Shown here piece after piece: positions 1-64,000 of a stretch of DNA of 64,000 nt. Source of the stretch: Haloplanus salinus (GTDB taxonomy: Archaea; Halobacteriota; Halobacteria; Halobacteriales; Haloferacaceae); assembly GCF_003336245.1 (NCBI RefSeq), contig NZ_QPHM01000001.1:310001-374000 (forward strand), read 5' to 3'. The translations under genes were made by a program, and so were the position numbers. The notes beneath the pieces are model-generated. The model ran no database searches, was not told the DNA's origin, and saw nothing but the letters and a program-made list of their open reading frames with translations. Every line of letters begins with the position of its first letter. The first letter of the stretch is position 1.

Positions 1-586
1 GGGCGAGGCAGACGGCGGCGACGGCGTGACGCTTGGTGGCGGCGTACAGCGAGCCGACGGCGGCCGTCTCGGCGGCGGCGTGGACCGCCAGGACGCCCGC
101 GCCGAAGAGGCCGAGGGCCGCGTCCGTGGCGTAGACGGTGGCGAGGACGACGCCCTCGAGGCCGCGGTGAAGCGTCACGGCGCCGAGAGTCGCGTCGGCA
201 CAGGCGCCGCAGTCCGTGAGCGGGTGTTCCCGCGCGAGGGTGGCGACGGCCGCACCCGCGACGCCGCCGAGCGTCGCACCGACGGGGGCGTCGGCTGCGG
301 CGACCGAAAGGGAGAGGCCGCCGAGCGCGAGCAACAGGAGGGGGATACCCAGCCGCGAGCGGGGGAGACGATCGACCGCCACGAGGACGAGGCCACCGCC
401 GAGCAGGCTCACGACGATGGAGCCGGCGACGACGGCCGGGAGCGCGACGCCGGCGGTTCGGACGGCCGGGCCGTGTGCGGCCGCCGGCGTCGCGAGCAGC
501 GCCGTGCCGAGGAGTGCGGCCGCGGACGGTCCCGGGCACCGGCGGAACGGCGCGAGCGGCAGGCGGCGGCTCGATCCATCAGGCAT
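1..586 (-). CDS. ZIP-like multi-pass membrane protein, copy 1 (3' end outside window)
   Basis: Reads leftward from the ATG at 586 and runs off the window edge, so the C-terminus is missing. It has a hydrophobic N-terminus ending in an AAAHG-type segment, several membrane helices, a DCGACAD cysteine motif, then HRGLEG and, 29 residues later, HAAAET. Two HxxxE pairs at this spacing resemble the metal-binding helices 4 and 5 of ZIP transporters, so a metal permease role is my inference; no family name is certain. It is a paralogue of the gene at 4586-5305. It lies 36 bp downstream of glnK, so amtB–glnK–this gene probably form one transcript. Confidence 0.72.
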   Translation of the reverse strand, partial: MPDGSSRRLPLAPFRRCPGPSAAALLGTALLATPAAAHGPAVRTAGVALPAVVAGSIVVSLLGGGLVLVAVDRLPRSRLGIPLLLLALGGLSLSVAAADAPVGATLGGVAGAAVATLAREHPLTDCGACADATLGAVTLHRGLEGVVLATVYATDAALGLFGAGVLAVHAAAETAAVGSLYAATKRHAVAAVCLA

Positions 587-622
587 GTGATATGCGCGGG
601 CGGGAGCGAGAGCCCGTGGGCG

Positions 623-970
623 TCAGACCGCCTCGGGGCCGGTCTTGCCGGTCCGAACCTGGACGGCGTCGTCGACGGGCAGGATGAATATCTTCCCGTC
701 GCCGGGGTCGCCAGTGTGGGCCGCCTCACGGATGGCCTCGGCGACGTCGTGGCCGTCCACGTCCGCGACGACGCACTCGACTTTCGTTTTCTGGTGGAGG
801 TCGACGGTGTACTCCTCGCCGCGCCACTGGCCCGTTTTCGCGGACTGGGAGCCGCGGCCGGAGACGTTCGACACCGTGACCGAGGGCGCCCCGGCCTCGG
901 CAACCGCCTGCTTGACCGCACCGAGCGTGTCCGGGCGGATGTACGCGACCACCATCTCGATATCAGTCAT
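623..970 (-). CDS. glnK: PII nitrogen regulatory protein GlnK
   Basis: 115-residue PII protein that senses 2-oxoglutarate and ATP/ADP and plugs the AmtB channel. The start [13 protein letters not shown] is chosen because it gives the standard PII N-terminus; a longer open frame upstream is only antisense-type GC-rich sequence. The T-loop region [16 protein letters not shown] keeps the conserved Tyr, and the C-terminal GDGKIF motif is present. The start overlaps the amtB stop by 8 bp, the usual coupled amtB–glnK arrangement. Confidence 0.95.
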
Positions 971-2291
971 CGCTGGAGACACCCCCATCGGCGGCGGTCG
1001 TATCCGGCGCCCGCCCCGGCGATCCGACCGAGTTGTCGCCGAACTCGGGGTAGGTGACGATGCCGTGCTCCGAGGAATCGAGCCCTTCACGCTCGTGTTT
1101 GGCGCTCACCCGCGCCCAGCCGAGTGCCTTCAGCAGGCCGTAGACGGCAAGGGTGATGCCGGCCGCCCAAGCCGCGAGGACGGCGACGCCAACGACCTGG
1201 ATACCGAGCTGGGAGACGGAGAACGCCGACGTGGTGTTCACGAAGGGGTAGGCGAGAGCGCTCAGCGCGCCGGCGGAGCCGTGAACCGGGAAGACGGCAC
1301 ACACGTCGTCGATGCCGACTTTCTCCAGCAGGTCGAAGACGAGGACGACCTGCACGCCGGCGAGGAAGCCGACGACGAGCGTCGCGGGCCAGCTTGCTAC
1401 CGCCGCGATTGAACAGACCGAGACGAGGCCGGCCAACAGGCCGTTCGCGGTCATGAGGCTGTCGACCTTGCCGCTCCGGAGGACGCTGATCGCCGCGGCG
1501 CCGATGCTACCGGTGCCCATGACGAGGGCGGTGTTGATTGCGACCCGGCCGGCGTAGGCGTAGTCGGCGAGGGCCAGTTCGCCGGCGTCGGTGACCTGAA
1601 AGACGTTGACCGCGGTGCCGACGTTGAATCCGTACCAGCCGAACGCGAGGATGAGCGTCCCGAGGATGGCGTAGGGGAGGGAGTGGCCGGGGATGACGTT
1701 CGGTGTGCCGTCGTCGTCGAACTTGTCCACCCGCGGACCGACGATGTAGGCGGCGACGAGGCCGCAGACCCCGCCGGTCATGTGAACGACTGCCGCGCCG
1801 GCAAAGTCTTGGAAGCCGAGCGTCGAAAGGAAGCCACCACCCCACGTTAGCCCCGTGGCGACGGGGTAGATGAGCGCCCCGACCAGAACGGTGAAAACGA
1901 GGTAGCCGCGCAGTTGAGCGCGTTCGGCAACCGCGCCCGAGACGATGGACGCGGCAACCATCGAGAACGCGGCGCCGAAGAGGATGCTCGCCCACGCCGT
2001 CGAGCCACCGCTGTAGTAGGCGAACGCTCCGGAGAACCCGCTCCCGGAGGTAACCCCGGCGACGACGGCCGACACGCCGACGCCGACGATGAAGTACGCG
2101 AGGACACCGACACCCCAGGTGAGGACGTTCTTCGTCAGCTGGTTCGCGACGTTCTTCGAGCGGACCTGACCGGATTCGAGCATCCCGAAGCCCGCGTGCA
2201 TGAAGAACACGAGGAAGGTGGCGACCATCACCCACAACAGATTAACTCCCTCGGCGACGACCGACGGATCGACCTGGAGGAGCGCCGTCAT
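963..2291 (-). CDS. amt: Ammonium transporter AmtB
   Basis: 442-residue Amt/MEP/Rh channel for NH4+/NH3 uptake, integral to the membrane with about 11 helices. Signatures include an N-terminal [13 protein letters not shown] stretch, the [13 protein letters not shown] segment, and the [11 protein letters not shown] motif. The hydrophilic C-terminal tail is the docking region for GlnK. It is transcribed as amtB–glnK–ZIP-like gene, divergently from the copper amine oxidase at 2565; an amine oxidase releases ammonium, which fits this pairing. Confidence 0.96.
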
Positions 2292-2564
2292 CTCAGATTG
2301 ACCCCCTCGCTACGTCCGCATCGGCCGCTTCCGATCCCACTACCCGGGCGGATATACGCCCAGCGTTCGATCTATTTCTTGTATGCTTGAGCATCAACTG
2401 ACGGTATTTGTGCCTAGCATATAAAATTTTTTTAACGTCTAGATAAAGTCGGCTTCGAAAGCTGTTTTGATTTTTCTGTGGGCATTCCTCGTGCTATATG
2501 GCAGGTATTCAGTTGTTCGATCCCATAATTTTTAATTTGTAGTACTCAAACTGACGGTCGAAGA
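2292..2564. promoter_or_regulatory. Divergent AT-rich promoter region between amtB and amine oxidase
   Basis: The last 180 bp of this spacer are strikingly AT-rich against the surrounding sequence. For the plus-strand amine oxidase an ATAATTTTTAA box at 2525-2535 sits about 30 bp before the ATG at 2565, predicting a very short leader. For amtB the best minus-strand TATA candidate is the AAATTTTATATGC block read from about 2428 to 2416, which would give a leader of roughly 100 nt; this assignment is weak. Confidence 0.6.
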
Positions 2565-4544
2565 ATGGCACAAGTTAGTACCACCGAGGTCGAGCATCCG
2601 CTCGATCCGCTCACGGCACCGGAGATCGAACTGACCACGGAGATCCTGGAGGCTCACGACGAAGTAACCGACGACGTCGGATTCTACAGTTACCAGCCGG
2701 TCGAGCCGCCCAAGGACGAGCTGTCCGAGTGGGAGGACGGGGACCCGGTCGACAGGGAGGTAACGGCGGTCCTCCGGGACTTCGCGGAGCGTGAAACCTA
2801 CGAGGCCGTCGTCTCCCTGAGCGAGGAGGAAATCGTCTCCTGGGAGCATCTCCCGGACGCGATCCCGCACATTCCGGACATGGACGTTCGGGAGGCCGAA
2901 GCGGCGATCATCGAGGACGAGGCGTTCCGAGACGCGGCCCGGGAACGTGGCGTCGAGGACTTCGAACACGTGATCGTCGATCCCTGGCCGGTCAACGCCA
3001 GCGAGTTCGTCCCGGACGGCCTCGAAGAGCACCGTCTGGCACGTGGGCTGGCCTGGGTCGGCCGCGACGAGAAGGACAACGCCTACTCCCGACCGCTCGA
3101 GGGCATTCACGCGTTCATCGACCTCGACGAGATGGAGGTGCTCGAAGTCGTCGACAACGGCGTCGTCGACGAGGACAGCCCGCTTCCGCCCGACCGAGCG
3201 GACTTCCGGGCCGACCGGGTCGACGCCCGCGACGGCCGCGAACACCTCGACGTCGTCCAGCCCGAAGGGGTGAGCTGGGAGGTCGACGGCCGCGAGGTCG
3301 AGTGGCAGAAGTGGTCGTTCCGCGTCGGTTGGACCGATCGCGAGGGACTCGTCCTCCACGACATCACCTACGACGACGACGGCGAGGAACGCAAGATCCT
3401 CCACCGAATGTCGGCGTCGGCGATGGCGGTGCCCTACGGCGACACCGACCCGAACCACAGTTGGAAGAACGCCCTCGATATCGGCGAGTTCAACGTCGGC
3501 CGGATGGTCAACTCCCTCGACGAGGGCTGTGACTGTCTCGGTGTCATGCATTACTTCGACGCGGTGACCAACGACCGCGACGGGAACGTTCTCCGTTTCC
3601 CCAACGCCATCTGCATGCACGAGGAGGACGACGGCCTGCTCTGGAAACACACGGAGATCCGCAAGGGCAACACCGAGGTCCGACGCCGTCGGCGTCTGGT
3701 CATCTCACAGATCGCCACCGTCTACAACTACGACTACGCGTTCTACTACTACCTCTACCAGGACGGCCGGATCGAGGCCGAGATGCGCCTGACCGGCATC
3801 GACTCCAACGGCGTCGTCCCCGAGGGGACGACCGCCGAGGATACGGGCGGGTTCTACGAGGTGGCCGCCCCCCAGATCAAGACGTCGCTCCACCAGCACC
3901 ACTTCAACTTCCGGATGGACTTCGACATCGACGGCGAGGACAACGCGGTCTATGAGGTGCACAACGAATCCGCCGACGACGTCGCTTGGACCCACGAGGA
4001 CTCCGACAACCCCTCCGGTCAGGGCTGGTATATGGACGAGACGCTCCTCGAAACCGAACAGGAGGCGCGGATGGATATCGATCCGAACAAGGGGCGGTAC
4101 TGGCAGGTCGTCAACCCCAACGAGACGAACGCCTACGGCTACAACACGGGTTACAAACTCCACCCGCACGCGAACGTCGAGTCGCCCATGGCACCCGGAT
4201 CGCCGGCCCGACGGCGGGCGGGCTTCCTCGACAACGACTTCTGGGTGACGCCGTACAGCGAGGACGAGATGTACGCCGACGGCGAGTACCCGACGCAGAA
4301 CGACGACCCGTCGGGGCTCCGTGAGTGGACCAAGGCGGACCGCGACATCGTCGACGAGGACGTGGTCGTCTGGTACACGCTCGGCGTCAATCACCGAACG
4401 CGACCCGAGGACTGGCCGGTGCTGCCGGTCGAGATCGCCGGGTTCGAACTCGCGCCCGAGGGGTTCTTCGACGAGAACCCCGCGATCGACGTGCCGCCCG
4501 AGCCGGCGGCCTGCGAGTCCGAAGCGATGAGCGACGACGACTGA
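2565..4544 (+). CDS. Copper-containing (topaquinone) primary amine oxidase
   Basis: 659 residues, full length for the family. It oxidises primary amines to aldehyde, H2O2 and ammonia using Cu(II) and topaquinone made from its own tyrosine. The cofactor motif NYDY places the modified tyrosine at residue 389. Copper ligands are His443 and His445 (HQH) and His610 (GVNHRTRPEDWPVLP). The catalytic-base region is NALDIGEFNVGRM with Asp305, followed by CDCLG and ICMHEED cysteines of the conserved disulfide. No signal peptide is visible, so it is probably cytoplasmic. The divergent neighbours are amtB–glnK; the downstream convergent operon encodes a methanethiol oxidase and a metal-permease-like protein. 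Confidence 0.95.
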   Translation: MAQVSTTEVEHPLDPLTAPEIELTTEILEAHDEVTDDVGFYSYQPVEPPKDELSEWEDGDPVDREVTAVLRDFAERETYEAVVSLSEEEIVSWEHLPDAIPHIPDMDVREAEAAIIEDEAFRDAARERGVEDFEHVIVDPWPVNASEFVPDGLEEHRLARGLAWVGRDEKDNAYSRPLEGIHAFIDLDEMEVLEVVDNGVVDEDSPLPPDRADFRADRVDARDGREHLDVVQPEGVSWEVDGREVEWQKWSFRVGWTDREGLVLHDITYDDDGEERKILHRMSASAMAVPYGDTDPNHSWKNALDIGEFNVGRMVNSLDEGCDCLGVMHYFDAVTNDRDGNVLRFPNAICMHEEDDGLLWKHTEIRKGNTEVRRRRRLVISQIATVYNYDYAFYYYLYQDGRIEAEMRLTGIDSNGVVPEGTTAEDTGGFYEVAAPQIKTSLHQHHFNFRMDFDIDGEDNAVYEVHNESADDVAWTHEDSDNPSGQGWYMDETLLETEQEARMDIDPNKGRYWQVVNPNETNAYGYNTGYKLHPHANVESPMAPGSPARRRAGFLDNDFWVTPYSEDEMYADGEYPTQNDDPSGLREWTKADRDIVDEDVVVWYTLGVNHRTRPEDWPVLPVEIAGFELAPEGFFDENPAIDVPPEPAACESEAMSDDD

Positions 4545-4585
4545 GCCGTCGGCCGCGACGTTCGGTCGGGGCAGCCCGACGGGCG

Positions 4586-5305
4586 CTACGCCGGCAGGCC
4601 GGCGCCGGCCGCGTGGCGCCGCCGTGCCTCGCGGGTCCCGACCGCGAGGAGGACGCCCCCGACGAGCGCCAGTACGCTAGCGTCCACAGCCGGTGGCACG
4701 GGCACGGCGCCGACGACGCCCCGGCCGGCGACGACGCCGCCGACGAAGCCGGCCTGGGCGAGGCAGACGGCGGCGACGGCGTGGCGACGGCCGGCGCCGG
4801 CGTACAGCGAGCCGACGGCGGCCGTCTCGGCGGCGGCGTGAGCAGCGACGACGGCCGCCCCGAGGAGACCGAGTGCCGCATCGGCGGCGTAGACGGTGGC
4901 GAGGACGACGCCCTCCAGTCCACGATGGAGCGTCACGGCACCCAGCGCGGCGTCGGCACAGGCGCCACAGTCGGTGATCGCGGCGTCGCGGGCGAGGTAG
5001 ACGACGCCGATGCCGGCAGCCGTACCGACGAACGCCACGGCCATCGACCGCGTGACGGCGAGTGCGAGCGCCGCGACGCCGAGCGTCGCCACGAGCAGCG
5101 GGGCGGCGCCCCGCGTCGGCCGAGGTAGTCGGCCGTACGCGACGAGGACGAGGCCGCCCCCGAGCAGACTCACGGCGACGACGCCGACGACGACGAGGGG
5201 GAAGGGGAGTCCGGTCGCGACGGTGGCGACGCCGTGTGCGGCCGCCGGCGTCGACAGAAGCGCGACGCCGAGGACGGCGGCGGTCCGGCGGACGAGCGGT
5301 CTCAT
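4586..5305 (-). CDS. ZIP-like multi-pass membrane protein, copy 2
   Basis: 239 residues, predicted integral membrane protein with six to eight helices and a signal-like N-terminus. Key residues: Asp112, Cys113 and Cys116 (DCGACAD), His127/Glu131 (HRGLEG) and His156/Glu160 (HAAAET). The 29-residue spacing of the two HxxxE pairs matches the metal-site helices of ZIP transporters, so Cu/Zn/Fe movement is proposed; this is inference, and a HupE/UreJ-like label is the alternative. The start codon overlaps the upstream ferredoxin stop by 4 bp, giving a methanethiol oxidase–ferredoxin–permease operon. It is the intact paralogue of the truncated gene at 1-586. Confidence 0.8.
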   Translation of the reverse strand: MRPLVRRTAAVLGVALLSTPAAAHGVATVATGLPFPLVVVGVVAVSLLGGGLVLVAYGRLPRPTRGAAPLLVATLGVAALALAVTRSMAVAFVGTAAGIGVVYLARDAAITDCGACADAALGAVTLHRGLEGVVLATVYAADAALGLLGAAVVAAHAAAETAAVGSLYAGAGRRHAVAAVCLAQAGFVGGVVAGRGVVGAVPVPPAVDASVLALVGGVLLAVGTREARRRHAAGAGLPA

Positions 5306-5619
5306 TTCCACGGGTTCGGCACGAGGTCGGCCTGGATCTCCGCGCCGACCTCGATCCGGCAGTCGGAGCGGGGTTCGGCCACACAGAGCAGGACGTAGCC
5401 GGCCTGCCGGTGTTTGGGCTTCAGCCCGTTCGGCCGGTCGACGTGGACGAGAGTACCGTCCAGTAGACGGCCGGTGCAGGTGGCACAGGCACCGTACAGA
5501 CAGCCGTACGGGACACCGAGGTTCGCACGTTCGGTGGCGTCGACGACCGTCTCCCCCTCTCGAACCTCGACGGTCGCCGACCGACCGTCGCGCCACTCCA
5601 GCGTGACCGCGTGGGACAT
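5302..5619 (-). CDS. 2Fe-2S ferredoxin
   Basis: 105-residue plant/adrenodoxin-type ferredoxin. The cluster ligands are visible as Cys40-x4-Cys45-x2-Cys48 (GCLYGACATC) and Cys79 (LLCVAEP). It lies 6 bp downstream of methanethiol oxidase and overlaps the membrane protein start by ATGA, so the three are almost certainly co-transcribed. It is shorter than the abundant haloarchaeal ferredoxin with the acidic insertion, suggesting a dedicated electron carrier for this operon, though no partner is shown by sequence alone. Confidence 0.92.
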   Translation of the reverse strand: MSHAVTLEWRDGRSATVEVREGETVVDATERANLGVPYGCLYGACATCTGRLLDGTLVHVDRPNGLKPKHRQAGYVLLCVAEPRSDCRIEVGAEIQADLVPNPWK

Positions 5620-5625
5620 CGGGAG

Positions 5626-7029
5626 CTACTGCCAGACGTCGCTGGTGCAGTCGCCGCCGGGCCAACGAATCTCGTGTGCGCGGGCCGGCCCGCCGGGGGC
5701 GTCGCCGAAGTCGACGACGAAGTCCTCGTCGAGTTCCAGCCGGCCCTCGTCGGGGTAGACGTCGGCTTTCATCATCAGCGACCCCTTCTCGCCCATCTCC
5801 GGATAGAACTGGTTGTCCCAGGTGGAAAACAGCGAGGTGGTCCAGTAGAGCCGCTTACCGTCGCGGGAGAGCTGGAGCATCTGGGGCGCACCGCGGACCT
5901 CGTGGCCGCCGACCTCCCGTCGCTCGCCGAAGTTGCCCCCGACCCAGCATTGATCGACCAGCCGCGGTGTCCCCGTGTCGCTCACGTCGTACATCCGCAC
6001 GTCGCCGTGGAGCCAGTTCGAGAAGAACAGATACTGGTCGTCGAGCGACAGGAGGGTGTCGGTCACCAGCCCCGGCACGGGCATGTCCCAGTCGGGGTGG
6101 TCGCGGTCCTCGACGTCGATGACCGTCTCCCAGTCCCAGACACCGTCGTCGCCCTCCCAGAACCGGATGATGTTCGAGGAGAGCGCGGCGCCCACGTAGC
6201 CTTCCGTCTCCTCGGGGTTGTGGGGCATCCGGACCTCCAGCGGAATCAGTCCCTCCTCGCCGAAGGAAAGCGTCTGTCGGTGCTCTTTGGTCTCCCAGTC
6301 CCAAATGTGGATGCTGTCGCCGTACTTCCCGGCCTCGACGTCGTCTAAGTCGAAGCCCGGATAGTACGTCTCGGGCGCCGCCCACTCCGTCGAGATCATC
6401 ACGTCGTGCCGGGGCTGGTACCAGTAGTCGTAGTTCATCTCCATGTCGCCGCGGTCGACCTCCCAGTGGCCGTCGATCGAGAAGTCGTCCTGGTCGAGTT
6501 GGAGGAAGCCACCCGGGAGTCCGCCGTCGGCGTCCCCGAGCATGCTGATGACTATCTTGCCGCCGGGCACGCAGTGCACCGTGTGTGGCGCCGAGAGGTC
6601 GTGTTCGAACACCGCTTCCGGTTCGATCACCTTCTCGATGCTCGGACTCCGCGGGTCGCTGGCGTCGATGATGTGGATACGCGAGGAGCGCTGACCGGGG
6701 ACGATCAAGTGATCCCGAGTCAGCCCCTCTGCGTGGCACGACGAGGAACAGGTGTTCCAGCCGAAGTGGTGGAGCTCGTCGCCCTTGTTCGGCATCTCGA
6801 CGGTGTCGATCAGTTCGGCGTAGGTGTCGGAGTCGGGGTCCACGTCGACGACGCCGACGAAGTCGGGACCGTCGACGTCCATGCCGACCCGAAGCGCCAT
6901 GACGAAGGCCGTCTTCTCGCGTTCGGACTCCGTGCGCATCGCCGCCGGGGTCGGATAGCCCGGTCCCTCTACCTCGTGGTGTTCGTGTCCGTGTTGTTCG
7001 GCCGTCTCACTTGGTTCGTCGGTGCTCAT
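5626..7029 (-). CDS. Methanethiol oxidase / selenium-binding protein SBP56 family
   Basis: 467 residues with the start at MSTDEP, chosen because a TATA box at 7057-7066 predicts a transcript starting near 7034; an ATG at 7044 in the same frame is less likely. Family hallmarks: CSSSCHAEGLTRDHLIVPG near the N-terminus, DLSAPHTVHCVPGG, MPHNPEETEGYVG, LSLDDQYLFFSNWLHGD and the C-terminal HEIRWPGGDCTSDVWQ. Characterised members oxidise methanethiol to formaldehyde, sulfide and H2O2 and bind copper. The His-rich N-terminus (HGHEHHE) may help metal loading. First gene of an operon with a 2Fe-2S ferredoxin and a metal-permease-like protein. Confidence 0.93.
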   Translation of the reverse strand: MSTDEPSETAEQHGHEHHEVEGPGYPTPAAMRTESEREKTAFVMALRVGMDVDGPDFVGVVDVDPDSDTYAELIDTVEMPNKGDELHHFGWNTCSSSCHAEGLTRDHLIVPGQRSSRIHIIDASDPRSPSIEKVIEPEAVFEHDLSAPHTVHCVPGGKIVISMLGDADGGLPGGFLQLDQDDFSIDGHWEVDRGDMEMNYDYWYQPRHDVMISTEWAAPETYYPGFDLDDVEAGKYGDSIHIWDWETKEHRQTLSFGEEGLIPLEVRMPHNPEETEGYVGAALSSNIIRFWEGDDGVWDWETVIDVEDRDHPDWDMPVPGLVTDTLLSLDDQYLFFSNWLHGDVRMYDVSDTGTPRLVDQCWVGGNFGERREVGGHEVRGAPQMLQLSRDGKRLYWTTSLFSTWDNQFYPEMGEKGSLMMKADVYPDEGRLELDEDFVVDFGDAPGGPARAHEIRWPGGDCTSDVWQ

Positions 7030-7056
7030 GGTAGATCGTAACATTCAGGCTACTCG

Positions 7057-7066
7057 CATAAATAAT
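7057..7066 (-). promoter_or_regulatory. TATA box of the methanethiol oxidase operon
   Basis: ATTATTTATG on the minus strand, centred about 32 bp upstream of the ATG at 7029. It predicts initiation a few nt before that codon and decides the start in favour of 7029 over 7044. Confidence 0.65.
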
Positions 7067-7156
7067 GATTGAGTTGTCAGACGACGACTCGTGTCGACCG
7101 GAGGGAAGGAGAGCCTACGCGCTGGCCGGCGTCCCACGACGGCCGGGAGGCCACCG

Positions 7157-7605
7157 ATGCGTGCGTTCGCGTTCGACATCGCGTACGAGTCCGGCGCCGA
7201 TCCGGTGATAGACGTGTTCGGCGACCGTCCGACGCTCGTCGCCGAGGCGCGACACGGGATCGGTGCTGGCGCATCGAACGACTGACTGGCCCGACGGCGG
7301 TACTCGAGACGGTGCACGGCGTCGGTGACCGACGCCGACTGCTCGGCCACGTGGGGGACGTGTGGAGCGCTCGGACGACGAGCGGGTCATCTACACCCAC
7401 GTGGAGGACGTAGCGGAGGGCGAGACGGTCCGGGCGCTCGCCGGCGGATCTCTTCTACACGCCTTTGGTCACGGCTACTACCGAACGCCGCGAGAGGGCA
7501 CGTTCGACGCTCTCCTGTCGGGTGCGTCAGGCAGCGGAGCGACCCGTGACCGGGTGTCTCTGCGGGACGAAGTCGTGGCACGTCCACGCCATCGCACGAC
7601 TGCGG
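7157..7605 (+). pseudogene. Decayed bat-type HTH-10 transcription regulator
   Basis: Recognisable pieces of a haloarchaeal bacterio-opsin-activator-like (HTH_10) regulator occur in order but in different frames. The family N-terminus MRAFAFDIAYESGADPVIDV starts at 7157. The WRIERLTGP block follows near 7286 in another frame. Then comes VIYTHVEDV, and finally the C-terminal helix-turn-helix start GYYRTPREGTFDALL near 7475. Intact relatives are about 215 residues, whereas this copy spans only about 450 bp. Internal sequence before the HTH is therefore deleted in addition to at least two frameshifts. It is non-functional; the rest of 7030-7638 shows nothing else. Confidence 0.8.
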
Positions 7606-7638
7606 TCGGCCACCGAAACCGGTACCGACGCGACGTCG

Positions 7639-8103
7639 CTACTCGTACAGCCAGGTCTCGTCGATCCGCTCGTAGTCCTGCAGTTCGTCCTCGTCGAAGA
7701 AGAGGTCGATCTCGCGTTCGTTCGCCCCTTCGTCCTCGTTGTCGGAGCCGTGGATGACGTTTCGGCCGAGGTCGAGGCCGAAGTCGCCGCGGATGGTTCC
7801 CGGAGCCGATTCGGCGGGGTCGGTTTCGCCCATCATGGCCCGAACCTGCCGGGTGGCGTCTTGACCCTCCCAGACCATCGCCATGACCGGCCCGGACGTG
7901 ATGAAGTCGACGAGACCGTCGAAGAAGGGCTTGCCCTCGTGTTCGCCGTAGTGTTCGTGCGCCAGATCGTCGGAGATCCGCATGAACTTCGCGCCGACGA
8001 GTTTGAGGCCGCGGTCCTCGAAGCGGGAGATGATCTCGCCGATCAGCCCACGCTGGACGCCGTCCGGCTTGACCATCACGAACGTGCGCTCGGCGTCACT
8101 CAT
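7639..8103 (-). CDS. ndk: Nucleoside diphosphate kinase
   Basis: 154 residues; transfers the gamma phosphate between NTPs and NDPs via a phosphohistidine. Visible motifs: [16 protein letters not shown] at the start, the RxxxG segment [12 protein letters not shown] and the active-site histidine in NVIHGSDN. Last gene of the conserved archaeal rpl7ae–rps28e–rpl24e–ndk operon, overlapping rpl24e by 4 bp. Confidence 0.98.
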
Positions 8104-8297
8104 TCCTCACCCTCGCCGCCGGCGGCCTGCCCTTCCTGGGTCCACTCCAGATCGCGGGGCTCGCGGCCGAGGAAGTAGTTCTTCTCGGCCTTGGAGTCCT
8201 TGAAGTGGAGGATGGTGCCGTCCGTCCGAACGTACATCGTTCCGGTGCCCGGCTCGATTTCCTCGCCGGAGTAGTCGCAGGTGCGTGTGTCGACCAT
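8100..8297 (-). CDS. rpl24e: 50S ribosomal protein L24e
   Basis: 65 residues, start [17 protein letters not shown]. The zinc-ribbon family is normally CxxC...CxxC, but here only one Cys (CDYSG) is seen, as is common in haloarchaeal L24e. The rest, [21 protein letters not shown], matches the family core. Its start shares one base with the rps28e stop (TAATG), indicating coupled translation. A longer open frame upstream of the chosen ATG is antisense-like and was discarded. Confidence 0.95.
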
Positions 8298-8521
8298 TAC
8301 TGTCCTCCGATGGAGTCGGCGTCGCGCTGTGTCTCGCGCAGTTGGAGCACGTCGCCCTCCCGGACGGGGCCCAGCACGTTGCGCGTGATGATTCGCCCCT
8401 GGTTCGATCCCTCTTGGATGCGGCACTTGACCTGCATGGCCTCGCCGTGCATCCCGGTCTTGCCCACGATCTCGATGACTTCCGCCGGCATCGAGTCGCT
8501 GGCACTCTCTTCGGCGCTCAT
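8297..8521 (-). CDS. rps28e: 30S ribosomal protein S28e
   Basis: 74 residues with a typical S28e core: [20 protein letters not shown], the invariant-type [18 protein letters not shown] and a short acidic tail. A serine/acidic N-terminal extension of about ten residues ([11 protein letters not shown]) is present. Second gene of the L7Ae operon, 6 bp after rpl7ae. Confidence 0.97.
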
Positions 8522-8527
8522 GGTCGC

Positions 8528-8890
8528 TTACCGGAGGTCCTCGACCTTCGTGGCGATGTCTTCGGTCTGTTCCTCGGCGTCGCCCGCGTCGACGATGGCG
8601 GCCGCCGCGCTCCCGACTTCGAGCCCGGCCGCGTGCCCAACGTCGTCCTGCGTCTCGACGAAGACGTACGGAATGCCCTTCTCGTCCGCGAGTTCGGGCA
8701 GGTGCATCACGATCTCTTCGGGCTGGACGTCCTCCGCGATGACGACGAGGTCGGCGTTACCGCGCTCGACCGCCTTCGTCGTCTCGTTGGTTCCTTTCTT
8801 GACGCTACCTGTGTCTCGTGCTACTTCGAGCGCCTCGATGGCGCTTTCGGCGAGGTCCGCCGGAACATCGAAATTGACGTAAACTGACAT
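8528..8890 (-). CDS. rpl7ae: 50S ribosomal protein L7Ae
   Basis: 120 residues. L7Ae binds kink-turns in 23S rRNA, box C/D and H/ACA guide RNAs and RNase P RNA. Recognised by [20 protein letters not shown], the RNA-contacting region, and the following [11 protein letters not shown]-like core. It heads the ribosomal–ndk operon. The predicted transcript has an unusual leader of about 85 nt containing a stable hairpin (separate entry), a plausible site for autoregulation, which is known for archaeal L7Ae. Confidence 0.98.
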
Positions 8891-8918
8891 TGTTTGTACC
8901 CCCCGCCCGTGGGCTCGC

Positions 8919-8954
8919 GCACCTCACCAGGCAGAATCCCTGATGGCGAGGCGC
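8919..8954 (-). promoter_or_regulatory. Leader hairpin upstream of rpl7ae
   Basis: Arms 8919-8929 and 8944-8954 form an 11-bp stem in the minus-strand RNA. Two of the pairs are G·U wobbles that would be A/C mismatches on the opposite strand, so the fold is specific to the rpl7ae transcript. An inner CAG/CUG pairing extends it. A UGAUGA box-C-like sequence lies just 5' of the stem, but I do not see a complete kink-turn. Confidence 0.55.
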
Positions 8955-8998
8955 ATCATCAACCCCGGACAGGCTGTACGACTCCGTAACGGGGGACC

Positions 8999-9008
8999 CC
9001 ATAAAAGC
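8999..9008 (-). promoter_or_regulatory. TATA box for the rpl7ae operon
   Basis: GCTTTTATGG on the minus strand; initiation expected near 8977, leaving a leader of roughly 85 nt before the ATG at 8890. Confidence 0.55.
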
Positions 9009-9081
9009 GTGTTCAAACCCGCTACAGCGTGTGAGGCCGCCACACGCCGCGTCCGCCGTAGGGACGCCGGAGGGCAAGGCC

Positions 9082-9089
9082 CTTTATCG
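9082..9089 (+). promoter_or_regulatory. TATA box for tmcA
   Basis: CTTTATCG centred 25 bp before the tmcA ATG, predicting a leaderless mRNA. It is back to back with the rpl7ae promoter. Confidence 0.55.
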
Positions 9090-9109
9090 CCGGCGGGGTA
9101 CGCGGGGGC

Positions 9110-11326
9110 ATGACTCCCGCCGAACTCGTCGCCGCCCTCCACGCCGAGGCCGAACGGGCGAACGAACGGCGACTGCTGACGCTCGCGGGCGCCCGTGATC
9201 GGGGCCTCGATGCTGCCCGCGACGCCCTCGGGGCGCTCGACGACCCGGACGCGACGCTGCTTACGACCCGCGAGGGGGTCGGCACGCATCCCAACGACGC
9301 CGACCGGCTCCTCGGCACCACGCGCGACGCCGTCGTCCTCGACTGCCACGACGGCTTCTCAGCGAACGTCCTCGGGCGCGTCGTCGGCGCCGTCGACGGC
9401 GGCGGCCTCCTCGTCCTCGTGACACCGCCGCTCGACGCGTGGCCCGGCTCCGACTACGCCGACGAGCGATTCGCGGTCCCGCCCGCTACCGCCGCGGACG
9501 TGACCGGGCACTTCCGCCGCCGACTGGTCGACACCCTCCGCGCACATCCGGGGGTCGCCGTCGTCGACGTGGACGCGGGAACCGTCGAGCGCGACGGGTT
9601 GACCGACCCGCGGCCCGCCCGGTCCCACGCGCCGCCGTCGGTCCCGAGCGGCGCCGCCTTTCCCCCCGAAGCCTACGACGCGTGTCTCACGGCCGATCAG
9701 GCCGACGCCCTCTCGGCGCTCGAGCGCCTGCGCGACGGGGCCGCCGTCGTCGTCGAGGCCGACCGCGGTCGCGGGAAGTCCGCGGCCGCCGGCCTCGCCG
9801 CCGGGAGCCTCGCCGCCGCGGGCCGGGACGTCCTCGTCACCGCCCCCGCCTACCGCAACGCCGCGGAGGTGTTCGAGCGCGCCGCGGCCCTGCTCGGAAC
9901 GCTGGGAAAACTGGCAGGTCGCGACGATCACACCGTCACCGCGACCGGCGGCGGCCGCGTGCGATTTCTCACCCCCGTCGAGGCGGGTGGGCTCCCCGAC
10001 GATCCGGACGCCGTCGTCGTCGACGAGGCAGCCGCGCTCCCGGTCCGCCGCCTGACGGCGTTTCTCGACGCCCCCGCCGTCGCCTTCGTCACGACCGTCC
10101 ACGGCTACGAGGGGACGGGCCGCGGGTTCGACGTCCGCTTCCGGGATCGCCTCGCGGCGGGGAGCCACGAGGTCGTCGACGCCCGCCTCGACGACCCCAT
10201 CCGCTACGCCCCGGGCGACCCCGTCGAGGTGTGGGCGTTCCACGCCCTCCTGCTCGACGCGCGACCCGCCGCGACCCAACTCGTCGCGGACGCGACGGCC
10301 GCGGACGCGACGTACCGCGCGCTCGACGCCGAGAGCCTCACCGCCGACGAACACCTACTCCGCGAGGCCTTCGGCCTCCTCGCGCTCGCACACTACCGGA
10401 CGGAGCCGGACGACTTGGCGCGCCTGCTCGACGCGCCGAACCTCGACTGTCGGGCGCTCACGGTCGACGGCCACGTCGCCGCCGTCGCCCTCCTGGCCCG
10501 CGAGGGCGGCCTCGCCGAGTCACGGCGTATCGACATGTACGAGGGCGCCCGCGTGCGTGGCAACATGCTTCCGGACGTGCTGACGAGCCAGTTGCGCGAC
10601 CTGGAGGCGGGACGGCCGGTCGGCTACCGCGTCCTCCGGGTTGCGGCCCACCACGCCATCCGGTCGACGGGGTTCGGCTCCCGACTTCTCGACGGCTGTC
10701 ACGCCGAGTTCGACGCCGCCGTCGACTGGTTCGGCGTCGGCTACGGCGCCACCCCACGACTCGTCCGGTTCTGGGCGCGCAACGGCTACCGGACCGTCCA
10801 CTGCTCGACGACGCGCAACGCCGCGAGCGGCGAGTATTCCGCGATCATGCTCCGCCCGGCGAGCGACGCGGGCGCGGCGCTCCGCGACCGCCACGGTCGA
10901 CGGTTCCGCGCGCGGATGCGCGACGGGCTCTCCGACGCCCTCGACGACCTCGACCCCGACGTAGCCCGTGCGGTCCTCCGGGCGAGCGACGACGCGCCGT
11001 CCCCGTCGCTCACCGACCACGAGTGGCGCGTCGTCGCCGCCGCCGCCTTCGGGCCGGGACTGTACGACGCCGCCCCCGGCGCCTTCCGCGATTTGGCGAT
11101 GGCGCATCTCTGCGACCCGGACGGGCGCCTCGACGGGCGGGCGGAACGGCTCCTCGTCCGCAAACCTCTCCAAGCGGACGACTGGAAGACGGTGGCCGAC
11201 GACTTGGGCTACGTCTCGACGCGGCAGTGTATGCGGGCGCTGGGCGAGGCGTATCGGCCGCTGGTCGAGCGGTACGGAACTGACGCGGCCGAGGCGGAGC
11301 GCCGACGGTACGAGGAGAACGGTTGA
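9110..11326 (+). CDS. tmcA: tRNA/RNA cytidine acetyltransferase TmcA
   Basis: 738 residues. Makes N4-acetylcytidine in RNA from acetyl-CoA and ATP. Domain order: N-terminal DUF1726-type domain; RecD-like helicase/ATPase with Walker A GRGKSAAAGLAAG (about residue 222) and Walker B VVVDEAAALPV (about residue 306); GNAT acetyltransferase domain with RGNMLPDVLTSQLRDLEAG and the acetyl-CoA loop STGFGSRLL; C-terminal tRNA-binding domain. A TATA box 25 bp upstream supports a leaderless start at 9110. The neighbouring genes are on the opposite strand, so it is monocistronic. Confidence 0.95.
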   Translation: MTPAELVAALHAEAERANERRLLTLAGARDRGLDAARDALGALDDPDATLLTTREGVGTHPNDADRLLGTTRDAVVLDCHDGFSANVLGRVVGAVDGGGLLVLVTPPLDAWPGSDYADERFAVPPATAADVTGHFRRRLVDTLRAHPGVAVVDVDAGTVERDGLTDPRPARSHAPPSVPSGAAFPPEAYDACLTADQADALSALERLRDGAAVVVEADRGRGKSAAAGLAAGSLAAAGRDVLVTAPAYRNAAEVFERAAALLGTLGKLAGRDDHTVTATGGGRVRFLTPVEAGGLPDDPDAVVVDEAAALPVRRLTAFLDAPAVAFVTTVHGYEGTGRGFDVRFRDRLAAGSHEVVDARLDDPIRYAPGDPVEVWAFHALLLDARPAATQLVADATAADATYRALDAESLTADEHLLREAFGLLALAHYRTEPDDLARLLDAPNLDCRALTVDGHVAAVALLAREGGLAESRRIDMYEGARVRGNMLPDVLTSQLRDLEAGRPVGYRVLRVAAHHAIRSTGFGSRLLDGCHAEFDAAVDWFGVGYGATPRLVRFWARNGYRTVHCSTTRNAASGEYSAIMLRPASDAGAALRDRHGRRFRARMRDGLSDALDDLDPDVARAVLRASDDAPSPSLTDHEWRVVAAAAFGPGLYDAAPGAFRDLAMAHLCDPDGRLDGRAERLLVRKPLQADDWKTVADDLGYVSTRQCMRALGEAYRPLVERYGTDAAEAERRRYEENG

Positions 11327-11332
11327 GACGGC

Positions 11333-12082
11333 TCAGAGCCGCGCGTCACAGTCCAGGAACGTCGCGAGCATCACCTCGTCGACGTACTCGCCGTCGATCC
11401 GGTAGTGGTTCTCGCGGACCGCCTCCGTCTCCCAGCCGTGCGCTTCGAGGAACGAAATGGCCTCCTCGTTGGTCGCGGGGACGCTGTTGTAGAGTTTCTC
11501 GAAGCCGTGTTCGCAGGCCCAGCGGAAGCCACGGTCGAGCAACGCGGTGCCGATGCCGTGGCCGCGATAGCCCGGCAGGAGGCCGACGGTCAACACCGCG
11601 GTGTGGGCGAGTTTCTCCGTCTCGGGGAGGTCGAGGTGGACCCAGCCGACCACCTCGTCGTCGACGCAGGCGACGAACACCATCCGCGACCGGGTCTCGG
11701 TGTGTCGGAGGATCACCTCCTCGTGATCCAACAGGTCCGCCACCGTCTCGGCCTCGATGTACGTCCCCTCCTCGGCGACCTGTCGGATGACGCCGACGAG
11801 ACCGGAGAGGTCGCGCTGTTCCGCCGCTCGGATCGTGTAGACGACGTCGTCCGCGTCGTGTTCCTCCACGTCCTCCTCGCGGTACGCGACGCGGAGTCGC
11901 GTCCCCTCCTGCCGGAGGTAGCCGTCGCGGCGCAGGATCGTGAGGTGGTGACCGAACGCCTCCGGGTCGAGGTTCAGCGCCCGCCGTGCCTGGTCGGCCC
12001 GTACCGAGCCGTGGGCCTCGACGTACTCGTAGATGTCCCGGCGATCCTTGTGATCGAAATTGAGCTGCTCGGTCAGTTCCAT
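11333..12082 (-). CDS. Winged-helix–GNAT acetyltransferase fusion
   Basis: 249 residues. Residues 1-80 look like a winged helix-turn-helix (DRRDIYEYVEAHGSVRADQA, LTILRRDGYLRQEG). The remainder is a GNAT domain with the acetyl-CoA motif LLPGYRGHGIGTALLDRGF and the C-terminal ATNEEAISFLEAHGWE. The start MELTEQ at 12082 is preferred because a CGATTAAGTG box at 12105-12114 gives a leaderless transcript; the longer frame from 12097 would place the start before the predicted initiation site. The substrate is unknown. The DNA-binding half suggests a regulator sensing or modifying a ligand. It converges on tmcA with 6 bp between them. Confidence 0.88.
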   Translation of the reverse strand: MELTEQLNFDHKDRRDIYEYVEAHGSVRADQARRALNLDPEAFGHHLTILRRDGYLRQEGTRLRVAYREEDVEEHDADDVVYTIRAAEQRDLSGLVGVIRQVAEEGTYIEAETVADLLDHEEVILRHTETRSRMVFVACVDDEVVGWVHLDLPETEKLAHTAVLTVGLLPGYRGHGIGTALLDRGFRWACEHGFEKLYNSVPATNEEAISFLEAHGWETEAVRENHYRIDGEYVDEVMLATFLDCDARL

Positions 12083-12124
12083 GCACCCGTGTACCACGCT
12101 ACCACACTTAATCGTTCGTGAGGG

Positions 12125-12484
<360 letters not shown>

Positions 12485-12561
12485 CTACGACCGAACGCTC
12501 GGCTCGAACGTCTGCCGGACCGCCCCGGCGAACCGACGGTAACGACGTCCGACGAACCGCG

Positions 12562-14241
12562 TCAGTCCGCGCTCGCGCTCGCCCCGAGCGGGTTTCCGGG
12601 GACGACGCCCTCGTCGGTCCACCCGCGCGTCTCGTAGTAGGCGTCGAGCGCCGCGTCGAAGTCGGGGAGTTCGTACGGTAGGTCGTCGTCCGCCCGGTCG
12701 AAGCCCCGCTGGTTGTTGAAATGGCGTTCGAGTTCGACGACCCGCGCGCCCACGTCGAGCAGGGTGTCGAGGTCGGCGTCGAACAGCGCTTCGAAGCGCT
12801 CGGCGGTCATCACCCCCCGCGAGAACCGACAGACGACGCCACAGTCCTCCAGCGCCCGCTTGTTCTCCAGTTCGACCAGTTTGGTCGCCTTGGCGGCCGA
12901 CAGTCCCGACGGCTCGAACGCTTCCGAGGCGTCGACGAGGGGGTACTCGTAGGCGTAGAACGTCGCGTACATGTGGTCCGCGCCGCGGTTCGCGGTGGCG
13001 AAGCCGAGCCCCTGCCCGTTGAGCGTGCGGCCGTCGTGGGCCGAGAAGGTCATCCCCTTGACCGTCCAGTCCTCGACGCCGAGTTCGTCGTGGAAGCGGT
13101 GGATGCCCTCCGCCAACAGGTCGCCGTCGCCCTCGCGGCTGGCGATCCGTTGCACCGTCTCGTGGATCAACTCGTCGTCGCCGAAGGCGTCGTTCGCCTT
13201 GAGATACGCCGCCACCGCGTTGCCACAGGAGATGGTGTCCATGCCCAACCGATCACAGAGCTGGTTCGACTGCATGATCGAGACGATGTCGTCCACCGCG
13301 CAGTTGCCGCCGAAGGCCATGATCGTCTCGAACTCCGGCCCCTCCGTCTCGACGCCCGACGCCTCGTCCCTCGTGGGAAGCTTGCAGGCGAAGGCACACT
13401 GCGAACAGGTGCCTTTCTTGTACTTCTTCTCCTCGACCCGGTCGCCGTTGATCTTCTCGAAGGCCTCGTAGCGCACGTCCTCGAAGTAGCGGGTGGGAAA
13501 GGAGCCGATTTCGTTGGCGAGGTCCGTGACGCTCGCGGTCCCTTGGCGTTTCATGATGTGGTCGCTCGTCGCCGCCTCGCGGTGGATAGCCGTCGCCTCG
13601 GCGTCTACCTCCACGTCGGGGCGGGCGTCGCCGTCGAAGGTGATCGCCTTCACGTTCTTCGCGCCCAGCACGGCTCCGAGGCCACCGCGGCCGAACGCCC
13701 GCGTCTCGCTGGTCATGATGCAGGCGAACCGTACCAGATTCTCGCCCGCCGGGCCGATGCAGGCGACGTGCTCGGGGCCGAGGTCGTGTTCGTCCTCGAC
13801 GTACTCGGTGACGGTGGGGACTTCGGCGCCCGCGAGTTCCGGCGCCGCCTCGAAGGTGACGCCGTCCTCGCGGACGTGAACCACGACCAACTCGTCGCTC
13901 TCGCCGACGACTTCGACGGCGGCGTTGCCGGTCCCCAAGAGGTTCCGGGAGACGAACCCGCCGGCGTTGGCCGACAGGAGGCCGTCGGTCAGTGGCGAGA
14001 CGGCCGTCGCGGAGGCGCGGCCGGTGAAGCTCATCGACGAGGCCTGCATCGGCCCCGTCGTGAGGTAGAGGCGATTCTCCGGGCCGAGCGGGTCGGCGTC
14101 GAACGGGATGCGCTCGTGGGCGAGACGGGTGGCGACGCCCCGTCCACCGACGAACGATTCGAGGACGCCGTCGACGGACTCGGTCTCGACGCGCCGCGAT
14201 CCAACGTCGATCGTGAGAAGCGGGCCCTCTAGGTGGAGCAT
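12562..14241 (-). CDS. Tungsten aldehyde:ferredoxin oxidoreductase (AOR family)
   Basis: 559 residues, normal for AOR. Oxidises aldehydes to acids with tungstopterin and a 4Fe-4S cluster, reducing ferredoxin. Cluster ligands: Cys279-x2-Cys282-x3-Cys286 (TCSQCAFACK) and a distal Cys at 467 or 471 (DCGVVC). N-terminal pterin-domain motifs GGRGVATRLAHE and TGPMQASSMSFTGR are intact. The start MLHLEG is set by a TATA box (GTTTAATATC, 14263-14272) giving a leaderless mRNA; a much longer frame extends upstream only as antisense of the aminotransferase. A ferredoxin follows and an aminotransferase precedes on the same strand. The aldehyde substrate is unknown. Confidence 0.94.
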   Translation of the reverse strand: MLHLEGPLLTIDVGSRRVETESVDGVLESFVGGRGVATRLAHERIPFDADPLGPENRLYLTTGPMQASSMSFTGRASATAVSPLTDGLLSANAGGFVSRNLLGTGNAAVEVVGESDELVVVHVREDGVTFEAAPELAGAEVPTVTEYVEDEHDLGPEHVACIGPAGENLVRFACIMTSETRAFGRGGLGAVLGAKNVKAITFDGDARPDVEVDAEATAIHREAATSDHIMKRQGTASVTDLANEIGSFPTRYFEDVRYEAFEKINGDRVEEKKYKKGTCSQCAFACKLPTRDEASGVETEGPEFETIMAFGGNCAVDDIVSIMQSNQLCDRLGMDTISCGNAVAAYLKANDAFGDDELIHETVQRIASREGDGDLLAEGIHRFHDELGVEDWTVKGMTFSAHDGRTLNGQGLGFATANRGADHMYATFYAYEYPLVDASEAFEPSGLSAAKATKLVELENKRALEDCGVVCRFSRGVMTAERFEALFDADLDTLLDVGARVVELERHFNNQRGFDRADDDLPYELPDFDAALDAYYETRGWTDEGVVPGNPLGASASAD

Positions 14242-14297
14242 ACGCGAAACCGGGCGCCCCGCGATATTAAACGGTCGTGTCGGAGCGGGCTCGACCG

Positions 14298-15626
14298 CTA
14301 CTGGAACGTCGCAGCGATGGCCGCGTCGAGGGCGTCGACCGCGCGGTCGATCTCCGCGTCGGTCACCGGCAACGGCGGGGAGACGATGACCTGCGTGCGC
14401 GGCCGGCCGCCGCCGAAGAGGGCGCCCCGCTTGCGTGCCTCGTCGAGCACGTCGTCGACGGGGTTGTCCCCCGACTCGATCCACGGGTTGAGATACGGCT
14501 CGCCGGTCTCGGGGTCCGCGAAGGAGACGGCCCAGAGCAGGCCCCGGCCACGCACGTTGCCGACGGCGTCGTGGCGTTCGAGCTCGCGCAGGCGGGCTTC
14601 GAGGTGGTCGCTCCGTGCCCGCGCGTTCTCGATCAGGCCGTCCTCGTAGACGTCGAGGGCGGCGACGCCCGCCGCGCAGGCGACGGGATGGCCGGCGAAG
14701 GTCTGTCCCACGTCGATCCCCGACTCGCGGAGGTGGGCGGCGATTTCCGGCCGGACCGCGACGCCCGCGAGCGGGACGTACGCGCTCGTGACGCCCTTGG
14801 CGAAGGTGAGCAGGTCGGGCACTACGTCCTCCGTCTCGATGCCGAACCACTCGCCACACCGGCCGAAGCCGGTGATTACCTCGTCCGCGATCAGAAGGAT
14901 GTCGTACTCGTCACAGAGGGCGCGCACCCGCTGCCAGTAGTCCGCGGGCGCGGTGTAGGCCCCGCTCGTGCCCCCGACCGGCTCCATCAGGATGGCGGCG
15001 ATGGAGTCCGGCCCCTCGTTGTGGATGACGTACTCCAGGTGGTCGGCGGCCTGTTTCGCGATCTCCTCGGGCGTGTCGCCGTCGAACGGCGACCGATACG
15101 TCAGCGGCGGGAGGAACTTCGCCGCGCCGGTCGTCTCGGCCGCGTGTCCCATCGCGTTGCGCGTCTCGGGATCGCCGGTCAGCGATCCGGCGCCGTAGGT
15201 GGCACCGTGGTAGGACTGATACCGCGTGAGCACCTTGCGGGCGCCGGTGAACTCGCGGGCGAACTGCACCGCCGACTCGTTGGCCTCGCTGCCGGAGACG
15301 GAGAAGAACACGTCGTTCAGGTCGCCGGGCGTGATCTCGGCGAGGCGGGCAGCGAGTTCCGAGCGGGTGTCGTTGTGCTTCGCCGAGGCGACGTAGGCGA
15401 CTTTCGAGGCCTGTTCCGCGACGGCGTCGGCGATTCGCTCCTCGCCGTGGCCGGCGTTGACACAGTAGAGCTGTGCGATGAAGTCGAGATACGCCGCCCC
15501 GTCGTCGTCGTAGACGGTGACGCCCTCGCCGTCGACGATGGTGAGGGGGTCGTCGTCGCCGTGTGACCAGTGGGGAATGTTACCGGCGACGGGGTCTGCT
15601 GCTGGTTCCGGGGCTTGTTCGGACAT
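14298..15626 (-). CDS. Class III (omega) PLP-dependent aminotransferase
   Basis: 442 residues. Fold-type I aminotransferase family that includes beta-alanine/GABA/diamine:pyruvate transaminases. Seen: FFSVSGSEANESAVQFAR phosphate-binding region, YQSYHGATYGAGSLTG, LLIADEVITGFGRCGEW with the cofactor Asp, and the Schiff-base lysine in LLTFAKGVTSAYVPLAG. A TATA box at about 15649-15658 supports a leaderless start at 15626. Such enzymes produce aldehydes from terminal amines, which would suit the adjacent AOR, but substrate specificity cannot be read here. Confidence 0.92.
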   Translation of the reverse strand: MSEQAPEPAADPVAGNIPHWSHGDDDPLTIVDGEGVTVYDDDGAAYLDFIAQLYCVNAGHGEERIADAVAEQASKVAYVASAKHNDTRSELAARLAEITPGDLNDVFFSVSGSEANESAVQFAREFTGARKVLTRYQSYHGATYGAGSLTGDPETRNAMGHAAETTGAAKFLPPLTYRSPFDGDTPEEIAKQAADHLEYVIHNEGPDSIAAILMEPVGGTSGAYTAPADYWQRVRALCDEYDILLIADEVITGFGRCGEWFGIETEDVVPDLLTFAKGVTSAYVPLAGVAVRPEIAAHLRESGIDVGQTFAGHPVACAAGVAALDVYEDGLIENARARSDHLEARLRELERHDAVGNVRGRGLLWAVSFADPETGEPYLNPWIESGDNPVDDVLDEARKRGALFGGGRPRTQVIVSPPLPVTDAEIDRAVDALDAAIAATFQ

Positions 15627-15676
15627 GTACGTGACTCGGCGAGGCGGCGAATAAACGTTTGGTCGGTGACTGGCGA

Positions 15677-17383
15677 CTACTCGTGAGCGAAGTACGCTAC
15701 GCGCCCGCCGTCCGCCACGCTATCCACCCGCGCGAACCCCACCCGCTCGAACTGCACCACCTCGTCGACGGGCACGTCGGCGAAGTCGGGTTCCGCGACG
15801 CCCGTCACGTCGCCGTCCATCGTCCGCAGTCGGGTCGGCACGCCGTCGACGGGCGTCCAGTGGACGACCGGGACGCCCTCCTCGCGGACGGCGGCGATGT
15901 CGTCGCCGGCGTACTCGAACCCCGCGTCGGTGTGTCGAACGCAGCCGAAGCCCTTCAGCCACACGCGCGCGCCCCTTTCCGGTACGTCCGCGGGTTCGAC
16001 GAGGACGGCATCGTCGGCGGGGACGTTCCGACGGCCTCGCGCCTCGTGTTCGGGATGGACCGGCGGGTGGCCGGCCTCGGGACCGCCGTGGAGGGGTTTC
16101 TCCACCCCGTCCCGGACGAAGAAGTACCGGTTCGCCCCGTCGTCGATCAGGTCGCGGTTGTTCGCGTAGACGGCGCTCATCGACAGTTCGACGTTGCTGG
16201 TCGAGGTGCCGAGTTCGATCATGGCGTCGACGATGGCCCGTCCCCGAATCCCGCGCCGTTGCAGGCTGGCGAGGGTGGGCGCCCGCGGGTCGTCCCACCC
16301 GTCGAGAGCGTCGTCGTCGATCAGTTCCTTGATCGTCGAGGTGGAGAGCCGTACGCCGTACTCGTCGACCTGGACGTGGCCCCAGTGGATCACGTCGGGG
16401 TACTCCCAGTCGAAGTAGTCGTAGACGAACCGCTGGCGTTTCGCGGAGTCCTGCAGGTCGATGCCACGGATGATGTGGGTGACGCCGGTGAGATGGTCGT
16501 CGACGCCGGACTGGAAGTCGAGCATGGGCCAACAGCGGTAGTCCGCGGCCTCCGGACGCGGGTGAGGGCGGTCGATCATGCGGAACGCCACCCAGTCCCG
16601 CAGGGCGGGGTTCTTGTGTGTGATGTCGGTACGGACGCGGAGGACCATCTCGCCGGCGGAGTAGTCGCCGTCGATCATCGCCTCGAACTCCTCGCGGGTC
16701 GTCTCCACGTCCTTCCCCCGGTGCGGGCACGCCTCGCCCGCGTTCTTCAGATCGGAGAACTCACCCTGTGGACAGGAGCAGGTGTAGGCGCCGCCGCGGT
16801 CGATCAGTTCCCGGGCGTGGTCGTAGTAGGTTCCGAGGCGGTCGCTCGCCCGAAGCACCTCGTCGGGTTCGAAGCCGAGGTAGTCGATGGCGTCGAGGAT
16901 GGCGTCGTAGGCGTCGAGATCGGGACGCTTGGTGTCGGGATCGGTGTCGTCGAACCGGCAGATAAAACGGCCGTCGTAGCGCTGCTTGTACGTTCCGATC
17001 ACCGCCGGCATCCGCGCGTGGCCGAGGTGCCACGGGCCGTTCGGGTTCGGGGCGGCACGCATGACGACGCCGTCGTCGACGTTCGGCAGGTCGGGGAGCG
17101 GGTGGTCGTCGCCCTCGTCGTCGGCTTCCAGTTCCTCGAGTTCCTCGGGCGCGAGTGCTTCGAGTTCGGCCCGCTTCTCGGCGGCTGCGAGGTCGTTCAC
17201 CTCGGCGACGACGCCGCCGACGATGCCGGGAATCTCGTCGGCGTGGGGACGGAAGTCGGGGTTCTCGCCCATCAGCGGACCCATGACCGCGCCCACGTCC
17301 GCGTCGCTGTCGTACTTCACCGCGTTGAGGAGTGCGTGCGTCCGCGCCGCTCGCTCGACGCGCTCGCGAAGTTCGTCGTCCAT
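15677..17383 (-). CDS. gltX: Glutamyl-tRNA synthetase (archaeal type)
   Basis: 568 residues; charges tRNA(Glu), and in archaea typically non-archetypal GlnRS-like in the anticodon domain. The class I HIGH motif appears as PNPNGPWHLGHARM and the KMSKS-equivalent as LSTSTIKELI. A zinc-like CSCPQGEF...CPH segment is present in the middle. The acidic N-terminal extension with LEALAPEELEELEADDEGD is typical of haloarchaea. A TGTTTTTACCC box at 17405-17415 predicts initiation at the ATG. Confidence 0.97.
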   Translation of the reverse strand: MDDELRERVERAARTHALLNAVKYDSDADVGAVMGPLMGENPDFRPHADEIPGIVGGVVAEVNDLAAAEKRAELEALAPEELEELEADDEGDDHPLPDLPNVDDGVVMRAAPNPNGPWHLGHARMPAVIGTYKQRYDGRFICRFDDTDPDTKRPDLDAYDAILDAIDYLGFEPDEVLRASDRLGTYYDHARELIDRGGAYTCSCPQGEFSDLKNAGEACPHRGKDVETTREEFEAMIDGDYSAGEMVLRVRTDITHKNPALRDWVAFRMIDRPHPRPEAADYRCWPMLDFQSGVDDHLTGVTHIIRGIDLQDSAKRQRFVYDYFDWEYPDVIHWGHVQVDEYGVRLSTSTIKELIDDDALDGWDDPRAPTLASLQRRGIRGRAIVDAMIELGTSTSNVELSMSAVYANNRDLIDDGANRYFFVRDGVEKPLHGGPEAGHPPVHPEHEARGRRNVPADDAVLVEPADVPERGARVWLKGFGCVRHTDAGFEYAGDDIAAVREEGVPVVHWTPVDGVPTRLRTMDGDVTGVAEPDFADVPVDEVVQFERVGFARVDSVADGGRVAYFAHE

Positions 17384-17568
17384 TGGTCGTAGGTTCCGGC
17401 CGACGGGTAAAAACAGGCGTGGATCGGGGGCCGCGGGTAGGGGTACGGTGTATGTTACCGTCCATCACATAAGAACGTTTCGCGGGGCGGTCGGCACCCC
17501 CGTCCTCCCACTCGGAGGGAACGTCGCAGTGTTTTATGCACCTCGTCGCCGAGGGTCGACCCGGATGG

Positions 17569-19797
17569 ATGGGAACCGAACACGGCGGCGCGAACGTTAA
17601 CCGGCGTGGTGAGGCCCCGGAGGCGGTCGTCGGCCCGGACGCGACGACCGAGGAGACGTCCGTCACCGAGGAGGGGACGGAACTGGAGCGGACCATCGGT
17701 CTCTCCGGCGGCCTCGCCATCGGCGTCGGGACGATGATCGGTGCGGGTATCTTCGTCTTCCCTGGGCTGGCCGCCGGGCGGGCCGGTCCCGCCGCCGCGG
17801 GGTCCTTCGCCATCGGGGCCGTCGTGGCCCTGCTGGTCGCGCTGCCCGCGTCGGAGTTGGCGACGGCGATGCCGAAATCCGGCGGCGGCTACTACTACAT
17901 CTCGCGCGCGCTCGGCGCTCTCCCTGGAGCCGTGGTGGGCATCAGCATCTGGCTCGGCCTCGTGTTCGCGACGGCGTTTTACCTCGTCGGCTTCGGCAAC
18001 TACGCCGCCGCCGTCCTCGCCGAGGCCGGCGTACCGGTCGGTGGCACCGTCGTGGTTCCGCTGGCGCTCCTGTTCGGCGTCCTGCTCACCGGGTTGAATC
18101 TGTTCGGCACCGAGAACGCGGCGAAACTCCAGAACTACGTCGTCGGTCTGTTGCTCGCCATCCTCGTGCTCTTTCTGGGCTACGGCGGCCTCGACGCCCT
18201 CGGCGTGTTCGGCGCCGCGAGCACGCCGGAGCGGTTCATGCCGTTCGGGGCGCTCTCGATGTTCACCACCGCCGCGCTGGTGTTCACGTCCTATCTCGGC
18301 TTCGCGCAGGTGGCGACCGTCGCCGGCGACATCAAACGGCCGGGCCGGAACCTCCCGTTGGCGATGGTCGGGTCCGTCCTGGTCGTCGGGACGCTCTACG
18401 TCGCCACCATCTTCGTCGCCACGAGCGCGTTCGGGAGCGCGGCGCTCTCTGACTTCGGCGAGACGGCCGTCGTCGAGGTGGCGCGGGCCTTCGCCGGCCG
18501 CGCCGGTGCCGTCGCTATCCTGCTGGCCGGTCTCCTCGCGACCATCTCCAGCGCGAACGCCTCCATTCTCTCTACCTCGCGGGCCGTCTTCGCGGTGAGT
18601 AAGGACGCCCTCCTGCCGAAACCCGCCAGTCACATGAACCTGAGATACGGAACGCCACACGTCGCCCTCGCCATGGCCGGGGGGCCGACGCTCGTCCTCG
18701 TCGCTCTCGGCGAGGTCGAAGTGCTCGCGGAGGTGGCCTCCTTCCTCCACCTGATTATGTACGGCCTGATCTGCGTGGCACTGCTCACGATTCGCCGCGA
18801 CGAACCCGAGTGGTACGACCCGAACTTCCGGGTTCCACTCTATCCGCTCGTTGCCGTCCCGGGCGCGGTCGCCAGTTTCGGCCTCATCGCGTTCATGCAG
18901 CCGCTCTCACAGGTCGTCGGTGTCGCCATCATGCTCGCGACCGCCGGGTGGTACAAGTACTACGCGAGCGACGTCTCGCTCAAGGGGATGTTGTATATGG
19001 CCGACCTCTCGATCCGCGAACCGCCGAGGGTGCTCGTCCCCGTCCAGGTGCTGGAGGGGCAGACGCTTCCGGAGACGCTGATAGACTTTCTCGCACCGGC
19101 CGAGGTGGTCGTCCTCGGCTACCACGTCCTGCCCGAACAGACGCCGACCGAACAGGCCAGCCTGCAGTTCGAGGAGCGGGCGAGGGCCGCCGTCGACGAC
19201 ATCGCTCACGCGTTCCGCGAGGCGGGCTGCGACGTAGAGACGCGCGTGGGCTTCACCCACGACCGCGATCAGACCGTCGACCGCGTCGCGGCGGACGTGG
19301 GTGCCACGGCGATACTGCTCCCGAACCCGACCGGTGACGTCGACCGTCTGCTGGTGGCCGTACGCGGCGCCATCGACGCCGACCGACTCGCCGACCTCGT
19401 GGCCACGCTGGTCGGGGAGGGGACACAGCGGGTGACGGCGTGGGGCGTGGCCCCCAGCGGATCCGACTTCGACGCCACGGCGGCGGTCGAACGGGTCGTC
19501 GAGACGCTCCGCGACAGGGGGCTGGCGGCCGGCCGGATCACCGCCGAAACGACCGAGTCGGCGCGTGCCGTCGCCGACATCGTCGACCGCACCGACGAGT
19601 TCGACGTCGTCGTCATGGGCGAGAGCGAGGGGACGCTGTGGTCGGTCCTCTTCGGCGACGAAGCCGACCGCGTCGCCGAAGGCGCCGTCGCGCCGGTGCT
19701 GGTCGTCCGGCGGTCGTCGGAGTTCGACGCCGGGGCGGACTCCGGGTCCGAGTCCGAGCCCGCGTCCGAGTCCGCGTCCGAATCCACAAGCGGTTAG
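17569..19797 (+). CDS. APC-family amino acid permease fused to tandem UspA domains
   Basis: 742 residues from the chosen ATG at 17569, which is preceded by a TATA box (GTTTTATG, 17531-17538); the ATG at 17536 lies inside that box and is rejected. Residues about 45-470 form a 12-helix APC transporter ([35 protein letters not shown]). From about 490 on is soluble sequence with two universal-stress-protein-like units (VLVPVQVL..., [20 protein letters not shown]...VLVVRRSS). It ends in an acidic Ser/Glu repeat. Transport of amino acids or polyamines with cytoplasmic nucleotide control is the family expectation. Confidence 0.92.
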
Positions 19798-19820
19798 TCG
19801 GTCGGGCGGGACGGGGGCCT

Positions 19821-20543
19821 ATGAAACGCGCACGCATCGCGGTCGACGGCGAGATTCACGCCGGCGAGTACCGGGACGGCGTCGTCGAGACCGACGACGG
19901 CGAGTTCGTCGTCGGCGAGGACGGGACGCTCGCGCCACCGTGTGAGCCGTCGGCGCTCTACTGTACCGGCCGCAACTTCGCGGCGACGCTCGATCAGATG
20001 GAGTACGACGTGCCGGACCAGCCGGCCTTCTTCATCAAGCCGCCCGCCGCCGTCGTCGCCCACGAGGAGCCGATCCCCTACCCCACCTTCTCCGACGAGG
20101 TGACGTACGCCGGCGAACTCTGTGCCGTGATCGACGAGCGGTGTCACCGCCTCGACCCCGCGGAGGTGCCCGACGTGATCCGCGGCTACACCGTCATGAA
20201 CGACGTGGACGCCCTCGATCAGCCCGGCCGCACGGCTCGGAAGGCCTTCGACGGGTCCGGCCCCCTCGGCCCGTGGATCGAGACCGACCTCGACCCCCAC
20301 GGCATCGACATGTACACCGACATCGACGGCGAGCGCCGCCAGGAGGCAAACACCGAACTCATGCTGTTCGACCCCTACGACATCGTAGCCTTCCTCTCCG
20401 AGCGGTTCACCTTCCGCCCCGGCGACGTGATCGCGTTCGGCAGTCCGGCCAACCCCGGCGTGATCGAACCCGGTGACACGGTCGAGATCACCTACGAGGG
20501 CGTCGGGACGCTGCGAAACGACGTGGCGCCGCCCGGGGCGTAG
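19821..20543 (+). CDS. Fumarylacetoacetate hydrolase family protein
   Basis: 240 residues. FAH-fold hydrolase/decarboxylase or oxaloacetate tautomerase type. Visible: LYCTGRNFAATLDQM, PAFFIKPPAAVVAHEEPI, the metal-binding region DEVTYAGELCAVIDERC, YTVMNDVDALD and the C-terminal GDVIAFGSPANPG. The E-x-E metal pair of the family is expected in the TYAGEL region, where only one Glu is clear. Starts 23 bp after the permease stop and may be co-transcribed. The true substrate is not determinable. Confidence 0.9.
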   Translation: MKRARIAVDGEIHAGEYRDGVVETDDGEFVVGEDGTLAPPCEPSALYCTGRNFAATLDQMEYDVPDQPAFFIKPPAAVVAHEEPIPYPTFSDEVTYAGELCAVIDERCHRLDPAEVPDVIRGYTVMNDVDALDQPGRTARKAFDGSGPLGPWIETDLDPHGIDMYTDIDGERRQEANTELMLFDPYDIVAFLSERFTFRPGDVIAFGSPANPGVIEPGDTVEITYEGVGTLRNDVAPPGA

Positions 20544-20554
20544 CCGGCCACGGC

Positions 20555-21511
20555 TCAGACGACCTGATTCTCCAGCCCCGTCGCCGCCCCAGTCTCGTCC
20601 ATCCGCCGGAGGTTCGTCGCGAGGATGTCCGCGAGGCGGTCGTAGTATTTCGGCGTGTTGCCGGCGTTGTGGGGCGTGATCCGGACGTTCTCGAACGACC
20701 AGAGCGGATGGTCCGTGGGAAGGGGTTCGGGGTCGGTCACGTCCAGCGTCGCGCCGCGGATGTCCGCGTCGCGAAGCGCCGTCACCAGCGCGTCGGTGTC
20801 GACGACCGGGCCGCGGGCGACGTTGACCAGGAGGCCGTCGGCGCGCATCGACGCCAGCGCCTCGTCGTCGATCAACCCGCGTGTCGTGTCCGTGAGCGGG
20901 CACGCGAGGAGCACGTAGTCCGCACGGGCGAGGGCGTCGTGTACGTCGTCGAAGCCGACTACCTCGTCGGTCGGGCCATCCTTCTCCGGCGTGTATCGGA
21001 CGCCGACCGTCTCGACGCCGAAGGCATCCAGTTTCTCGGCCAGCGCCTCGCCGATGGCGCCGAGGCCGACGACGGCGGCCGTACTCCCCTGCAGTTCGCG
21101 GACGGGGTAAGCCTCCCAGTGGCTGCGTTCTTGCTGTTCCCACGCCCGCCGGAACTGTCGTTCGTGGGCGACGAGCGCCCCGATCACGTACTCGGAGATG
21201 TTGGGGCCGTGGACGCCCGCGGCGTTGGTGACGGCGACGCCCGCGTCCGCGAACGCGTCGGCGTCGAGGTGGCCGGTGCCCGCGTAGGCGCAGGCGAAGA
21301 GGTCGAGGTTCGCGGCGCGGTCGAGCCACGCCGTCTCGAAGTGGATGCCGGTCACCACGCGGGCGCGCTCGATCAGGTCGCGCTCCTCGGCGGGCGTGGT
21401 CGCGACGGCCACCTCGTAGTCGGGGAGTCGGTCACGGAGCGTCGATCCGTACGACGACGGTGCCATGCCGTGGACCTTCTGGCGCAGTACGGCGATGTCC
21501 GGATCGGTCAT
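20555..21511 (-). CDS. D-2-hydroxyacid dehydrogenase
   Basis: 318 residues, NAD(P)-dependent reduction of 2-ketoacids. NAD-binding AAVVGLGAIGEALAEKL, substrate-site NAAGVHGPNISEYVIG, the catalytic Arg in LLVNVARGPVVDTDAL, the Glu-equivalent DVTDPEPLP, and the catalytic His in RITPHNAGNTPKYY. The start at MTDPDIAV is supported by a CTTTACC box at 21534-21540 giving a leaderless transcript. It converges with the FAH-family gene (11 bp apart). Confidence 0.94.
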   Translation of the reverse strand: MTDPDIAVLRQKVHGMAPSSYGSTLRDRLPDYEVAVATTPAEERDLIERARVVTGIHFETAWLDRAANLDLFACAYAGTGHLDADAFADAGVAVTNAAGVHGPNISEYVIGALVAHERQFRRAWEQQERSHWEAYPVRELQGSTAAVVGLGAIGEALAEKLDAFGVETVGVRYTPEKDGPTDEVVGFDDVHDALARADYVLLACPLTDTTRGLIDDEALASMRADGLLVNVARGPVVDTDALVTALRDADIRGATLDVTDPEPLPTDHPLWSFENVRITPHNAGNTPKYYDRLADILATNLRRMDETGAATGLENQVV

Positions 21512-21570
21512 GCGAACCGATGCACCCGCCACTGGTAAAGAGGCTACGAGCGGGCGGGCCATTCCGGGCC

Positions 21571-21579
21571 ATTAATATC
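21571..21579 (+). promoter_or_regulatory. TATA box for the flavin reductase at 21602
   Basis: ATTAATATC centred about 27 bp before the ATG; predicts a leaderless mRNA. It is paired with the minus-strand CTTTACC box at 21534-21540. Confidence 0.6.
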
Positions 21580-21601
21580 GTCCCCGCCGTGCAGGTAGGG
21601 T

Positions 21602-22969
21602 ATGGAACACGTGGACGTGGCCGTCGTCGGCGGCGGGCCGGCCGGCGCGTCGGCGGCCCACGCGGCCGCCGAAGCCGGTGCGTCCGCAGCCGTCTTCGAG
21701 AAGGGCGTCCCTCGCGCGGACCGCGAGGGCCTCGGTCCCGACTCCACCGACGCGGCGGGCATCCTCGACTACTGGGTCGACATCATGGACATCCACCCCG
21801 ACGAGTTCCCCGACGATGTCCTCCTGTCGGAACTCGATCGGGCGGCGTTCGTCGGTCCGAACGAGTCCTGTGTGCTTCGAAGCACGGGTATCGGCTCCTC
21901 GTACGACGCCTTCGGCTACACCTTCCACAGAGCGAAGTTCGACGACTGGCTCCGGGAACGCGCCGAGGCCGCCGGGGCCGACTACCGCGTCGGCGTGAGC
22001 GTCAAAGACGCGGAGACCGACCTCCGCGGCGACCCGCGACACACCCTCCGGCTGGCGAGCGGCGACGCCGTGAGCGCCGACTTCCTGATCCTCGCCGACG
22101 GCCCCCAGCGAACCGTCACCAACCGCGTGTTGGACCGCTTCCTCCCGTTCCCCGTCACGGACCATCTCGGGACGACGGCGGCCAACCACATCGCGTACCA
22201 GGAACACCGTCGGCTCCCCGCCGAGATAGCCGAGGACCTCCGCGGCGCGATCACGTTCTGGTGGGGACACATCCCCGGCCACACCGCCTACCCGTGGATC
22301 TTCCCAAACGACGACGACGTGGCCCGGATCGGTCTGACGATGCCCATCGGTCTCGACGTCGACGCCGTGCCCGACCGCGGCGCCTATCCGCTGCTCCGGC
22401 CCGACGACGAGACGGTTCCGGGCGGGAGCGAGTATCTCCGACGCCTCCTCGAACACGAGTACGGCGACGAGTACGACGTTCCCGGCGACTTCCCCCTCGT
22501 CGAGGACCGCGGCAAGTCGACGGGGACCGAAACGTACCCCATCTCCTCGACCCGGCCCGTCGACTCGCCGGTCGAGGCGGGCATCGCCGTCGCGGGCGGC
22601 GCGATGGGCACCACCTCGGCGTTTCACGAGGGGGGCGACCACGTCGCCGTGCGCACGGGCGCCATCGCGGGCGAGTTGGCCGGGACCGGCGACCTCTCCG
22701 GCTACAACGCGGCCTGGAAGGAGGCCACCGGCGACGAGATTCTACGCAACGTCACGATGGCCGACATGGTTCGCGACTACCGTCCCGACGACTGGGACCG
22801 TATCTTCCGGACGGCTCGCGAGATGCTCGCCGAGACGGAAGGGTACGGCATGTTCGAGAGGAAGTTCGCGGCCGGCTGGGACGCGATGAAACTCCTCCTC
22901 AGCTATCGCTGGAACAAGCGGCGCAACCGTGACCTCGTGAACATCCACGAGTCGGATTACGTCTACTGA
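21602..22969 (+). CDS. Geranylgeranyl-reductase-family flavoprotein
   Basis: 455 residues. FAD-dependent oxidoreductase of the family containing digeranylgeranylglycerophospholipid reductase. The Rossmann motif VAVVGGGPAGASAAHAAAEA is at the N-terminus; FLILADGPQRTVTNR marks the second FAD motif and GIAVAGGAMGTTSAFHEGG the C-terminal FAD segment. The C-terminal 70 residues are basic/aromatic. Saturation of isoprenoid chains is the family role; whether this copy acts on lipids or another substrate is open. A second member is at 41520-42767. Confidence 0.85.
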   Translation: MEHVDVAVVGGGPAGASAAHAAAEAGASAAVFEKGVPRADREGLGPDSTDAAGILDYWVDIMDIHPDEFPDDVLLSELDRAAFVGPNESCVLRSTGIGSSYDAFGYTFHRAKFDDWLRERAEAAGADYRVGVSVKDAETDLRGDPRHTLRLASGDAVSADFLILADGPQRTVTNRVLDRFLPFPVTDHLGTTAANHIAYQEHRRLPAEIAEDLRGAITFWWGHIPGHTAYPWIFPNDDDVARIGLTMPIGLDVDAVPDRGAYPLLRPDDETVPGGSEYLRRLLEHEYGDEYDVPGDFPLVEDRGKSTGTETYPISSTRPVDSPVEAGIAVAGGAMGTTSAFHEGGDHVAVRTGAIAGELAGTGDLSGYNAAWKEATGDEILRNVTMADMVRDYRPDDWDRIFRTAREMLAETEGYGMFERKFAAGWDAMKLLLSYRWNKRRNRDLVNIHESDYVY

Positions 22970-23562
22970 GGCGAAGGCTCGTACCCGTCCGGGGCGCTCC
23001 GAGACGCCTGATGACTCCGCGCCGTCCGCAAGGGGTTAACCCGTCGGAGGCGTACGGCTGTCTGCGTGCCTCTAGTCCCCGCCCGAGCACGCCCGTCAGG
23101 GCGCGATGACCGCGCGGAGAACCCGGGCACGTGATATGGGTGAGTACGAGTCACCCGACTACGGAACCGGCGTCAGCCGGTGAACGGTGCCCCGACGGCC
23201 GAACTGACCGACGGGGCGCCGGGTCGTCTTCGGACGACCGAACCCGTGCCGCCGTCGCACGCGCTCGACGGCCGCCCGGCACGAGGGTTAGCCAGCCGAC
23301 ACGGCACGCCGCCAGGGATGAGGCTGGACGTTAGTGTTCCGGGCGCACACTCCGGCCCGTTACAGCGCTCGCTGCGCTCGCTTGCAAAAACTCGGTCGAA
23401 AGCACTCCCCGTCGTATTCTCGGGAGAGAAGTCGGTGACGACGAGCCAGGAATGATGTCTGACGGGAGTACGGTAGGTGTGATGGGTTTGGACGTCCGTG
23501 CTGAATACACGCCACGTATCTCCCGTGGGGCGTCCCTCGCTTTCAGGCAGACAGATCGGTCG
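22970..23562. other. Intergenic, hairpin-rich, no supported protein gene
   Basis: 593 bp between the flavin reductase and the broken NifU-like gene. Apart from the hairpin run it contains a perfect GGGTTAACCC palindrome (23033-23042). It also has an AGCGCTCGCTGCGCTCGC-type repetitive stretch near 23365-23380, of the sort scattered in haloarchaeal intergenic DNA. Open frames here have no recognisable protein features. Confidence 0.6.
23138..23351 (+). ncRNA. Candidate structured RNA: six consecutive hairpins
   Basis: Between 22970 and 23562 there is no convincing protein gene, but this part holds a run of stems: 23138-23156 (GGGTGA/TCACCC), 23166-23181 (ACCGGC-GTCA-GCCGGT), 23186-23220 (9-bp stem), 23222-23239 (GGTCGTC-TTCG-GACGACC), 23241-23289 (nested AACC, CGTGCCG and CCGTCG stems), 23292-23327 (CCAGCC/GGCTGG) and 23333-23351. 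The UUCG tetraloop and the G·U pair in the third stem favour the plus strand. I searched for SRP and RNase P signatures and found none. The identity is unknown. Confidence 0.4.
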
Positions 23563-23886
23563 GAACGGCGGGTCGTAGTCCTCGTACTCCGCCATCTCGT
23601 CCATCTCGTCGGTCTTCGACGGCATCACGGCGGCACTGGGGCCACCGGCTCGGACGACCTCGACCTCGGAAATTTCGTCGACGCCCCCGGGGAGGCGCTA
23701 CTCGGTCGCGTTCATCGTCATCGGCGCGATGCCACACCCGGGACGGGCACCGCCGATCGCGACCGTCACTCGCCCGGCGTCCTCGTCGACGTCGCGCACT
23801 TCGAAGGAGCCGCCGTGCTGCTGGATCTGTGGCACGTTGTTACTCAGGTAGTTCCGCGTTCGTCGTTCGAGGCTTTGAGCGCTCAT
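23563..23886 (-). pseudogene. Broken NifU C-terminal-domain (Fe-S scaffold) gene
   Basis: Begins at the ATG at 23886 with NifU-like sequence: NNVPQIQQHGGSFEVRDVD, then RVTVAIGGA, then GCGIAPMTM. Two defects are visible. The scaffold CxxC is reduced to RPGC (first Cys lost), and an in-frame TAG occurs at 23700-23698. After the stop the same frame still reads as family sequence (RLPGGVDEISEVEVV, then MPSKTDEMDEMAEYEDYDPP). The expected terminal stop after PPF is also gone. Most simply this is a pseudogene; a truncated 62-residue product would lack cluster-binding ability. Confidence 0.82.
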
Positions 23887-24277
23887 CGCATCCGACTATT
23901 TGTGCCAAAATGTCACAAATATGTTTTTTAATCAATCCTAAAATGTGGGCTCCGAACCACTATGCATGCGCATGTAGTTAGTTCCGATTAACAAACACGT
24001 TTGAACTGATAATCTTCGTGCGGCCTAAACCCGGTCGATCGACGGGTCCCCGGCGTCGTCCGTCACGGTCGGCGCCCATCGAGGGATCTACCGACGAATC
24101 GACAGCCCTCATAGCGACGACCGTGACGCGGAGCGACCCACGTCAGTTCGGAGACTCGTGGGAGCACCGGAACGACCCCGAACGGTTCGTGTGGCGACGG
24201 TCCGAACTGTCGTGTTCCGACAGGGGGACGGGTCGCAGCGGCGGCGGGGCCGGCGAGCGTGGGTAGCGGGCGCGGAA
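23887..24277. other. Intergenic: AT-rich 5' half, no gene seen
   Basis: 391 bp. 23887-24010 is AT-rich (promoter of the NifU-like remnant, palindrome). 24010-24277 is GC-rich with only unconvincing open frames. It follows the stop of the VOC dioxygenase, so it is downstream sequence for that gene. Confidence 0.55.
23898..23920. promoter_or_regulatory. Palindromic operator-like site
   Basis: Perfect 7-bp inverted repeat ATTTGTG / CACAAAT with a 9-bp spacer (23898-23904 and 23914-23920), about 12 bp upstream of the NifU-like start and next to its AT-rich promoter (TTAAAAAA on the minus strand near 23925). The dyad geometry suits a dimeric HTH repressor. Which regulator binds is unknown. Confidence 0.5.
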
Positions 24278-25267
24278 TCAGTCGTCCGCGTCGGCCGTCG
24301 CGGCCTCCGGGACCGTCACGTTCGGCAGTCCGGCTTCGATTTCCTCGCGGCGGTCCTCGAAGGTCCCGGGGAGGACGAGTCGACCGCCAAGGTCGTCGAG
24401 CGGTTCGTCGCTGGCGTAACCCGGGTCGTCGGTAGCGAGTTCGAACAGGACGCCGCCGTGTTCCCGGAAGTAGACCGAACGGAACCAGTGGCGGTCGATC
24501 TGCTCGGTCGGGGCCAGCCCGCGCGACCGGGCGGCGCTCCGCATCGACGCCTGATCCTCGTCGGTCGGCGTCTGGAAGGCGACGTGGTGAACCGTCCCGT
24601 GACCCCGTTGTCCGCCCTCGATAGTCGGGAGCACGTCGACGTATTTGCCCACCGAACCGCCGGCGGCGAAGCGGGTGCGCTCGTCGCCGGGCGTGTCGTC
24701 CGGCGACTGCTCGGTGCCGACCCGCTCCAGTCCCATCGTTTCCAACAGCTCCATCGTCGGCTGTGGGTCCGCGATCCAGAGGGTCACGGAGTGGAACCCG
24801 CGGATGGCGGCGTCCTCGGGGACGAACTCGGTCCACGGGACCGTGGGGTCGTCATCCGGAATCGTGAGTTCGACGAGTTCGACCGGGAGCCCGTCGGGAT
24901 CGGTGAAGGGGAGCACCGTCTCGCCGAACCGTTCGATCCGGTTCCCGTAGGAGACGCCGTACTCGTCGAAGCGGCCCTCCCAGTAGTCCAGGCTTCCCTC
25001 GGGGACCCGGAAGGCAGTCCGGGCGACCTGCCCGCTCCCGACCGTTCCCTGCGGGAGGTCCGGCCACGGGAAGACGGTCATGCTCGTCCCGGGTGTCCCC
25101 TCCGCGTCCGCGAAAAAGAAGTGGTAGGTGCCCGGGTCGTCCTGATTGATGGAGCGTTTGACGAGCCGCAGCCCGAGCGTCTCGATCCAGAACTCGAGGT
25201 TGCGCTGGGGGTCGCCGGCGATGCAGGTGACGTGGTGGATGCCCGGCGTGGGCGTCGGATTTGCCAT
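24278..25267 (-). CDS. VOC-family ring-cleaving dioxygenase
   Basis: 329 residues with two vicinal-oxygen-chelate halves. Each half starts with a metal histidine: GIHHVTCIAGDPQRNLEFW and IRGFHSVTLWIADPQPTMELL. Further ligands come from HHVAFQTPTDEDQ and the Glu in GGVLFELATDDPGY. Resembles MhqO/ring-cleaving dioxygenases acting on hydroquinone/catechol-type compounds. The adjacent VOC copy spacing and length fit. A CCTATTCAAG box near 25290-25300 predicts a short leader. No partner genes are nearby. Confidence 0.9.
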   Translation of the reverse strand: MANPTPTPGIHHVTCIAGDPQRNLEFWIETLGLRLVKRSINQDDPGTYHFFFADAEGTPGTSMTVFPWPDLPQGTVGSGQVARTAFRVPEGSLDYWEGRFDEYGVSYGNRIERFGETVLPFTDPDGLPVELVELTIPDDDPTVPWTEFVPEDAAIRGFHSVTLWIADPQPTMELLETMGLERVGTEQSPDDTPGDERTRFAAGGSVGKYVDVLPTIEGGQRGHGTVHHVAFQTPTDEDQASMRSAARSRGLAPTEQIDRHWFRSVYFREHGGVLFELATDDPGYASDEPLDDLGGRLVLPGTFEDRREEIEAGLPNVTVPEAATADADD

Positions 25268-25361
25268 GTCCCGTCTACGCGCCCGAGGAACTTGAATAGG
25301 CGCTGGCGTGAGTGTTACCGGGTGGTAACGAGGCCATCACCGCCGGCCTCCGGGGACCGTC

Positions 25362-26375
25362 TCAGATGCCCCGAACCCCGTCGACGACCCCCGCCGTTTC
25401 GAGCACCATCCAGAGCAGGAACAGCCCGTACAGACCCAGCAGCGCGTACGCCTCGCGGTTCGTGAGTTCGAGATGTGTCCGCGTGGCGACGATGAACACG
25501 AGCGTCGCAAAGGCGAGAAACCCCATCATCGGGATGGCGACGAGAAAGTCGATGGTCGCCGACCCGGAGAGGATGACGCCGACGGGGATGGCCACGAGGA
25601 GGTTGAACGTGTTGCTCCCGAGGACGTTCGTGAGGCTGGTCACGTCGTCGTCGTCCGCGGCGGCGCGGACGCTGACGATGGTGTCCGGCAGACTCGTGGC
25701 GGCGGCGATGACGGTCAGCCCCCAGAGGAACGGGGGCGTATCGAAGGCGTCGCCGAAGGCGAGAGCGGCGCTGACGACGCCCTCGACGCCGATAGTGATG
25801 AGGACGAGGGCGACGGCGAGCAGCCCCCATTCCCGGAGCGGATCGACGCCGTCGACGGGCGTGGCGACGTGGTCGCGGGTGTCCTGATACTGGAGGAAGA
25901 CGTAGACGCCGTAGGTGAGAAGCGGGAGGAGCGCGAGCGTCGGCGTGAGTATCGCCGCCTCGTTCGTCCCCCCGGGGACGTACGTCGCGCCGAGGGCGAA
26001 CGTGATGAAGAGGACGAGGACGCTGATGATGTAGAACTGGGCGTCCTTGTGCACCACGTCGCGGGTGGCTTCGAGTTCCTCGCTGGCGAGCGCGGAGGCC
26101 GCCGGGATCACCAGCAGGTTGAAGATGGCGCTCCCGACGATGGCGCCGACACCCAGCGAGAACTCGCCGTGGAGAAGCGTGCTGATGACGACGGAGCTGA
26201 GTTCGGGGAAACTGGAGCCGACGGCGACGACGACGGCGCCGTGGACCGCCACCGGGAGGCCGTAGTACCGGCTGAGCTTGGCGGCGGCACGTTCCAGTCG
26301 GTCGCTGCCGACCCAGATGACGCCCGTCGAGACGACGGCGACGACGACCCAGCCCACGAGGCCGAACGGAATCAC
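25362..26375 (-). CDS. Sodium/calcium exchanger family antiporter
   Basis: 337 residues from a GTG at 26375 (VIPFGLVGWVVV); the frame is open another 100 codons upstream but without protein-like content. Two inverted repeats carry the CaCA alpha motifs: GSSFPELSSVVISTLLHG with GAIVGSAIFNLLVIPA, and ATSLPDTIVSVRAA with NVLGSNTFNLLVAIP. About ten helices. Exchanges Ca2+ (or another cation) for Na+/H+ at the membrane. Confidence 0.93.
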   Translation of the reverse strand: MIPFGLVGWVVVAVVSTGVIWVGSDRLERAAAKLSRYYGLPVAVHGAVVVAVGSSFPELSSVVISTLLHGEFSLGVGAIVGSAIFNLLVIPAASALASEELEATRDVVHKDAQFYIISVLVLFITFALGATYVPGGTNEAAILTPTLALLPLLTYGVYVFLQYQDTRDHVATPVDGVDPLREWGLLAVALVLITIGVEGVVSAALAFGDAFDTPPFLWGLTVIAAATSLPDTIVSVRAAADDDDVTSLTNVLGSNTFNLLVAIPVGVILSGSATIDFLVAIPMMGFLAFATLVFIVATRTHLELTNREAYALLGLYGLFLLWMVLETAGVVDGVRGI

Positions 26376-26520
26376 TGGTGAGTCATCGACACACGGTGAC
26401 AAAGGCGTGTTCCTTCCGGCCGACCCTCGATCGGTGATGGACGGACGTCGCCCTCGGCCCGGAGCGGACGGAACGCGCACCTTCCCCGAACGCTCCGCCC
26501 GCGTGCGGTGCGTGATCCGT

Positions 26521-26676
26521 AATAACGAAGCGCATGACGAATCCGTCGACGGTGAGTGGATCGGCGGCGCGGACGACGCCGTCGAGAGCACGAACCGGGC
26601 GGCCGGCGAGGCCCTCGCGACGGTCGGGTGCGCGCCGAGCGACGACGTCACACGGGCGGTCGGTGCGGCCTGCGCG
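26521..26676 (+). pseudogene. Aldehyde dehydrogenase N-terminal fragment
   Basis: An open frame without a start codon encodes VDGEWIGGADDAVESTN, then AAGEALATVG, then SDDVTRAVGAA, the recognisable N-terminus of an NAD-dependent aldehyde dehydrogenase. It ends about 70 bp before secE; the remaining 400-odd residues are absent. This is a remnant left by deletion. The rest of 26376-26749 contains only the promoter of secE. Confidence 0.65.
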
Positions 26677-26749
26677 GCGTCGTCGGCGCCCACCGGCGTT
26701 GGCGCGCCCTATCAATAGATAGAAAAAGCTCGCTCGTATAGAGCCGCGC

Positions 26750-26923
26750 ATGGACGTCAAATACGACCTCGCAAGCTACGTCCGCGTGCTCAAGATGGCG
26801 AGTACGCCGTCGTGGAACGAGTTCTCGCAGGTTTCCAAAGTCGCGGGTGCCGGTGTCTTTCTCGTGGGTCTGCTCGGATTCATCATCTTCGCCGTCATGA
26901 CTTTCATCCCTGGAGGCCCGTAG
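26750..26923 (+). CDS. secE: Protein translocase subunit SecE (Sec61 gamma)
   Basis: 57 residues. N-terminal amphipathic helix (SYVRVLKMASTPSWNEFSQV) followed by a single transmembrane helix (AGVFLVGLLGFIIFAVMTF), the archaeal SecE layout. It stabilises SecY. The stop abuts the spt5 ATG directly (TAGATG), the conserved secE–spt5(nusG) pair. TATA-like TAGAAAAAG at 26718-26726 predicts a near-leaderless mRNA. Confidence 0.95.
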   Translation: MDVKYDLASYVRVLKMASTPSWNEFSQVSKVAGAGVFLVGLLGFIIFAVMTFIPGGP

Positions 26924-27361
26924 ATGGGTATCTTCGCCGTGAAGACGACTGCCAGTCAAGAACGCACCGTCGCGGACATGCTCGCCAGCCGCGAGGAGGA
27001 CGAAATCCACGCCATCCTCGCACCGGACTCGCTCACGAGCTACGTGATGGTCGAGGCGGACAACAGCGCCGTCCTCGAGCGCGTGATGGACGAGATTCCA
27101 CACGCCCGTTCCATCGTCCCCGGTACCTCCTCGCTGACCGAGGTGGAACACTTCCTATCGCCGACGCCGGACGTGGAAGGCATCGCCGAGGGTGACATCG
27201 TCGAACTCATCGCCGGCCCGTTCAAAGGCGAGAAGGCCCGCGTCCAGCGCATCGACGAGGGCAAAGACCAGGTGACGGTCGAACTGTACGAGGCGACGGT
27301 CCCGATTCCGGTGACGGTTCGCGGCGACCAGATCCGAGTGCTCGACAGCGACGAGCGATAG
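26924..27361 (+). CDS. spt5: Transcription elongation factor Spt5 (NusG)
   Basis: 145 residues: N-terminal NGN domain ([20 protein letters not shown] ... [23 protein letters not shown]) that bridges the RNA polymerase clamp, and a C-terminal KOW domain ([20 protein letters not shown]). It works with Spt4 as a processivity factor. Immediately downstream of and co-transcribed with secE. Confidence 0.97.
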
Positions 27362-27582
27362 CGCGTCGGACCGTGCGGGCGCCGTCGCCGCGAGCGAACC
27401 CGAACGAGCGCCGGGACGGATCGTGGTGACCCCGTACCGGTCGTTGGCCGAACGGAGCCGGTGAACCGGCACGCGGATACGACACTCCATCTACCCTACG
27501 CCGCCGCGCAATCCCCTCGTCTTACCGACATTCGCCCGACGGAATAGCAATTCATAACTGCACCGTCGGTGCAGGTCCGCCC

Positions 27583-28356
27583 GTGACGACGGCAGGGCCG
27601 ACCCGAGTGGACATGCACGTGAAGACCCTCAACGAGCGCGTCGTCTCGCGGGCGAGGGCCCGCGGCATCGACGCGCTGGTGTACGCCCCGCATTTTACGC
27701 GACTGCCCGACATCCGCGCCCGGGCTGACCGCTTCTCCGGCGACGGCGTACTCGTCGTGCCCGCTCGCGAGGTGTTTACCGGGCCGTGGTACGACCGTCG
27801 ACACCTCCTCGCCGTCGGGCTCTCCGACCCCGTGCCGGACTTCATCGAGTTCCGTGCCGCGCTCGAGGAGTTCGACCGTCAGGACGCGGCGGTGCTCGTC
27901 CCCCACCCCGAGATGCTGAACGTCAGTTGCTCGCGCGGCGACGTGGCCGCCAACAGTGGCGCCGTCGACGCCGTCGAGACGTACAACGCGAAGTGTCTCC
28001 CCCACCAGAACCGCGTAGCACGGGCCGTCGCTCGCGAGACGGGGCTGCCCGGATTCGGCTCGTCGTACGCCCACCTCCGACGGACCGTCGGGGAGGCGTG
28101 GACGGCCTTCGAGGGCGCCATCGACGACGAGTCCGACCTCGTCTCCGCGCTCCGCACCGGCGCCCCACGGCGGGTGGTCCACCGGGGCGGCGTCGGCCAC
28201 CGACTCCGGGGCCTCGCCGAGTTCGCCCACCTCGGCTACGAGAACTCGTGGGGGAAACTCGACCGCCTCTTCCTCTCGGGGACCGAGCCGACGCACCCGA
28301 GTAACGTCGCCTACGGCAGCCGGTTCGACGACGTGGTCGCGTACGGGTCGGCGTGA
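27583..28356 (+). CDS. PHP-domain metal-dependent phosphoesterase-like protein
   Basis: 257 residues from a GTG at 27583, chosen because a TTCATAACT box near 27551 gives a leaderless start. PHP motifs: RVDMHVKTLNE (motif I is DxHxK rather than DxHxH), VYAPHFTRLPDI, VVPAREVFTG, LVPHPEML and a GFGSSYAHLRRTVG motif where GSDAH would be expected. Several metal ligands are altered, so catalysis is uncertain. Possibly a nucleic-acid or phosphate ester hydrolase. Confidence 0.82.
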   Translation: MTTAGPTRVDMHVKTLNERVVSRARARGIDALVYAPHFTRLPDIRARADRFSGDGVLVVPAREVFTGPWYDRRHLLAVGLSDPVPDFIEFRAALEEFDRQDAAVLVPHPEMLNVSCSRGDVAANSGAVDAVETYNAKCLPHQNRVARAVARETGLPGFGSSYAHLRRTVGEAWTAFEGAIDDESDLVSALRTGAPRRVVHRGGVGHRLRGLAEFAHLGYENSWGKLDRLFLSGTEPTHPSNVAYGSRFDDVVAYGSA

Positions 28357-28482
28357 GTCTACGTCACCAGCGCGTGCCGGAGCGGGAGAAGCCGGTAGAC
28401 GGACACGTCCCCGAGCGGCACCCGTCGGATGTCGTCGAGGCCGCTGAGCGATGCCGTCGTCGTCCCACTCGATGCGGTCAGG

Positions 28483-28989
28483 TTAGAGAAGCAGCGCGCT
28501 CACCGCGCCGGCGACGCTCCCGAGAGGCATCACGTAGACGTGGAACGCGCCGAGAACGACGAGTTCCAGCAGCGTGACGACCACCGTCACGGGGTTGGCG
28601 TACTTGCTGCTGGTCGTGACGCCGGATGGGAGGCCCCACTCCTGACTCGTAAGCGGGTAGAAGAAGGCGATGCCGCGGCGACTGCCGACCAGGTCGAGGA
28701 GGAAGTGCGTCGCGACGCCGATCCAGACGAACTGGAGGTTGTCGAAGAAGACGGGGTAGGCGGCGACGACGCCGAGGACGAACACGTTGTGGAGCGTCTT
28801 GCGGTGTTTGCCGAACGCAGTGTCGACGTCGGGGAAAAGCGCCCCGAGGACGATGGGGACCGAGAGCCGGACCATCATCTCCGCGGTTTCGAGCGCCGCC
28901 AGCGGGGAGAACGCCGTCGGCGGGACGAGCACGACGCCGAGACCGATGCTCAACAGCGCCGCGTTGAGGACGTGTCCTTCTTTGTTCAT
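28483..28989 (-). CDS. DUF457-type membrane-bound metal-dependent hydrolase
   Basis: 168 residues, about four to five membrane helices. Start MNKEGHVLNAALLSIG at 28989, with GACCGATACTTTTGACC-type promoter sequence around 29013-29022 giving a leaderless mRNA. The YdjM/DUF457 signature is present: the N-terminal H in EGHVLN, the LFPDVDT motif, KHRKTLHNV and THFLLDLVG. These His/Asp residues are conserved family metal ligands. The biological role is unknown. Confidence 0.85.
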   Translation of the reverse strand: MNKEGHVLNAALLSIGLGVVLVPPTAFSPLAALETAEMMVRLSVPIVLGALFPDVDTAFGKHRKTLHNVFVLGVVAAYPVFFDNLQFVWIGVATHFLLDLVGSRRGIAFFYPLTSQEWGLPSGVTTSSKYANPVTVVVTLLELVVLGAFHVYVMPLGSVAGAVSALLL

Positions 28990-29074
28990 CCGTCGGTCGA
29001 TTAGCCCCCTCCGGTCAAAAGTATCGGTCATCGACGAGCGAAAGACCGATTTGACGGCCGCACGCAGGGCACCT

Positions 29075-30172
29075 ATGGACTACGACACGCCCCTCTTCTT
29101 TCACGTCATGCAGTATGCGGCCGCGGCCGACCGCGACGTGATCGACATGGTGAGCGGGAACCCGGACTGGGAACCGCCCGAAGCGCTCCGGGACGGCCTG
29201 CGGGAGTACGCCGACGCCGATCCCGACGCGTTCCAGTACCCGCCGAGCGACGGTCTGCGCGAGCTCCGCGAGGAGGTCGCCGCCCGCCGCGGCGTCGACG
29301 CGGACCGCATCGTGATTACGAACGGGGCGGGCGAGGCGAACTACCTCGCCATGGCGGCGGCGCTCGAACGCGACGCCGGCGACGAGATACTGCTGACCGA
29401 TCCCGTCTATCCCTACTACCCGGGGAAGGCGCGAATGCTCGGTGCCGACCCGCGTCTCGTCCCCGTCGCCGACGACGGCGACCTCGACGTGGCGGCGATG
29501 CGCGAGGCGGCGGGCCCGAACACCGCGGCCATCCTCATCAACTCCCCCAACAACCCCACCGGCGCGGTGTACGACGCCGACACCGTGGCGGCGATGATCG
29601 ACATCGCAGAGGCCAACGACGCCCTCCTCCTCTCGGACGAAGTGTACGACCACTACGACTTCTCCGGCCGCTTCGAGAGCGCACTGGCCGTCGACTCCGC
29701 ACACGCCGTCGTCACCAACTCCTTCTCGAAATCGATGGCGATTACGGGGCTTCGCGTCGGCTACGCGGTCTTTCCACCCCATCTCGTCGAGGCCGCGCGA
29801 ACGCGACACATGCTCGTCAACGTCACCGGCGCCCGCCCGTCCCAAGTCGCCGTTCTCCGCGCGCTCCGCGAGACGGGGGCGGAGTACTACGAGGCCTCCC
29901 GTGACCTCCTGCGGAAACGCGTCGACGCCTTCACCGACGCCCTCGACGCGGCGGGAGCCGAGTATCTCCACCCCGACGGTGCCTTCTACGTCTTCGCGCG
30001 GTTCGAGGGGTTCCCCGGTACCCTGGAGAACGTCGAACGCCTCGTCGACGAGGCGGGCGTCGCCTGCATGCCCGGCGACACCTTCGGCACCTACGACGAG
30101 TGGGTGCGGTTCGCGCTCGTCACGCCGCGGGCCGAGGAAGCGGCGGAACGGCTCGCCGACCACGATTTCTAG
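29075..30172 (+). CDS. Class I/II PLP-dependent aminotransferase
   Basis: 365 residues. Fold-type I aspartate-aminotransferase family. Seen: DMVSGNPDWEPPEAL, FQYPPSDGLRELREEVAARRG, NSPNNPTGAVYD, DEVYDHYDF and the PLP lysine in NSFSKSMAITGLRVGY; C-terminal GDTFG plus WVRFAL supply the carboxylate arginine. The frame is open well upstream of the chosen ATG, but that stretch is antisense of the preceding gene. Confidence 0.93.
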   Translation: MDYDTPLFFHVMQYAAAADRDVIDMVSGNPDWEPPEALRDGLREYADADPDAFQYPPSDGLRELREEVAARRGVDADRIVITNGAGEANYLAMAAALERDAGDEILLTDPVYPYYPGKARMLGADPRLVPVADDGDLDVAAMREAAGPNTAAILINSPNNPTGAVYDADTVAAMIDIAEANDALLLSDEVYDHYDFSGRFESALAVDSAHAVVTNSFSKSMAITGLRVGYAVFPPHLVEAARTRHMLVNVTGARPSQVAVLRALRETGAEYYEASRDLLRKRVDAFTDALDAAGAEYLHPDGAFYVFARFEGFPGTLENVERLVDEAGVACMPGDTFGTYDEWVRFALVTPRAEEAAERLADHDF

Positions 30173-30390
30173 CGGACGACGACACCGGTCGGTGGTGAGG
30201 TCGTCGTACGCGACGGCCGACTCGGGGGCGGTAGGCTCCCGATCGACTTCGTAGACCGTCGGGGCGGACAGTCCGTGCCGACGGAGGTCGTGGGCGGGAC
30301 GTCGCCGTCGCGGCGCCCGTTTCACCCGCCGCCAGTAAGTGTCCTCCCCGTATCGACGGGTACAGGTGTCCGGCCCGACTCACGTCGCGT

Positions 30391-31557
30391 ATGAGCGATA
30401 TCGACGTGGAGCCGGTCGACGAGGTGGACGACTCGGACGCGGACGCGGACGCGGGCGGCGCGCCGGTCGATCACGGCCGCGGGCCTACCGACATCGACAT
30501 CGAGGCGACGACCGACCTCCCCGAGGGCGTCGACGCGCCGGAGTACGTCCTCTACGGCGGCAAGGGTGGCGTGGGGAAGACGACGATGGCGGCGGCGACG
30601 GCGCTCTCTTCCGCCGCGGACGGGACGGCGACGCTCGTGGTCTCCACCGACCCCGCCCACTCACTCTCCGACACCCTCGACACCGACATTCCGCCACGGC
30701 CGACGCGCATTCGCGAGGATACCCCGCTGTGGGCGGCCGAAATCGACCCCGAGGCGGCGATGGAAGAGGGGATGTTCGGGCAGGGTGGGATCGGCGTCGA
30801 CGACGACGGCGAGGCGTCGGGAACGGCCCCTGGCGACGGCGCCCCCCTCGGTGGTCTCGGCGAACTGGGCGAGATGCTCGGCGACGACGCCGTCGATCCG
30901 CTGATGGGTGGGTCGATGCCCGGCGCCGACGAGGCGGCGGCGATGCGCCAATTGCTGGAGTATCTCGACGACCCCCGGTTCGAGCGCGTGGTGATCGACA
31001 CGGCGCCGACGGGCCACACCCTCCGACTGCTCGAACTCCCCGAGATGCTCGACTCGATGGTCGGGCGCCTGCTCTCGATGCGCGAGAAGTTCTCCGGGGT
31101 GATGGACGGCTTCAAGGGCATGTTCGGCGTCGGCGGCGAGGGACAGGAATCGCCGGACCTCGACGAACTCCGCGACCGGATCGAGCGCCTGCGCGCCGTC
31201 CTCCAGGACCCGTCCCGCACCGACTTCCGGGTCGTGATGGTGCCCGAGGAGATGAGCGTCGTCGAGTCCGAACGGCTGGTTGCCCGTCTCGACGAGTTTT
31301 CCATTCCGGTCGGCACCGTCGTGGTCAACCGAGTGATGGAGGATCTCGCGGACGTGGCGGACGTGGATCCCGCGTGGGTCGTCTCGCCGAACCTCGGGGA
31401 CTGCGAGTTCTGCCAGCGCCGGTGGGACGTCCAGCAGCGGGCACTCCGGCGCGCGAGCGACCTGTTCCGCGGCCACGAGGTGAAACGCGTCCCCCTGCTC
31501 GCCGACGAGGTACGCGGCGAGCGGGCGCTCCGGGTCGTCGCGGCCTGCCTAGCGTAA
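30391..31557 (+). CDS. ArsA/Get3-family ATPase
   Basis: 388 residues. Acidic N-terminal tail of about 45 residues, then the deviant Walker A GGKGGVGKTTMAAATAL (about residue 57), switch region STDPAHSLSDTLDTDI, the DTAPTGHTLRLLELP motif and a CEFC cysteine pair near the C-terminus as in zinc-bridged Get3 dimers. Known members deliver tail-anchored proteins or drive arsenite efflux; no arsenic genes are adjacent, so a Get3-like targeting role is more plausible. Overlaps the convergent SDR gene by 9 bp. Confidence 0.92.
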   Translation: MSDIDVEPVDEVDDSDADADAGGAPVDHGRGPTDIDIEATTDLPEGVDAPEYVLYGGKGGVGKTTMAAATALSSAADGTATLVVSTDPAHSLSDTLDTDIPPRPTRIREDTPLWAAEIDPEAAMEEGMFGQGGIGVDDDGEASGTAPGDGAPLGGLGELGEMLGDDAVDPLMGGSMPGADEAAAMRQLLEYLDDPRFERVVIDTAPTGHTLRLLELPEMLDSMVGRLLSMREKFSGVMDGFKGMFGVGGEGQESPDLDELRDRIERLRAVLQDPSRTDFRVVMVPEEMSVVESERLVARLDEFSIPVGTVVVNRVMEDLADVADVDPAWVVSPNLGDCEFCQRRWDVQQRALRRASDLFRGHEVKRVPLLADEVRGERALRVVAACLA

Positions 31558-32373
31558 CCGATCTAGCAGCCCGAACGCCCGGTCGCGGAGCCGGTCGGGG
31601 ACGAACCGCGCGAGGACCGTCCCCCGCGCGAGCGCGCCGACGGGCACCCGACTGGCGGGTTTGGTCGAACTCGCGGCGTTCAGAATCTCCTCGGCGACGC
31701 GCTCCGGCGCGACGGCGCCCGGACCGCCGCCGCCGATTGCCTGCGTGTCTTCGAAGACTTCATAAAAAGAGTCGTAGGCGCCGGAGCGTTCGACGCCCTC
31801 GATTTCGTCTTCCGCACGGTCGGTGAACGCGGTGTCGACGGGTCCGGGTTCGATCAGGACGGCGTCGATGCCGTACTCGTCCACCTCGGCGCGGAGGGCG
31901 TCGGTCATGGCTTCGAGGGCGAACTTCGAGCCACAGTAGGCGCCGCCGCCGGGGAAGGAGACGCGGCCGGCGGCGCTGGAGACGTTGATGATCGTGCCCT
32001 CGCGCCGACGGCGCATGTGCGGGAGGACGGCCCGCGTGAGGCGGTGGGGGCCGTAGACGTTCACGTCGAACTGGTGGTGGACGGCGTCGACCGGGACGTC
32101 CTCGACGGGGCCGAACTGTGCGTAGCCGGCGTTGTTGACGAGGCAGTCGATCCGGCCGTGTTCCTCGACGATGCGGTCGACGACCCGCCCGACGTCGTCG
32201 TCCTCGGTCACGTCGAGGGTGGCGATGGTACAGCCCCGGTCCCCGAGCGTCTCCACGTCGGCCGGGTTGCGGGCCGTGGCGTACACCTTCCAGCCCTCGT
32301 CGAGGAAGGCCTCCGCAGTCGCACGACCGATACCGGACGAACAGCCCGTGATGAGGACGGTCTTCGGTTGCAC
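31549..32373 (-). CDS. Short-chain dehydrogenase/reductase
   Basis: 274 residues, classical SDR. Cofactor motif TGCSSGIGRATAEAF, NNAG in CLVNNAGYAQFGP, catalytic Ser in INVSSAAGRVSFPGG and YxxxK as YCGSKFALEAM. The ATARNP segment after beta-strand 2 suggests NADP preference. The C-terminal ~60 residues are longer than minimal SDRs. Substrate unknown. Confidence 0.93.
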   Translation of the reverse strand: MQPKTVLITGCSSGIGRATAEAFLDEGWKVYATARNPADVETLGDRGCTIATLDVTEDDDVGRVVDRIVEEHGRIDCLVNNAGYAQFGPVEDVPVDAVHHQFDVNVYGPHRLTRAVLPHMRRRREGTIINVSSAAGRVSFPGGGAYCGSKFALEAMTDALRAEVDEYGIDAVLIEPGPVDTAFTDRAEDEIEGVERSGAYDSFYEVFEDTQAIGGGGPGAVAPERVAEEILNAASSTKPASRVPVGALARGTVLARFVPDRLRDRAFGLLDRLR

Positions 32374-32403
32374 ACCGTCTCCCTCGGCCCGCCGGCAGTT
32401 AAT

Positions 32404-32886
32404 TCATGCTCCATCCACCGCGAAGGGGCTCTCCCGTTCGGTCCACTCCCACCCCGGCAACCGGGTCTGGACGCCGGCCGCGAGGGCGGCGTCTAAGTCG
32501 TCCGCGCCGGCGACGCCGTCGGTGTGGGTCATCACGTCGGCGACGTGGAAGGTGGCCTGAGCGAGGAGGGAGAACGGCTGGCCGCCCGCGACCGTCGCCG
32601 CGAGTTCCCGGCCGAGTACTTCGTCGACGACGAAGCCCGGATAGTCCCCGGTCACGTCGAGGTCACGGAGCAAGGCGACGTAGGCGGCGACGTTGACCGC
32701 ACGGGTCCCGTCCGCGAAGACGTGCGTAACCTCGTCGCGGTAGGCGTCCGCGGTCACCGATCCGACCTCGACGCCGAAGCAGTCGGCCAGTCGGTCGCGG
32801 GTCTCGTTTATCAGTGGGACCACGACGGGCGCCCGGTCACGCACCCACTCGTACTCCGCCTCGACCGCGGCCGGGGTGAGTTCCAT
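32404..32886 (-). CDS. Conserved haloarchaeal protein of unknown function
   Basis: 160 residues, acidic, mostly helical, no membrane segment, no recognised domain. Features: MELTPAAVEAEYEWVRDRAP, NETRDRLADCFGVEVGSVTAD, VVDEVLGRELAATVAGGQPF. It shares a bidirectional TATA (32926-32938) with the aCPSF1 gene. Consistent codon usage and a proper promoter argue that it is real. Confidence 0.75.
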   Translation of the reverse strand: MELTPAAVEAEYEWVRDRAPVVVPLINETRDRLADCFGVEVGSVTADAYRDEVTHVFADGTRAVNVAAYVALLRDLDVTGDYPGFVVDEVLGRELAATVAGGQPFSLLAQATFHVADVMTHTDGVAGADDLDAALAAGVQTRLPGWEWTERESPFAVDGA

Positions 32887-32925
32887 ACGTGTCGTCCGCC
32901 GTCCAGCGTCTTCGGTTTTGCGAAG

Positions 32926-32938
32926 GCTTTTATAATAC
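32926..32938. promoter_or_regulatory. Shared bidirectional TATA element
   Basis: The CTTTTATAATAC core contains palindromic TTATAA and sits between two divergent genes. Minus-strand initiation near 32906 leaves about 20 nt before the hypothetical gene. Plus-strand initiation near 32960 would give aCPSF1 a leader of about 168 nt. Confidence 0.5.
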
Positions 32939-33127
32939 TGGCCTGATAGGGTGACTCAAGCGGGTTTTCACTGCCTCTTCCCGCAGTCGAGCACCTCCCG
33001 TACAGGATCGTTCACCGATGCACCAACACGGTACGACGGACCGTCGGCGGTCGGCGCCGCGGGCCACGTCTCCCGCGTTCGGGCGTTACGCGCGAACGGC
33101 CGTACGGAGGGCTCTCAACCGGCACAC

Positions 33128-35053
33128 ATGAGCTCCGTAGACAAGCAACTCGAGGACCTGAAAGCAAAGATCGAAGACGAACTCCCCCCGGGCATCTCCG
33201 TTTCGGACGTGAAATACGAGGGACCGGAACTGGTCGTGTACACGCGCGATCCGAAGGAGTTCGCCAGCAACGGCGACCTGATCCGCAAACTGGCGAGCAA
33301 ACTCCGCAAGCGCATCACGGTCCGTCCCGACCCCGACGTGTTGATGGACGTGACCGCGGCACGCGAGAAGATTCGCGAGGTGATCCCCGACGACGCGGGC
33401 GTCACGGACCTGGATTTCCACGTCGACACCGGCGAAGTCGTCATCGAAGCCGAGAAGCCGGGGATGGTGATCGGCCGCCACGGATCGACGCTCCGCGAGA
33501 TAACGAAAGCCATCGGCTGGACGCCCGAGGTGGTGCGGACGCCCCCCATCGAATCCGCCACCGTCTCGAACGTCCGCAATTTCCTGAAGCAGGAGCGCGA
33601 GGAACGCCGCGACATCCTCGAGCGCGTGGGCCGGCAGATCCACCGCGAGGAGATGGCGGACGAACAGTGGGTACGCATCACTACCCTCGGCTGCTGCCGG
33701 GAGGTCGGTCGCGCGAGCTTCATCCTCTCGACGGCGGAGACACGCGTCCTCGTCGACTGCGGCGACAAACCCGGCGCGGAAGGCGAGGTGCCGTACCTGC
33801 AGGTGCCCGAGGCGGCACCGCTGAACTCCCTCGACGCCGTCGTCCTCACGCACGCCCACCTCGACCACTCGGCGCTCATCCCGCTCCTGTTCAAATACGG
33901 CTACGACGGCCCCATCTACTGCACGGAGCCGACGCGCGATCTGATGGGACTGCTCACGCTCGACTACCTCGACGTGGCCGCCAAGGAGGGGCGCACCCCG
34001 CCCTACGAGAGCGAGATGGTCCGGGAGGCGATCAAACACACCGTCCCCCTCGAATACGGCGACGTGACCGACATCGCCCCCGACGTAAAGCTCACGTTCC
34101 ACAACGCGGGCCACATCCTCGGCTCCGCCGTCTCACACTTCCACATCGGGGACGGCCTCTACAACGTCGCCTTCTCGGGTGACATCCACTACGAGGACAC
34201 GCGACTCTTCAACGGCGCCGTCAACGATTTCCCGCGGGTGGAGACGCTCGTCCTCGAATCGACCTACGGCGGCCGCAACGACTACCAGACCGATCAGGAG
34301 GACTCCGAGCGCAACCTGCTGGATATCATCAGCGACACCCACGAGAAAGGTGGCAAGGTCGTCGTCCCGGCGTTCGCCGTCGGGCGCTCACAGGAGATCA
34401 TGCTCGTCCTCGAGGAGGCGATGCGCTCCGGAAAGATACCCCGCATGCCCGTCCACCTCGACGGCATGATCTGGGAGGCGACGGCCATCCACACGACGTA
34501 TCCGGAGTATCTTCGTGACGACCTCCGAGACCGGATCTTCCACGAGGACGAGAACCCCTTCCTCGCCGAGGAGTTCAATCACATCGACGCGGGTGAGGAC
34601 GAACGCCAGGAGGTCACGGACGGGGATCCGGCGATCATCCTCTCCACCTCCGGGATGGTCACCGGCGGGCCGATCATGTCGTGGCTCCGCCACCTCGGCC
34701 CCGACCCGGACTCGACGCTCGTCTTCGTCGGCTACCAGGCACAGGGAACCCTCGGCCGCCGCATCCAGAACGGCTGGGACGAGATTCCGATGAACGACCG
34801 CGGCAACGGCCGCGGCGGGCGCGGGAACACACTCTCGCTGAAGATGGACGTCGAGACGGTCGACGGCTTCTCCGGTCACGCCGACCGGCAGGGGCTGGAG
34901 AACTTCGTCAAGACGATGAATCCGCGCCCCGAGAAGGTACTCTGTGTCCACGGCGACGAGCGCTCCGTCCAGGACCTCTCTTCGGCGCTCTATCACGACT
35001 ACAACATGCGGACGTTCGCGCCCAAGAACCTCGAGACGTTCCGCTTCAAGTAG
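33128..35053 (+). CDS. KH–beta-CASP ribonuclease aCPSF1 (FttA)
   Basis: 641 residues. Archaeal cleavage/termination factor that cuts nascent RNA to end transcription. Two N-terminal KH-like domains with the GXXG loop IGRHGSTLREI; metallo-beta-lactamase motif 2 LTHAHLDHSALIP, further ligand segments NAGHILGSA and FSGDIHYED; beta-CASP motifs EATAIHTTYPEYL and GFSGHADRQG; final His in VHGDERS. The start MSSVDKQ matches the family N-terminus; the frame is open 59 codons further but is not protein-like there. Confidence 0.95.
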   Translation: MSSVDKQLEDLKAKIEDELPPGISVSDVKYEGPELVVYTRDPKEFASNGDLIRKLASKLRKRITVRPDPDVLMDVTAAREKIREVIPDDAGVTDLDFHVDTGEVVIEAEKPGMVIGRHGSTLREITKAIGWTPEVVRTPPIESATVSNVRNFLKQEREERRDILERVGRQIHREEMADEQWVRITTLGCCREVGRASFILSTAETRVLVDCGDKPGAEGEVPYLQVPEAAPLNSLDAVVLTHAHLDHSALIPLLFKYGYDGPIYCTEPTRDLMGLLTLDYLDVAAKEGRTPPYESEMVREAIKHTVPLEYGDVTDIAPDVKLTFHNAGHILGSAVSHFHIGDGLYNVAFSGDIHYEDTRLFNGAVNDFPRVETLVLESTYGGRNDYQTDQEDSERNLLDIISDTHEKGGKVVVPAFAVGRSQEIMLVLEEAMRSGKIPRMPVHLDGMIWEATAIHTTYPEYLRDDLRDRIFHEDENPFLAEEFNHIDAGEDERQEVTDGDPAIILSTSGMVTGGPIMSWLRHLGPDPDSTLVFVGYQAQGTLGRRIQNGWDEIPMNDRGNGRGGRGNTLSLKMDVETVDGFSGHADRQGLENFVKTMNPRPEKVLCVHGDERSVQDLSSALYHDYNMRTFAPKNLETFRFK

Positions 35054-35219
35054 TCCGGGCGGTAAACAGGTTACACCGTAATCACGTGGCGAAAAAGCCA
35101 TATCGGGGCGCTCTAACGCCACCATATGGTACTGAGCGTGATGGGTCCGTTGCCCTCCGCCGGCGGACGTACGTACCCATCGGCGTGGGTCGACCGGCGG
35201 TCCGTGGAGGCGGATACGA

Positions 35220-35534
35220 GTGCGTGAGTCGCCGTCGGAGAAACCGGTTTCCGTCGACTACGACGCCGAGTCGGAGATGCACCTGGCGCGGTTCGACCCC
35301 GACGCAATCGCCCCGAGCATGGCCATCGTCGAGGCGATGGCGACCATTCTCGACACGCCGCCGACGGAGCTCGAACCGCTGGTGAAGCGAGTCGACCCCA
35401 TGGCCCTCGACCGCCTGGTGAGCGGCGTCGACGACGGAAACGACCGGAGCCTCAAGTTTCGCTATCTCGACCGCCGTGTGACCGTCCGTAGTCGCGGCGT
35501 CGTCGAGGTGGCGCCCCCGTCCGACGGCGACTGA
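35220..35534 (+). CDS. HalOD1 output-domain protein
   Basis: 104 residues from a GTG at 35220. Residues about 28-97 form the halobacterial output domain 1 (SMAIVEAMATILDTPPTELE ... SLKFRYLDRRVTVRSRGVVEV). HalOD1 usually sits at the C-terminus of signalling proteins or alone, with no known biochemical activity; a regulatory role is assumed. The upstream 166 bp has no strong TATA box. Confidence 0.85.
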   Translation: MRESPSEKPVSVDYDAESEMHLARFDPDAIAPSMAIVEAMATILDTPPTELEPLVKRVDPMALDRLVSGVDDGNDRSLKFRYLDRRVTVRSRGVVEVAPPSDGD

Positions 35535-35621
35535 GCGGGCCGGCGCGTCGCCTCGGACGCCAACGCCGGTGATCGGCGGGGCGGTCCGGCGACCGACCCG
35601 TAACCGGTTTCCGTGCTCCGA

Positions 35622-36419
35622 TCAGTCGACGGGTTCCCGCTCCGAGGGGTCGACGACTGCACCCGTCTCGGGGGACACACCGACGCGCTCGCACGAATCG
35701 TGTAGGGGACAGGCCTCCGGGCCGTCGAGGCACGCTGGCTTCCGCGCCGTGCAGTACTCCCGCCCGAACTGGATCATCGCCGTGTGCCCGAAGCCGCACT
35801 TCTCCGCCGGCACCGCCGCCTCCAGCGCTTCCCGGACCGCCTCGTGGTCGGCGTCGGGCGGGGCGAGACCCATGCGCCGGGCGATGCGGTGGACGTGGGT
35901 GTCGACGGGGAAGACGCCGCCGCGCCCGCCGGCGAAGAGGAGAACACAGTCGGCGGTCTTCGGCCCGACGCCACGGATGTCGAGGAGGCGGTCACGGACC
36001 GCGGCGGGGTCGCACTCGCGGACGAAGTCGTCGAACGCGTCGGCGCCGCCGAAGTCGGCGACCACCTCCTCGGCCGCGTCGACGATCACCCGCGACTTCT
36101 GGTTGTACAGCCCCGCCGAGGCGATGGTGTCGGCGAGCGTCCCACGGTCGGCAGCCGCGAGCGTCGTCGCCAAGTCGCCCTCGCCGTCGTACCGATCCAG
36201 CAGGTCGTCGAACGCCGGCTGGCTGGCGGTGTCGCTCGTGTTCTGGCTCAGGATCGTCCGGACGAGACAGGGGAAGGCGTCGCGCCCGCCGTAGGCCGTC
36301 CGCCAGTAGCTGTCGCCGAGGGCGTCGACGACGGCTTCGGCGCGGGTGTCGGGCGTACCGGTCGCGAACGCGGCGTCGACGCCGCCGTTGCCGATGTTCT
36401 CCGTGGGTTCCTCCACCAT
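35622..36419 (-). CDS. nth: Endonuclease III DNA glycosylase
   Basis: 265 residues. Removes oxidised pyrimidines and nicks abasic sites. HhH motif LLDIRGVGPKTADCVLLFAG with the catalytic Lys, the GPD Asp in VFPVDTHVHRIARRMGL, and a C-terminal 4Fe-4S cysteine set CTARKPACLDG plus CPLHDSC. The start MVEEPT at 36419 is preferred over an ATG 9 codons upstream because the intervening residues are not conserved-looking. Confidence 0.93.
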   Translation of the reverse strand: MVEEPTENIGNGGVDAAFATGTPDTRAEAVVDALGDSYWRTAYGGRDAFPCLVRTILSQNTSDTASQPAFDDLLDRYDGEGDLATTLAAADRGTLADTIASAGLYNQKSRVIVDAAEEVVADFGGADAFDDFVRECDPAAVRDRLLDIRGVGPKTADCVLLFAGGRGGVFPVDTHVHRIARRMGLAPPDADHEAVREALEAAVPAEKCGFGHTAMIQFGREYCTARKPACLDGPEACPLHDSCERVGVSPETGAVVDPSEREPVD

Positions 36420-36468
36420 GGACGCAGGTGAGGGTGGGAGCGGCAAAAGCGCGGCGTCCGGACCGCCG

Positions 36469-36882
36469 TCACTCGACGGTCAGTGAGAGGGTGAGCGCGG
36501 CGCCGTCGGCCAGCGCCGCCACCAAGTCGCGGTGCAGGTCGGTCGCCGCGGCGTCGGCACCGACGGCGACGGTCCGGTCGTCGACGTACGTACTCGTCCG
36601 GACGACGGCACTCCGGTCGCTCTCGAACGTGAGGTCGGGGTGACCGCGGGCGCGAACCTCGGCGCGCGCGTCCGCCGTTTCGAGCGTCAGCGTAACCGTC
36701 GCGCCGGGGTCGCGGCAGGCGGCGACGAAGCCGTCGTCGAAGTCGGCCGGCGCCCGGTCGGCCTCGATTCCGACGATGCAGTCGCCCGCCGGCGTCAGCC
36801 AGTCGTCGGTCGTCACCTCGAACGTGCTCTCGTGGGTCGCGGCGACGTGTTCGTGGCCGCGCGCCCGGATGACTTCTCGCAT
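36469..36882 (-). CDS. DUF371 family protein
   Basis: 137 residues, start MREVIRARGHEHVAATHEST. Matches the archaeal DUF371 pattern: HEHVxATHxSTxExT at the N-terminus, GDCIVGIEADR, a VTLTLETADARAEVRARGHPDL segment in two parts, and VRTSTYVDDRTVAVGADAAA. All-beta/alpha small cytoplasmic protein of unknown function; it probably follows the small Cys-rich gene upstream. Confidence 0.88.
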   Translation of the reverse strand: MREVIRARGHEHVAATHESTFEVTTDDWLTPAGDCIVGIEADRAPADFDDGFVAACRDPGATVTLTLETADARAEVRARGHPDLTFESDRSAVVRTSTYVDDRTVAVGADAAATDLHRDLVAALADGAALTLSLTVE

Positions 36883-36993
36883 GGACGGCACTCCCCGAGC
36901 GCGCCGGATAGCGGTGCCGATTCGTCGGTCGGAAGCCAATCGAGCGATCCGTCGCCGTGGGGCGGCGGACCGTCCGAAACCGGGGTAGTCGTA

Positions 36994-37149
36994 TCAGGGC
37001 CGGACGACGGTCACCGTCACCGCGCCGCAGGCACACTCGTAGGCCCGCCGCCCGCCCGCCTCGGTGCGGAGCGTCAGCATGAGGGCGTCGTCGTCGAGGG
37101 GGCGGTCGCACCCGGCCGCCTCGCACGTGCTAGTGAGGTTCTCGAGCAT
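36994..37149 (-). CDS. 51-residue Cys-rich (zinc-finger-like) micro-protein
   Basis: Start MLENLTSTCEAAGCDRPLDD, stop at 36996-36994. Two cysteine pairs, CEAAGC and CACG, fit a small zinc ribbon like those described for haloarchaeal micro-proteins. The spacing CxxxxC...CxC is slightly unusual. Acidic residues and GC-codon use match neighbours. No function can be assigned; adaptor or RNA/protein binding is typical for such domains. Confidence 0.7.
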   Translation of the reverse strand: MLENLTSTCEAAGCDRPLDDDALMLTLRTEAGGRRAYECACGAVTVTVVRP

Positions 37150-37475
37150 GGCCCATCATAGTAGCCCGACCGAGATGAACCCGAGCCATCCCCGGGGTGA
37201 AACTGAAAGTGACGGCGGCGTCCGCCCGGCCTTTATATACTAGTCGACGAACGTGTGAAAGCTTCACACGGCCGTCAGAGGGGCCATTGATACCGATTCT
37301 CAGGGATCGCCCCCACCGAAGTTTTTATGTATTCGTCCACTGTAGTATCGGTTACCAACGCGCCTTCGGCGCTTGGCGGCATCGCACGCAGAATGATCGG
37401 GAATTCTTATACACGGCCGGTCGCTGTACGAGGAGCCGTCACTATCGCCGGAGCGATGGTATCGAGGTTTCAACA
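37150..37475 (+). promoter_or_regulatory. Regulatory region with three TATA boxes, an inverted repeat and a hairpin
   Basis: 326 bp before the coiled-coil gene. TATA candidates: TTTATATAC at 37232-37240, TTTTTATGT at 37322-37330 and TTCTTATAC at 37404-37412. An inverted repeat GTGTGAA-AGC-TTCACAC (37253-37269) sits at the predicted start of the first. A 9-bp stem hairpin CCAAcGCGCC-TTC-GGCGCTTGG (37355-37376) lies just after the second. It could be a multi-promoter leader or a small RNA gene. Confidence 0.5.
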
Positions 37476-38399
37476 ATGGTAACAACAGCAGAAGTACTCG
37501 ACGAATTCGACGTCTCGGCGCTCGAAGCGGAGAACAACGTCGACCTCACCGACGACCAGCTCGAAAACGACTCGAAGGGACAGCTCATCAAACTCGCCGG
37601 TCAGCTTCGTGACCGACGAAACGAGCTCAACCAGATGGCGTCGGAGCGCGCCTCCAAGCGCGACGACCTGAACGCCAAGACGCGGGAGAAAGTCGACGAG
37701 GCACAGGAGCACCGCGAGGAGCGCGACGAACTCAACGAGCAGGTCCAAGAGCACAAGGAGAGCCGGAACGAGCTCAACGCGAAGGCCAACGAGCTCTTCG
37801 ACGATGTCGAGGAGATGAAACAGGACCTCGAACTCGGCGACGGCAAGGACCTCGAAGAACTCGAAGAGGAGATCGAACAGCTCGAGTTCCGCCAGCAGAC
37901 CGAGGTCCTCTCGGCCGAGGACGAGCGCGAACTCATCGAGAAAATCGAGAACAAGCGCGAGGAGTACCAGCAGCGCAAGGAGAAACTCGACGACGCGAGC
38001 GAGCTCGACGAACTCGTCGAGGAGGCCGAGGAGGTCCGCTCCGAAGCGTCCCAGCACCACCAGAAGGTGACCGAACTCGCCGACGAAGCACAGGAACACC
38101 ACAACCGAATGATCGAGGCCTACCGCGAGGCCGACGAGATCCGTGACAAGGCCGACGAGATGCACGAACTCTTCGTCGAGGCCCAGGAAGCGGCCGACCG
38201 CCACCACGAAGACTTCGTCCGCGTCCAGAAACGCCTGCGCGAACTCGACAAGGAAGAGGAGCAGGAACAGCAGGACGAGCGCCAGGCCGAACGCGAGGCC
38301 GCCAAGGAGGAGGCCGAGGAAATCTACCAGAAGTTCAAGGAAGGCGAGACCCTCGACACCGAGGACCTGATGAAGCTCCAGAAGACGGGGCTCCTGTAG
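37476..38399 (+). CDS. Archaeal coiled-coil protein (COG1340-like)
   Basis: 307 residues, nearly all helical. After a short N-terminal region (TTAEVLDEFDVSALE) the sequence is continuous heptad-type coiled coil rich in Glu, Lys, Arg and Gln (for example DLNAKTREKVDEAQEHREER), ending in EGETLDTEDLMKLQKTGLL. This length and C-terminus resemble the uncharacterised archaeal coiled-coil family COG1340. The start ATG at 37476 is chosen as the first codon of the conserved-looking sequence. Function unknown; possibly structural or ribosome/SMC-associated. Confidence 0.85.
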   Translation: MVTTAEVLDEFDVSALEAENNVDLTDDQLENDSKGQLIKLAGQLRDRRNELNQMASERASKRDDLNAKTREKVDEAQEHREERDELNEQVQEHKESRNELNAKANELFDDVEEMKQDLELGDGKDLEELEEEIEQLEFRQQTEVLSAEDERELIEKIENKREEYQQRKEKLDDASELDELVEEAEEVRSEASQHHQKVTELADEAQEHHNRMIEAYREADEIRDKADEMHELFVEAQEAADRHHEDFVRVQKRLRELDKEEEQEQQDERQAEREAAKEEAEEIYQKFKEGETLDTEDLMKLQKTGLL

Positions 38400-38470
38400 A
38401 CCGGCCGCCGACGTCGACGCACGTGTTTTTATGCCGATCCGTCCCCGAGCGACGCGTATGGTGATCGAGT

Positions 38471-39472
38471 GTGAGTGACGGGGGCGACCCACGACGGCTC
38501 GGTATCGTCGTCGGCGGAGGCTTCCTCGCTGCCGTCTTCGGTATCGTCGTCTTCGTTATCGTCCCCGGATCGCTCGCGGAACTGCTCGGCGTCTTAGTGA
38601 CTATCGGGGTGGTCGTCCTCGGCGCGCGCGCCGCGGGCGACTTCGCGGACTCGGCCTTCCCGGATTACAACGTCGGGCAGGTGGCCGTCGAGGGACCGAT
38701 CACCCGCGACGGGTCGACGCCGGGACCCATCCCCGGCGGCGCCCTCGGCGCCACCGCCGACGACGTGGTCGAACAGATCGAACGGGCCGACGAGGACGAC
38801 GCCGTCGACGCCCTGTTGGTGAAACTCGACACGCCGGGCGGACAGGTCGTCCCGAGCGACGACATCCGCCGCGCGGCGGCCGACTTCGACGGCCCGACCG
38901 TCGCCTACGCCACCGACGTGTGCGCCAGCGGCGGCTACTGGATCGCGAGCGGCTGTGACGAACTCTGGGCGCGGCGAGGGAGCGTCGTCGGCAGCATCGG
39001 CGTCATCGGCTCCCGCGTGAACGTCTCGGAGTTGGCCGAGGACCTCGGCGTCTCCTACGAGCGCTTCGCCGCCGGCAAGTACAAGGACGCCGGCATGCCG
39101 CTGAAGGACCTCTCCGAGGACGAACGCGAGTACCTGCAGGGGATCATCGACGGCTTCTACGACGACTTCGTCGAACGGGTCGCCAAGGGCCGCGACATGG
39201 ACCCGGAGGCCGTTCGCGACACCGAAGCGCGGATCTACCTCGGCGACGAGGCCCACGAACTCGGCCTGGTGGATTCGATCGGGACCCGCGACGACGTCGA
39301 GGACCACGTCGAGGGGCTGCTCGACGCCGAGGTGTCGATCCGCGAGTTCGAACCGGAGCGGGGACTGGCCGCCCGCCTCCGTGGCGGCGCGACGGCCGTC
39401 GCCTACGCCGCCGGTGCGGGCGTCGCGAGCGCCGTCGTCGGCGACGAGCGGGACTTTCGGCTGCGGTTCTGA
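38471..39472 (+). CDS. sppA: Signal peptide peptidase SppA-like S49 protease
   Basis: 333 residues from a GTG at 38471. Two N-terminal membrane helices (residues 12-60) then an extracytoplasmic S49 domain: LLVKLDTPGGQVVPSDDI, the nucleophile Ser in VCASGGYWIASG and the catalytic Lys in FAAGKYKDAGMPLKDL. Degrades membrane-embedded signal peptides. A GTTTTTATG box at 38424-38432 predicts initiation near 38455. A tiny open frame at 38458-38478 overlaps the start codon. Confidence 0.92.
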   Translation: MSDGGDPRRLGIVVGGGFLAAVFGIVVFVIVPGSLAELLGVLVTIGVVVLGARAAGDFADSAFPDYNVGQVAVEGPITRDGSTPGPIPGGALGATADDVVEQIERADEDDAVDALLVKLDTPGGQVVPSDDIRRAAADFDGPTVAYATDVCASGGYWIASGCDELWARRGSVVGSIGVIGSRVNVSELAEDLGVSYERFAAGKYKDAGMPLKDLSEDEREYLQGIIDGFYDDFVERVAKGRDMDPEAVRDTEARIYLGDEAHELGLVDSIGTRDDVEDHVEGLLDAEVSIREFEPERGLAARLRGGATAVAYAAGAGVASAVVGDERDFRLRF

Positions 39473-39529
39473 GCGCTGCATCCCCGGCGCGGCGGGGATT
39501 ATTTATTCCCGTGGATAGTTCTCACGACC

Positions 39530-40657
39530 GTGACCACGCTGGTGCTGTGTGTCGACCGCGCCGACGACATCGGCCGGACCGTCGGCGTATCGATGCCGGT
39601 CGACGGGTGGGACGCGGTGCGGTCACTGGTGACGGAGGTCGGCCTCGCCGATCCGGAGGATTCGACCGTCAACTGCCTGCTCGAAGCGCTTCGGGTCACC
39701 CGTGACCTCCGGAGCGCCGACGAGGAGGCCGTCGTCGCCGTCGTCTCCGGTGCCGGCGACACCGCCGTCAACGCCGACCGTTCGGTCGCCGCACAGGTCG
39801 ACGACCTGCTCGACCGCTACGCCCCCGACTCGGCGATCATCGTCACCGACAGCGCCGACGACGAGCGACTCGTCCCCATCGTCGAAAGTCGCCTGCCCGT
39901 CGACTCCGTGGACCGCGTAGTCGTCCGCCAGGCCCGCGACATCGAATCGACGTACTACCTCCTCAAACAGTTCCTCGCCGACGAGGAACTCCGATCGACC
40001 GTCCTCGTGCCGCTCGGTATCGGGCTGCTCCTCTTGCCCGTCCTGCTCGTCCGTTTCTCGCTCGGCGTGGCGCTGGCCGGCCTCGCCTCCCTGCTCGGGG
40101 CCGCGGTGCTGTATAAGGGTCTCGCCATCGACGATCACCTCGCCCGTCTGCCCGATCAGATCCGTGACGCCCTCTACTCCGGGCAGGTGTCGGTCGTCAC
40201 CTACGCCGTCGCGGTCGGCCTCGCGCTCGTCGGCCTCTTTCTCGGCGGCCTCGCCATCTCCCCCGTGGCCGACGACGTCGTCCTCGTGCCGGTCATGCAG
40301 TTTTTCTACAGCAGCATCCCGTGGCTCGCGCTCGCGGCGCTCACCGCGAGCGCCGGGCGCCTGCTCGACGAACTCATCGACGCGGATCGCATCCCACGGC
40401 CGTATCTCAACCTCCCCTTCGGCGTCATCGCCCTCGGCCTCGTCGTCCGCGGGTTCGCGGGCTACTTTCTGGAGCGCGAAGACGTCTTGGCACATCTGCA
40501 GGTGGCTAGCGTCACGATTCAGCCGACCGAACGCCTGGCGCTGTTCGTCGTGACCGCGATCGTCGTCTCGCTGGTCGGCGTCCGGATTGCCGCGAAGGTA
40601 GCCCACGACTACCCGGGTGAGGAAGAGACCGACGCCGAAGCGGTCGACCGCCCGTAG
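39530..40657 (+). CDS. DUF373 family membrane protein
   Basis: 375 residues. The N-terminal half is a soluble Rossmann-like domain (TTLVLCVDRADDIGR, VAVVSGAGDTAVNADRSVA); the C-terminal half has about six membrane helices. Matches the archaeal DUF373 pattern. GTG start at 39530, with an ATTATTTATTC box near 39498-39508 supporting a leaderless mRNA. Function unknown; in archaea such genes are often near membrane proteases or RNA-processing genes. Confidence 0.88.
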   Translation: MTTLVLCVDRADDIGRTVGVSMPVDGWDAVRSLVTEVGLADPEDSTVNCLLEALRVTRDLRSADEEAVVAVVSGAGDTAVNADRSVAAQVDDLLDRYAPDSAIIVTDSADDERLVPIVESRLPVDSVDRVVVRQARDIESTYYLLKQFLADEELRSTVLVPLGIGLLLLPVLLVRFSLGVALAGLASLLGAAVLYKGLAIDDHLARLPDQIRDALYSGQVSVVTYAVAVGLALVGLFLGGLAISPVADDVVLVPVMQFFYSSIPWLALAALTASAGRLLDELIDADRIPRPYLNLPFGVIALGLVVRGFAGYFLEREDVLAHLQVASVTIQPTERLALFVVTAIVVSLVGVRIAAKVAHDYPGEEETDAEAVDRP

Positions 40658-41464
40658 TTACCAGGGTGCGAAGCCCGGATCGACCTGCCGCTCCCGGCGT
40701 TCGATGGCGTCGATTTTCGCCACGTCCGCGTCGTCCAACTTGAGGGTTCGCGACGCCCAGTTGTCGCGGACGTGCGCCTCGCTCGTCGCCTTCGGGATGG
40801 CGGTGACGCCCTTCTCGCGGAGCCACGCGAGCGACACCTGCGCCGCGCTGACGCCGTGTTTCTCCGCGACCGCCTGGAGTTCGGGCACGTCGAACACCTC
40901 GCCGCGAGCCAGGGGCGAGTACGCCACCACCGCCACGTCGTGGTCGGCACAGTGGGCGCGAAGCTCCGCCTGCGGGAGGAGCGGGTGACATTCGATCTGG
41001 TTGGCGAAGATCGGTGCGTCGGCCGTCTCGACTGCCGCCGTCACCTGCGCCGGCTCGAAGTTACTGATGCCGAGTCGCTCGATCAGCCCCTCGTCGTACA
41101 GGTCGTCGAAGGCGGCGAAGGTGTCTTCGGCGTCGTATTCGCCCGCCGGCCAGTGGATGTAGAGCAGGTCGACGTAGTCGACGCCGAGTTTGGCGAGACT
41201 CTCCTCCGTCGACGCCAGCACGTCGTCGTGAGCGAGCTGGTCGATCCACACCTTCGTCGCGAGGAAGACGTCTTCGCGGGGGACGTCCGCCCGTGAGAGG
41301 CCCTCGCCGACCGACTCCTCGTTGCCGTACGCTTGGGCGGTGTCGACGTGGCGGTAGCCCATCTCGAGGGCCGTCGCCACCGCGTTCGCACACTCCTCGG
41401 GATCGGTGTTCTGCCACGTGCCGAGGCCGAGGCTGGGCATGCCGTCGATGAGTTGGTGAGACAT
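40658..41464 (-). CDS. Aldo/keto reductase
   Basis: 268 residues, (beta/alpha)8 NADPH-dependent reductase. Catalytic tetrad: Asp and Tyr in HVDTAQAYGNEESVG, Lys in FLATKVW, His in YIHWPAG. The C-terminal NADPH site AIPKATSEAHVRDN is present. Related to 2,5-diketo-gluconate reductase-like AKRs. Stop abuts the convergent DUF373 stop with no spacer. Confidence 0.94.
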   Translation of the reverse strand: MSHQLIDGMPSLGLGTWQNTDPEECANAVATALEMGYRHVDTAQAYGNEESVGEGLSRADVPREDVFLATKVWIDQLAHDDVLASTEESLAKLGVDYVDLLYIHWPAGEYDAEDTFAAFDDLYDEGLIERLGISNFEPAQVTAAVETADAPIFANQIECHPLLPQAELRAHCADHDVAVVAYSPLARGEVFDVPELQAVAEKHGVSAAQVSLAWLREKGVTAIPKATSEAHVRDNWASRTLKLDDADVAKIDAIERRERQVDPGFAPW

Positions 41465-41519
41465 GATTTAGTGGAGGTTCGAGACGCCAAAAGGCGTTGT
41501 GGAACCGGCTGATGCGGCG

Positions 41520-42767
41520 CTACGACGACCGCTCGCGTAGGCGCTCCTTCGCGAACTTCGCGAGGAGGCCCACGTCGCCGAGGTGGAACAGCTTCAGCAT
41601 CGCCCCGACGTCGCCGGCGTTGACCTTCGCCAGCGTGTCGCCGGCGGCGGCACGCAGGTCGTCCATCAGCCTGTCGTAGCGCTCGTTGGGCGTGAGATAG
41701 AGGAGTTCGGTCATCAGCAGTCGCTCGCGCATCCGGGGGGCGACCTCGCTGTGCCAGAGTTTGCTGTAGACCGACATCGCCTCGGCGGAGGTGTCGGGGT
41801 CCGCCTCCGTGAAACAGCGATCGGCCGTGATGGCGGCCATCCGCCCGGACTTCATCCCCTTGTGGATACCTTCGCCCCACAGGGGGTCGATGGTCGGCAC
41901 CGTGTCGCCGACGGCCATGAAGCCGTCCGTACAGAGGCTACCGGGCATCTGGATGTGGGCCGAACCGCGGTGTTGCTGTTTCTCGGTGATGCGCTCGGCG
42001 TCGGCGAACCGCGGGTCCTCGTCCAGCCACCGGTGTAGGTAGTCGTCGATGCTCGCGCCGTCGCGACCGTACCGCTCGTGGCTCTCGTTTTGGATGTAAC
42101 AGAGGCCGACCTTCGCGGTGTCGCCGCCGGTGTGGAAGACCCACGAGTACCCGCCGGGGGCGTAGGTGTGGTCCAGGCGGAGCATCATCGTGTCCGTGAG
42201 ATCGGCGTAGTCGGGGTGGTCCATCTGGACGCCCGCCATCTCCCACTCGACGCCGATGGCTTGGTGGTCGCGCTGCAGGTCGCTCACGCCGAGTTTCTTC
42301 GCCAGCGGCGCCGCCGGCCCCGTCGCGTCGACGACGATGTCGGCGTACACCTCCTCGTCGCCCGCGTAGCGGACGCCATCGATGGTGTCGTCGGCCCCGA
42401 TGATCGGGGCGTTGACGCGGGCGTCGAAGCGGTAGGTCGCACCCTCCGCGCGGCCCTCCTCGACCAGCCAGCGTTTGAACTCGGCGAACTCCAAGACGGC
42501 ACCGGGCTGGTGCTGGACGTAGTGGTCGTTCGGCGACTCCAGCACCACGTCGTCCGTGTAGTTCATCACCACGTCGTCCGGCACGCCGAAGGAAGCCATC
42601 ATCGAGGGGAACGTGCCGGCAGTGGACTTGTTGCTCTGCCGGGGGAAGCCGTCCTCCGCTTCCGCTTCGAGGACGACTACGTCGTACCCCCGTTGAGCGA
42701 GGTCACGGGCGCACTGGGCCCCGGCGGGCCCCGCGCCGGCGACGATCACGTCGAAACGGTCGGGCAT
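41520..42767 (-). CDS. Geranylgeranyl-reductase-family flavoprotein, copy 2
   Basis: 415 residues from MPDRFDVIVAGAGPAGAQCA; an upstream ATG at 42782 is rejected because a GACTGATTACGC box near 42787-42797 predicts initiation at about 42767. FAD motifs: GAGPAGAQCARDLAQRGYD, DIVVDATGPAAPLAKKLG and FMAVGDTVPTIDPLWGEG with the catalytic-loop GIHKGMKSGR. Probably reduces isoprenoid double bonds of archaeal lipids or quinones. Only distantly similar to the gene at 21602. Confidence 0.88.
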   Translation of the reverse strand: MPDRFDVIVAGAGPAGAQCARDLAQRGYDVVVLEAEAEDGFPRQSNKSTAGTFPSMMASFGVPDDVVMNYTDDVVLESPNDHYVQHQPGAVLEFAEFKRWLVEEGRAEGATYRFDARVNAPIIGADDTIDGVRYAGDEEVYADIVVDATGPAAPLAKKLGVSDLQRDHQAIGVEWEMAGVQMDHPDYADLTDTMMLRLDHTYAPGGYSWVFHTGGDTAKVGLCYIQNESHERYGRDGASIDDYLHRWLDEDPRFADAERITEKQQHRGSAHIQMPGSLCTDGFMAVGDTVPTIDPLWGEGIHKGMKSGRMAAITADRCFTEADPDTSAEAMSVYSKLWHSEVAPRMRERLLMTELLYLTPNERYDRLMDDLRAAAGDTLAKVNAGDVGAMLKLFHLGDVGLLAKFAKERLRERSS

Positions 42768-42888
42768 ATCTTTCCCTACCACGAGAGCGTAATCAGTCTT
42801 TCCGAACTGGGACGGCGGGGACAGACTCTTGTCCGCGGCCGCCGCGTCACAGGCCGATGCAGCGACGGGACGAACGGGGGGACCCGAC

Positions 42889-44463
42889 GTGACGAGCGGT
42901 CGCGACGCCGCCGTTCTCGGCGTGGCCGTGGCGAGCGCCCTCGCCGTCGGCGCCGCCGCCCCACCCGCCCTCTCGCCGGCCGCCGGCTACGCCCTCGGCG
43001 TTACGGTCTTCGCCGCCCTCCTCTGGCTCACGGGCGCCGTCCCGCTCTCCCTGACCGCGCTCGCGATCCCCGTCCTCCTCGTCGCCTTCGGCGTCGCTCC
43101 CACCTTCGGCGACGCCGTCACCGGCTTCGCCGACCCCGTGATCTTCCTCCTGCTCGCCGGGTTCGTCCTCGCCGAGGCGCTCCAGCTCCACGGCGTCGAC
43201 CGCCGGGTCGCCTACCACGTCCTCCTGCGCGTCGGCACCTCGCCCCGACGGCTCGTCCTCGCGCTCATGGTCGCCACCGCCCTGCTCTCGATGATCGTCT
43301 CGAACACCGCGACGACGGCGATGATGGTGCCCATCGCCGTCGGCCTCGTGGGGGAAGTGACCGAGGTGGTGAGCGCCGACGCCGACGCCGACGCCGAGGC
43401 CGGGGCCGAGACGCCCGCCACCGCCCGCGACGAGGCGCCCTCGAACTTCCAGCTCGCGGCGCTGCTCGGCGTCGCCTACGCCGCCAGTCTCGGGGGCGTC
43501 GGCACCATCGTCGGCACGCCCCCGAACGCCATCGTGGTCGGGCAGCTACGCGAACTCCTCGACTACCACGTCTCCTTCGCGGACTGGCTCCTCGTCGGCC
43601 TGCCGATGGTCGTCGTCACCCTCCCCGTCGCCTGGGTGTTGCTCACCGTCGTCGTCTACCCGCCACGGGTCGGCGACGTGAGCGACGCGCGAGAGCGCGC
43701 CCGGCAAAGTCTCGCCGCGGCCGGCGGGCTGGACTCGCGGGCACGCCGCACCGTCGGCATCTTCGCCCTCACGGCGGTGCTCTGGCTGTTCGGCGGCCTC
43801 GGCTTCCTCGTGCGGCCGGTCCTACCGCCCCCCGTCTACACGACGCTGTTCGGCGGCGACGCCGTCTCCATTTTCGGCACGACTGGGCACCAAGGGCTGC
43901 TCTACTACGTCGTGGTCGGCCTCGTCGCCGTCGTCGCCCTCGTGGTCACCGACGCCGCCGAGTGGGACGAGGTACTCGACATCGACTGGGCGACGCTCGT
44001 CCTCTTGGGGGGCGGCATCTCGCTCGCGGACGCGCTGGTCGACACGGGGGCGACCGAGTGGCTGGCGTCGGTGACGCTCGGCGCCCTCGGTCCCGTCCCC
44101 CTGCCCCTCCTCGTTCTCGCCGTCGTCACCCTGGTCGTCGTCGTGGGCGAACTCGCCTCCAACACGGCGATGGCAGCCATCCTCGCGCCCCTGCTGGTGG
44201 GGATCGGTCCCGCGTACGCGGAGACGCTCGGCACGTCCGCGCCGACGGCCGCGGCCGTCCTCGCCATCGTCGGCGCCGTCGCCGCGAGCTACGGGTTCGC
44301 GCTCCCGGTGGCGACGCCGCCCAACGCCATCGCCTACGGCGCGGGCTACATGGACCGCGAGGACATGCTCCGGGCCGGTCTGCCGCTAGACGCCGTCGTG
44401 ATCCTGCTCGCGACGGCGACGCTGACGCTGCTGGTTCGGTTCGTCTGGCCCGTGATACTGTAA
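42889..44463 (+). CDS. SLC13/DASS-family anion:sodium symporter
   Basis: 524 residues from a GTG at 42889; a TTG at 42829 in frame would add 20 residues. About 12 helices in two inverted repeats. Both signature pairs are visible: SNTATTAMMVP with GVGTIVGTPPNAIV, and ASNTAMAAILAPL with VATPPNAIAYG. Substrates in this family are dicarboxylates, sulfate or phosphate; specificity is not readable. An Ala/Asp-rich cytoplasmic loop (ADADADAEAGAE) is inserted around residues 165-185. Confidence 0.9.
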   Translation: MTSGRDAAVLGVAVASALAVGAAAPPALSPAAGYALGVTVFAALLWLTGAVPLSLTALAIPVLLVAFGVAPTFGDAVTGFADPVIFLLLAGFVLAEALQLHGVDRRVAYHVLLRVGTSPRRLVLALMVATALLSMIVSNTATTAMMVPIAVGLVGEVTEVVSADADADAEAGAETPATARDEAPSNFQLAALLGVAYAASLGGVGTIVGTPPNAIVVGQLRELLDYHVSFADWLLVGLPMVVVTLPVAWVLLTVVVYPPRVGDVSDARERARQSLAAAGGLDSRARRTVGIFALTAVLWLFGGLGFLVRPVLPPPVYTTLFGGDAVSIFGTTGHQGLLYYVVVGLVAVVALVVTDAAEWDEVLDIDWATLVLLGGGISLADALVDTGATEWLASVTLGALGPVPLPLLVLAVVTLVVVVGELASNTAMAAILAPLLVGIGPAYAETLGTSAPTAAAVLAIVGAVAASYGFALPVATPPNAIAYGAGYMDREDMLRAGLPLDAVVILLATATLTLLVRFVWPVIL

Positions 44464-44475
44464 ACGAGGGACCGC

Positions 44476-45339
44476 TCAGTAGAACTCGCGCACCAAGTCC
44501 GTCGCGTCCTCGGGCGCGCCGTCGGGGATGTCCGACATGTCGGCATCGACGCCGTGGCTCTCCTCGTACGGTACCGAGTCGTCGTCCCGGTAGAGAACGC
44601 CCTGATACTCCGTGCCGGGGTCGAGGATACGCGACCGGGCGTCCTCGTAGTCCGTCGGATCGTGATCCGTCTCCTGCAGGTCGACGATGGAGTCGCGGAA
44701 GTAGTCGTACGTGTCCACGTCGTTGAACGTCACGCACGGGGAGAACACGTTGACGAAGCCGAAGCCGTCGTGTTCGACCGCCTCTTTGACGATTTCGGCG
44801 TGCCGCTGGGCGTCCGTCGAGAACGACTGCGCGATGAAGGTGCCGCTGGCGGCGAAGGCGAGGGCGAGGGGGTTGACCGGCGGCTGTTGTGGGCCTTCGG
44901 GCGTCGTCGACGTTTCGAAGTCCTCGCGGCTGGTCGGTGAGGCCTGTCCCTTCGTCAGCCCGTAGATGCGGTTGTCCATGACGACGTAGGTCATGTCGAC
45001 GTTGCGGCGGACGGCGTGGACGAAGTGGCCGGCGCCGATGGAGTAGCCGTCGCCGTCGCCGCCCGCGACCATCACCTCGATGTCGGGGTTGGCGAGTTTG
45101 ACGCCGGCACCGACCGGGAGCGCGCGCCCGTGGACGCCGTGGATGGCGTAGGAACGCATGTACGTCCCGATCTTGCCGGAGCAGCCGATGCCGGCGACGA
45201 TGAACGTCTCGTCGGGACTGTTGCCGGTTTCGGCGAGGGCTTTCATCATCCCGTTCATGGTGCCGAAGTCGCCGCATCCGGGACACCACGTCGGCTGTGC
45301 GTCGGATTTGAAGTCGGTGAAGCGAACGTCTGAGCTCAT
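44476..45339 (-). CDS. korB: 2-oxoacid:ferredoxin oxidoreductase beta subunit (KorB)
   Basis: 287 residues. TPP-binding motif GDGDGYSIGAGHF ... DNRIYGLTKGQ, and cluster cysteines WCPGCG and GIGCSGK with a third near FSPCVTF. Converts 2-oxoglutarate (or a related 2-oxoacid) plus CoA to the acyl-CoA while reducing ferredoxin; the length favours KorB over the longer PorB of haloarchaea. Start overlaps korA stop by ATGA. Confidence 0.92.
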   Translation of the reverse strand: MSSDVRFTDFKSDAQPTWCPGCGDFGTMNGMMKALAETGNSPDETFIVAGIGCSGKIGTYMRSYAIHGVHGRALPVGAGVKLANPDIEVMVAGGDGDGYSIGAGHFVHAVRRNVDMTYVVMDNRIYGLTKGQASPTSREDFETSTTPEGPQQPPVNPLALAFAASGTFIAQSFSTDAQRHAEIVKEAVEHDGFGFVNVFSPCVTFNDVDTYDYFRDSIVDLQETDHDPTDYEDARSRILDPGTEYQGVLYRDDDSVPYEESHGVDADMSDIPDGAPEDATDLVREFY

Positions 45340-47111
45340 GCAGTAGCCTCCTCTTCTCCGCCGTCGTCGGCCGCCAGCGTCGCGGCGATCCGCTCGGCGA
45401 GTTCGTCCGCCTTGAAGCGGACGCCGTCGTACTTGTTCAGCCGTTTCACACGCGTCAGCGTGTCGTGTTCGATCAGATCGGCGAACTGTCCCGTCGCGTT
45501 GCATTCGACGACCACGACCTTTTCGGCGGCCTCGACGACCTCGGTCAGGTCGGGCCGCGGGAAGACGTACGGCACCGAGAGGAACCGCACGTCGATGCCC
45601 TCGTCGTCGAGAAACTCCATGGCCTCGACCATGGCGCCCTCGTTCGACCCCCACGAGACGACGAGCGTCTCGGCGTCGGGGTCGCCGAACTCGCGGGCGT
45701 CGAACGGCTCCCGCTCCGTCGCCGTCTCGACTTTGCGGGACCGCTTGTCGACCTGCTTGATCCGCATACCGGTGTCCTCGGTCCGGCGCCCGAGTTCGTC
45801 GTGTTCGAGGCCGGTGGACATGTGGACGCCGCCCTCGGTCCCCGGGAACGTGCGGGGGCTGACGCCGTCGTCGGTGATGGCGTGGGGTTTGAACCGTCCC
45901 TGTTCGTCCTGCCACTCGCCGACCGTCTCCTCGTCGACGACTTTGCCGCGGTCGATTTCGACCGCGTCCATGTCGAACTCCTCGGGTGGATAGGTCTGCT
46001 CGGTGACGGCGAGCGAGAGGTCCGCGGTGAGATACACCGGGATCTGGTACTTCTCGGCGAGATTGAACGCCTCGACGGTCTTGTGGAAACACTCGGCGAT
46101 GGTCGTGGGCGCGAGGACGAACCGCGGCACCTCGCCGTGGCCGCCGTAGAGCATGGCGTTCAGGTCGCCCTGTTCCTGTTTCGTGGGCATCCCCGTCGAC
46201 GGGCCGGAGCGCATCACGTTACAGATGACCAGCGGCGTCTCGCTGGTGGCGACGAGGCCGAACGTCTCGGCCATGAGGTCGATCCCCGGCCCGGAGGTGG
46301 CCGTCATCGACCGCGCGCCGGCGCGGGCGGCCCCGAGCGCGAGGTTGATGGCGGCGAGTTCGTCCTCGGCTTGGACGACGTGACCGCCGTAGCGTTCGAT
46401 CCGGCCGGTGAGATACTCCATCACGTCCGTCGCGGGCGTGATTGGGTAGCCGGCGTAGAACCGACAGCCGCCGGCGATGGCGCCCATGCCGATGGCCTCG
46501 TCGCCGTTCAGAAGGACGTAGTTCTCGTCGGTGCATTCGAGGTCGTAGCCGAACTCGTGGTCGTACTCGTCGCGAACGTAGTCTCGCCCCTTTCGAGCGG
46601 CGATCATGTTGTTCTCGACGATAGCCGCTCCTTTGTCGCCGAAGCGTTTTTCCAGGGCGCTGTTGAGGTTCTCGATGGGGAAGTCGCTCACGGCACAGGC
46701 GGCGCCGAGGGCGACGACGTTGCGCATGATGGCGCCGCCGGCGTCCTCCGCGAGGCTCTTCAGCGGGACGTCGAGCCCGATCATGCCGTCGGGAATCTCC
46801 ACGTCTTGCATCGTGGTTCGCTCCCCGTCGTAGATGATGACGCTCCCCTCGTGGAGCTCGTCGAGGTTCTCGTCGATGGTCCGCTGAGTGAGTGCGATGA
46901 GCACGTCCAACCGGTCGACGACGCTCTGGACCTGTTCTACCGACGTGCGGACTTTATACGCCGTGTAACCGCCCCGAATCCGCGACGCGAAGTCCTTTGA
47001 GGTGAACACGTGCCGACCGGCCCTCGAAAGCGCCTGGGCGAAGATTTTTCCGGTGGAGTCGATGCCGTCCCCGGCTTCGCCGCCGATCGCCCAGTTGAAG
47101 TCCGCAGGCAT
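45336..47111 (-). CDS. korA: 2-oxoacid:ferredoxin oxidoreductase alpha subunit (KorA)
   Basis: 591 residues. The gamma domain is fused at the N-terminus (WAIGGEAGDGIDSTGKIFAQ, SRIRGGYTAYKVR), followed by the alpha domain with GNEAIGMGAI-like LLNGDEAIGMGAIAGG, YAGYPITPATDVMEYL and a C-terminal domain (LVVSWGSNEGAM). Forms the alpha2beta2 enzyme with KorB in the oxidative TCA cycle. A GGCTTTTGAGC box at 47137-47146 gives a leaderless mRNA. Confidence 0.93.
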   Translation of the reverse strand: MPADFNWAIGGEAGDGIDSTGKIFAQALSRAGRHVFTSKDFASRIRGGYTAYKVRTSVEQVQSVVDRLDVLIALTQRTIDENLDELHEGSVIIYDGERTTMQDVEIPDGMIGLDVPLKSLAEDAGGAIMRNVVALGAACAVSDFPIENLNSALEKRFGDKGAAIVENNMIAARKGRDYVRDEYDHEFGYDLECTDENYVLLNGDEAIGMGAIAGGCRFYAGYPITPATDVMEYLTGRIERYGGHVVQAEDELAAINLALGAARAGARSMTATSGPGIDLMAETFGLVATSETPLVICNVMRSGPSTGMPTKQEQGDLNAMLYGGHGEVPRFVLAPTTIAECFHKTVEAFNLAEKYQIPVYLTADLSLAVTEQTYPPEEFDMDAVEIDRGKVVDEETVGEWQDEQGRFKPHAITDDGVSPRTFPGTEGGVHMSTGLEHDELGRRTEDTGMRIKQVDKRSRKVETATEREPFDAREFGDPDAETLVVSWGSNEGAMVEAMEFLDDEGIDVRFLSVPYVFPRPDLTEVVEAAEKVVVVECNATGQFADLIEHDTLTRVKRLNKYDGVRFKADELAERIAATLAADDGGEEEATA

Positions 47112-47240
47112 ACTGTGTGGGAGATATCGCCGGACCGCTCAAAAGCCTTCTGAATAGTTCGGGTTCCCGCAAATACGGACGATTACCCTCCCACCCTGCT
47201 ACGTGGCGGCTGCTCGCAACGCTCTCGTCGGATGGCGTAA

Positions 47241-47248
47241 GTTTATCA
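47241..47248 (+). promoter_or_regulatory. TATA box for acetyl-CoA synthetase
   Basis: GTTTATCA, 30 bp before the ATG at 47278; predicts a leader of only a few nt. Confidence 0.55.
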
Positions 47249-47277
47249 CGAATGATTGGGAATCCTTAGGATGAGAC

Positions 47278-49272
47278 ATGTCCGACGACGACATCGAACT
47301 GGAGGCGCGCCTCGAAGAGCAAGAGGTGTTCGAGCCCTCGGACGCGTTCGTCGAGCAGGCGAACGTCTCGGACTCCGGGATCTACGAGGAGTTCGAGGAG
47401 AACTGGCCCGACTGCTGGGAGGCGGCAGCCGACCTCCTCGACTGGGAGGAGGGGTACGATCGGGTACTCGACGATTCGGACCCGCCATTTTATAAGTGGT
47501 TCACCGACGGTACGTTGAACGCGTCGGCGAACTGCCTGGATCGCCACTTGGCGGAACGCGGCGACGAGGTGGCCATCGAGTGGGTCGGCGAACCCGTCGA
47601 CGAGGACGACCGCTCGTTCACCTACGCGGAGCTCCACCGCGAGGTCAACGAGTGCGCCGCGGCGCTCCGCGACATGGGCGTCGGCGAGGACGACGTGGTG
47701 ACGATGTACATGCCGATGATCCCGGAACTTCCCGTCGCCATGCTTGCGTGTGCGCGCATCGGCGCACCCCACAGCGTGGTGTTCGCGGGCTTCTCGGCGG
47801 ACGCGCTGGCGACGCGGATGAACGCCGCCGACTCGGAGTATCTCGTCACCTGCGACGGCTACTACCGCCGTGGCGACCCGCTCGACCACCTCGCGAAGGC
47901 CAACGAGGGGCTGAGCGGCGTCGAACACGACGTCGAGGGTGTCGTCGTGGCCGAGCGCCTCCGCGACGGCGACGGCTTCGGGCACGACATGGCGGACAAC
48001 CAGCACGCCTACGCCGACCTCGTCGCCGACCACGAGGGCGCCGAGGTGGAGCCGGTCAAACGCGACGCCGAGGACATGTTGTTTCTCATGTACACCTCGG
48101 GCACGACGGGCCAGCCCAAGGGCGTCAAACACACCACCGCCGGCTACCTCGCGTGGGCGTCGTGGACCAGTCAGGCCGTCCTCGACATCAAGCCCGAGGA
48201 CACCTACTTCTGCTCGGCCGACATCGGCTGGATCACGGGTCACTCCTACATCGTCTACGGGCCGCTCGCGCTCGGCACGACGACGATGATGTACGAGGGG
48301 ACGCCGGACCACCCGGACCGCGACCGCCTCTGGGAGATCGTCGAGGAGTACGAGGCGACCCAGCTCTACACTGCCCCCACGGCGATCCGCGCGTTCATGA
48401 AGTGGGGGTCCGAGTACCCCGAACAACACGACCTCTCCAGCCTGCGACTGCTGGGCACCGTCGGTGAACCCATCAACCCACGTGCGTGGAAGTGGTACTA
48501 CACGCACATCGGGAACGAGGAGTGCCCCATCGTCGACACGTGGTGGCAGACCGAGACGGGCGGCATGATGGTCACGACGCTCCCGGGCATCAAGGAGATG
48601 AAGCCCGGCTCCGCCGGCCCGCCGCTGCCGGGCGTCGACGCACGGATCGTCGACACCAACGGCGACGAAGTCGATGCCGGCCGCGCCGGCTACCTCACCG
48701 TCGGGAAGCCGTGGCCCGGGATGCTCCGGACGCTCTATAAGAACGACGAGCGCTACATCCAGGAGTACTGGGCGGAGTACTCCGACACCGACTCGGACGA
48801 TCCCGAAGACTGGGTCTACTTCCCCGAGGACGGCGCGAAGATCGACGGCGACGGCTACATCACCGTCCTCGGCCGCGTCGACGACGTGATCAACGTCTCG
48901 GGGCACCGGTTGGGAACGATGGAGATCGAATCCGCCATCGTCGGCGTCGAGGGCGTGGCGGAGGCGGCCGTCGTCGGCGGCGACCACGAGGTGAAAGGCG
49001 AGGCCGTCTACGCCTACGTCATCACCGAGGAGGGCTACGACGAGGACGACGACCTCCGCCAGCGTATCGTCCAGGGCGTCGAGGACGCCATCGGTCCCAT
49101 CGCCCGGCCGGAGCGCGTCGTCTTCTCGCCCGACCTGCCGAAGACGCGTTCGGGCAAGATCATGCGTCGCCTCCTTGAGGACATCGCCAACGAGGCCGAG
49201 TTGGGCGATACGTCCACGCTCCGGAACCCCAACATCGTCGAGGACATCCAGGGCAAGATCAGCGGCGACTAG
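47278..49272 (+). CDS. acs: Acetyl-CoA synthetase (AMP-forming)
   Basis: 664 residues. ATP-loop YTSGTTGQPKGVKHTT, the Acs-specific AGFSADALATRM region, VDTWWQTETGGMM, and the C-terminal catalytic lysine in LPKTRSGKIMRRLL (the classic acetylation site). Activates acetate (or propionate) to the acyl-CoA via acyl-AMP. A convergent Na+/solute symporter lies downstream; a role in acetate use with that symporter is inferred, and korA diverges upstream. Confidence 0.95.
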   Translation: MSDDDIELEARLEEQEVFEPSDAFVEQANVSDSGIYEEFEENWPDCWEAAADLLDWEEGYDRVLDDSDPPFYKWFTDGTLNASANCLDRHLAERGDEVAIEWVGEPVDEDDRSFTYAELHREVNECAAALRDMGVGEDDVVTMYMPMIPELPVAMLACARIGAPHSVVFAGFSADALATRMNAADSEYLVTCDGYYRRGDPLDHLAKANEGLSGVEHDVEGVVVAERLRDGDGFGHDMADNQHAYADLVADHEGAEVEPVKRDAEDMLFLMYTSGTTGQPKGVKHTTAGYLAWASWTSQAVLDIKPEDTYFCSADIGWITGHSYIVYGPLALGTTTMMYEGTPDHPDRDRLWEIVEEYEATQLYTAPTAIRAFMKWGSEYPEQHDLSSLRLLGTVGEPINPRAWKWYYTHIGNEECPIVDTWWQTETGGMMVTTLPGIKEMKPGSAGPPLPGVDARIVDTNGDEVDAGRAGYLTVGKPWPGMLRTLYKNDERYIQEYWAEYSDTDSDDPEDWVYFPEDGAKIDGDGYITVLGRVDDVINVSGHRLGTMEIESAIVGVEGVAEAAVVGGDHEVKGEAVYAYVITEEGYDEDDDLRQRIVQGVEDAIGPIARPERVVFSPDLPKTRSGKIMRRLLEDIANEAELGDTSTLRNPNIVEDIQGKISGD

Positions 49273-49397
49273 GACGACTCGACCGCCGTTTCTTTCCAGT
49301 CGCGCCACACCGTCAGCAGTTCGTACGCGAACACCACGGCGACGAGCGCGAGTGATCCCCAGACGAGGACGGCGAAGCCGAGCGTCGAGAGGGTCAC
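49269..49397 (-). CDS. Small accessory membrane protein of the symporter
   Basis: 42 residues from a GTG overlapping the symporter stop by GTGA. One transmembrane helix (TLSTLGFAVLVWGSLALVAV) followed by a charged tail WRDWKETAVESS. Similar tiny one-helix proteins accompany Na+/solute symporters in several lineages. Coupled translation and position make it a likely subunit. Its stop overlaps the acs stop by 3 bp on the opposite strand. Confidence 0.75.
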   Translation of the reverse strand: MTLSTLGFAVLVWGSLALVAVVFAYELLTVWRDWKETAVESS

Positions 49398-50900
49398 CGG
49401 CGGTCACCCCCGTGACCGTCGGCCAGCGCTCCATCGTCGTCGAGTCGGCGCACGTCGCGGTCCAGCCGGTCGAGGTCGTACCGCCGATTCCCGAGCCGAG
49501 CGGTCACGGCGGCGAGTCCCGTCGAGACGACGGCGGCGCCGACGAAGGAGACGAAGTAGGAGGCCGCGGGCAGTGCCGAGAGGGGGAGAACGGCCCGTGC
49601 CGGCGGGAAGAAGGCGAGGCCGACGACGAGGCCGGTCGCGCTGGCCGTTGCGACGCCCCCGGACCACGCCCGTTGCGAGTAGAGACCGTACAGCAGGGGC
49701 ACGAACGTCGCGGCGGCCAGCAGGTCCGCGAGCAGAAACAGGGTGAGGACGGAGTAGCCCTGTGCGCCGACGACGGTGGCGGCGGCGGCGACGACGACGG
49801 TCACCGCGCGCGCGGCGGCCGTGAGACCCGCATCGGAGAGGTCGACGATCCGCGGCAGGTCGACGGTGACGACGCTCGCGATGGCGTTGAACAACGTGTC
49901 GGCGCTGGAGACGACGAGCAGGACGGCGAGGACGGCGACGGCTATCACGGCCGTGTCGGGCAGTACCTCGGTCACGACGAGGAAGAAGGAGACGCTGGCG
50001 TCGCCGGGCGCCTCGACGAGGCCGAGACCGACGGCGACGGGACCGAAGACCCCCGCGAGAAAGACCATGGGGACGACGGCGACGGCAGCGACGAGGAAGG
50101 ACCGCCGGAGCGTCCCCTCGTCGCTCGCGGCGTACACCCGCTGCCACCACGCCTGGTTCAGCATCTCGGCGCCGACGATGGCGACGACGACGTACGCGCC
50201 GAACTCGAGGCCGCTCGGAGCGCCGAGCGTCAGGAGTTCGGGCGCGGCGTCGACGACGGTGGCGTGGACGGCGTCCGTTCCACCGAGCGCGAGCAGGGTG
50301 ACGACGACGCTCACGATCAGGAGCGGGAGGATGAGCGCCGTCTGGACGGTGTCGGTCACCATGCTCGCGCGCAGGCCGCCGTAGCCCGTGTAGAGAAGGA
50401 CGGTGCCGCCGACGACGGCCGCCGTCTGCCAGTCGGGGACGCCGGCGATCAGGGAGAGCGCGCTCGCGATGCCCGTGAACTCGGCCGCGAGAAAGACGAA
50501 CATGTAGGCGACGCTCACGAGGAGGACGTACCCGTACATGATCGGGCCGTAACGGGCGTAGGCGTACTCGGTGAGGCTGTGCCCCGCCGGGAGGAGGGTG
50601 CGGATGCGCGGTCCGACGACGGCGAAGGCGGCGAGGGCGAGCGCCGAGCCGGCGGCATAACCGGCGACGGCGGTGATACCGCCGAAGGCCGCGCCCGCCT
50701 CCGCGGGGCTAAACAGGATCCACGCCCCCATGCTGGAGGCGACGACCGTCGCAGTCAGCGCCCCCCCCGCCCGTCGAGTTGCGGGCGGTGATGTAGTCCT
50801 CGACCGTCTCGATCCGCCCCCGTGCGTACCACGCGCCGAACGCCGCGAAGACGACGAGGACGGCGACGAGGAGACCGAGCAACGCCGTCGTCGTCACCAC
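49394..50900 (-). CDS. Sodium/solute symporter (SSS), frameshifted in a G8 tract
   Basis: The N-terminus (GTG at 50900; VTTTALLGLLVAVLVVFAAF, DYITARNSTGG) and the main body (from MGAWILFSPAEAGAAFGG to 49394) are in different frames. The break is at eight consecutive Gs (C8 at 50761-50768 on the plus strand). Removing one G restores TGGGALTATVVASSMGAW, the normal SSS sequence, and gives about 500 residues with 12-13 helices. Likely substrates are acetate or other small organic solutes, given the adjacent acs. This is either a sequencing error, a real inactivation, or slippage-based switching. Confidence 0.85.
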
Positions 50901-51037
50901 GACACCACACCTCCGGTTCGCTCGTGCATGGCCGTCGGCACGTGGCCGACGGGCTAATAGCTTGTGTTATAACCGGGTAATCACCGGGGCGACACGGGGA
51001 GTATCGTCGAGCAGTGGGGCGGAGACGGGGAGCGCGA

Positions 51038-51793
51038 CTACAGGTAACTCGCGTCCCAGCGGGTCGGCTTGCGGCGGTTCTCGCACTCGTTGCAGACGAC
51101 GCGACCCATGGTGTCCATCGAGATGCCGAAGCCGTCGCAGTTGCCACAGAGGTAGCCGTAGCGTTCGGAGCGGTCGCGATCGAGGTAGACGGCGTAGAAG
51201 GGGCCGTCGGAGCCGCGGACGCTCTCGTCGAGGGCGACGAACACCTGTCGGCCGTCGGGGAGGGTCGCGGCCTCGGTGAGTACCTGCCGACCGCCGGTCT
51301 CCGGGAACTTCGAGTAGAGCTTCTCGACGAACGGCTCGCCGCCGATGTCGACGGTGCGGTCGCCGATGCCCTCGAACTCCTCGCGCTCGTAGAAGCCGGC
51401 GCCGGCCTCGTTGGCTTCGAGGACACGTCCCTCGATACGGCTGACGCCGTGATCCATGAGTCGGGATTCGAGCGCGGCTAGGAGTTCGTCGCCGACGCCG
51501 CCGCCCCGGCTCCCGGGTTCGACGTGGAGCCAGTCGATTTCGCCGACCACCTCGCGCCGGTCGACGACGTAGCTCTGTGCGAACCCGACGATGGTCCCGT
51601 CGTCGGCGGCGACGAGGAACTCCGTACTCCGGTCGTCCAGGTCGTCGACGAGCGTCTCCTCGTCGTACCACCGCTCGACCGCCTGCGCGATGATGTCGTC
51701 CTCCAGTACGTGTCCATACGACGCGGCGAGGGAGTCGTGGGCCACGGCCCGAATCCCGCCGATGTCCGCTGCGGTTGCATCGCGGATGTCCAT
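51038..51793 (-). CDS. GNAT acetyltransferase with C-terminal zinc-ribbon (DUF5816-like)
   Basis: 251 residues, start MDIRDATAADIGGIR; a TTAAATGG-type box near 51815 supports a leaderless mRNA and rejects the 43-codon upstream extension. GNAT acetyl-CoA motif VEPGSRGGGVGDELLAALE and the FYEREEFEGIGD segment occupy residues 1-160. The C-terminus has CGNC...CNEC (YLCGNCDGFGISM, GRVVCNECENRRKP), a zinc-ribbon module often attached to such enzymes in haloarchaea. Substrate unknown. Confidence 0.88.
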   Translation of the reverse strand: MDIRDATAADIGGIRAVAHDSLAASYGHVLEDDIIAQAVERWYDEETLVDDLDDRSTEFLVAADDGTIVGFAQSYVVDRREVVGEIDWLHVEPGSRGGGVGDELLAALESRLMDHGVSRIEGRVLEANEAGAGFYEREEFEGIGDRTVDIGGEPFVEKLYSKFPETGGRQVLTEAATLPDGRQVFVALDESVRGSDGPFYAVYLDRDRSERYGYLCGNCDGFGISMDTMGRVVCNECENRRKPTRWDASYL

Positions 51794-51878
51794 GATGAAA
51801 CGTGTGCGGTGCCGCTTCTTAAATGGTCCCGATGGGGAAAGCACAACTACGATGTGACTGTGGCACGGGACATCGTGT

Positions 51879-52550
51879 ATGGCCGGCCTCTGTTTCGACA
51901 TGTACGGGACGCTCTGTGACACGAGCAGCGTGCGGGCGCGCCTCGGCGAGGTGCTCGACGTCCCCGACCGACTCGTCGCCGCCGTCGACGAGACGTGGCG
52001 GCGTAAACAGCTCCAGTACTCCTACCAGAGCGCACAGATGGACGACTACGAGCCGTTCTGGACGGTCACGTCCCACGCGCTCGACTACGCGCTCGCGGCG
52101 TACGACCTCGATCCGGACGCCGAGGCCCGCGACCGCATCCGCGACGCATACGACCATCTGGAGCCGTTCCCGGGCGCCGTCGAAGCGCTCACGCGGCTCT
52201 CCGAGGCCGGCCACGACGTGGTCGTCCTCTCGAACGGCGACCCGGCCATGCTCGAGCGCCTCGCGGCCAACGCGGGGCTCGCACCTCACCTCGACGACGT
52301 CCTGAGCGCGGACGCGGTGCGGACGTTCAAACCCGATCCTGCGGTGTACGAACACGCGGCCGAGGCGCTCGACCGCCCCCTCGACGACTGCCGGCTGATC
52401 TCCTCGAACGCGTGGGACGTGGCCGGCGCCGGTAACGCGGGCATGGCGACGACCTGGGTAAACCGCTCGCGTGACCCGCCCGAAACCATCGGCGCCCGTC
52501 CGGACCGGGAGGTGTCGACCCTGCCAGCCGTCGCCGACGACCTGAGCTGA
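51879..52550 (+). CDS. HAD-superfamily (haloacid dehalogenase type II) hydrolase
   Basis: 223 residues. Motif I LCFDMYGTLCDT with the nucleophilic Asp, motif II VVLSNGDPAML, motif III Lys in FKPDPAVYEHAAEAL and motif IV SSNAWDVAGAGNAGM. The SNGDP and SSNAWDVAGA strings are diagnostic for L-2-haloacid dehalogenase-type HADs. It could dehalogenate small acids or act on another substrate. A single gene, 78 bp before livK. Confidence 0.93.
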   Translation: MAGLCFDMYGTLCDTSSVRARLGEVLDVPDRLVAAVDETWRRKQLQYSYQSAQMDDYEPFWTVTSHALDYALAAYDLDPDAEARDRIRDAYDHLEPFPGAVEALTRLSEAGHDVVVLSNGDPAMLERLAANAGLAPHLDDVLSADAVRTFKPDPAVYEHAAEALDRPLDDCRLISSNAWDVAGAGNAGMATTWVNRSRDPPETIGARPDREVSTLPAVADDLS

Positions 52551-52628
52551 CCGTCACCGGTCGAATTTCGCACGAACGTTATCTCAAAAACAGAAACTAT
52601 TATTAACATTCTACCCACGGGTTTGTGC

Positions 52629-54008
52629 ATGGATAGCACTGATGGCTGTGTGGAACGGCGTGACGTGATCAAGGCCGCCGGCGCCGCCGGCACCGCGGGA
52701 CTGGTCGGACTGGCCGGTTGCTCGGGCGGCGGTGGCGGTGGCGGTGGCGGTGGCGGCGGCGACGGCGGCGACACCGAGTACCCCGAACTCGGCAACTACC
52801 CAATCGAGGGCGATACGGCGACGTTCGGCTTCAACGTCCCCCAATCCGGGCCGTACGCCTCGGAGGGCGAGGACGAACTCCGTGCGTACGAACTCGCGGT
52901 GAAGCATCTGAACGACGGCGGCGGATGGGTCGACTCGCAGTTCGACGACCTCTCCGGCGACGGCGTCCTCGGCTATCAGATCGACTCGGTGAGCGGCGAC
53001 ACGGCGACCGACGCCGACACCGCGCGGCAGTCCGCGTCGCGGATGATCCAGCGTGACGGCGCGGTCATGGTGACCGGCGGGTCGTCCTCCGCCGTCGCCA
53101 TCGCCGTCCAGGAGCTGTGCCAGCGCGAACGGGTCATGTTCATGGCCTGTCTCACCCACTCCAACGAGACGACCGGCGCGAACTGCGTGCGCTACGGCTT
53201 CCGCGAGATGTTCAACGCGTACATGACGGGGCAGGCGCTCGCACCGGTCCTCCAGGACGAGTACGGAGGCGACCTCCAGTTCTACCAGCTCTACGCCGAC
53301 TACAGCTGGGGGCAGACCGTTCAGGAGTCGATGAATCAGTTCCTGACGGAGACGGCCGGCTGGGAGCAAATCGACTCCGTCGCCACGCCCCTCGGTACCA
53401 GCGACTACTCCTCGTACCTCTCGGAGGCGGCGAACTCCGGCGCCGACGTACTCCTGCTGGACCACTACGGACTGGACGGCGCAACGTCGGTGAGCCAGGC
53501 GGTCGACGCCGGCCTCGACCAAGATATGGAACTCGTCGTCCCGCTGTACAACCGACCGATGGCCGAGGCCGCGGGCGCCGCCATCGAGGGCGTCTTCGGC
53601 ACCGTCGCCTGGGACTCGCAGATCGACAACACGCCGACCCAGGAGTTCCTCCAGGTCTTCCAGGACGAGTACGACCGCGTTCCCTCCGGACCGGCACAGC
53701 TCGCCTACTCGCAGACGCTCCAGTACGCCGCGGCCGCCGAGCGCGCGGGGACGTTCTACCCGCCCGAGGTCATCCGGCAACTGGAGGGCTTCGAGTACGA
53801 CAACATCGGCATGGGCGCCGAGACGATGCGTGGCTGTGATCATCAGGCCCAGCGCGACGTCCCCGTCGTCCGTGGTCTCCCCGAATCCGAACAGGCCGAA
53901 GGCCAGTACTTCGAGATCATCAACGTCACGAGCCGGGACGAACTCGGCTACGCCTGCGACGCCGGCCCCGCCGCCGAATGTGAACTCGGCGAGTACGGCG
54001 ACGAGTAG
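52629..54008 (+). CDS. ABC importer substrate-binding lipoprotein (LivK/UrtA family)
   Basis: 459 residues. Twin-arginine signal ERRDVIKAAGAAGTAGL with lipobox LAGC, so Tat-exported and lipid-anchored on the cell surface. A poly-glycine linker follows the Cys. The mature part is a periplasmic-binding type 1 fold (FGFNVPQSGPYASEGEDELR ... MVTGGSSSAVAIAVQEL). Binds branched-chain amino acids, amides or urea; specificity not readable. A TATTATTAAC box at 52599-52608 gives a leaderless start at the ATG. First gene of a six-gene operon. Confidence 0.92.
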   Translation: MDSTDGCVERRDVIKAAGAAGTAGLVGLAGCSGGGGGGGGGGGGDGGDTEYPELGNYPIEGDTATFGFNVPQSGPYASEGEDELRAYELAVKHLNDGGGWVDSQFDDLSGDGVLGYQIDSVSGDTATDADTARQSASRMIQRDGAVMVTGGSSSAVAIAVQELCQRERVMFMACLTHSNETTGANCVRYGFREMFNAYMTGQALAPVLQDEYGGDLQFYQLYADYSWGQTVQESMNQFLTETAGWEQIDSVATPLGTSDYSSYLSEAANSGADVLLLDHYGLDGATSVSQAVDAGLDQDMELVVPLYNRPMAEAAGAAIEGVFGTVAWDSQIDNTPTQEFLQVFQDEYDRVPSGPAQLAYSQTLQYAAAAERAGTFYPPEVIRQLEGFEYDNIGMGAETMRGCDHQAQRDVPVVRGLPESEQAEGQYFEIINVTSRDELGYACDAGPAAECELGEYGDE

Positions 54009-54048
54009 CCGCGACGATCCGGCGCGAGTCGGGTTCGCGCCGCAGCAC

Positions 54049-54065
54049 AAAATTATAGTAAATAA
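54049..54065 (+). promoter_or_regulatory. Second promoter within the ABC operon, before livH
   Basis: AAATTATAGTAAATAAT in a 133-bp gap between livK and livH is the most AT-rich stretch here. It would start transcription near 54085, 57 nt before the livH ATG, and may boost or uncouple permease expression from the binding protein. Confidence 0.5.
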
Positions 54066-54141
54066 TGCTCAACTACACACATATGACACCGTCGACTGAC
54101 GCTCCTCGCCGACCCCGCAGAGGTGTGCGTGGGGTGGGATC

Positions 54142-55083
54142 ATGAGCTTTCACATCGAGGCGATCACCGTCCTGCTCAACGGTCTCCAACAGGGTGCGAT
54201 CTACATCCTCCTCGCCGTGGGCCTGTCGATCATCCTCGGCACGCTGAAGTTCGTCAACTTCGCCCACGGGGCGCTGTACCTCGTCGGTACCTACGCAGGA
54301 CTGCTGTTGGCCCTCGAAATCAACCTGACGAGCGGACAGCTACAGGAGTGGGGGTTCTCGACGCTCGGCCTCGGCCTGGGGTACATCCCGGCCCTGATCA
54401 TCGTTCCCTTCGTCGTCTTCGTCGTCGGACTGGCGATGGAGCGGTTCGTCGTCGAACCGTTCAAGAATCGGCCGGACACGGATCAGATCCTCGTCACGTT
54501 CGGGCTGGCGATCATCCTGCAGGAACTGTTCCGGGCGTTCTTCGGATCGAGCAGTCTACCGTTCAGTCAGCCCGCGTGGGCGCAGGGACCGCCTCAGGTG
54601 CCTTTCCTCGCGGCCATCCCCATCTCCTCGTGGCGGTACTACGTCATCGGCATCACGGCCGTGCTGGTGTTGATCGTCTACCTCCTCGTGGAGTTCACGG
54701 ACTTCGGGCTGATCGTCCGCGCCGGGACCCGTGACCCCGAGATGGTCGAACTCCTCGGCGTCCGGCTGAGCCGGCCGTACATCGTCGTCTTCGGTATCGG
54801 TGCGGCTCTGGCCGGCGTCGCGGGCGTCGTCGGCGGCCCGCTCAACCCGGTCAACCCGACCATCGGCAACGAGATTCTCGTGCCCGCGTTCCTGACCGTC
54901 GTCATCGGCGGCGTCGGCTCCATCGCCGGCGCCGTCCTCGGGGGCATACTGTTCGGGCTGACACAGGCCATCCTCGTGGCGACGTACTCCGCGTGGGCAC
55001 AGGTCGGACTCTACGCCATCGCCGCGGTCGTCCTGCTCGTCCGACCGCAGGGACTGCTCGGTGAGGCGGAGGTGGCCCCATGA
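54142..55083 (+). CDS. ABC importer permease, LivH type
   Basis: 313 residues, about eight helices. LNGLQQGAIYILLAVGLSII and LKFVNFAHGALYLVGTYAG at the N-terminus, ALAGVAGVVGGPLNPVNP, and the EAA-like GGVGSIAGAVLGGILFGLTQ loop contacting the ATPase. Pairs with the LivM-type permease that overlaps it by 4 bp. Confidence 0.94.
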   Translation: MSFHIEAITVLLNGLQQGAIYILLAVGLSIILGTLKFVNFAHGALYLVGTYAGLLLALEINLTSGQLQEWGFSTLGLGLGYIPALIIVPFVVFVVGLAMERFVVEPFKNRPDTDQILVTFGLAIILQELFRAFFGSSSLPFSQPAWAQGPPQVPFLAAIPISSWRYYVIGITAVLVLIVYLLVEFTDFGLIVRAGTRDPEMVELLGVRLSRPYIVVFGIGAALAGVAGVVGGPLNPVNPTIGNEILVPAFLTVVIGGVGSIAGAVLGGILFGLTQAILVATYSAWAQVGLYAIAAVVLLVRPQGLLGEAEVAP

Positions 55084-56183
55084 GCGACGAACCGGCGCCG
55101 GCGAGCGAGTCGGAGGCCGAAGCCGGTGCCATCGCCGACACCATCGGCATCTGGGCACCCCGGGGCAACGAGCTGCGCATCGTCGTCGGCACCGCCATGA
55201 TCCTCGCGCTCTTCCCGTTCGTCTTCGCGCGGATGCCCGTCGTGAGCGACCTGTTGCAGGGGTACCAGAGCCTCGCGACGCTCATCCTGATCTGGGGCAT
55301 CTTCGCGCTCGGCTTCGACCTCCTACTCGGTTACACCGGCCTCCTCTCGTTCGGCCACGCCGCGTTCTGGGGAGGCGCCGCCTACGCCGCCGGCGTGTTC
55401 AGTCAGCACGTCTCCGGCTCCCCCATCCTGATGGTAGCCGCGGGGACGGCCTTCGCCGTCCTCTTGGCGTGGGTGCTCGGCTTCCTGTCGCTTCGCCGGG
55501 GCGGGATCTACTTCGCCATCCTCACGCTCGCCTTCGCCCAGATGATGTTCTACATGTCCTCCTCGCCGCTCGCGTTCATCACCGGCGGGGAGAACGGCTT
55601 CACGGGGGTCGAGACGGCCGAACTGCTCGGTATGTTCGCGCTCGAAGCCGAACTTCCGTCGGCCGCTGGGCTGCTTCTTGGGACGTGGCTGTACCTCTTC
55701 GTGGGAGTCATCACGCTCATCTGCGTGACGCTCGCGTACCGCATCCTCAACTCGCCGTACGGCATGGTGTTTCGGGCCATCCGCGAGAACGAACAGCGCG
55801 CCGAGTTCGTCGGCTTGAACGTCTGGCGCTACCGGCTCATGTCGTTTATCCTCTCCGGCCTCTTCGCCGGCATCGCCGGCAGCCTCTTTACCATCCACGG
55901 CACGTACGTCCCGCTCTCCTCGCTTTACTGGACCGAGAGCGGCGAGGTAGTCATCATGACCGTCCTCGGCGGAACGGGGTCGCTGTTCGGCCCCATGATC
56001 GGTGCCGGCGTCTACCTCTACGTCGAGAACATCGTCAGCGGCGGTCACCCGTTCGAGTTCATCGCCCCGTTCTGGCATCTCATCCTCGGGCTGGTGTTCG
56101 TCGTCGTCATCTGGACTTTCCCCCGCGGCATCTGGGGGTTCGTCCGCGACGTCCGTGACTTCGTCACCGGAGGTGAAGACTGA
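55080..56183 (+). CDS. ABC importer permease, LivM type
   Basis: 367 residues. A Glu/Ala-rich cytoplasmic N-terminus, then helices with LLLGYTGLLSFGHAAFWGGA, FRAIRENEQRAEFVGLNVWR (ATPase coupling loop) and VLGGTGSLFGPMIGAGVYLY. Forms the heterodimeric channel with the LivH-type subunit. Its stop shares one base with the following ATPase start. Confidence 0.94.
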   Translation: MSDEPAPASESEAEAGAIADTIGIWAPRGNELRIVVGTAMILALFPFVFARMPVVSDLLQGYQSLATLILIWGIFALGFDLLLGYTGLLSFGHAAFWGGAAYAAGVFSQHVSGSPILMVAAGTAFAVLLAWVLGFLSLRRGGIYFAILTLAFAQMMFYMSSSPLAFITGGENGFTGVETAELLGMFALEAELPSAAGLLLGTWLYLFVGVITLICVTLAYRILNSPYGMVFRAIRENEQRAEFVGLNVWRYRLMSFILSGLFAGIAGSLFTIHGTYVPLSSLYWTESGEVVIMTVLGGTGSLFGPMIGAGVYLYVENIVSGGHPFEFIAPFWHLILGLVFVVVIWTFPRGIWGFVRDVRDFVTGGED

Positions 56184-56941
56184 TGCCGCTGCTCGAAACG
56201 GAGGATCTCGTCAAGGAGTTCGGTGGCCTCGTCGCCACCGACGACGTGAACCTCGCCGTCGAGGAGGACGAACGCGTCTCGATCATCGGGCCGAACGGGG
56301 CCGGGAAGTCGACGCTCATCAATCTCATCACGCGCCGTCTCGATCCCACGTCCGGCGACATCCGGTTCAAAGGCGAGTCGATCGTGAACCGCGACCCCCA
56401 CGAGGTGGTCCAGATGGGGGTCAGCAAGTCCTTCCAGACCGCCTCCATCTTCTCCGAGCTCACCGTGCGTGAAAACGCCGAGATCGCCGCGCTCGCAGCC
56501 GAGCACGGCTCGTTCGGGTTCAAGTTCCTCGAACACCGGGACAGCCTCACCGGCGTCCACGAGGTAGCACGGGACACGCTCGACGCCGTCGGGCTCCTCG
56601 ACCAAGCCGACCGGACCGCCGCCGAACTCCCCTACGGCGACAAACGGCGCCTCGAGATCGGCATCGCGCTCGCGGCCGAACCCGACCTCCTCCTCATGGA
56701 CGAACCGACGGCGGGGATGTCGCCCGAGGAAACCGAGGCGACGGTCGACCTCGTCGAGGAGGTCAAACGCGACATGGGGCTCACCTTCGTCCTCATCGAA
56801 CACGACATGGAGATCGTCTTCAGCGTCTCGGATCGGATCGTCGTCCTCAACCGCGGCCGGATCATCGCCGAGGGGACGCCGGACGAGATTCGCGGTGATC
56901 CCGAGGTGCAGGAGGCGTATCTCGGGGGGGTGGACCTGTGA
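56183..56941 (+). CDS. ABC importer ATPase, LivG type
   Basis: 252 residues. Walker A GPNGAGKSTLINLI, signature AELPYGDKRRLEIGIALA (LSGGQ-like core degenerate to LPYGDK, as in LivG), Walker B LLLMDEPTAGMSPEE and H-loop LIEHDM. Energises the importer with the LivF-type partner. Confidence 0.95.
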   Translation: MPLLETEDLVKEFGGLVATDDVNLAVEEDERVSIIGPNGAGKSTLINLITRRLDPTSGDIRFKGESIVNRDPHEVVQMGVSKSFQTASIFSELTVRENAEIAALAAEHGSFGFKFLEHRDSLTGVHEVARDTLDAVGLLDQADRTAAELPYGDKRRLEIGIALAAEPDLLLMDEPTAGMSPEETEATVDLVEEVKRDMGLTFVLIEHDMEIVFSVSDRIVVLNRGRIIAEGTPDEIRGDPEVQEAYLGGVDL

Positions 56942-57681
56942 GCCTGCTCGACGTCGAGACCGTCGACGCCTACTACGGCGAGAGCCACATCCTGCGTGAC
57001 CTCTCGGTCACCGTCGAAGAGGGGGAGATCTGTGCGCTCCTCGGCCGCAACGGCGCGGGCAAGACGACGACCCTCCGGTCGATCGCCGGCGCGAAACCTC
57101 CGGAGATCCGCAACGGATCGGTGACGTTCAAGGGCGACGACATCACGTCGCTGCCCGCCGACGACGTGGCGATGCAGGGCATCTCGCTGGTGCCGGAGGA
57201 GCGGCGCGTCTTCCCGAACCTCACCGTCGCGGAGAACCTCCGGATCGCGGAGGTGTCGCGCAACCGCTCGAACACGTGGCGTCGACCACTCACTGCGACC
57301 GGGCGATCCATGTCGACCGAGGAGGTGTACGGGGACTTCCCGCGCCTTCGCGAGCGCAAGACCCAGAAGGCCGGCACGCTCTCCGGCGGTGAACAACAGA
57401 TGCTCGCCATCGCCCGCGCGCTCAAACAGAGCACCGACCTCCTCCTGTTGGACGAACCCTACGAGGGACTCGCCCCCAAGATCGTCGAGGACGTCGAGGC
57501 GGCCATCGAGCGCATCAGCGACCAAGGCGTGACGATCCTCTTGGTCGAGCAGAACGCCGCAGCCGCCATCAAAATCGCCGACCGAGCGTACGTCGTCGAT
57601 CAGGGACGGATCGTCTTCGACGGCACCGCCGACGAACTCCGAGAGGACGAAGCCACCCGCGACCGCTATCTGGGGGTCTGA
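56938..57681 (+). CDS. ABC importer ATPase, LivF type
   Basis: 247 residues from a GTG overlapping livG by 4 bp. Walker A GRNGAGKTTTLRSI, Q-loop VPEERRVFPNLTVAENL, signature TLSGGEQQMLAIARAL, Walker B LLLLDEPYEGLAP and H-loop-like LVEQNA. The Gln in place of the usual switch His is the LivF-type LVEQN pattern. Confidence 0.95.
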   Translation: MSLLDVETVDAYYGESHILRDLSVTVEEGEICALLGRNGAGKTTTLRSIAGAKPPEIRNGSVTFKGDDITSLPADDVAMQGISLVPEERRVFPNLTVAENLRIAEVSRNRSNTWRRPLTATGRSMSTEEVYGDFPRLRERKTQKAGTLSGGEQQMLAIARALKQSTDLLLLDEPYEGLAPKIVEDVEAAIERISDQGVTILLVEQNAAAAIKIADRAYVVDQGRIVFDGTADELREDEATRDRYLGV

Positions 57682-57682
57682 G

Positions 57683-58372
57683 ATGGCCGGTCCAACCACT
57701 GCGGCGCTCGAGGACGCACTCGACGACCTCGTCGCCGCCGACCTCGTCACCGAACGCGACGACGGGGGGCTCGTGACGACCGACGACTTCGAGGCGACCC
57801 GACGGATCTACCGCGACTCGTACGGCGGCGTCGACGAGGCCGTCTTCCGGCGCACCGTCGCCGACGCCTTCGGCGTGAGCGAGTCCACCGCGGCCGAGCG
57901 GATCGACGACGGCGCCGTCACCCGCGAGGACCTGATCGCCTTCCTCGCGCTCCGCTCCGAACTCGGCGATGGAGGGACGGCGTCCGACGACGAACGACTG
58001 GCGACGATGGCGACGCTCGTCGCCGAACTCTCGCCCGGCTCCCCGGTGCCCGAGGCGGTGACGGAACTCGACGACGACTCGTGGCCCGCCTTTCTCGACG
58101 ACCACCCCGACGCCGTCGTGACGGTGTGGCGTCGCGACTGCGCGCCCTGCGAGGCGCTGAAGGCGGACCTCGACGCCGTGCTGTCGATGCTTCCGGATGA
58201 CGTTGCCGTCGCGGGCGTCGACGGCGAATCGACGCCTGTCTTCCGTCGGCGGTTCGACGTCGGGACGGCACCGGCGGTCTGTTCGTTCCGCGGCGGTGCC
58301 CTCGAAGACGTCACGACGGGCCGCCGGGCGCCGGAGACGTACGCCGACCGGTTCGCGGCCGTGTACGAGTGA
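57683..58372 (+). CDS. Thioredoxin-fold protein attached to the ABC operon
   Basis: 229 residues. Residues 1-95 are an acidic helical domain without assigned family (ALEDALDDLVAADLVTERDD, VADAFGVSESTAAERIDDG). Residues 125-229 are thioredoxin-like, with the redox motif CAPC in WRRDCAPCEALKADL and the cis-Pro loop GTAPAVCSFRGG. Begins 1 bp after the livF stop, so co-transcribed. Why an ABC importer has a linked redox protein is unclear; perhaps it processes a sulfur-containing solute or reduces the importer. Confidence 0.85.
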   Translation: MAGPTTAALEDALDDLVAADLVTERDDGGLVTTDDFEATRRIYRDSYGGVDEAVFRRTVADAFGVSESTAAERIDDGAVTREDLIAFLALRSELGDGGTASDDERLATMATLVAELSPGSPVPEAVTELDDDSWPAFLDDHPDAVVTVWRRDCAPCEALKADLDAVLSMLPDDVAVAGVDGESTPVFRRRFDVGTAPAVCSFRGGALEDVTTGRRAPETYADRFAAVYE

Positions 58373-58377
58373 CGTAG

Positions 58378-58776
58378 TTACTCGCGCGTCCCGCCCGCGA
58401 CCATCACCGGCCGTTCGGCGTTCAGAATAACTGACTGCGTGACACTTCCGAACAGCGCCTTGCCCGTCGGCGAGCGCTTCCGCCCGGCCACGACGATGAG
58501 GTCCGCGTCCCCCTCCTGTGCGGCTTCGAGGAGCTGGTCGGCGGGGTCGCCGCTCGACTCGGTCACCTCGACGTCGATACCCTGCTCTTCGAGGAAGTCG
58601 GTCACGTCACGGACGGACGCGAGTTGGGGCGCGGAGGCGCCGCTCGGGTTGTCGGTGAAGCTGTGGATCACCGTCACCCGCGTCTCGGCCGCGCCGCCGG
58701 GGAGGTCGGCGACCGCCTTCGCACACGCCATCGCTCGCTCCTCGTTGTCGTCGACACCGATCACGACGTGGTACAT
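58378..58776 (-). CDS. Universal stress protein UspA family
   Basis: 132 residues from MYHVVIGVDDNEERAMACAK; TTATT/GATAAAG box around 58797-58805 supports a leaderless mRNA. The nucleotide-binding G-x2-G-x9-G-S/T region appears as VVAGRKRSPTGKALFGSVTQ. Single-domain, cytoplasmic. Converges with the thioredoxin-like gene at a distance of 5 bp. Confidence 0.93.
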   Translation of the reverse strand: MYHVVIGVDDNEERAMACAKAVADLPGGAAETRVTVIHSFTDNPSGASAPQLASVRDVTDFLEEQGIDVEVTESSGDPADQLLEAAQEGDADLIVVAGRKRSPTGKALFGSVTQSVILNAERPVMVAGGTRE

Positions 58777-58814
58777 ACCACGGAATCTGCAAGCCAGCAA
58801 TAAGTTTCTTTATC

Positions 58815-59075
58815 TTACGCCGTTTCCGCGTCGAGACGGTCGGAGAGGTAGACGACGAGGCCGAGCGGAACGCCGAGAGCCACCGCGACGGTCACCATTC
58901 CGTACAGGGCGAATCCAGGACCCGTTGGAGGGAGCGGCAACAGGAAGAACAGCCGCGGTGGAGCGCCCAAGTCGATGACCTCGCCGAGTACGAACCCGAG
59001 AACTCCGGTGAGTCCGACGATCAGGGCGTACAGCACTAACACGAACCGCCGTCCATCGCGGCGCGTTTCCGACAC
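58815..59075 (-). CDS. Small cox-cluster membrane protein
   Basis: 86 residues from a GTG at 59075 (VSETRRDGRRFVLVLYALIV), chosen because a GCGATAATCGG box at 59098-59107 predicts a leaderless start there; the ATG at 59159 would overlap the divergent micro-gene. Two membrane helices flank a GAPPRLFFLLPLPPTGPG segment. Small two-helix proteins like this accompany haloarchaeal coxA; the function is unknown, with an assembly or accessory role assumed. Confidence 0.72.
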   Translation of the reverse strand: MSETRRDGRRFVLVLYALIVGLTGVLGFVLGEVIDLGAPPRLFFLLPLPPTGPGFALYGMVTVAVALGVPLGLVVYLSDRLDAETA

Positions 59076-59157
59076 GCTAGGGTCTACGATGTCGGGCCGA
59101 TTATCGCTTTCCCTTCGGACCGATGGGCCTTTGACCGCACCACCCGTCGGTTCGACC

Positions 59158-59241
59158 ATGACCAACAAGGATATTCTCGGGATCATCCTCGGAAGCGTCG
59201 CGCTCCTGATGTTCGTCACCGGAATCCTGCTCGCAACGTAA
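59158..59241 (+). CDS. 27-residue single-helix micro-protein in the cox cluster
   Basis: A complete tiny frame (MTNKDILGIILGSV ... FVTGILLAT) that is one hydrophobic transmembrane helix with a charged N-terminal tip. It lies 12 bp from the coxA stop on the opposite strand and is divergent from the 86-residue protein. CCTTTGACC about 28 bp upstream could be its promoter. The composition is non-random, but without alignment I hold it as probable only. Confidence 0.55.
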   Translation: MTNKDILGIILGSVALLMFVTGILLAT

Positions 59242-59253
59242 AGGAGAGGGTCG

Positions 59254-61023
59254 TTACTCGTCGGTCGGTTCGCCGCCGTCCGCGACGAGGCCGTCCTCTT
59301 CGTCACCGTCGCCGCCGTCCGCGAGGGCGGTCTCCTGTTTGTTCTCGAACCACTGCCACTCGTTGGTGTACATGCCGTCTTCGCGGAGCTCCCACGGATC
59401 GCCATCCTGCACTTTCGGGCCCTCCAGCCACGAGACGACGAAGTTGTACGTCCAGACGAGGCCGCCGACGAACATCAGGAAGGCGCCGAGCGTAGCGATC
59501 TGGTGGAAGGTTGCGAACTGGGGCAGGTAGGTGGCGTAGCGCCGGGGCATCCCACCGTAGCCGAGGACGATCATCGCGAGGAACGTGATGTTCGAGCCGA
59601 TCATCCACGTCCAGAAGTGAATCTTGCCGAGGCGACGCTGGTACATCCGGCCGGCGAACATCGGGAACCAGTAGTAGAGCCCGGCGAAGCCGGCGAAGGC
59701 GATGACCCCCATCACGACGTAGTGGAAGTGCCCGACGACGTAGTACGTGTCGTGAAGCACGAGGTCGACGGGGATGGACGCGAGGAAGACGCCACTGATG
59801 CCGCCGATGATGAAGTTGGAGACGAAGCCGATACAGAACAGCATCGGCGTCGTCAGCCGGATTTTCCCGTTCCAGAGGGTCGTGATCCAGTTGAACGTCT
59901 TTACCGCCGAGGGGATAGCGATGGCGAGCGACACCGCCATGAACGACGCGCGAAGGCGCGGGTCCATGCCGGTGGCGAACATGTGGTGGGCCCAGACGCC
60001 GAAAGAGAGCACGCCGATGGCGAGCGTGGAGTAGACGACGAACTTGAACCCGAACAGCCGACGACCGGCGAACCGCGGGAGGACGTAGCTAACGATACCC
60101 ATCGGCGGTAGGACGAGGATGTACACTTCGGGGTGGCCGAAGAACCAGAACAGGTGTTGCCAGAGCATCGTCCCGCCGGCTTCGATGGAGAAGAAAGTGG
60201 TGCCGAGGTTGCGGTCCAGCAGGAGCATGATCAGCGCGCTTCCCAGAAGGGGGAAGGCAAAGAGGATCAGCCCGGACTGGGTGAGGATCGTCCACGAGAA
60301 GATGTCGAGGTTGGCCCAGGTCACTTCCTCCGCGCGCTCGGTGAGGATGGTCGCGATGAAGTTGATCGACCCCATCGTCGCCGAGACGCCGGTGAGGTGA
60401 AGCCCGAGGATCATCAGGTCGACGCCGGCGTTGGCCTGGTTGCCGCCGCCCACGCCCGCCGAGAGCGGCGTGTAGAGCGTCCACCCCGTCTGTGCCGGGA
60501 TGATATCACCGAGCGGGAAAAAGCCCGCCCAGATGAGCAGGGCGCCCGGCGGCAGCAGCCAGAACGCGATGGCGTTGATCCGGGGGAACGCCATGTCGTC
60601 CGCTCCAATGAGTAGGGGGACGAGGTAGTTCGCGAACGCCGCGATGATGGGCGTCCCGAACAGGAACAGCATGGTGATGCCGTGACTCGTCAGCAACGAG
60701 TTGTAGAACGTGTTCGACAGGAGCGTCATCCCCGGATCAAGCAGTTCGATCCGCATGAGCATGATCATCAGGCCGCCGACGACGAAGGCGATGACGCCGT
60801 AGAGGCCGTAGAGCATGCCGATGTCCTTGTGGTCGACCGTCGTCAGCCAGCGACTGATGCCGGCTGGCTTCTCCCGTGAGATGTACCCCGATTCGCCGGC
60901 CGCGCCGCCACTGCCGAGTGGCGTGTACGACCGCCAGTCTTCGATCCGCGCGAGCCACGCGGCGATGATCACGAGGAAGAGCCCCATGAGCACCGTCAAC
61001 GCTAACTGTCCGGTGATCTGCAT
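59254..61023 (-). CDS. coxA: Cytochrome c oxidase subunit I (heme-copper oxidase)
   Basis: 589 residues, 12 or more helices. Reduces O2 to water and pumps protons. Low-spin heme His in LLTSHGITMLFLFGTP, CuB/Tyr crosslink motif FWFFGHPEVYILVLPPMG, CuB His pair WAHHMFATGM, K/D-channel region and high-spin heme motif HDTYYVVGHFHYV. The cytoplasmic tail is acidic and His-poor. TATTTCTTAACC box at 61045-61056 gives a leaderless start. Subunit II is not in the window. Confidence 0.97.
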   Translation of the reverse strand: MQITGQLALTVLMGLFLVIIAAWLARIEDWRSYTPLGSGGAAGESGYISREKPAGISRWLTTVDHKDIGMLYGLYGVIAFVVGGLMIMLMRIELLDPGMTLLSNTFYNSLLTSHGITMLFLFGTPIIAAFANYLVPLLIGADDMAFPRINAIAFWLLPPGALLIWAGFFPLGDIIPAQTGWTLYTPLSAGVGGGNQANAGVDLMILGLHLTGVSATMGSINFIATILTERAEEVTWANLDIFSWTILTQSGLILFAFPLLGSALIMLLLDRNLGTTFFSIEAGGTMLWQHLFWFFGHPEVYILVLPPMGIVSYVLPRFAGRRLFGFKFVVYSTLAIGVLSFGVWAHHMFATGMDPRLRASFMAVSLAIAIPSAVKTFNWITTLWNGKIRLTTPMLFCIGFVSNFIIGGISGVFLASIPVDLVLHDTYYVVGHFHYVVMGVIAFAGFAGLYYWFPMFAGRMYQRRLGKIHFWTWMIGSNITFLAMIVLGYGGMPRRYATYLPQFATFHQIATLGAFLMFVGGLVWTYNFVVSWLEGPKVQDGDPWELREDGMYTNEWQWFENKQETALADGGDGDEEDGLVADGGEPTDE

Positions 61024-61105
61024 AGACGTTGCTCAGGAAGCCAGGGTTAAGAAATATTCGGGTGCGTGTCGGGTGGTCACGACGTGGTCGTGCCCCCCGG
61101 AACGC

Positions 61106-61402
61106 TCACTCGTCCTCGCGTTCTTCGAGCGGTTCGGCGTCGTCGACCGTCGCGCCACCCGGCATGTACACCGTCGACGTCTTCTCCGCCGTCGCGATTG
61201 CCTTCCCCGACAGATACGTCAGGATGGCCAGCAGGACGAAGGGTGCGGCCAGCAGCACGTACTGCAGGATGCGCGACACCGAATCGAGGCCGAACGGGTT
61301 GTACACGGTGTATCCGACGATGAAAAAGACGAGGATGAACAACGGAATGAAGTTCACCGTCAGATCGAGGAGCGTGTCCCGGTCGAACACTTTCGTCGCC
61401 AT
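61106..61402 (-). CDS. DUF6684-like cox-cluster membrane protein
   Basis: 98 residues, start MATKVFDRDTLLDLTVNFIP. Two transmembrane helices (FILVFFIVGYTVYNPF and YVLLAAPFVLLAILTYLSG) and an acidic C-terminus. Resembles the small subunit-like protein regularly upstream of haloarchaeal coxA. A CCTATTTGTCC box at about 61426-61436 supports the start at 61402 rather than 61441. Possibly an oxidase subunit. Confidence 0.82.
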   Translation of the reverse strand: MATKVFDRDTLLDLTVNFIPLFILVFFIVGYTVYNPFGLDSVSRILQYVLLAAPFVLLAILTYLSGKAIATAEKTSTVYMPGGATVDDAEPLEEREDE

Positions 61403-61502
61403 AACCGAACAAAAGTACAGCCCGGACAAATAGGTTTCCATCGGGGCTACCGGGTCGACGCCGCTCGGACGGCACCGCCGTGAGGCCGTCGCACCGACCG
61501 TC

Positions 61503-61865
61503 TCAGACCGTCCCGCGTTTCGGCACGAACAGTTCGCCGCCGATCCCCACCGCCGCGAGGAAGGCGCCGGCGGTGATGATCGCGTAGCCCCGCGTCACTA
61601 AGTTCACGTCCGTGACCACGAGCGCACCGCCGATGGCGAGGAGGAGTACGGCGAAGGCGGCGAGTGGCCGCCACGCCGTCTTCGCGTAGCCGGCTTCGCG
61701 GATCAGACCGGTCAGGCTCCCACAGAACAGGAGGAGACCGCCGACCGCGACCACGAACACGTCGAACAGGATGCCAAGTTCCGCGATGGGGATGCCGAAG
61801 GCGACGAATATCGGCCACGGGCTCGCCATCCGATACTGATCGCTTAGCCCCGGTTGCTCGTCCAT
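61503..61865 (-). CDS. DUF7541-like cox-cluster membrane protein
   Basis: 120 residues, start MDEQPGLSDQYRMASPWPIF. Four helices (PIAELGILFDVFVVAVGGLLL, AAFAVLLLAIGGALVV and two more). The PGLSDQYRxASPWPxFVAxG opening is typical of a haloarchaeal family beside cox genes. Function unknown. Confidence 0.8.
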   Translation of the reverse strand: MDEQPGLSDQYRMASPWPIFVAFGIPIAELGILFDVFVVAVGGLLLFCGSLTGLIREAGYAKTAWRPLAAFAVLLLAIGGALVVTDVNLVTRGYAIITAGAFLAAVGIGGELFVPKRGTV

Positions 61866-61938
61866 AACCGTCGTAGCGGCCGGACCGTAGAAAACGCTTC
61901 GACCCGTTCGCGCCGCGGTCGACCGTCCGTCGCCCGCC

Positions 61939-62142
61939 TCAGGCGACGTTGACGCCGTGTCGGGCGAGAAAGCGCCCGACGGCCTTGATTTCGACTGGGC
62001 TGCCGACGATCCGGCACGTCGCCTCCCCGATCCTGAAGACGGTGACGTCGAAGTCCGCTTCGAGGGTGTCCCGGAGTCCGGACAACGACTCACACGGCAC
62101 GACGATCTGCGTGCTGTCTCGCAACCGTTCGGGACTCGGCAT
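61939..62142 (-). CDS. VNG_1110C-like small protein
   Basis: 67 residues, start MPSPERLRDSTQIVVPCESL. Compact alpha/beta sequence with FDVTVFRIGEATCRIVGSPV and FLARHGVNVA, matching a small haloarchaeal family of unknown function. A GGTTATACC box near 62168-62177 predicts a leaderless mRNA. It diverges from the GTPase gene. Confidence 0.8.
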   Translation of the reverse strand: MPSPERLRDSTQIVVPCESLSGLRDTLEADFDVTVFRIGEATCRIVGSPVEIKAVGRFLARHGVNVA

Positions 62143-62266
62143 CGGTATGCTACAGTCCCAGCACCGCGGTATAACCGTGTCGAAAGTCTATCACTTGCTC
62201 GGGCGGGCGATCGCCCGGCTGGCCGAAAGGACAGGTTTTTCGACGCCGCCGGCCGAGAACCGGGTG

Positions 62267-63379
62267 ATGGGTCTTGAGGAGGAGATCGAGGACCTCCGCG
62301 AGGAGATCGCCAACACGCCGTACAACAAGTCGACCGAACAGCATATCGGCCGGCTGAAGGCGAAACTCGCGGAGAAAAAGGAGAAGCTCGAACGCCAGTC
62401 CTCCTCGGGCGGCGGGCACGGCTACGCCGTCGAGAAGACGGGCGACGCTACCGTCGGCCTCGTCGGGTTCCCCAGTGTCGGCAAGTCGACGCTACTCAAC
62501 GCCCTCACCAACGCGGAGAGCGAGGTCGGCGAGTACGAGTTCACGACCCTCGACGTGAACCCGGGGATGCTCAAACACAACGGCGCGAACATCCAGATGC
62601 TCGACGTGCCGGGGCTGATCGAGGGGGCCGCTGGCGGCCGCGGCGGCGGGCAGGAGGTGTTGTCGGTCGTTCGGACGACCGACCTCGTGGTCTTCATGCT
62701 CTCCGTCTTCGAGATTCAACAGTACGACCGCCTCCGCGAGGAACTGTACGCCAACAAGGTTCGGCTCGATACGTCGCCCCCGAACCTCTCCATCTCGAAG
62801 ACCGGCAAGGGCGGCCTGCGCGTGACGAAAAGCGACGACGTGGGCCTCGACGAGGGAACGATCAAGAGCGTTCTGCGCGAACACGGCTACGTCAACGCCG
62901 ACGTGACGATCCGCGGCGACTGCGGCATCGACGAACTCATCGACGGCATCCAGGACAACCGGGTCTACCTCCCGTCCATCGTCGCGGTCAACAAGGCCGA
63001 CCTGATCGACAGGGACTACCTCCCGACGGTGGAGGAACACCTCCGCGACCACGGCCTCGACCCCGAGGAGGTGGTGTTCATCAGCGCCGAGGAGGAACGC
63101 GGCCTCGACGCCCTCAAGGAGCAAATCTGGGACGCGCTCGGGATGATTCGCGTCTACATGGACAAGCCGGGGCGCGGCGTCGACTACGAGGAACCGCTCG
63201 TCCTGCGCGAGGGCGAAAACACCGTCGACGACGCGCTCCGGAAACTCGGCGGCTCCCTCGACGAACGCTTCCGCTTCGCCCGCGTCACCGGGCCGAGCGC
63301 GAAACACGACGAACAACAGGTCGGACGTAGCCACGGACTTCAGGACGAGGACGTGATGCGCGTCGTCGCCAGACGATAG
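62267..63379 (+). CDS. DRG-family (OBG-HflX-like) GTP-binding protein
   Basis: 370 residues. N-terminal coiled helix (DLREEIANTPYNKSTEQHIG), G1 VGLVGFPSVGKSTLLNAL, G3 DVPGLIEGAAGGRGGG, G4 NKAD in VAVNKADLIDRD, and a C-terminal TGS domain (IRVYMDKPGRGVDYEEPLVL). DRG proteins associate with translating ribosomes. The ATG at 62267 is the first start that gives the DRG N-terminus; upstream in-frame codons are not protein-like. Confidence 0.96.
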   Translation: MGLEEEIEDLREEIANTPYNKSTEQHIGRLKAKLAEKKEKLERQSSSGGGHGYAVEKTGDATVGLVGFPSVGKSTLLNALTNAESEVGEYEFTTLDVNPGMLKHNGANIQMLDVPGLIEGAAGGRGGGQEVLSVVRTTDLVVFMLSVFEIQQYDRLREELYANKVRLDTSPPNLSISKTGKGGLRVTKSDDVGLDEGTIKSVLREHGYVNADVTIRGDCGIDELIDGIQDNRVYLPSIVAVNKADLIDRDYLPTVEEHLRDHGLDPEEVVFISAEEERGLDALKEQIWDALGMIRVYMDKPGRGVDYEEPLVLREGENTVDDALRKLGGSLDERFRFARVTGPSAKHDEQQVGRSHGLQDEDVMRVVARR

Positions 63380-63819
63380 TGCCCGCACGCTCAGTCACCC
63401 GTCTCGCCGTCGTCCTCGCGCTCCTCGCCGTTCCGTGGTCGGTCCAGACCTTCGTGGGCGCCCGACCCCCGGGGTTCGTCTTCGCGTGGGGGCTGCTCAA
63501 CTTCGACCCGCTCTCGGTCACTTTCCTCTGGGATTTCCTCTTTCGGTACACGATGGGGCTGCCCGACTACATCCTCGCGTGGCCGCTCTCGGTGGCCTGT
63601 TACTGCGTCGCGCTCGCGAGCGCCGCCGTCGGCTACCTGTTCGATCGGGAGGACCCGCGCGTGACCGCCGGCCTCCTCGCGGCCGCCGGCGTCGCGCAAC
63701 TGACGCTCGCACAGGAGTTTTCGTTCCAGCCCGGCCGGGCCGGATGGCCGCTCGGCACGGCGGCGTGTTGGCTCGTCGCGTGGTGGGTGTACCGGGGACG
63801 CGACGCCCCCGCCGACTAA
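63379..63819 (+). CDS. TIGR04206-like membrane protein
   Basis: 146 residues from a GTG sharing one base with the GTPase stop (TAGTG), so translationally coupled. Four helices; signatures SVQTFVGARPPGFVFAWGLL, RYTMGLPDYILAWPLSV and a Trp-rich end (AACWLVAWWVYRG). Resembles the haloarchaeal TIGR04206 family of unknown function. Confidence 0.82.
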   Translation: MPARSVTRLAVVLALLAVPWSVQTFVGARPPGFVFAWGLLNFDPLSVTFLWDFLFRYTMGLPDYILAWPLSVACYCVALASAAVGYLFDREDPRVTAGLLAAAGVAQLTLAQEFSFQPGRAGWPLGTAACWLVAWWVYRGRDAPAD

Positions 63820-63880
63820 CTAGTGGAACAGTAATATCAATTATCTATAACGGTAAGTACGCGTATGGAGGGGATGTTCG

Positions 63881-64000
63881 ATGGGAGCCGACGTCGACGA
63901 CCTGATCGAACGACTCGGGGAACTCGATCCGGACGAGCGTCGGGAGCTCTCGAGTCGGATACGGGCCGACTGGGCTCGACGCGTCGACGACGCCCGACGG
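63881..64000 (+). CDS. Start of an unrecognised gene (3' end outside window)
   Basis: From the ATG at 63881 an acidic/basic helical N-terminus is read (MGADVDDLIERLGELDPDER, then RELSSRIRADWARRVDDARR). A TATA-like AATTATCTATAACG at 63838-63851 lies about 35 bp upstream. The other frame starting at 63865 is Arg-rich and unlikely. Too short to classify. Confidence 0.6.
   Translation, partial: MGADVDDLIERLGELDPDERRELSSRIRADWARRVDDARR

Follow-up and report, generated by a model that had tools for sequence, protein, structure and literature searches.

A two-hairpin H/ACA guide RNA, with its hairpins HP1 and HP2 'separated by a long spacer', was predicted in Haloferax volcanii in 2008 (PMC2584109). 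In that prediction HP2 is assigned to the pseudouridines at positions 1956 and 1958, and HP1 to the pseudouridine at 2621, and the two hairpins are described as adjacent in Thermococcales (PMC2584109). Pseudouridines at 1956, 1958 and 2621, which correspond to E. coli 1915, 1917 and 2586, are also reported for H. marismortui (PMC2584109). The portions of that report available to us mention the spacer of the H. volcanii RNA and hold no account of its structure (PMC2584109). Pseudouridines of helix 69 are likewise guided by Afu-4 and by the eukaryotic U19 and snR191 RNAs (PMC2584109). A further relative is HgcG, also described as Pab40 or Pf7 (RF00064), in which three motifs lie next to each other with nearly no spacer. 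For P. abyssi, in vitro work identifies U2588 as a target of Pab40 (PMC6138745), and psi-2016, the equivalent of psi-1956, is reported to be introduced by Pab40 as well (PMC2584109).

The locus described here belongs to Haloplanus salinus and lies in the 64,000-nucleotide stretch of DNA that was analysed (hereafter the window). It very probably specifies a haloarchaeal double-hairpin H/ACA guide RNA, kin to HgcG/Pab40 (Pf7), with HP2 directed to U1953 and U1955 and HP1 to U2618 of the 23S rRNA, and with a spacer that is a self-folding linker. The H. volcanii HP1/HP2 RNA, which we take to be sR-h45, has reportedly been tested in Haloferax, by Blaby in 2011. With this RNA from another genus the present one has in common the two hairpins, the long spacer and the predicted targets, and we regard it as the same RNA, matched by description and not base by base (PMC2584109). 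It is not a new class, an H/ACA guide having already been predicted in Haloferax (PMC2584109).

Comparison with relatives places the predicted RNA at about 23063-23349 on the plus strand, in the order HP1, spacer and HP2. When 23063-23352 is folded alone, the predicted structure consists of HP1, a hairpin S1, a 5-bp stem around the hairpins S2-S4, a hairpin S5 and HP2. The original prediction was of a run of six hairpins at 23138-23351, a stretch that covers the middle and 3′ part of this longer RNA. All six hairpins are recovered, as S1-S5 and HP2, but the 5′ quarter of the RNA, which is HP1, lay outside those coordinates. The density of stems had been put well above that of the other intergenic DNA of the window, and an excess holds for folding energy: the folding z of the stretch is -3.35, equalled in 0/240 random 214-nt pieces of the window, and that of 23100-23380 is -2.63 on the plus strand and -1.46 on the minus strand. 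It does not hold for the number of hairpins, as three perfect stems (at least 6 bp, at most one G-U pair) occur in the stretch and three or more in 2109 of 6379 windows; hairpin counting fails to separate the stretch from the rest of the window and was dropped as evidence.

ARAGORN finds neither a tRNA nor a tmRNA in the window, and Rfam at its curated thresholds gives no match there, in agreement with the proposal that the locus is unannotated. A permissive Rfam scan reports HgcG at 9.1 bits (E 3.5; HgcG positions 200-268, on HP2), far from its gathering cut-off of 77 bits, and an L31-Actinobacteria leader at 17.2 bits (E 1.6); HgcG alone was taken further. Small open reading frames cross the stretch, as they would if it were coding DNA. 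Two overlapping frames scanned with Pfam have no match, which accords with the earlier claim that no protein gene is present, and the stems of HP1 and HP2 covary (see below); on these grounds the coding reading was rejected. A palindromic mobile repeat is countered by the same covariation and by the genome itself, which each of the two hairpin models (R1 for HP2, R2 for HP1) matches just once. We consider the probability that the stretch is either coding DNA or such a repeat to be negligible.

We infer that the RNA is expressed. A TATA-like box (TTAA) lies at 23036..23039 on the plus strand, 24-27 nt 5′ of HP1 and thus at the expected distance, a position shared by most of 110 haloarchaeal loci; over these loci, the A/T fraction at these four positions is 0.75, 0.93, 0.98 and 0.69, against about 0.3 around them. 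T is enriched directly 3′ of HP2 in the same 110 loci. Directly 3′ of the RNA, at 23364-23389 (plus strand), lies AGCGCTCGCTGCGCTCGCTTGCAAAA, present once in the window and once in the genome; with up to three mismatches it recurs in 6 of the 110 HP1/HP2 loci and is possibly a terminator-like element. Further downstream, at 23698-23886 on the minus strand, a 62-residue piece matches a NifU-like domain (PF01106) within a longer frame that is broken by a stop, and looks like a decayed gene.

At the DNA level, 23080-23380 matches 130 of 147 related genomes, chiefly as two blocks that correspond to HP2 and to the 5′ part. Examination at the level of the locus covered 110 of the 130. In profile searches HP1 and HP2 co-occur on the same strand in 110/110 of these haloarchaeal loci, with spacers of 4-159 nt that reach at least 23 nt in 108. 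A separate set of 120 named haloarchaeal loci, retrieved with an HP2 pattern and sharing organisms with the 110, also has HP1 in 116 cases (spacers 8-252 nt). Another 20 loci were examined, of which 19 lie outside the window's order and one belongs to a divergent member of it; HP2 is found in all 20 and HP1 on the same strand in 15, an opposite-strand match in the divergent member (L315, genome G098) being left out of the count. The spacers in these 20 loci measure -1 to 16 nt, and the long spacer is therefore typical of haloarchaea. It is missing from L315, where HP1 and HP2 are separated by -1 nt; given this spacerless arrangement, the order may be where the spacer first arose. Two other genomes, G225 and G337, are matched by the HP1 model (E 6e-5 and 8e-5) but have no listed HP2 match, and could contain a split guide.

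The models of the two hairpins were built from hand-chosen sets of 55 (HP1) and 56 (HP2) of the 110 loci. Each hairpin follows the layout of an archaeal H/ACA guide, with a stem, an internal guide pocket and a second stem whose pairs covary, and an ACA/ANA box directly 3′ of the lower stem. In both, the upper stem carries a GAUGA element that we take to be kink-turn-like; as a putative L7Ae site it is represented by conserved GA/AUGA, at the level of sequence only. Most invariant columns belong to a pocket, a GA/AUGA element or an ANA box. In a shuffling control on both hairpins the observed covariation score is reached in 0/500 shuffles, and sliding the pairing partner by 1-3 columns abolishes the signal. 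The proposal of a structured RNA, which had been made to depend on conservation and covariation in relatives, is thus borne out by the presence of both in haloarchaea.

HP1 (23063..23136, plus strand) scores 92.0 bits with model R2, and its lower and upper stems both appear in the full-length minimum free energy fold. Its pocket is formed by a 5′ guide strand, UCUAGUCC at 23071..23078, in which GUC pairs with the GAC 3′ of the target, and a 3′ guide strand, AGAACCCG at 23118..23125, in which AACCC pairs with the GGGUU 5′ of the target. Among the 55 sequences, T14, C15 and C16 of the 5′ strand are invariant and A12 and G13 conserved in at least 90%, and G57, A58, C60, C61 and C62 of the 3′ strand are invariant, as are A44, T45, G46 and A47 of the GAUGA element (23105..23109) and A74 of the ANA box. 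The box reads ATA here (23134-23136), ACA in most relatives, and lies 16 nt from the upper stem. Both sides have changed in 13 of 16 pairs, with 97.4% of pair cells standard. Natural variants of the HP1 pocket occur in L105 and L134, with the 23S target the same where a 23S sequence was found.

HP2 (23272..23349, plus strand) scores 103.1 bits with model R1. The 5′ guide strand CACGAGGGUUA (23280..23290) contains the invariant A13, G14, G15 and G16, and the 3′ guide strand ACGUUAGUGUU (23328..23338), which allows two registers, contains the invariant run G59-G65 (GTTAGTG). T48 and G49 of the GAUGA element (23317..23321) are also invariant, together with A28 opposite, as are A76 and A78 of the ACA box (23347-23349). 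Of its 16 pairs, 10 show changes on both sides among the 56 sequences, with standard pairing in 97.9% of pair cells. The distance from upper stem to ACA is 18-19 nt, above the 14-16 nt rule for archaeal H/ACA guides quoted in PMC4652768, where Pab40.2 is likewise set aside, owing to its large internal loop. Natural variants of the HP2 pocket are seen in L065, L128, L136 and L139, again with the same 23S targets where 23S was found; CAT-AGGG and GAGGGCAAG are examples from the variant pockets of the two hairpins taken together.

The relation to HgcG was approached in reverse, by running covariance models built from haloarchaea only on 30 Rfam HgcG loci. The HP1 model matches 30/30 (E up to 0.065) and the HP2 model 19/30 (E up to 0.02), and within the HgcG loci the two matches adjoin, -3 to 2 nt apart. 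The second HgcG motif, with its GGUCCCC and AACCC pocket, is the counterpart of HP1, and the third, with its GGGUUAG and GUUA pocket, is the counterpart of HP2; judged by these matches, HP1 is homologous to motif 2 and HP2 to motif 3 of HgcG/Pab40. In contrast to HgcG, with its extra first motif and near absence of a spacer, the locus here has two motifs and a 135-nt spacer; the three adjacent motifs of HgcG are not found, motif 1 having been sought through Rfam scans only. The extra motif may account for part of the Pab40 target data (U2588, psi-2016). In a phylum sample of 246 genomes, R1 matches 100, of which 42 belong to the window's order and 58 do not, and R2 matches 66; R1 and the Rfam HgcG model overlap in 11/11 phylum genomes with both matches, and among the genomes searched the HgcG model has no haloarchaeal member. 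The 58 genomes outside the order suggest a wide distribution of the helix-69 guide across the phylum.

Both pockets show bipartite complementarity to rRNA uridines. Among the 770 uridines of the 16S and 23S rRNAs, the HP2 pocket ranks 23S U1953 (8+4 bp) first and U1955 (6+4 bp) second. The HP1 pocket pairs with 23S U2618 (3+5 bp, with a 5′ guide pairing of 3 bp only), tied second on score behind U2275. Shuffled pockets equal the top score of HP2 in 79/1000 cases and that of HP1 in 449/1000, and the pocket scan alone would therefore not convince; its weight comes from agreement with the independent H. marismortui and H. volcanii data. U1953, U1955 and U2618 each lie exactly three positions below psi-1956, psi-1958 and psi-2621 of H. 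marismortui (PMC2584109), and correspond to E. coli 1915 and 1917 in helix 69 and 2586 in the peptidyl transferase centre.

By score, HP1 might instead guide 23S U2275 (22) or 16S U901 (21, the same as U2618). This appears improbable to us, as the equivalents of U2275 and U901 carry no listed pseudouridine in the parts of the H. marismortui and H. volcanii tables available to us, and the nearly invariant AACCC strand of HP1 matches the conserved GGGUU at U2618. The targets were compared in 16 genomes, nine of them haloarchaeal and most chosen for changed pockets. Fifteen of the 16 share one helix-69 target sequence, the sixteenth having one G to A change beside the target, and the core of the peptidyl transferase centre is identical in 16/16; both targets are nearly invariant in this set.

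With U2618 as the HP1 target, the two hairpins would act as follows. Each, folded into a lower stem, a guide pocket and an upper stem that bears the kink-turn-like element, and followed on its 3′ side by the ANA box, would be loaded with Cbf5, L7Ae, Nop10 and Gar1; genes for Cbf5, Nop10 and Gar1 are present in the genome. The HP2 pocket would hold 23S U1953 or U1955 in its two registers and the HP1 pocket U2618, and Cbf5 would convert the uridines held there to pseudouridine. The self-folding spacer would stop the HP1 and HP2 modules from mispairing.

This spacer, 135 nt at 23137..23271 (plus strand; z -3.68), is lineage-variable and has a predicted structure made up of S1 (23137-23157), S2 (23166-23181), S3 (23185-23221), S4 (23222-23239) and S5 (23252-23271), with the predicted 5-bp stem around S2-S4 formed by 23160-23164 and 23244-23248. 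Five of the six hairpins first noticed thus lie in the part of the RNA whose sequence is conserved least. S4 is the GGTCGTC-TTCG-GACGACC stem singled out at the time, and S3 is a 10-bp stem with one G-U pair on the plus strand. Spacers of at least 45 nt (39/110 loci) have a mean z of -2.34, with z below -1 in 33/39, and three length-matched flanks per locus have means of -0.15, 0.16 and -0.17. The spacer lies below the mean of its own flanks in 37/39 loci (Wilcoxon p 6e-10, an optimistic value given that the loci are related). Over all spacers of at least 25 nt (101/110) the mean z is -1.12, and the effect resides mainly in the long ones. Supplementary files aside, the literature as available to us contains no description of this folding behaviour.

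Long spacers that are far more structured than their own flanks, and an array that recurs at many loci with differing sequences, could mean that the hairpins are functional in themselves, as a hairpin-array RNA of a new kind, regulatory or protein-binding, that lies by chance between the two guide hairpins. We think this unlikely, in view of a spacer length that ranges so widely over the 110 loci, and over 24-135 nt among the twelve members of the window's genus, five of which have merely 24-36 nt. Spacers share no sequence across families, kink-turn-like ATGA occurs in only 2/110 and box C in only 1/110, and the structure is equal on both strands, with no strand bias in z.

The folding of the whole RNA bears on the remaining readings. 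In folding calculations at 37 C, which leave aside high salt and proteins and covered the 101 spacers of at least 25 nt, the native HP1 and HP2 pairs are likelier with the real spacer than with dinucleotide-shuffled ones in 36/39 long and 56/62 short cases; among the exceptions, L004, L133 and L136 have a real spacer that is worse than shuffled for the HP1/HP2 fold. We suggest that the spacer may serve as an insulating linker. The main rival explanation is that its hairpins are neutral by-products of palindrome formation by template switching, tolerated since they fold on themselves. Fast turnover, near-perfect stems and equal structure on both strands are what such an origin would leave behind. 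Within the genus, stems in corresponding positions have different sequences in both arms, for example GGGTGA/TCACCC, GGTGATTC/GAATCACC and GGGAGGT/ACCTCCC. Against it stand the flanks of the same loci, which have no folding excess, and the advantage of real over shuffled spacers in keeping HP1 and HP2 folded. Neutral tolerance of self-folding inserts is hard to separate from selection for insulation, and we give it a substantial chance that falls well short of even. Selection for insulation we put forward tentatively, at somewhat under an even chance: the haloarchaeal guide-RNA linker would be a selected and rapidly rebuilt hairpin array, whose self-folding keeps the two guide modules independent in GC-rich, high-salt cells.

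For genome annotation, a nearly universal haloarchaeal RNA lies far below the Rfam threshold, and Rfam-based annotation consequently misses an RNA predicted to guide three pseudouridines in the functional centres of the ribosome. The aspect of the spacer worth following is its conserved foldedness without conserved sequence, and the structured spacer offers a compact system in which to ask if the linkers of modular RNAs are selected for self-folding. If the selected-array reading is true, the hairpins would turn over in sequence, number and length even within a genus, and this would be an RNA linker conserved solely in its inability to interact.
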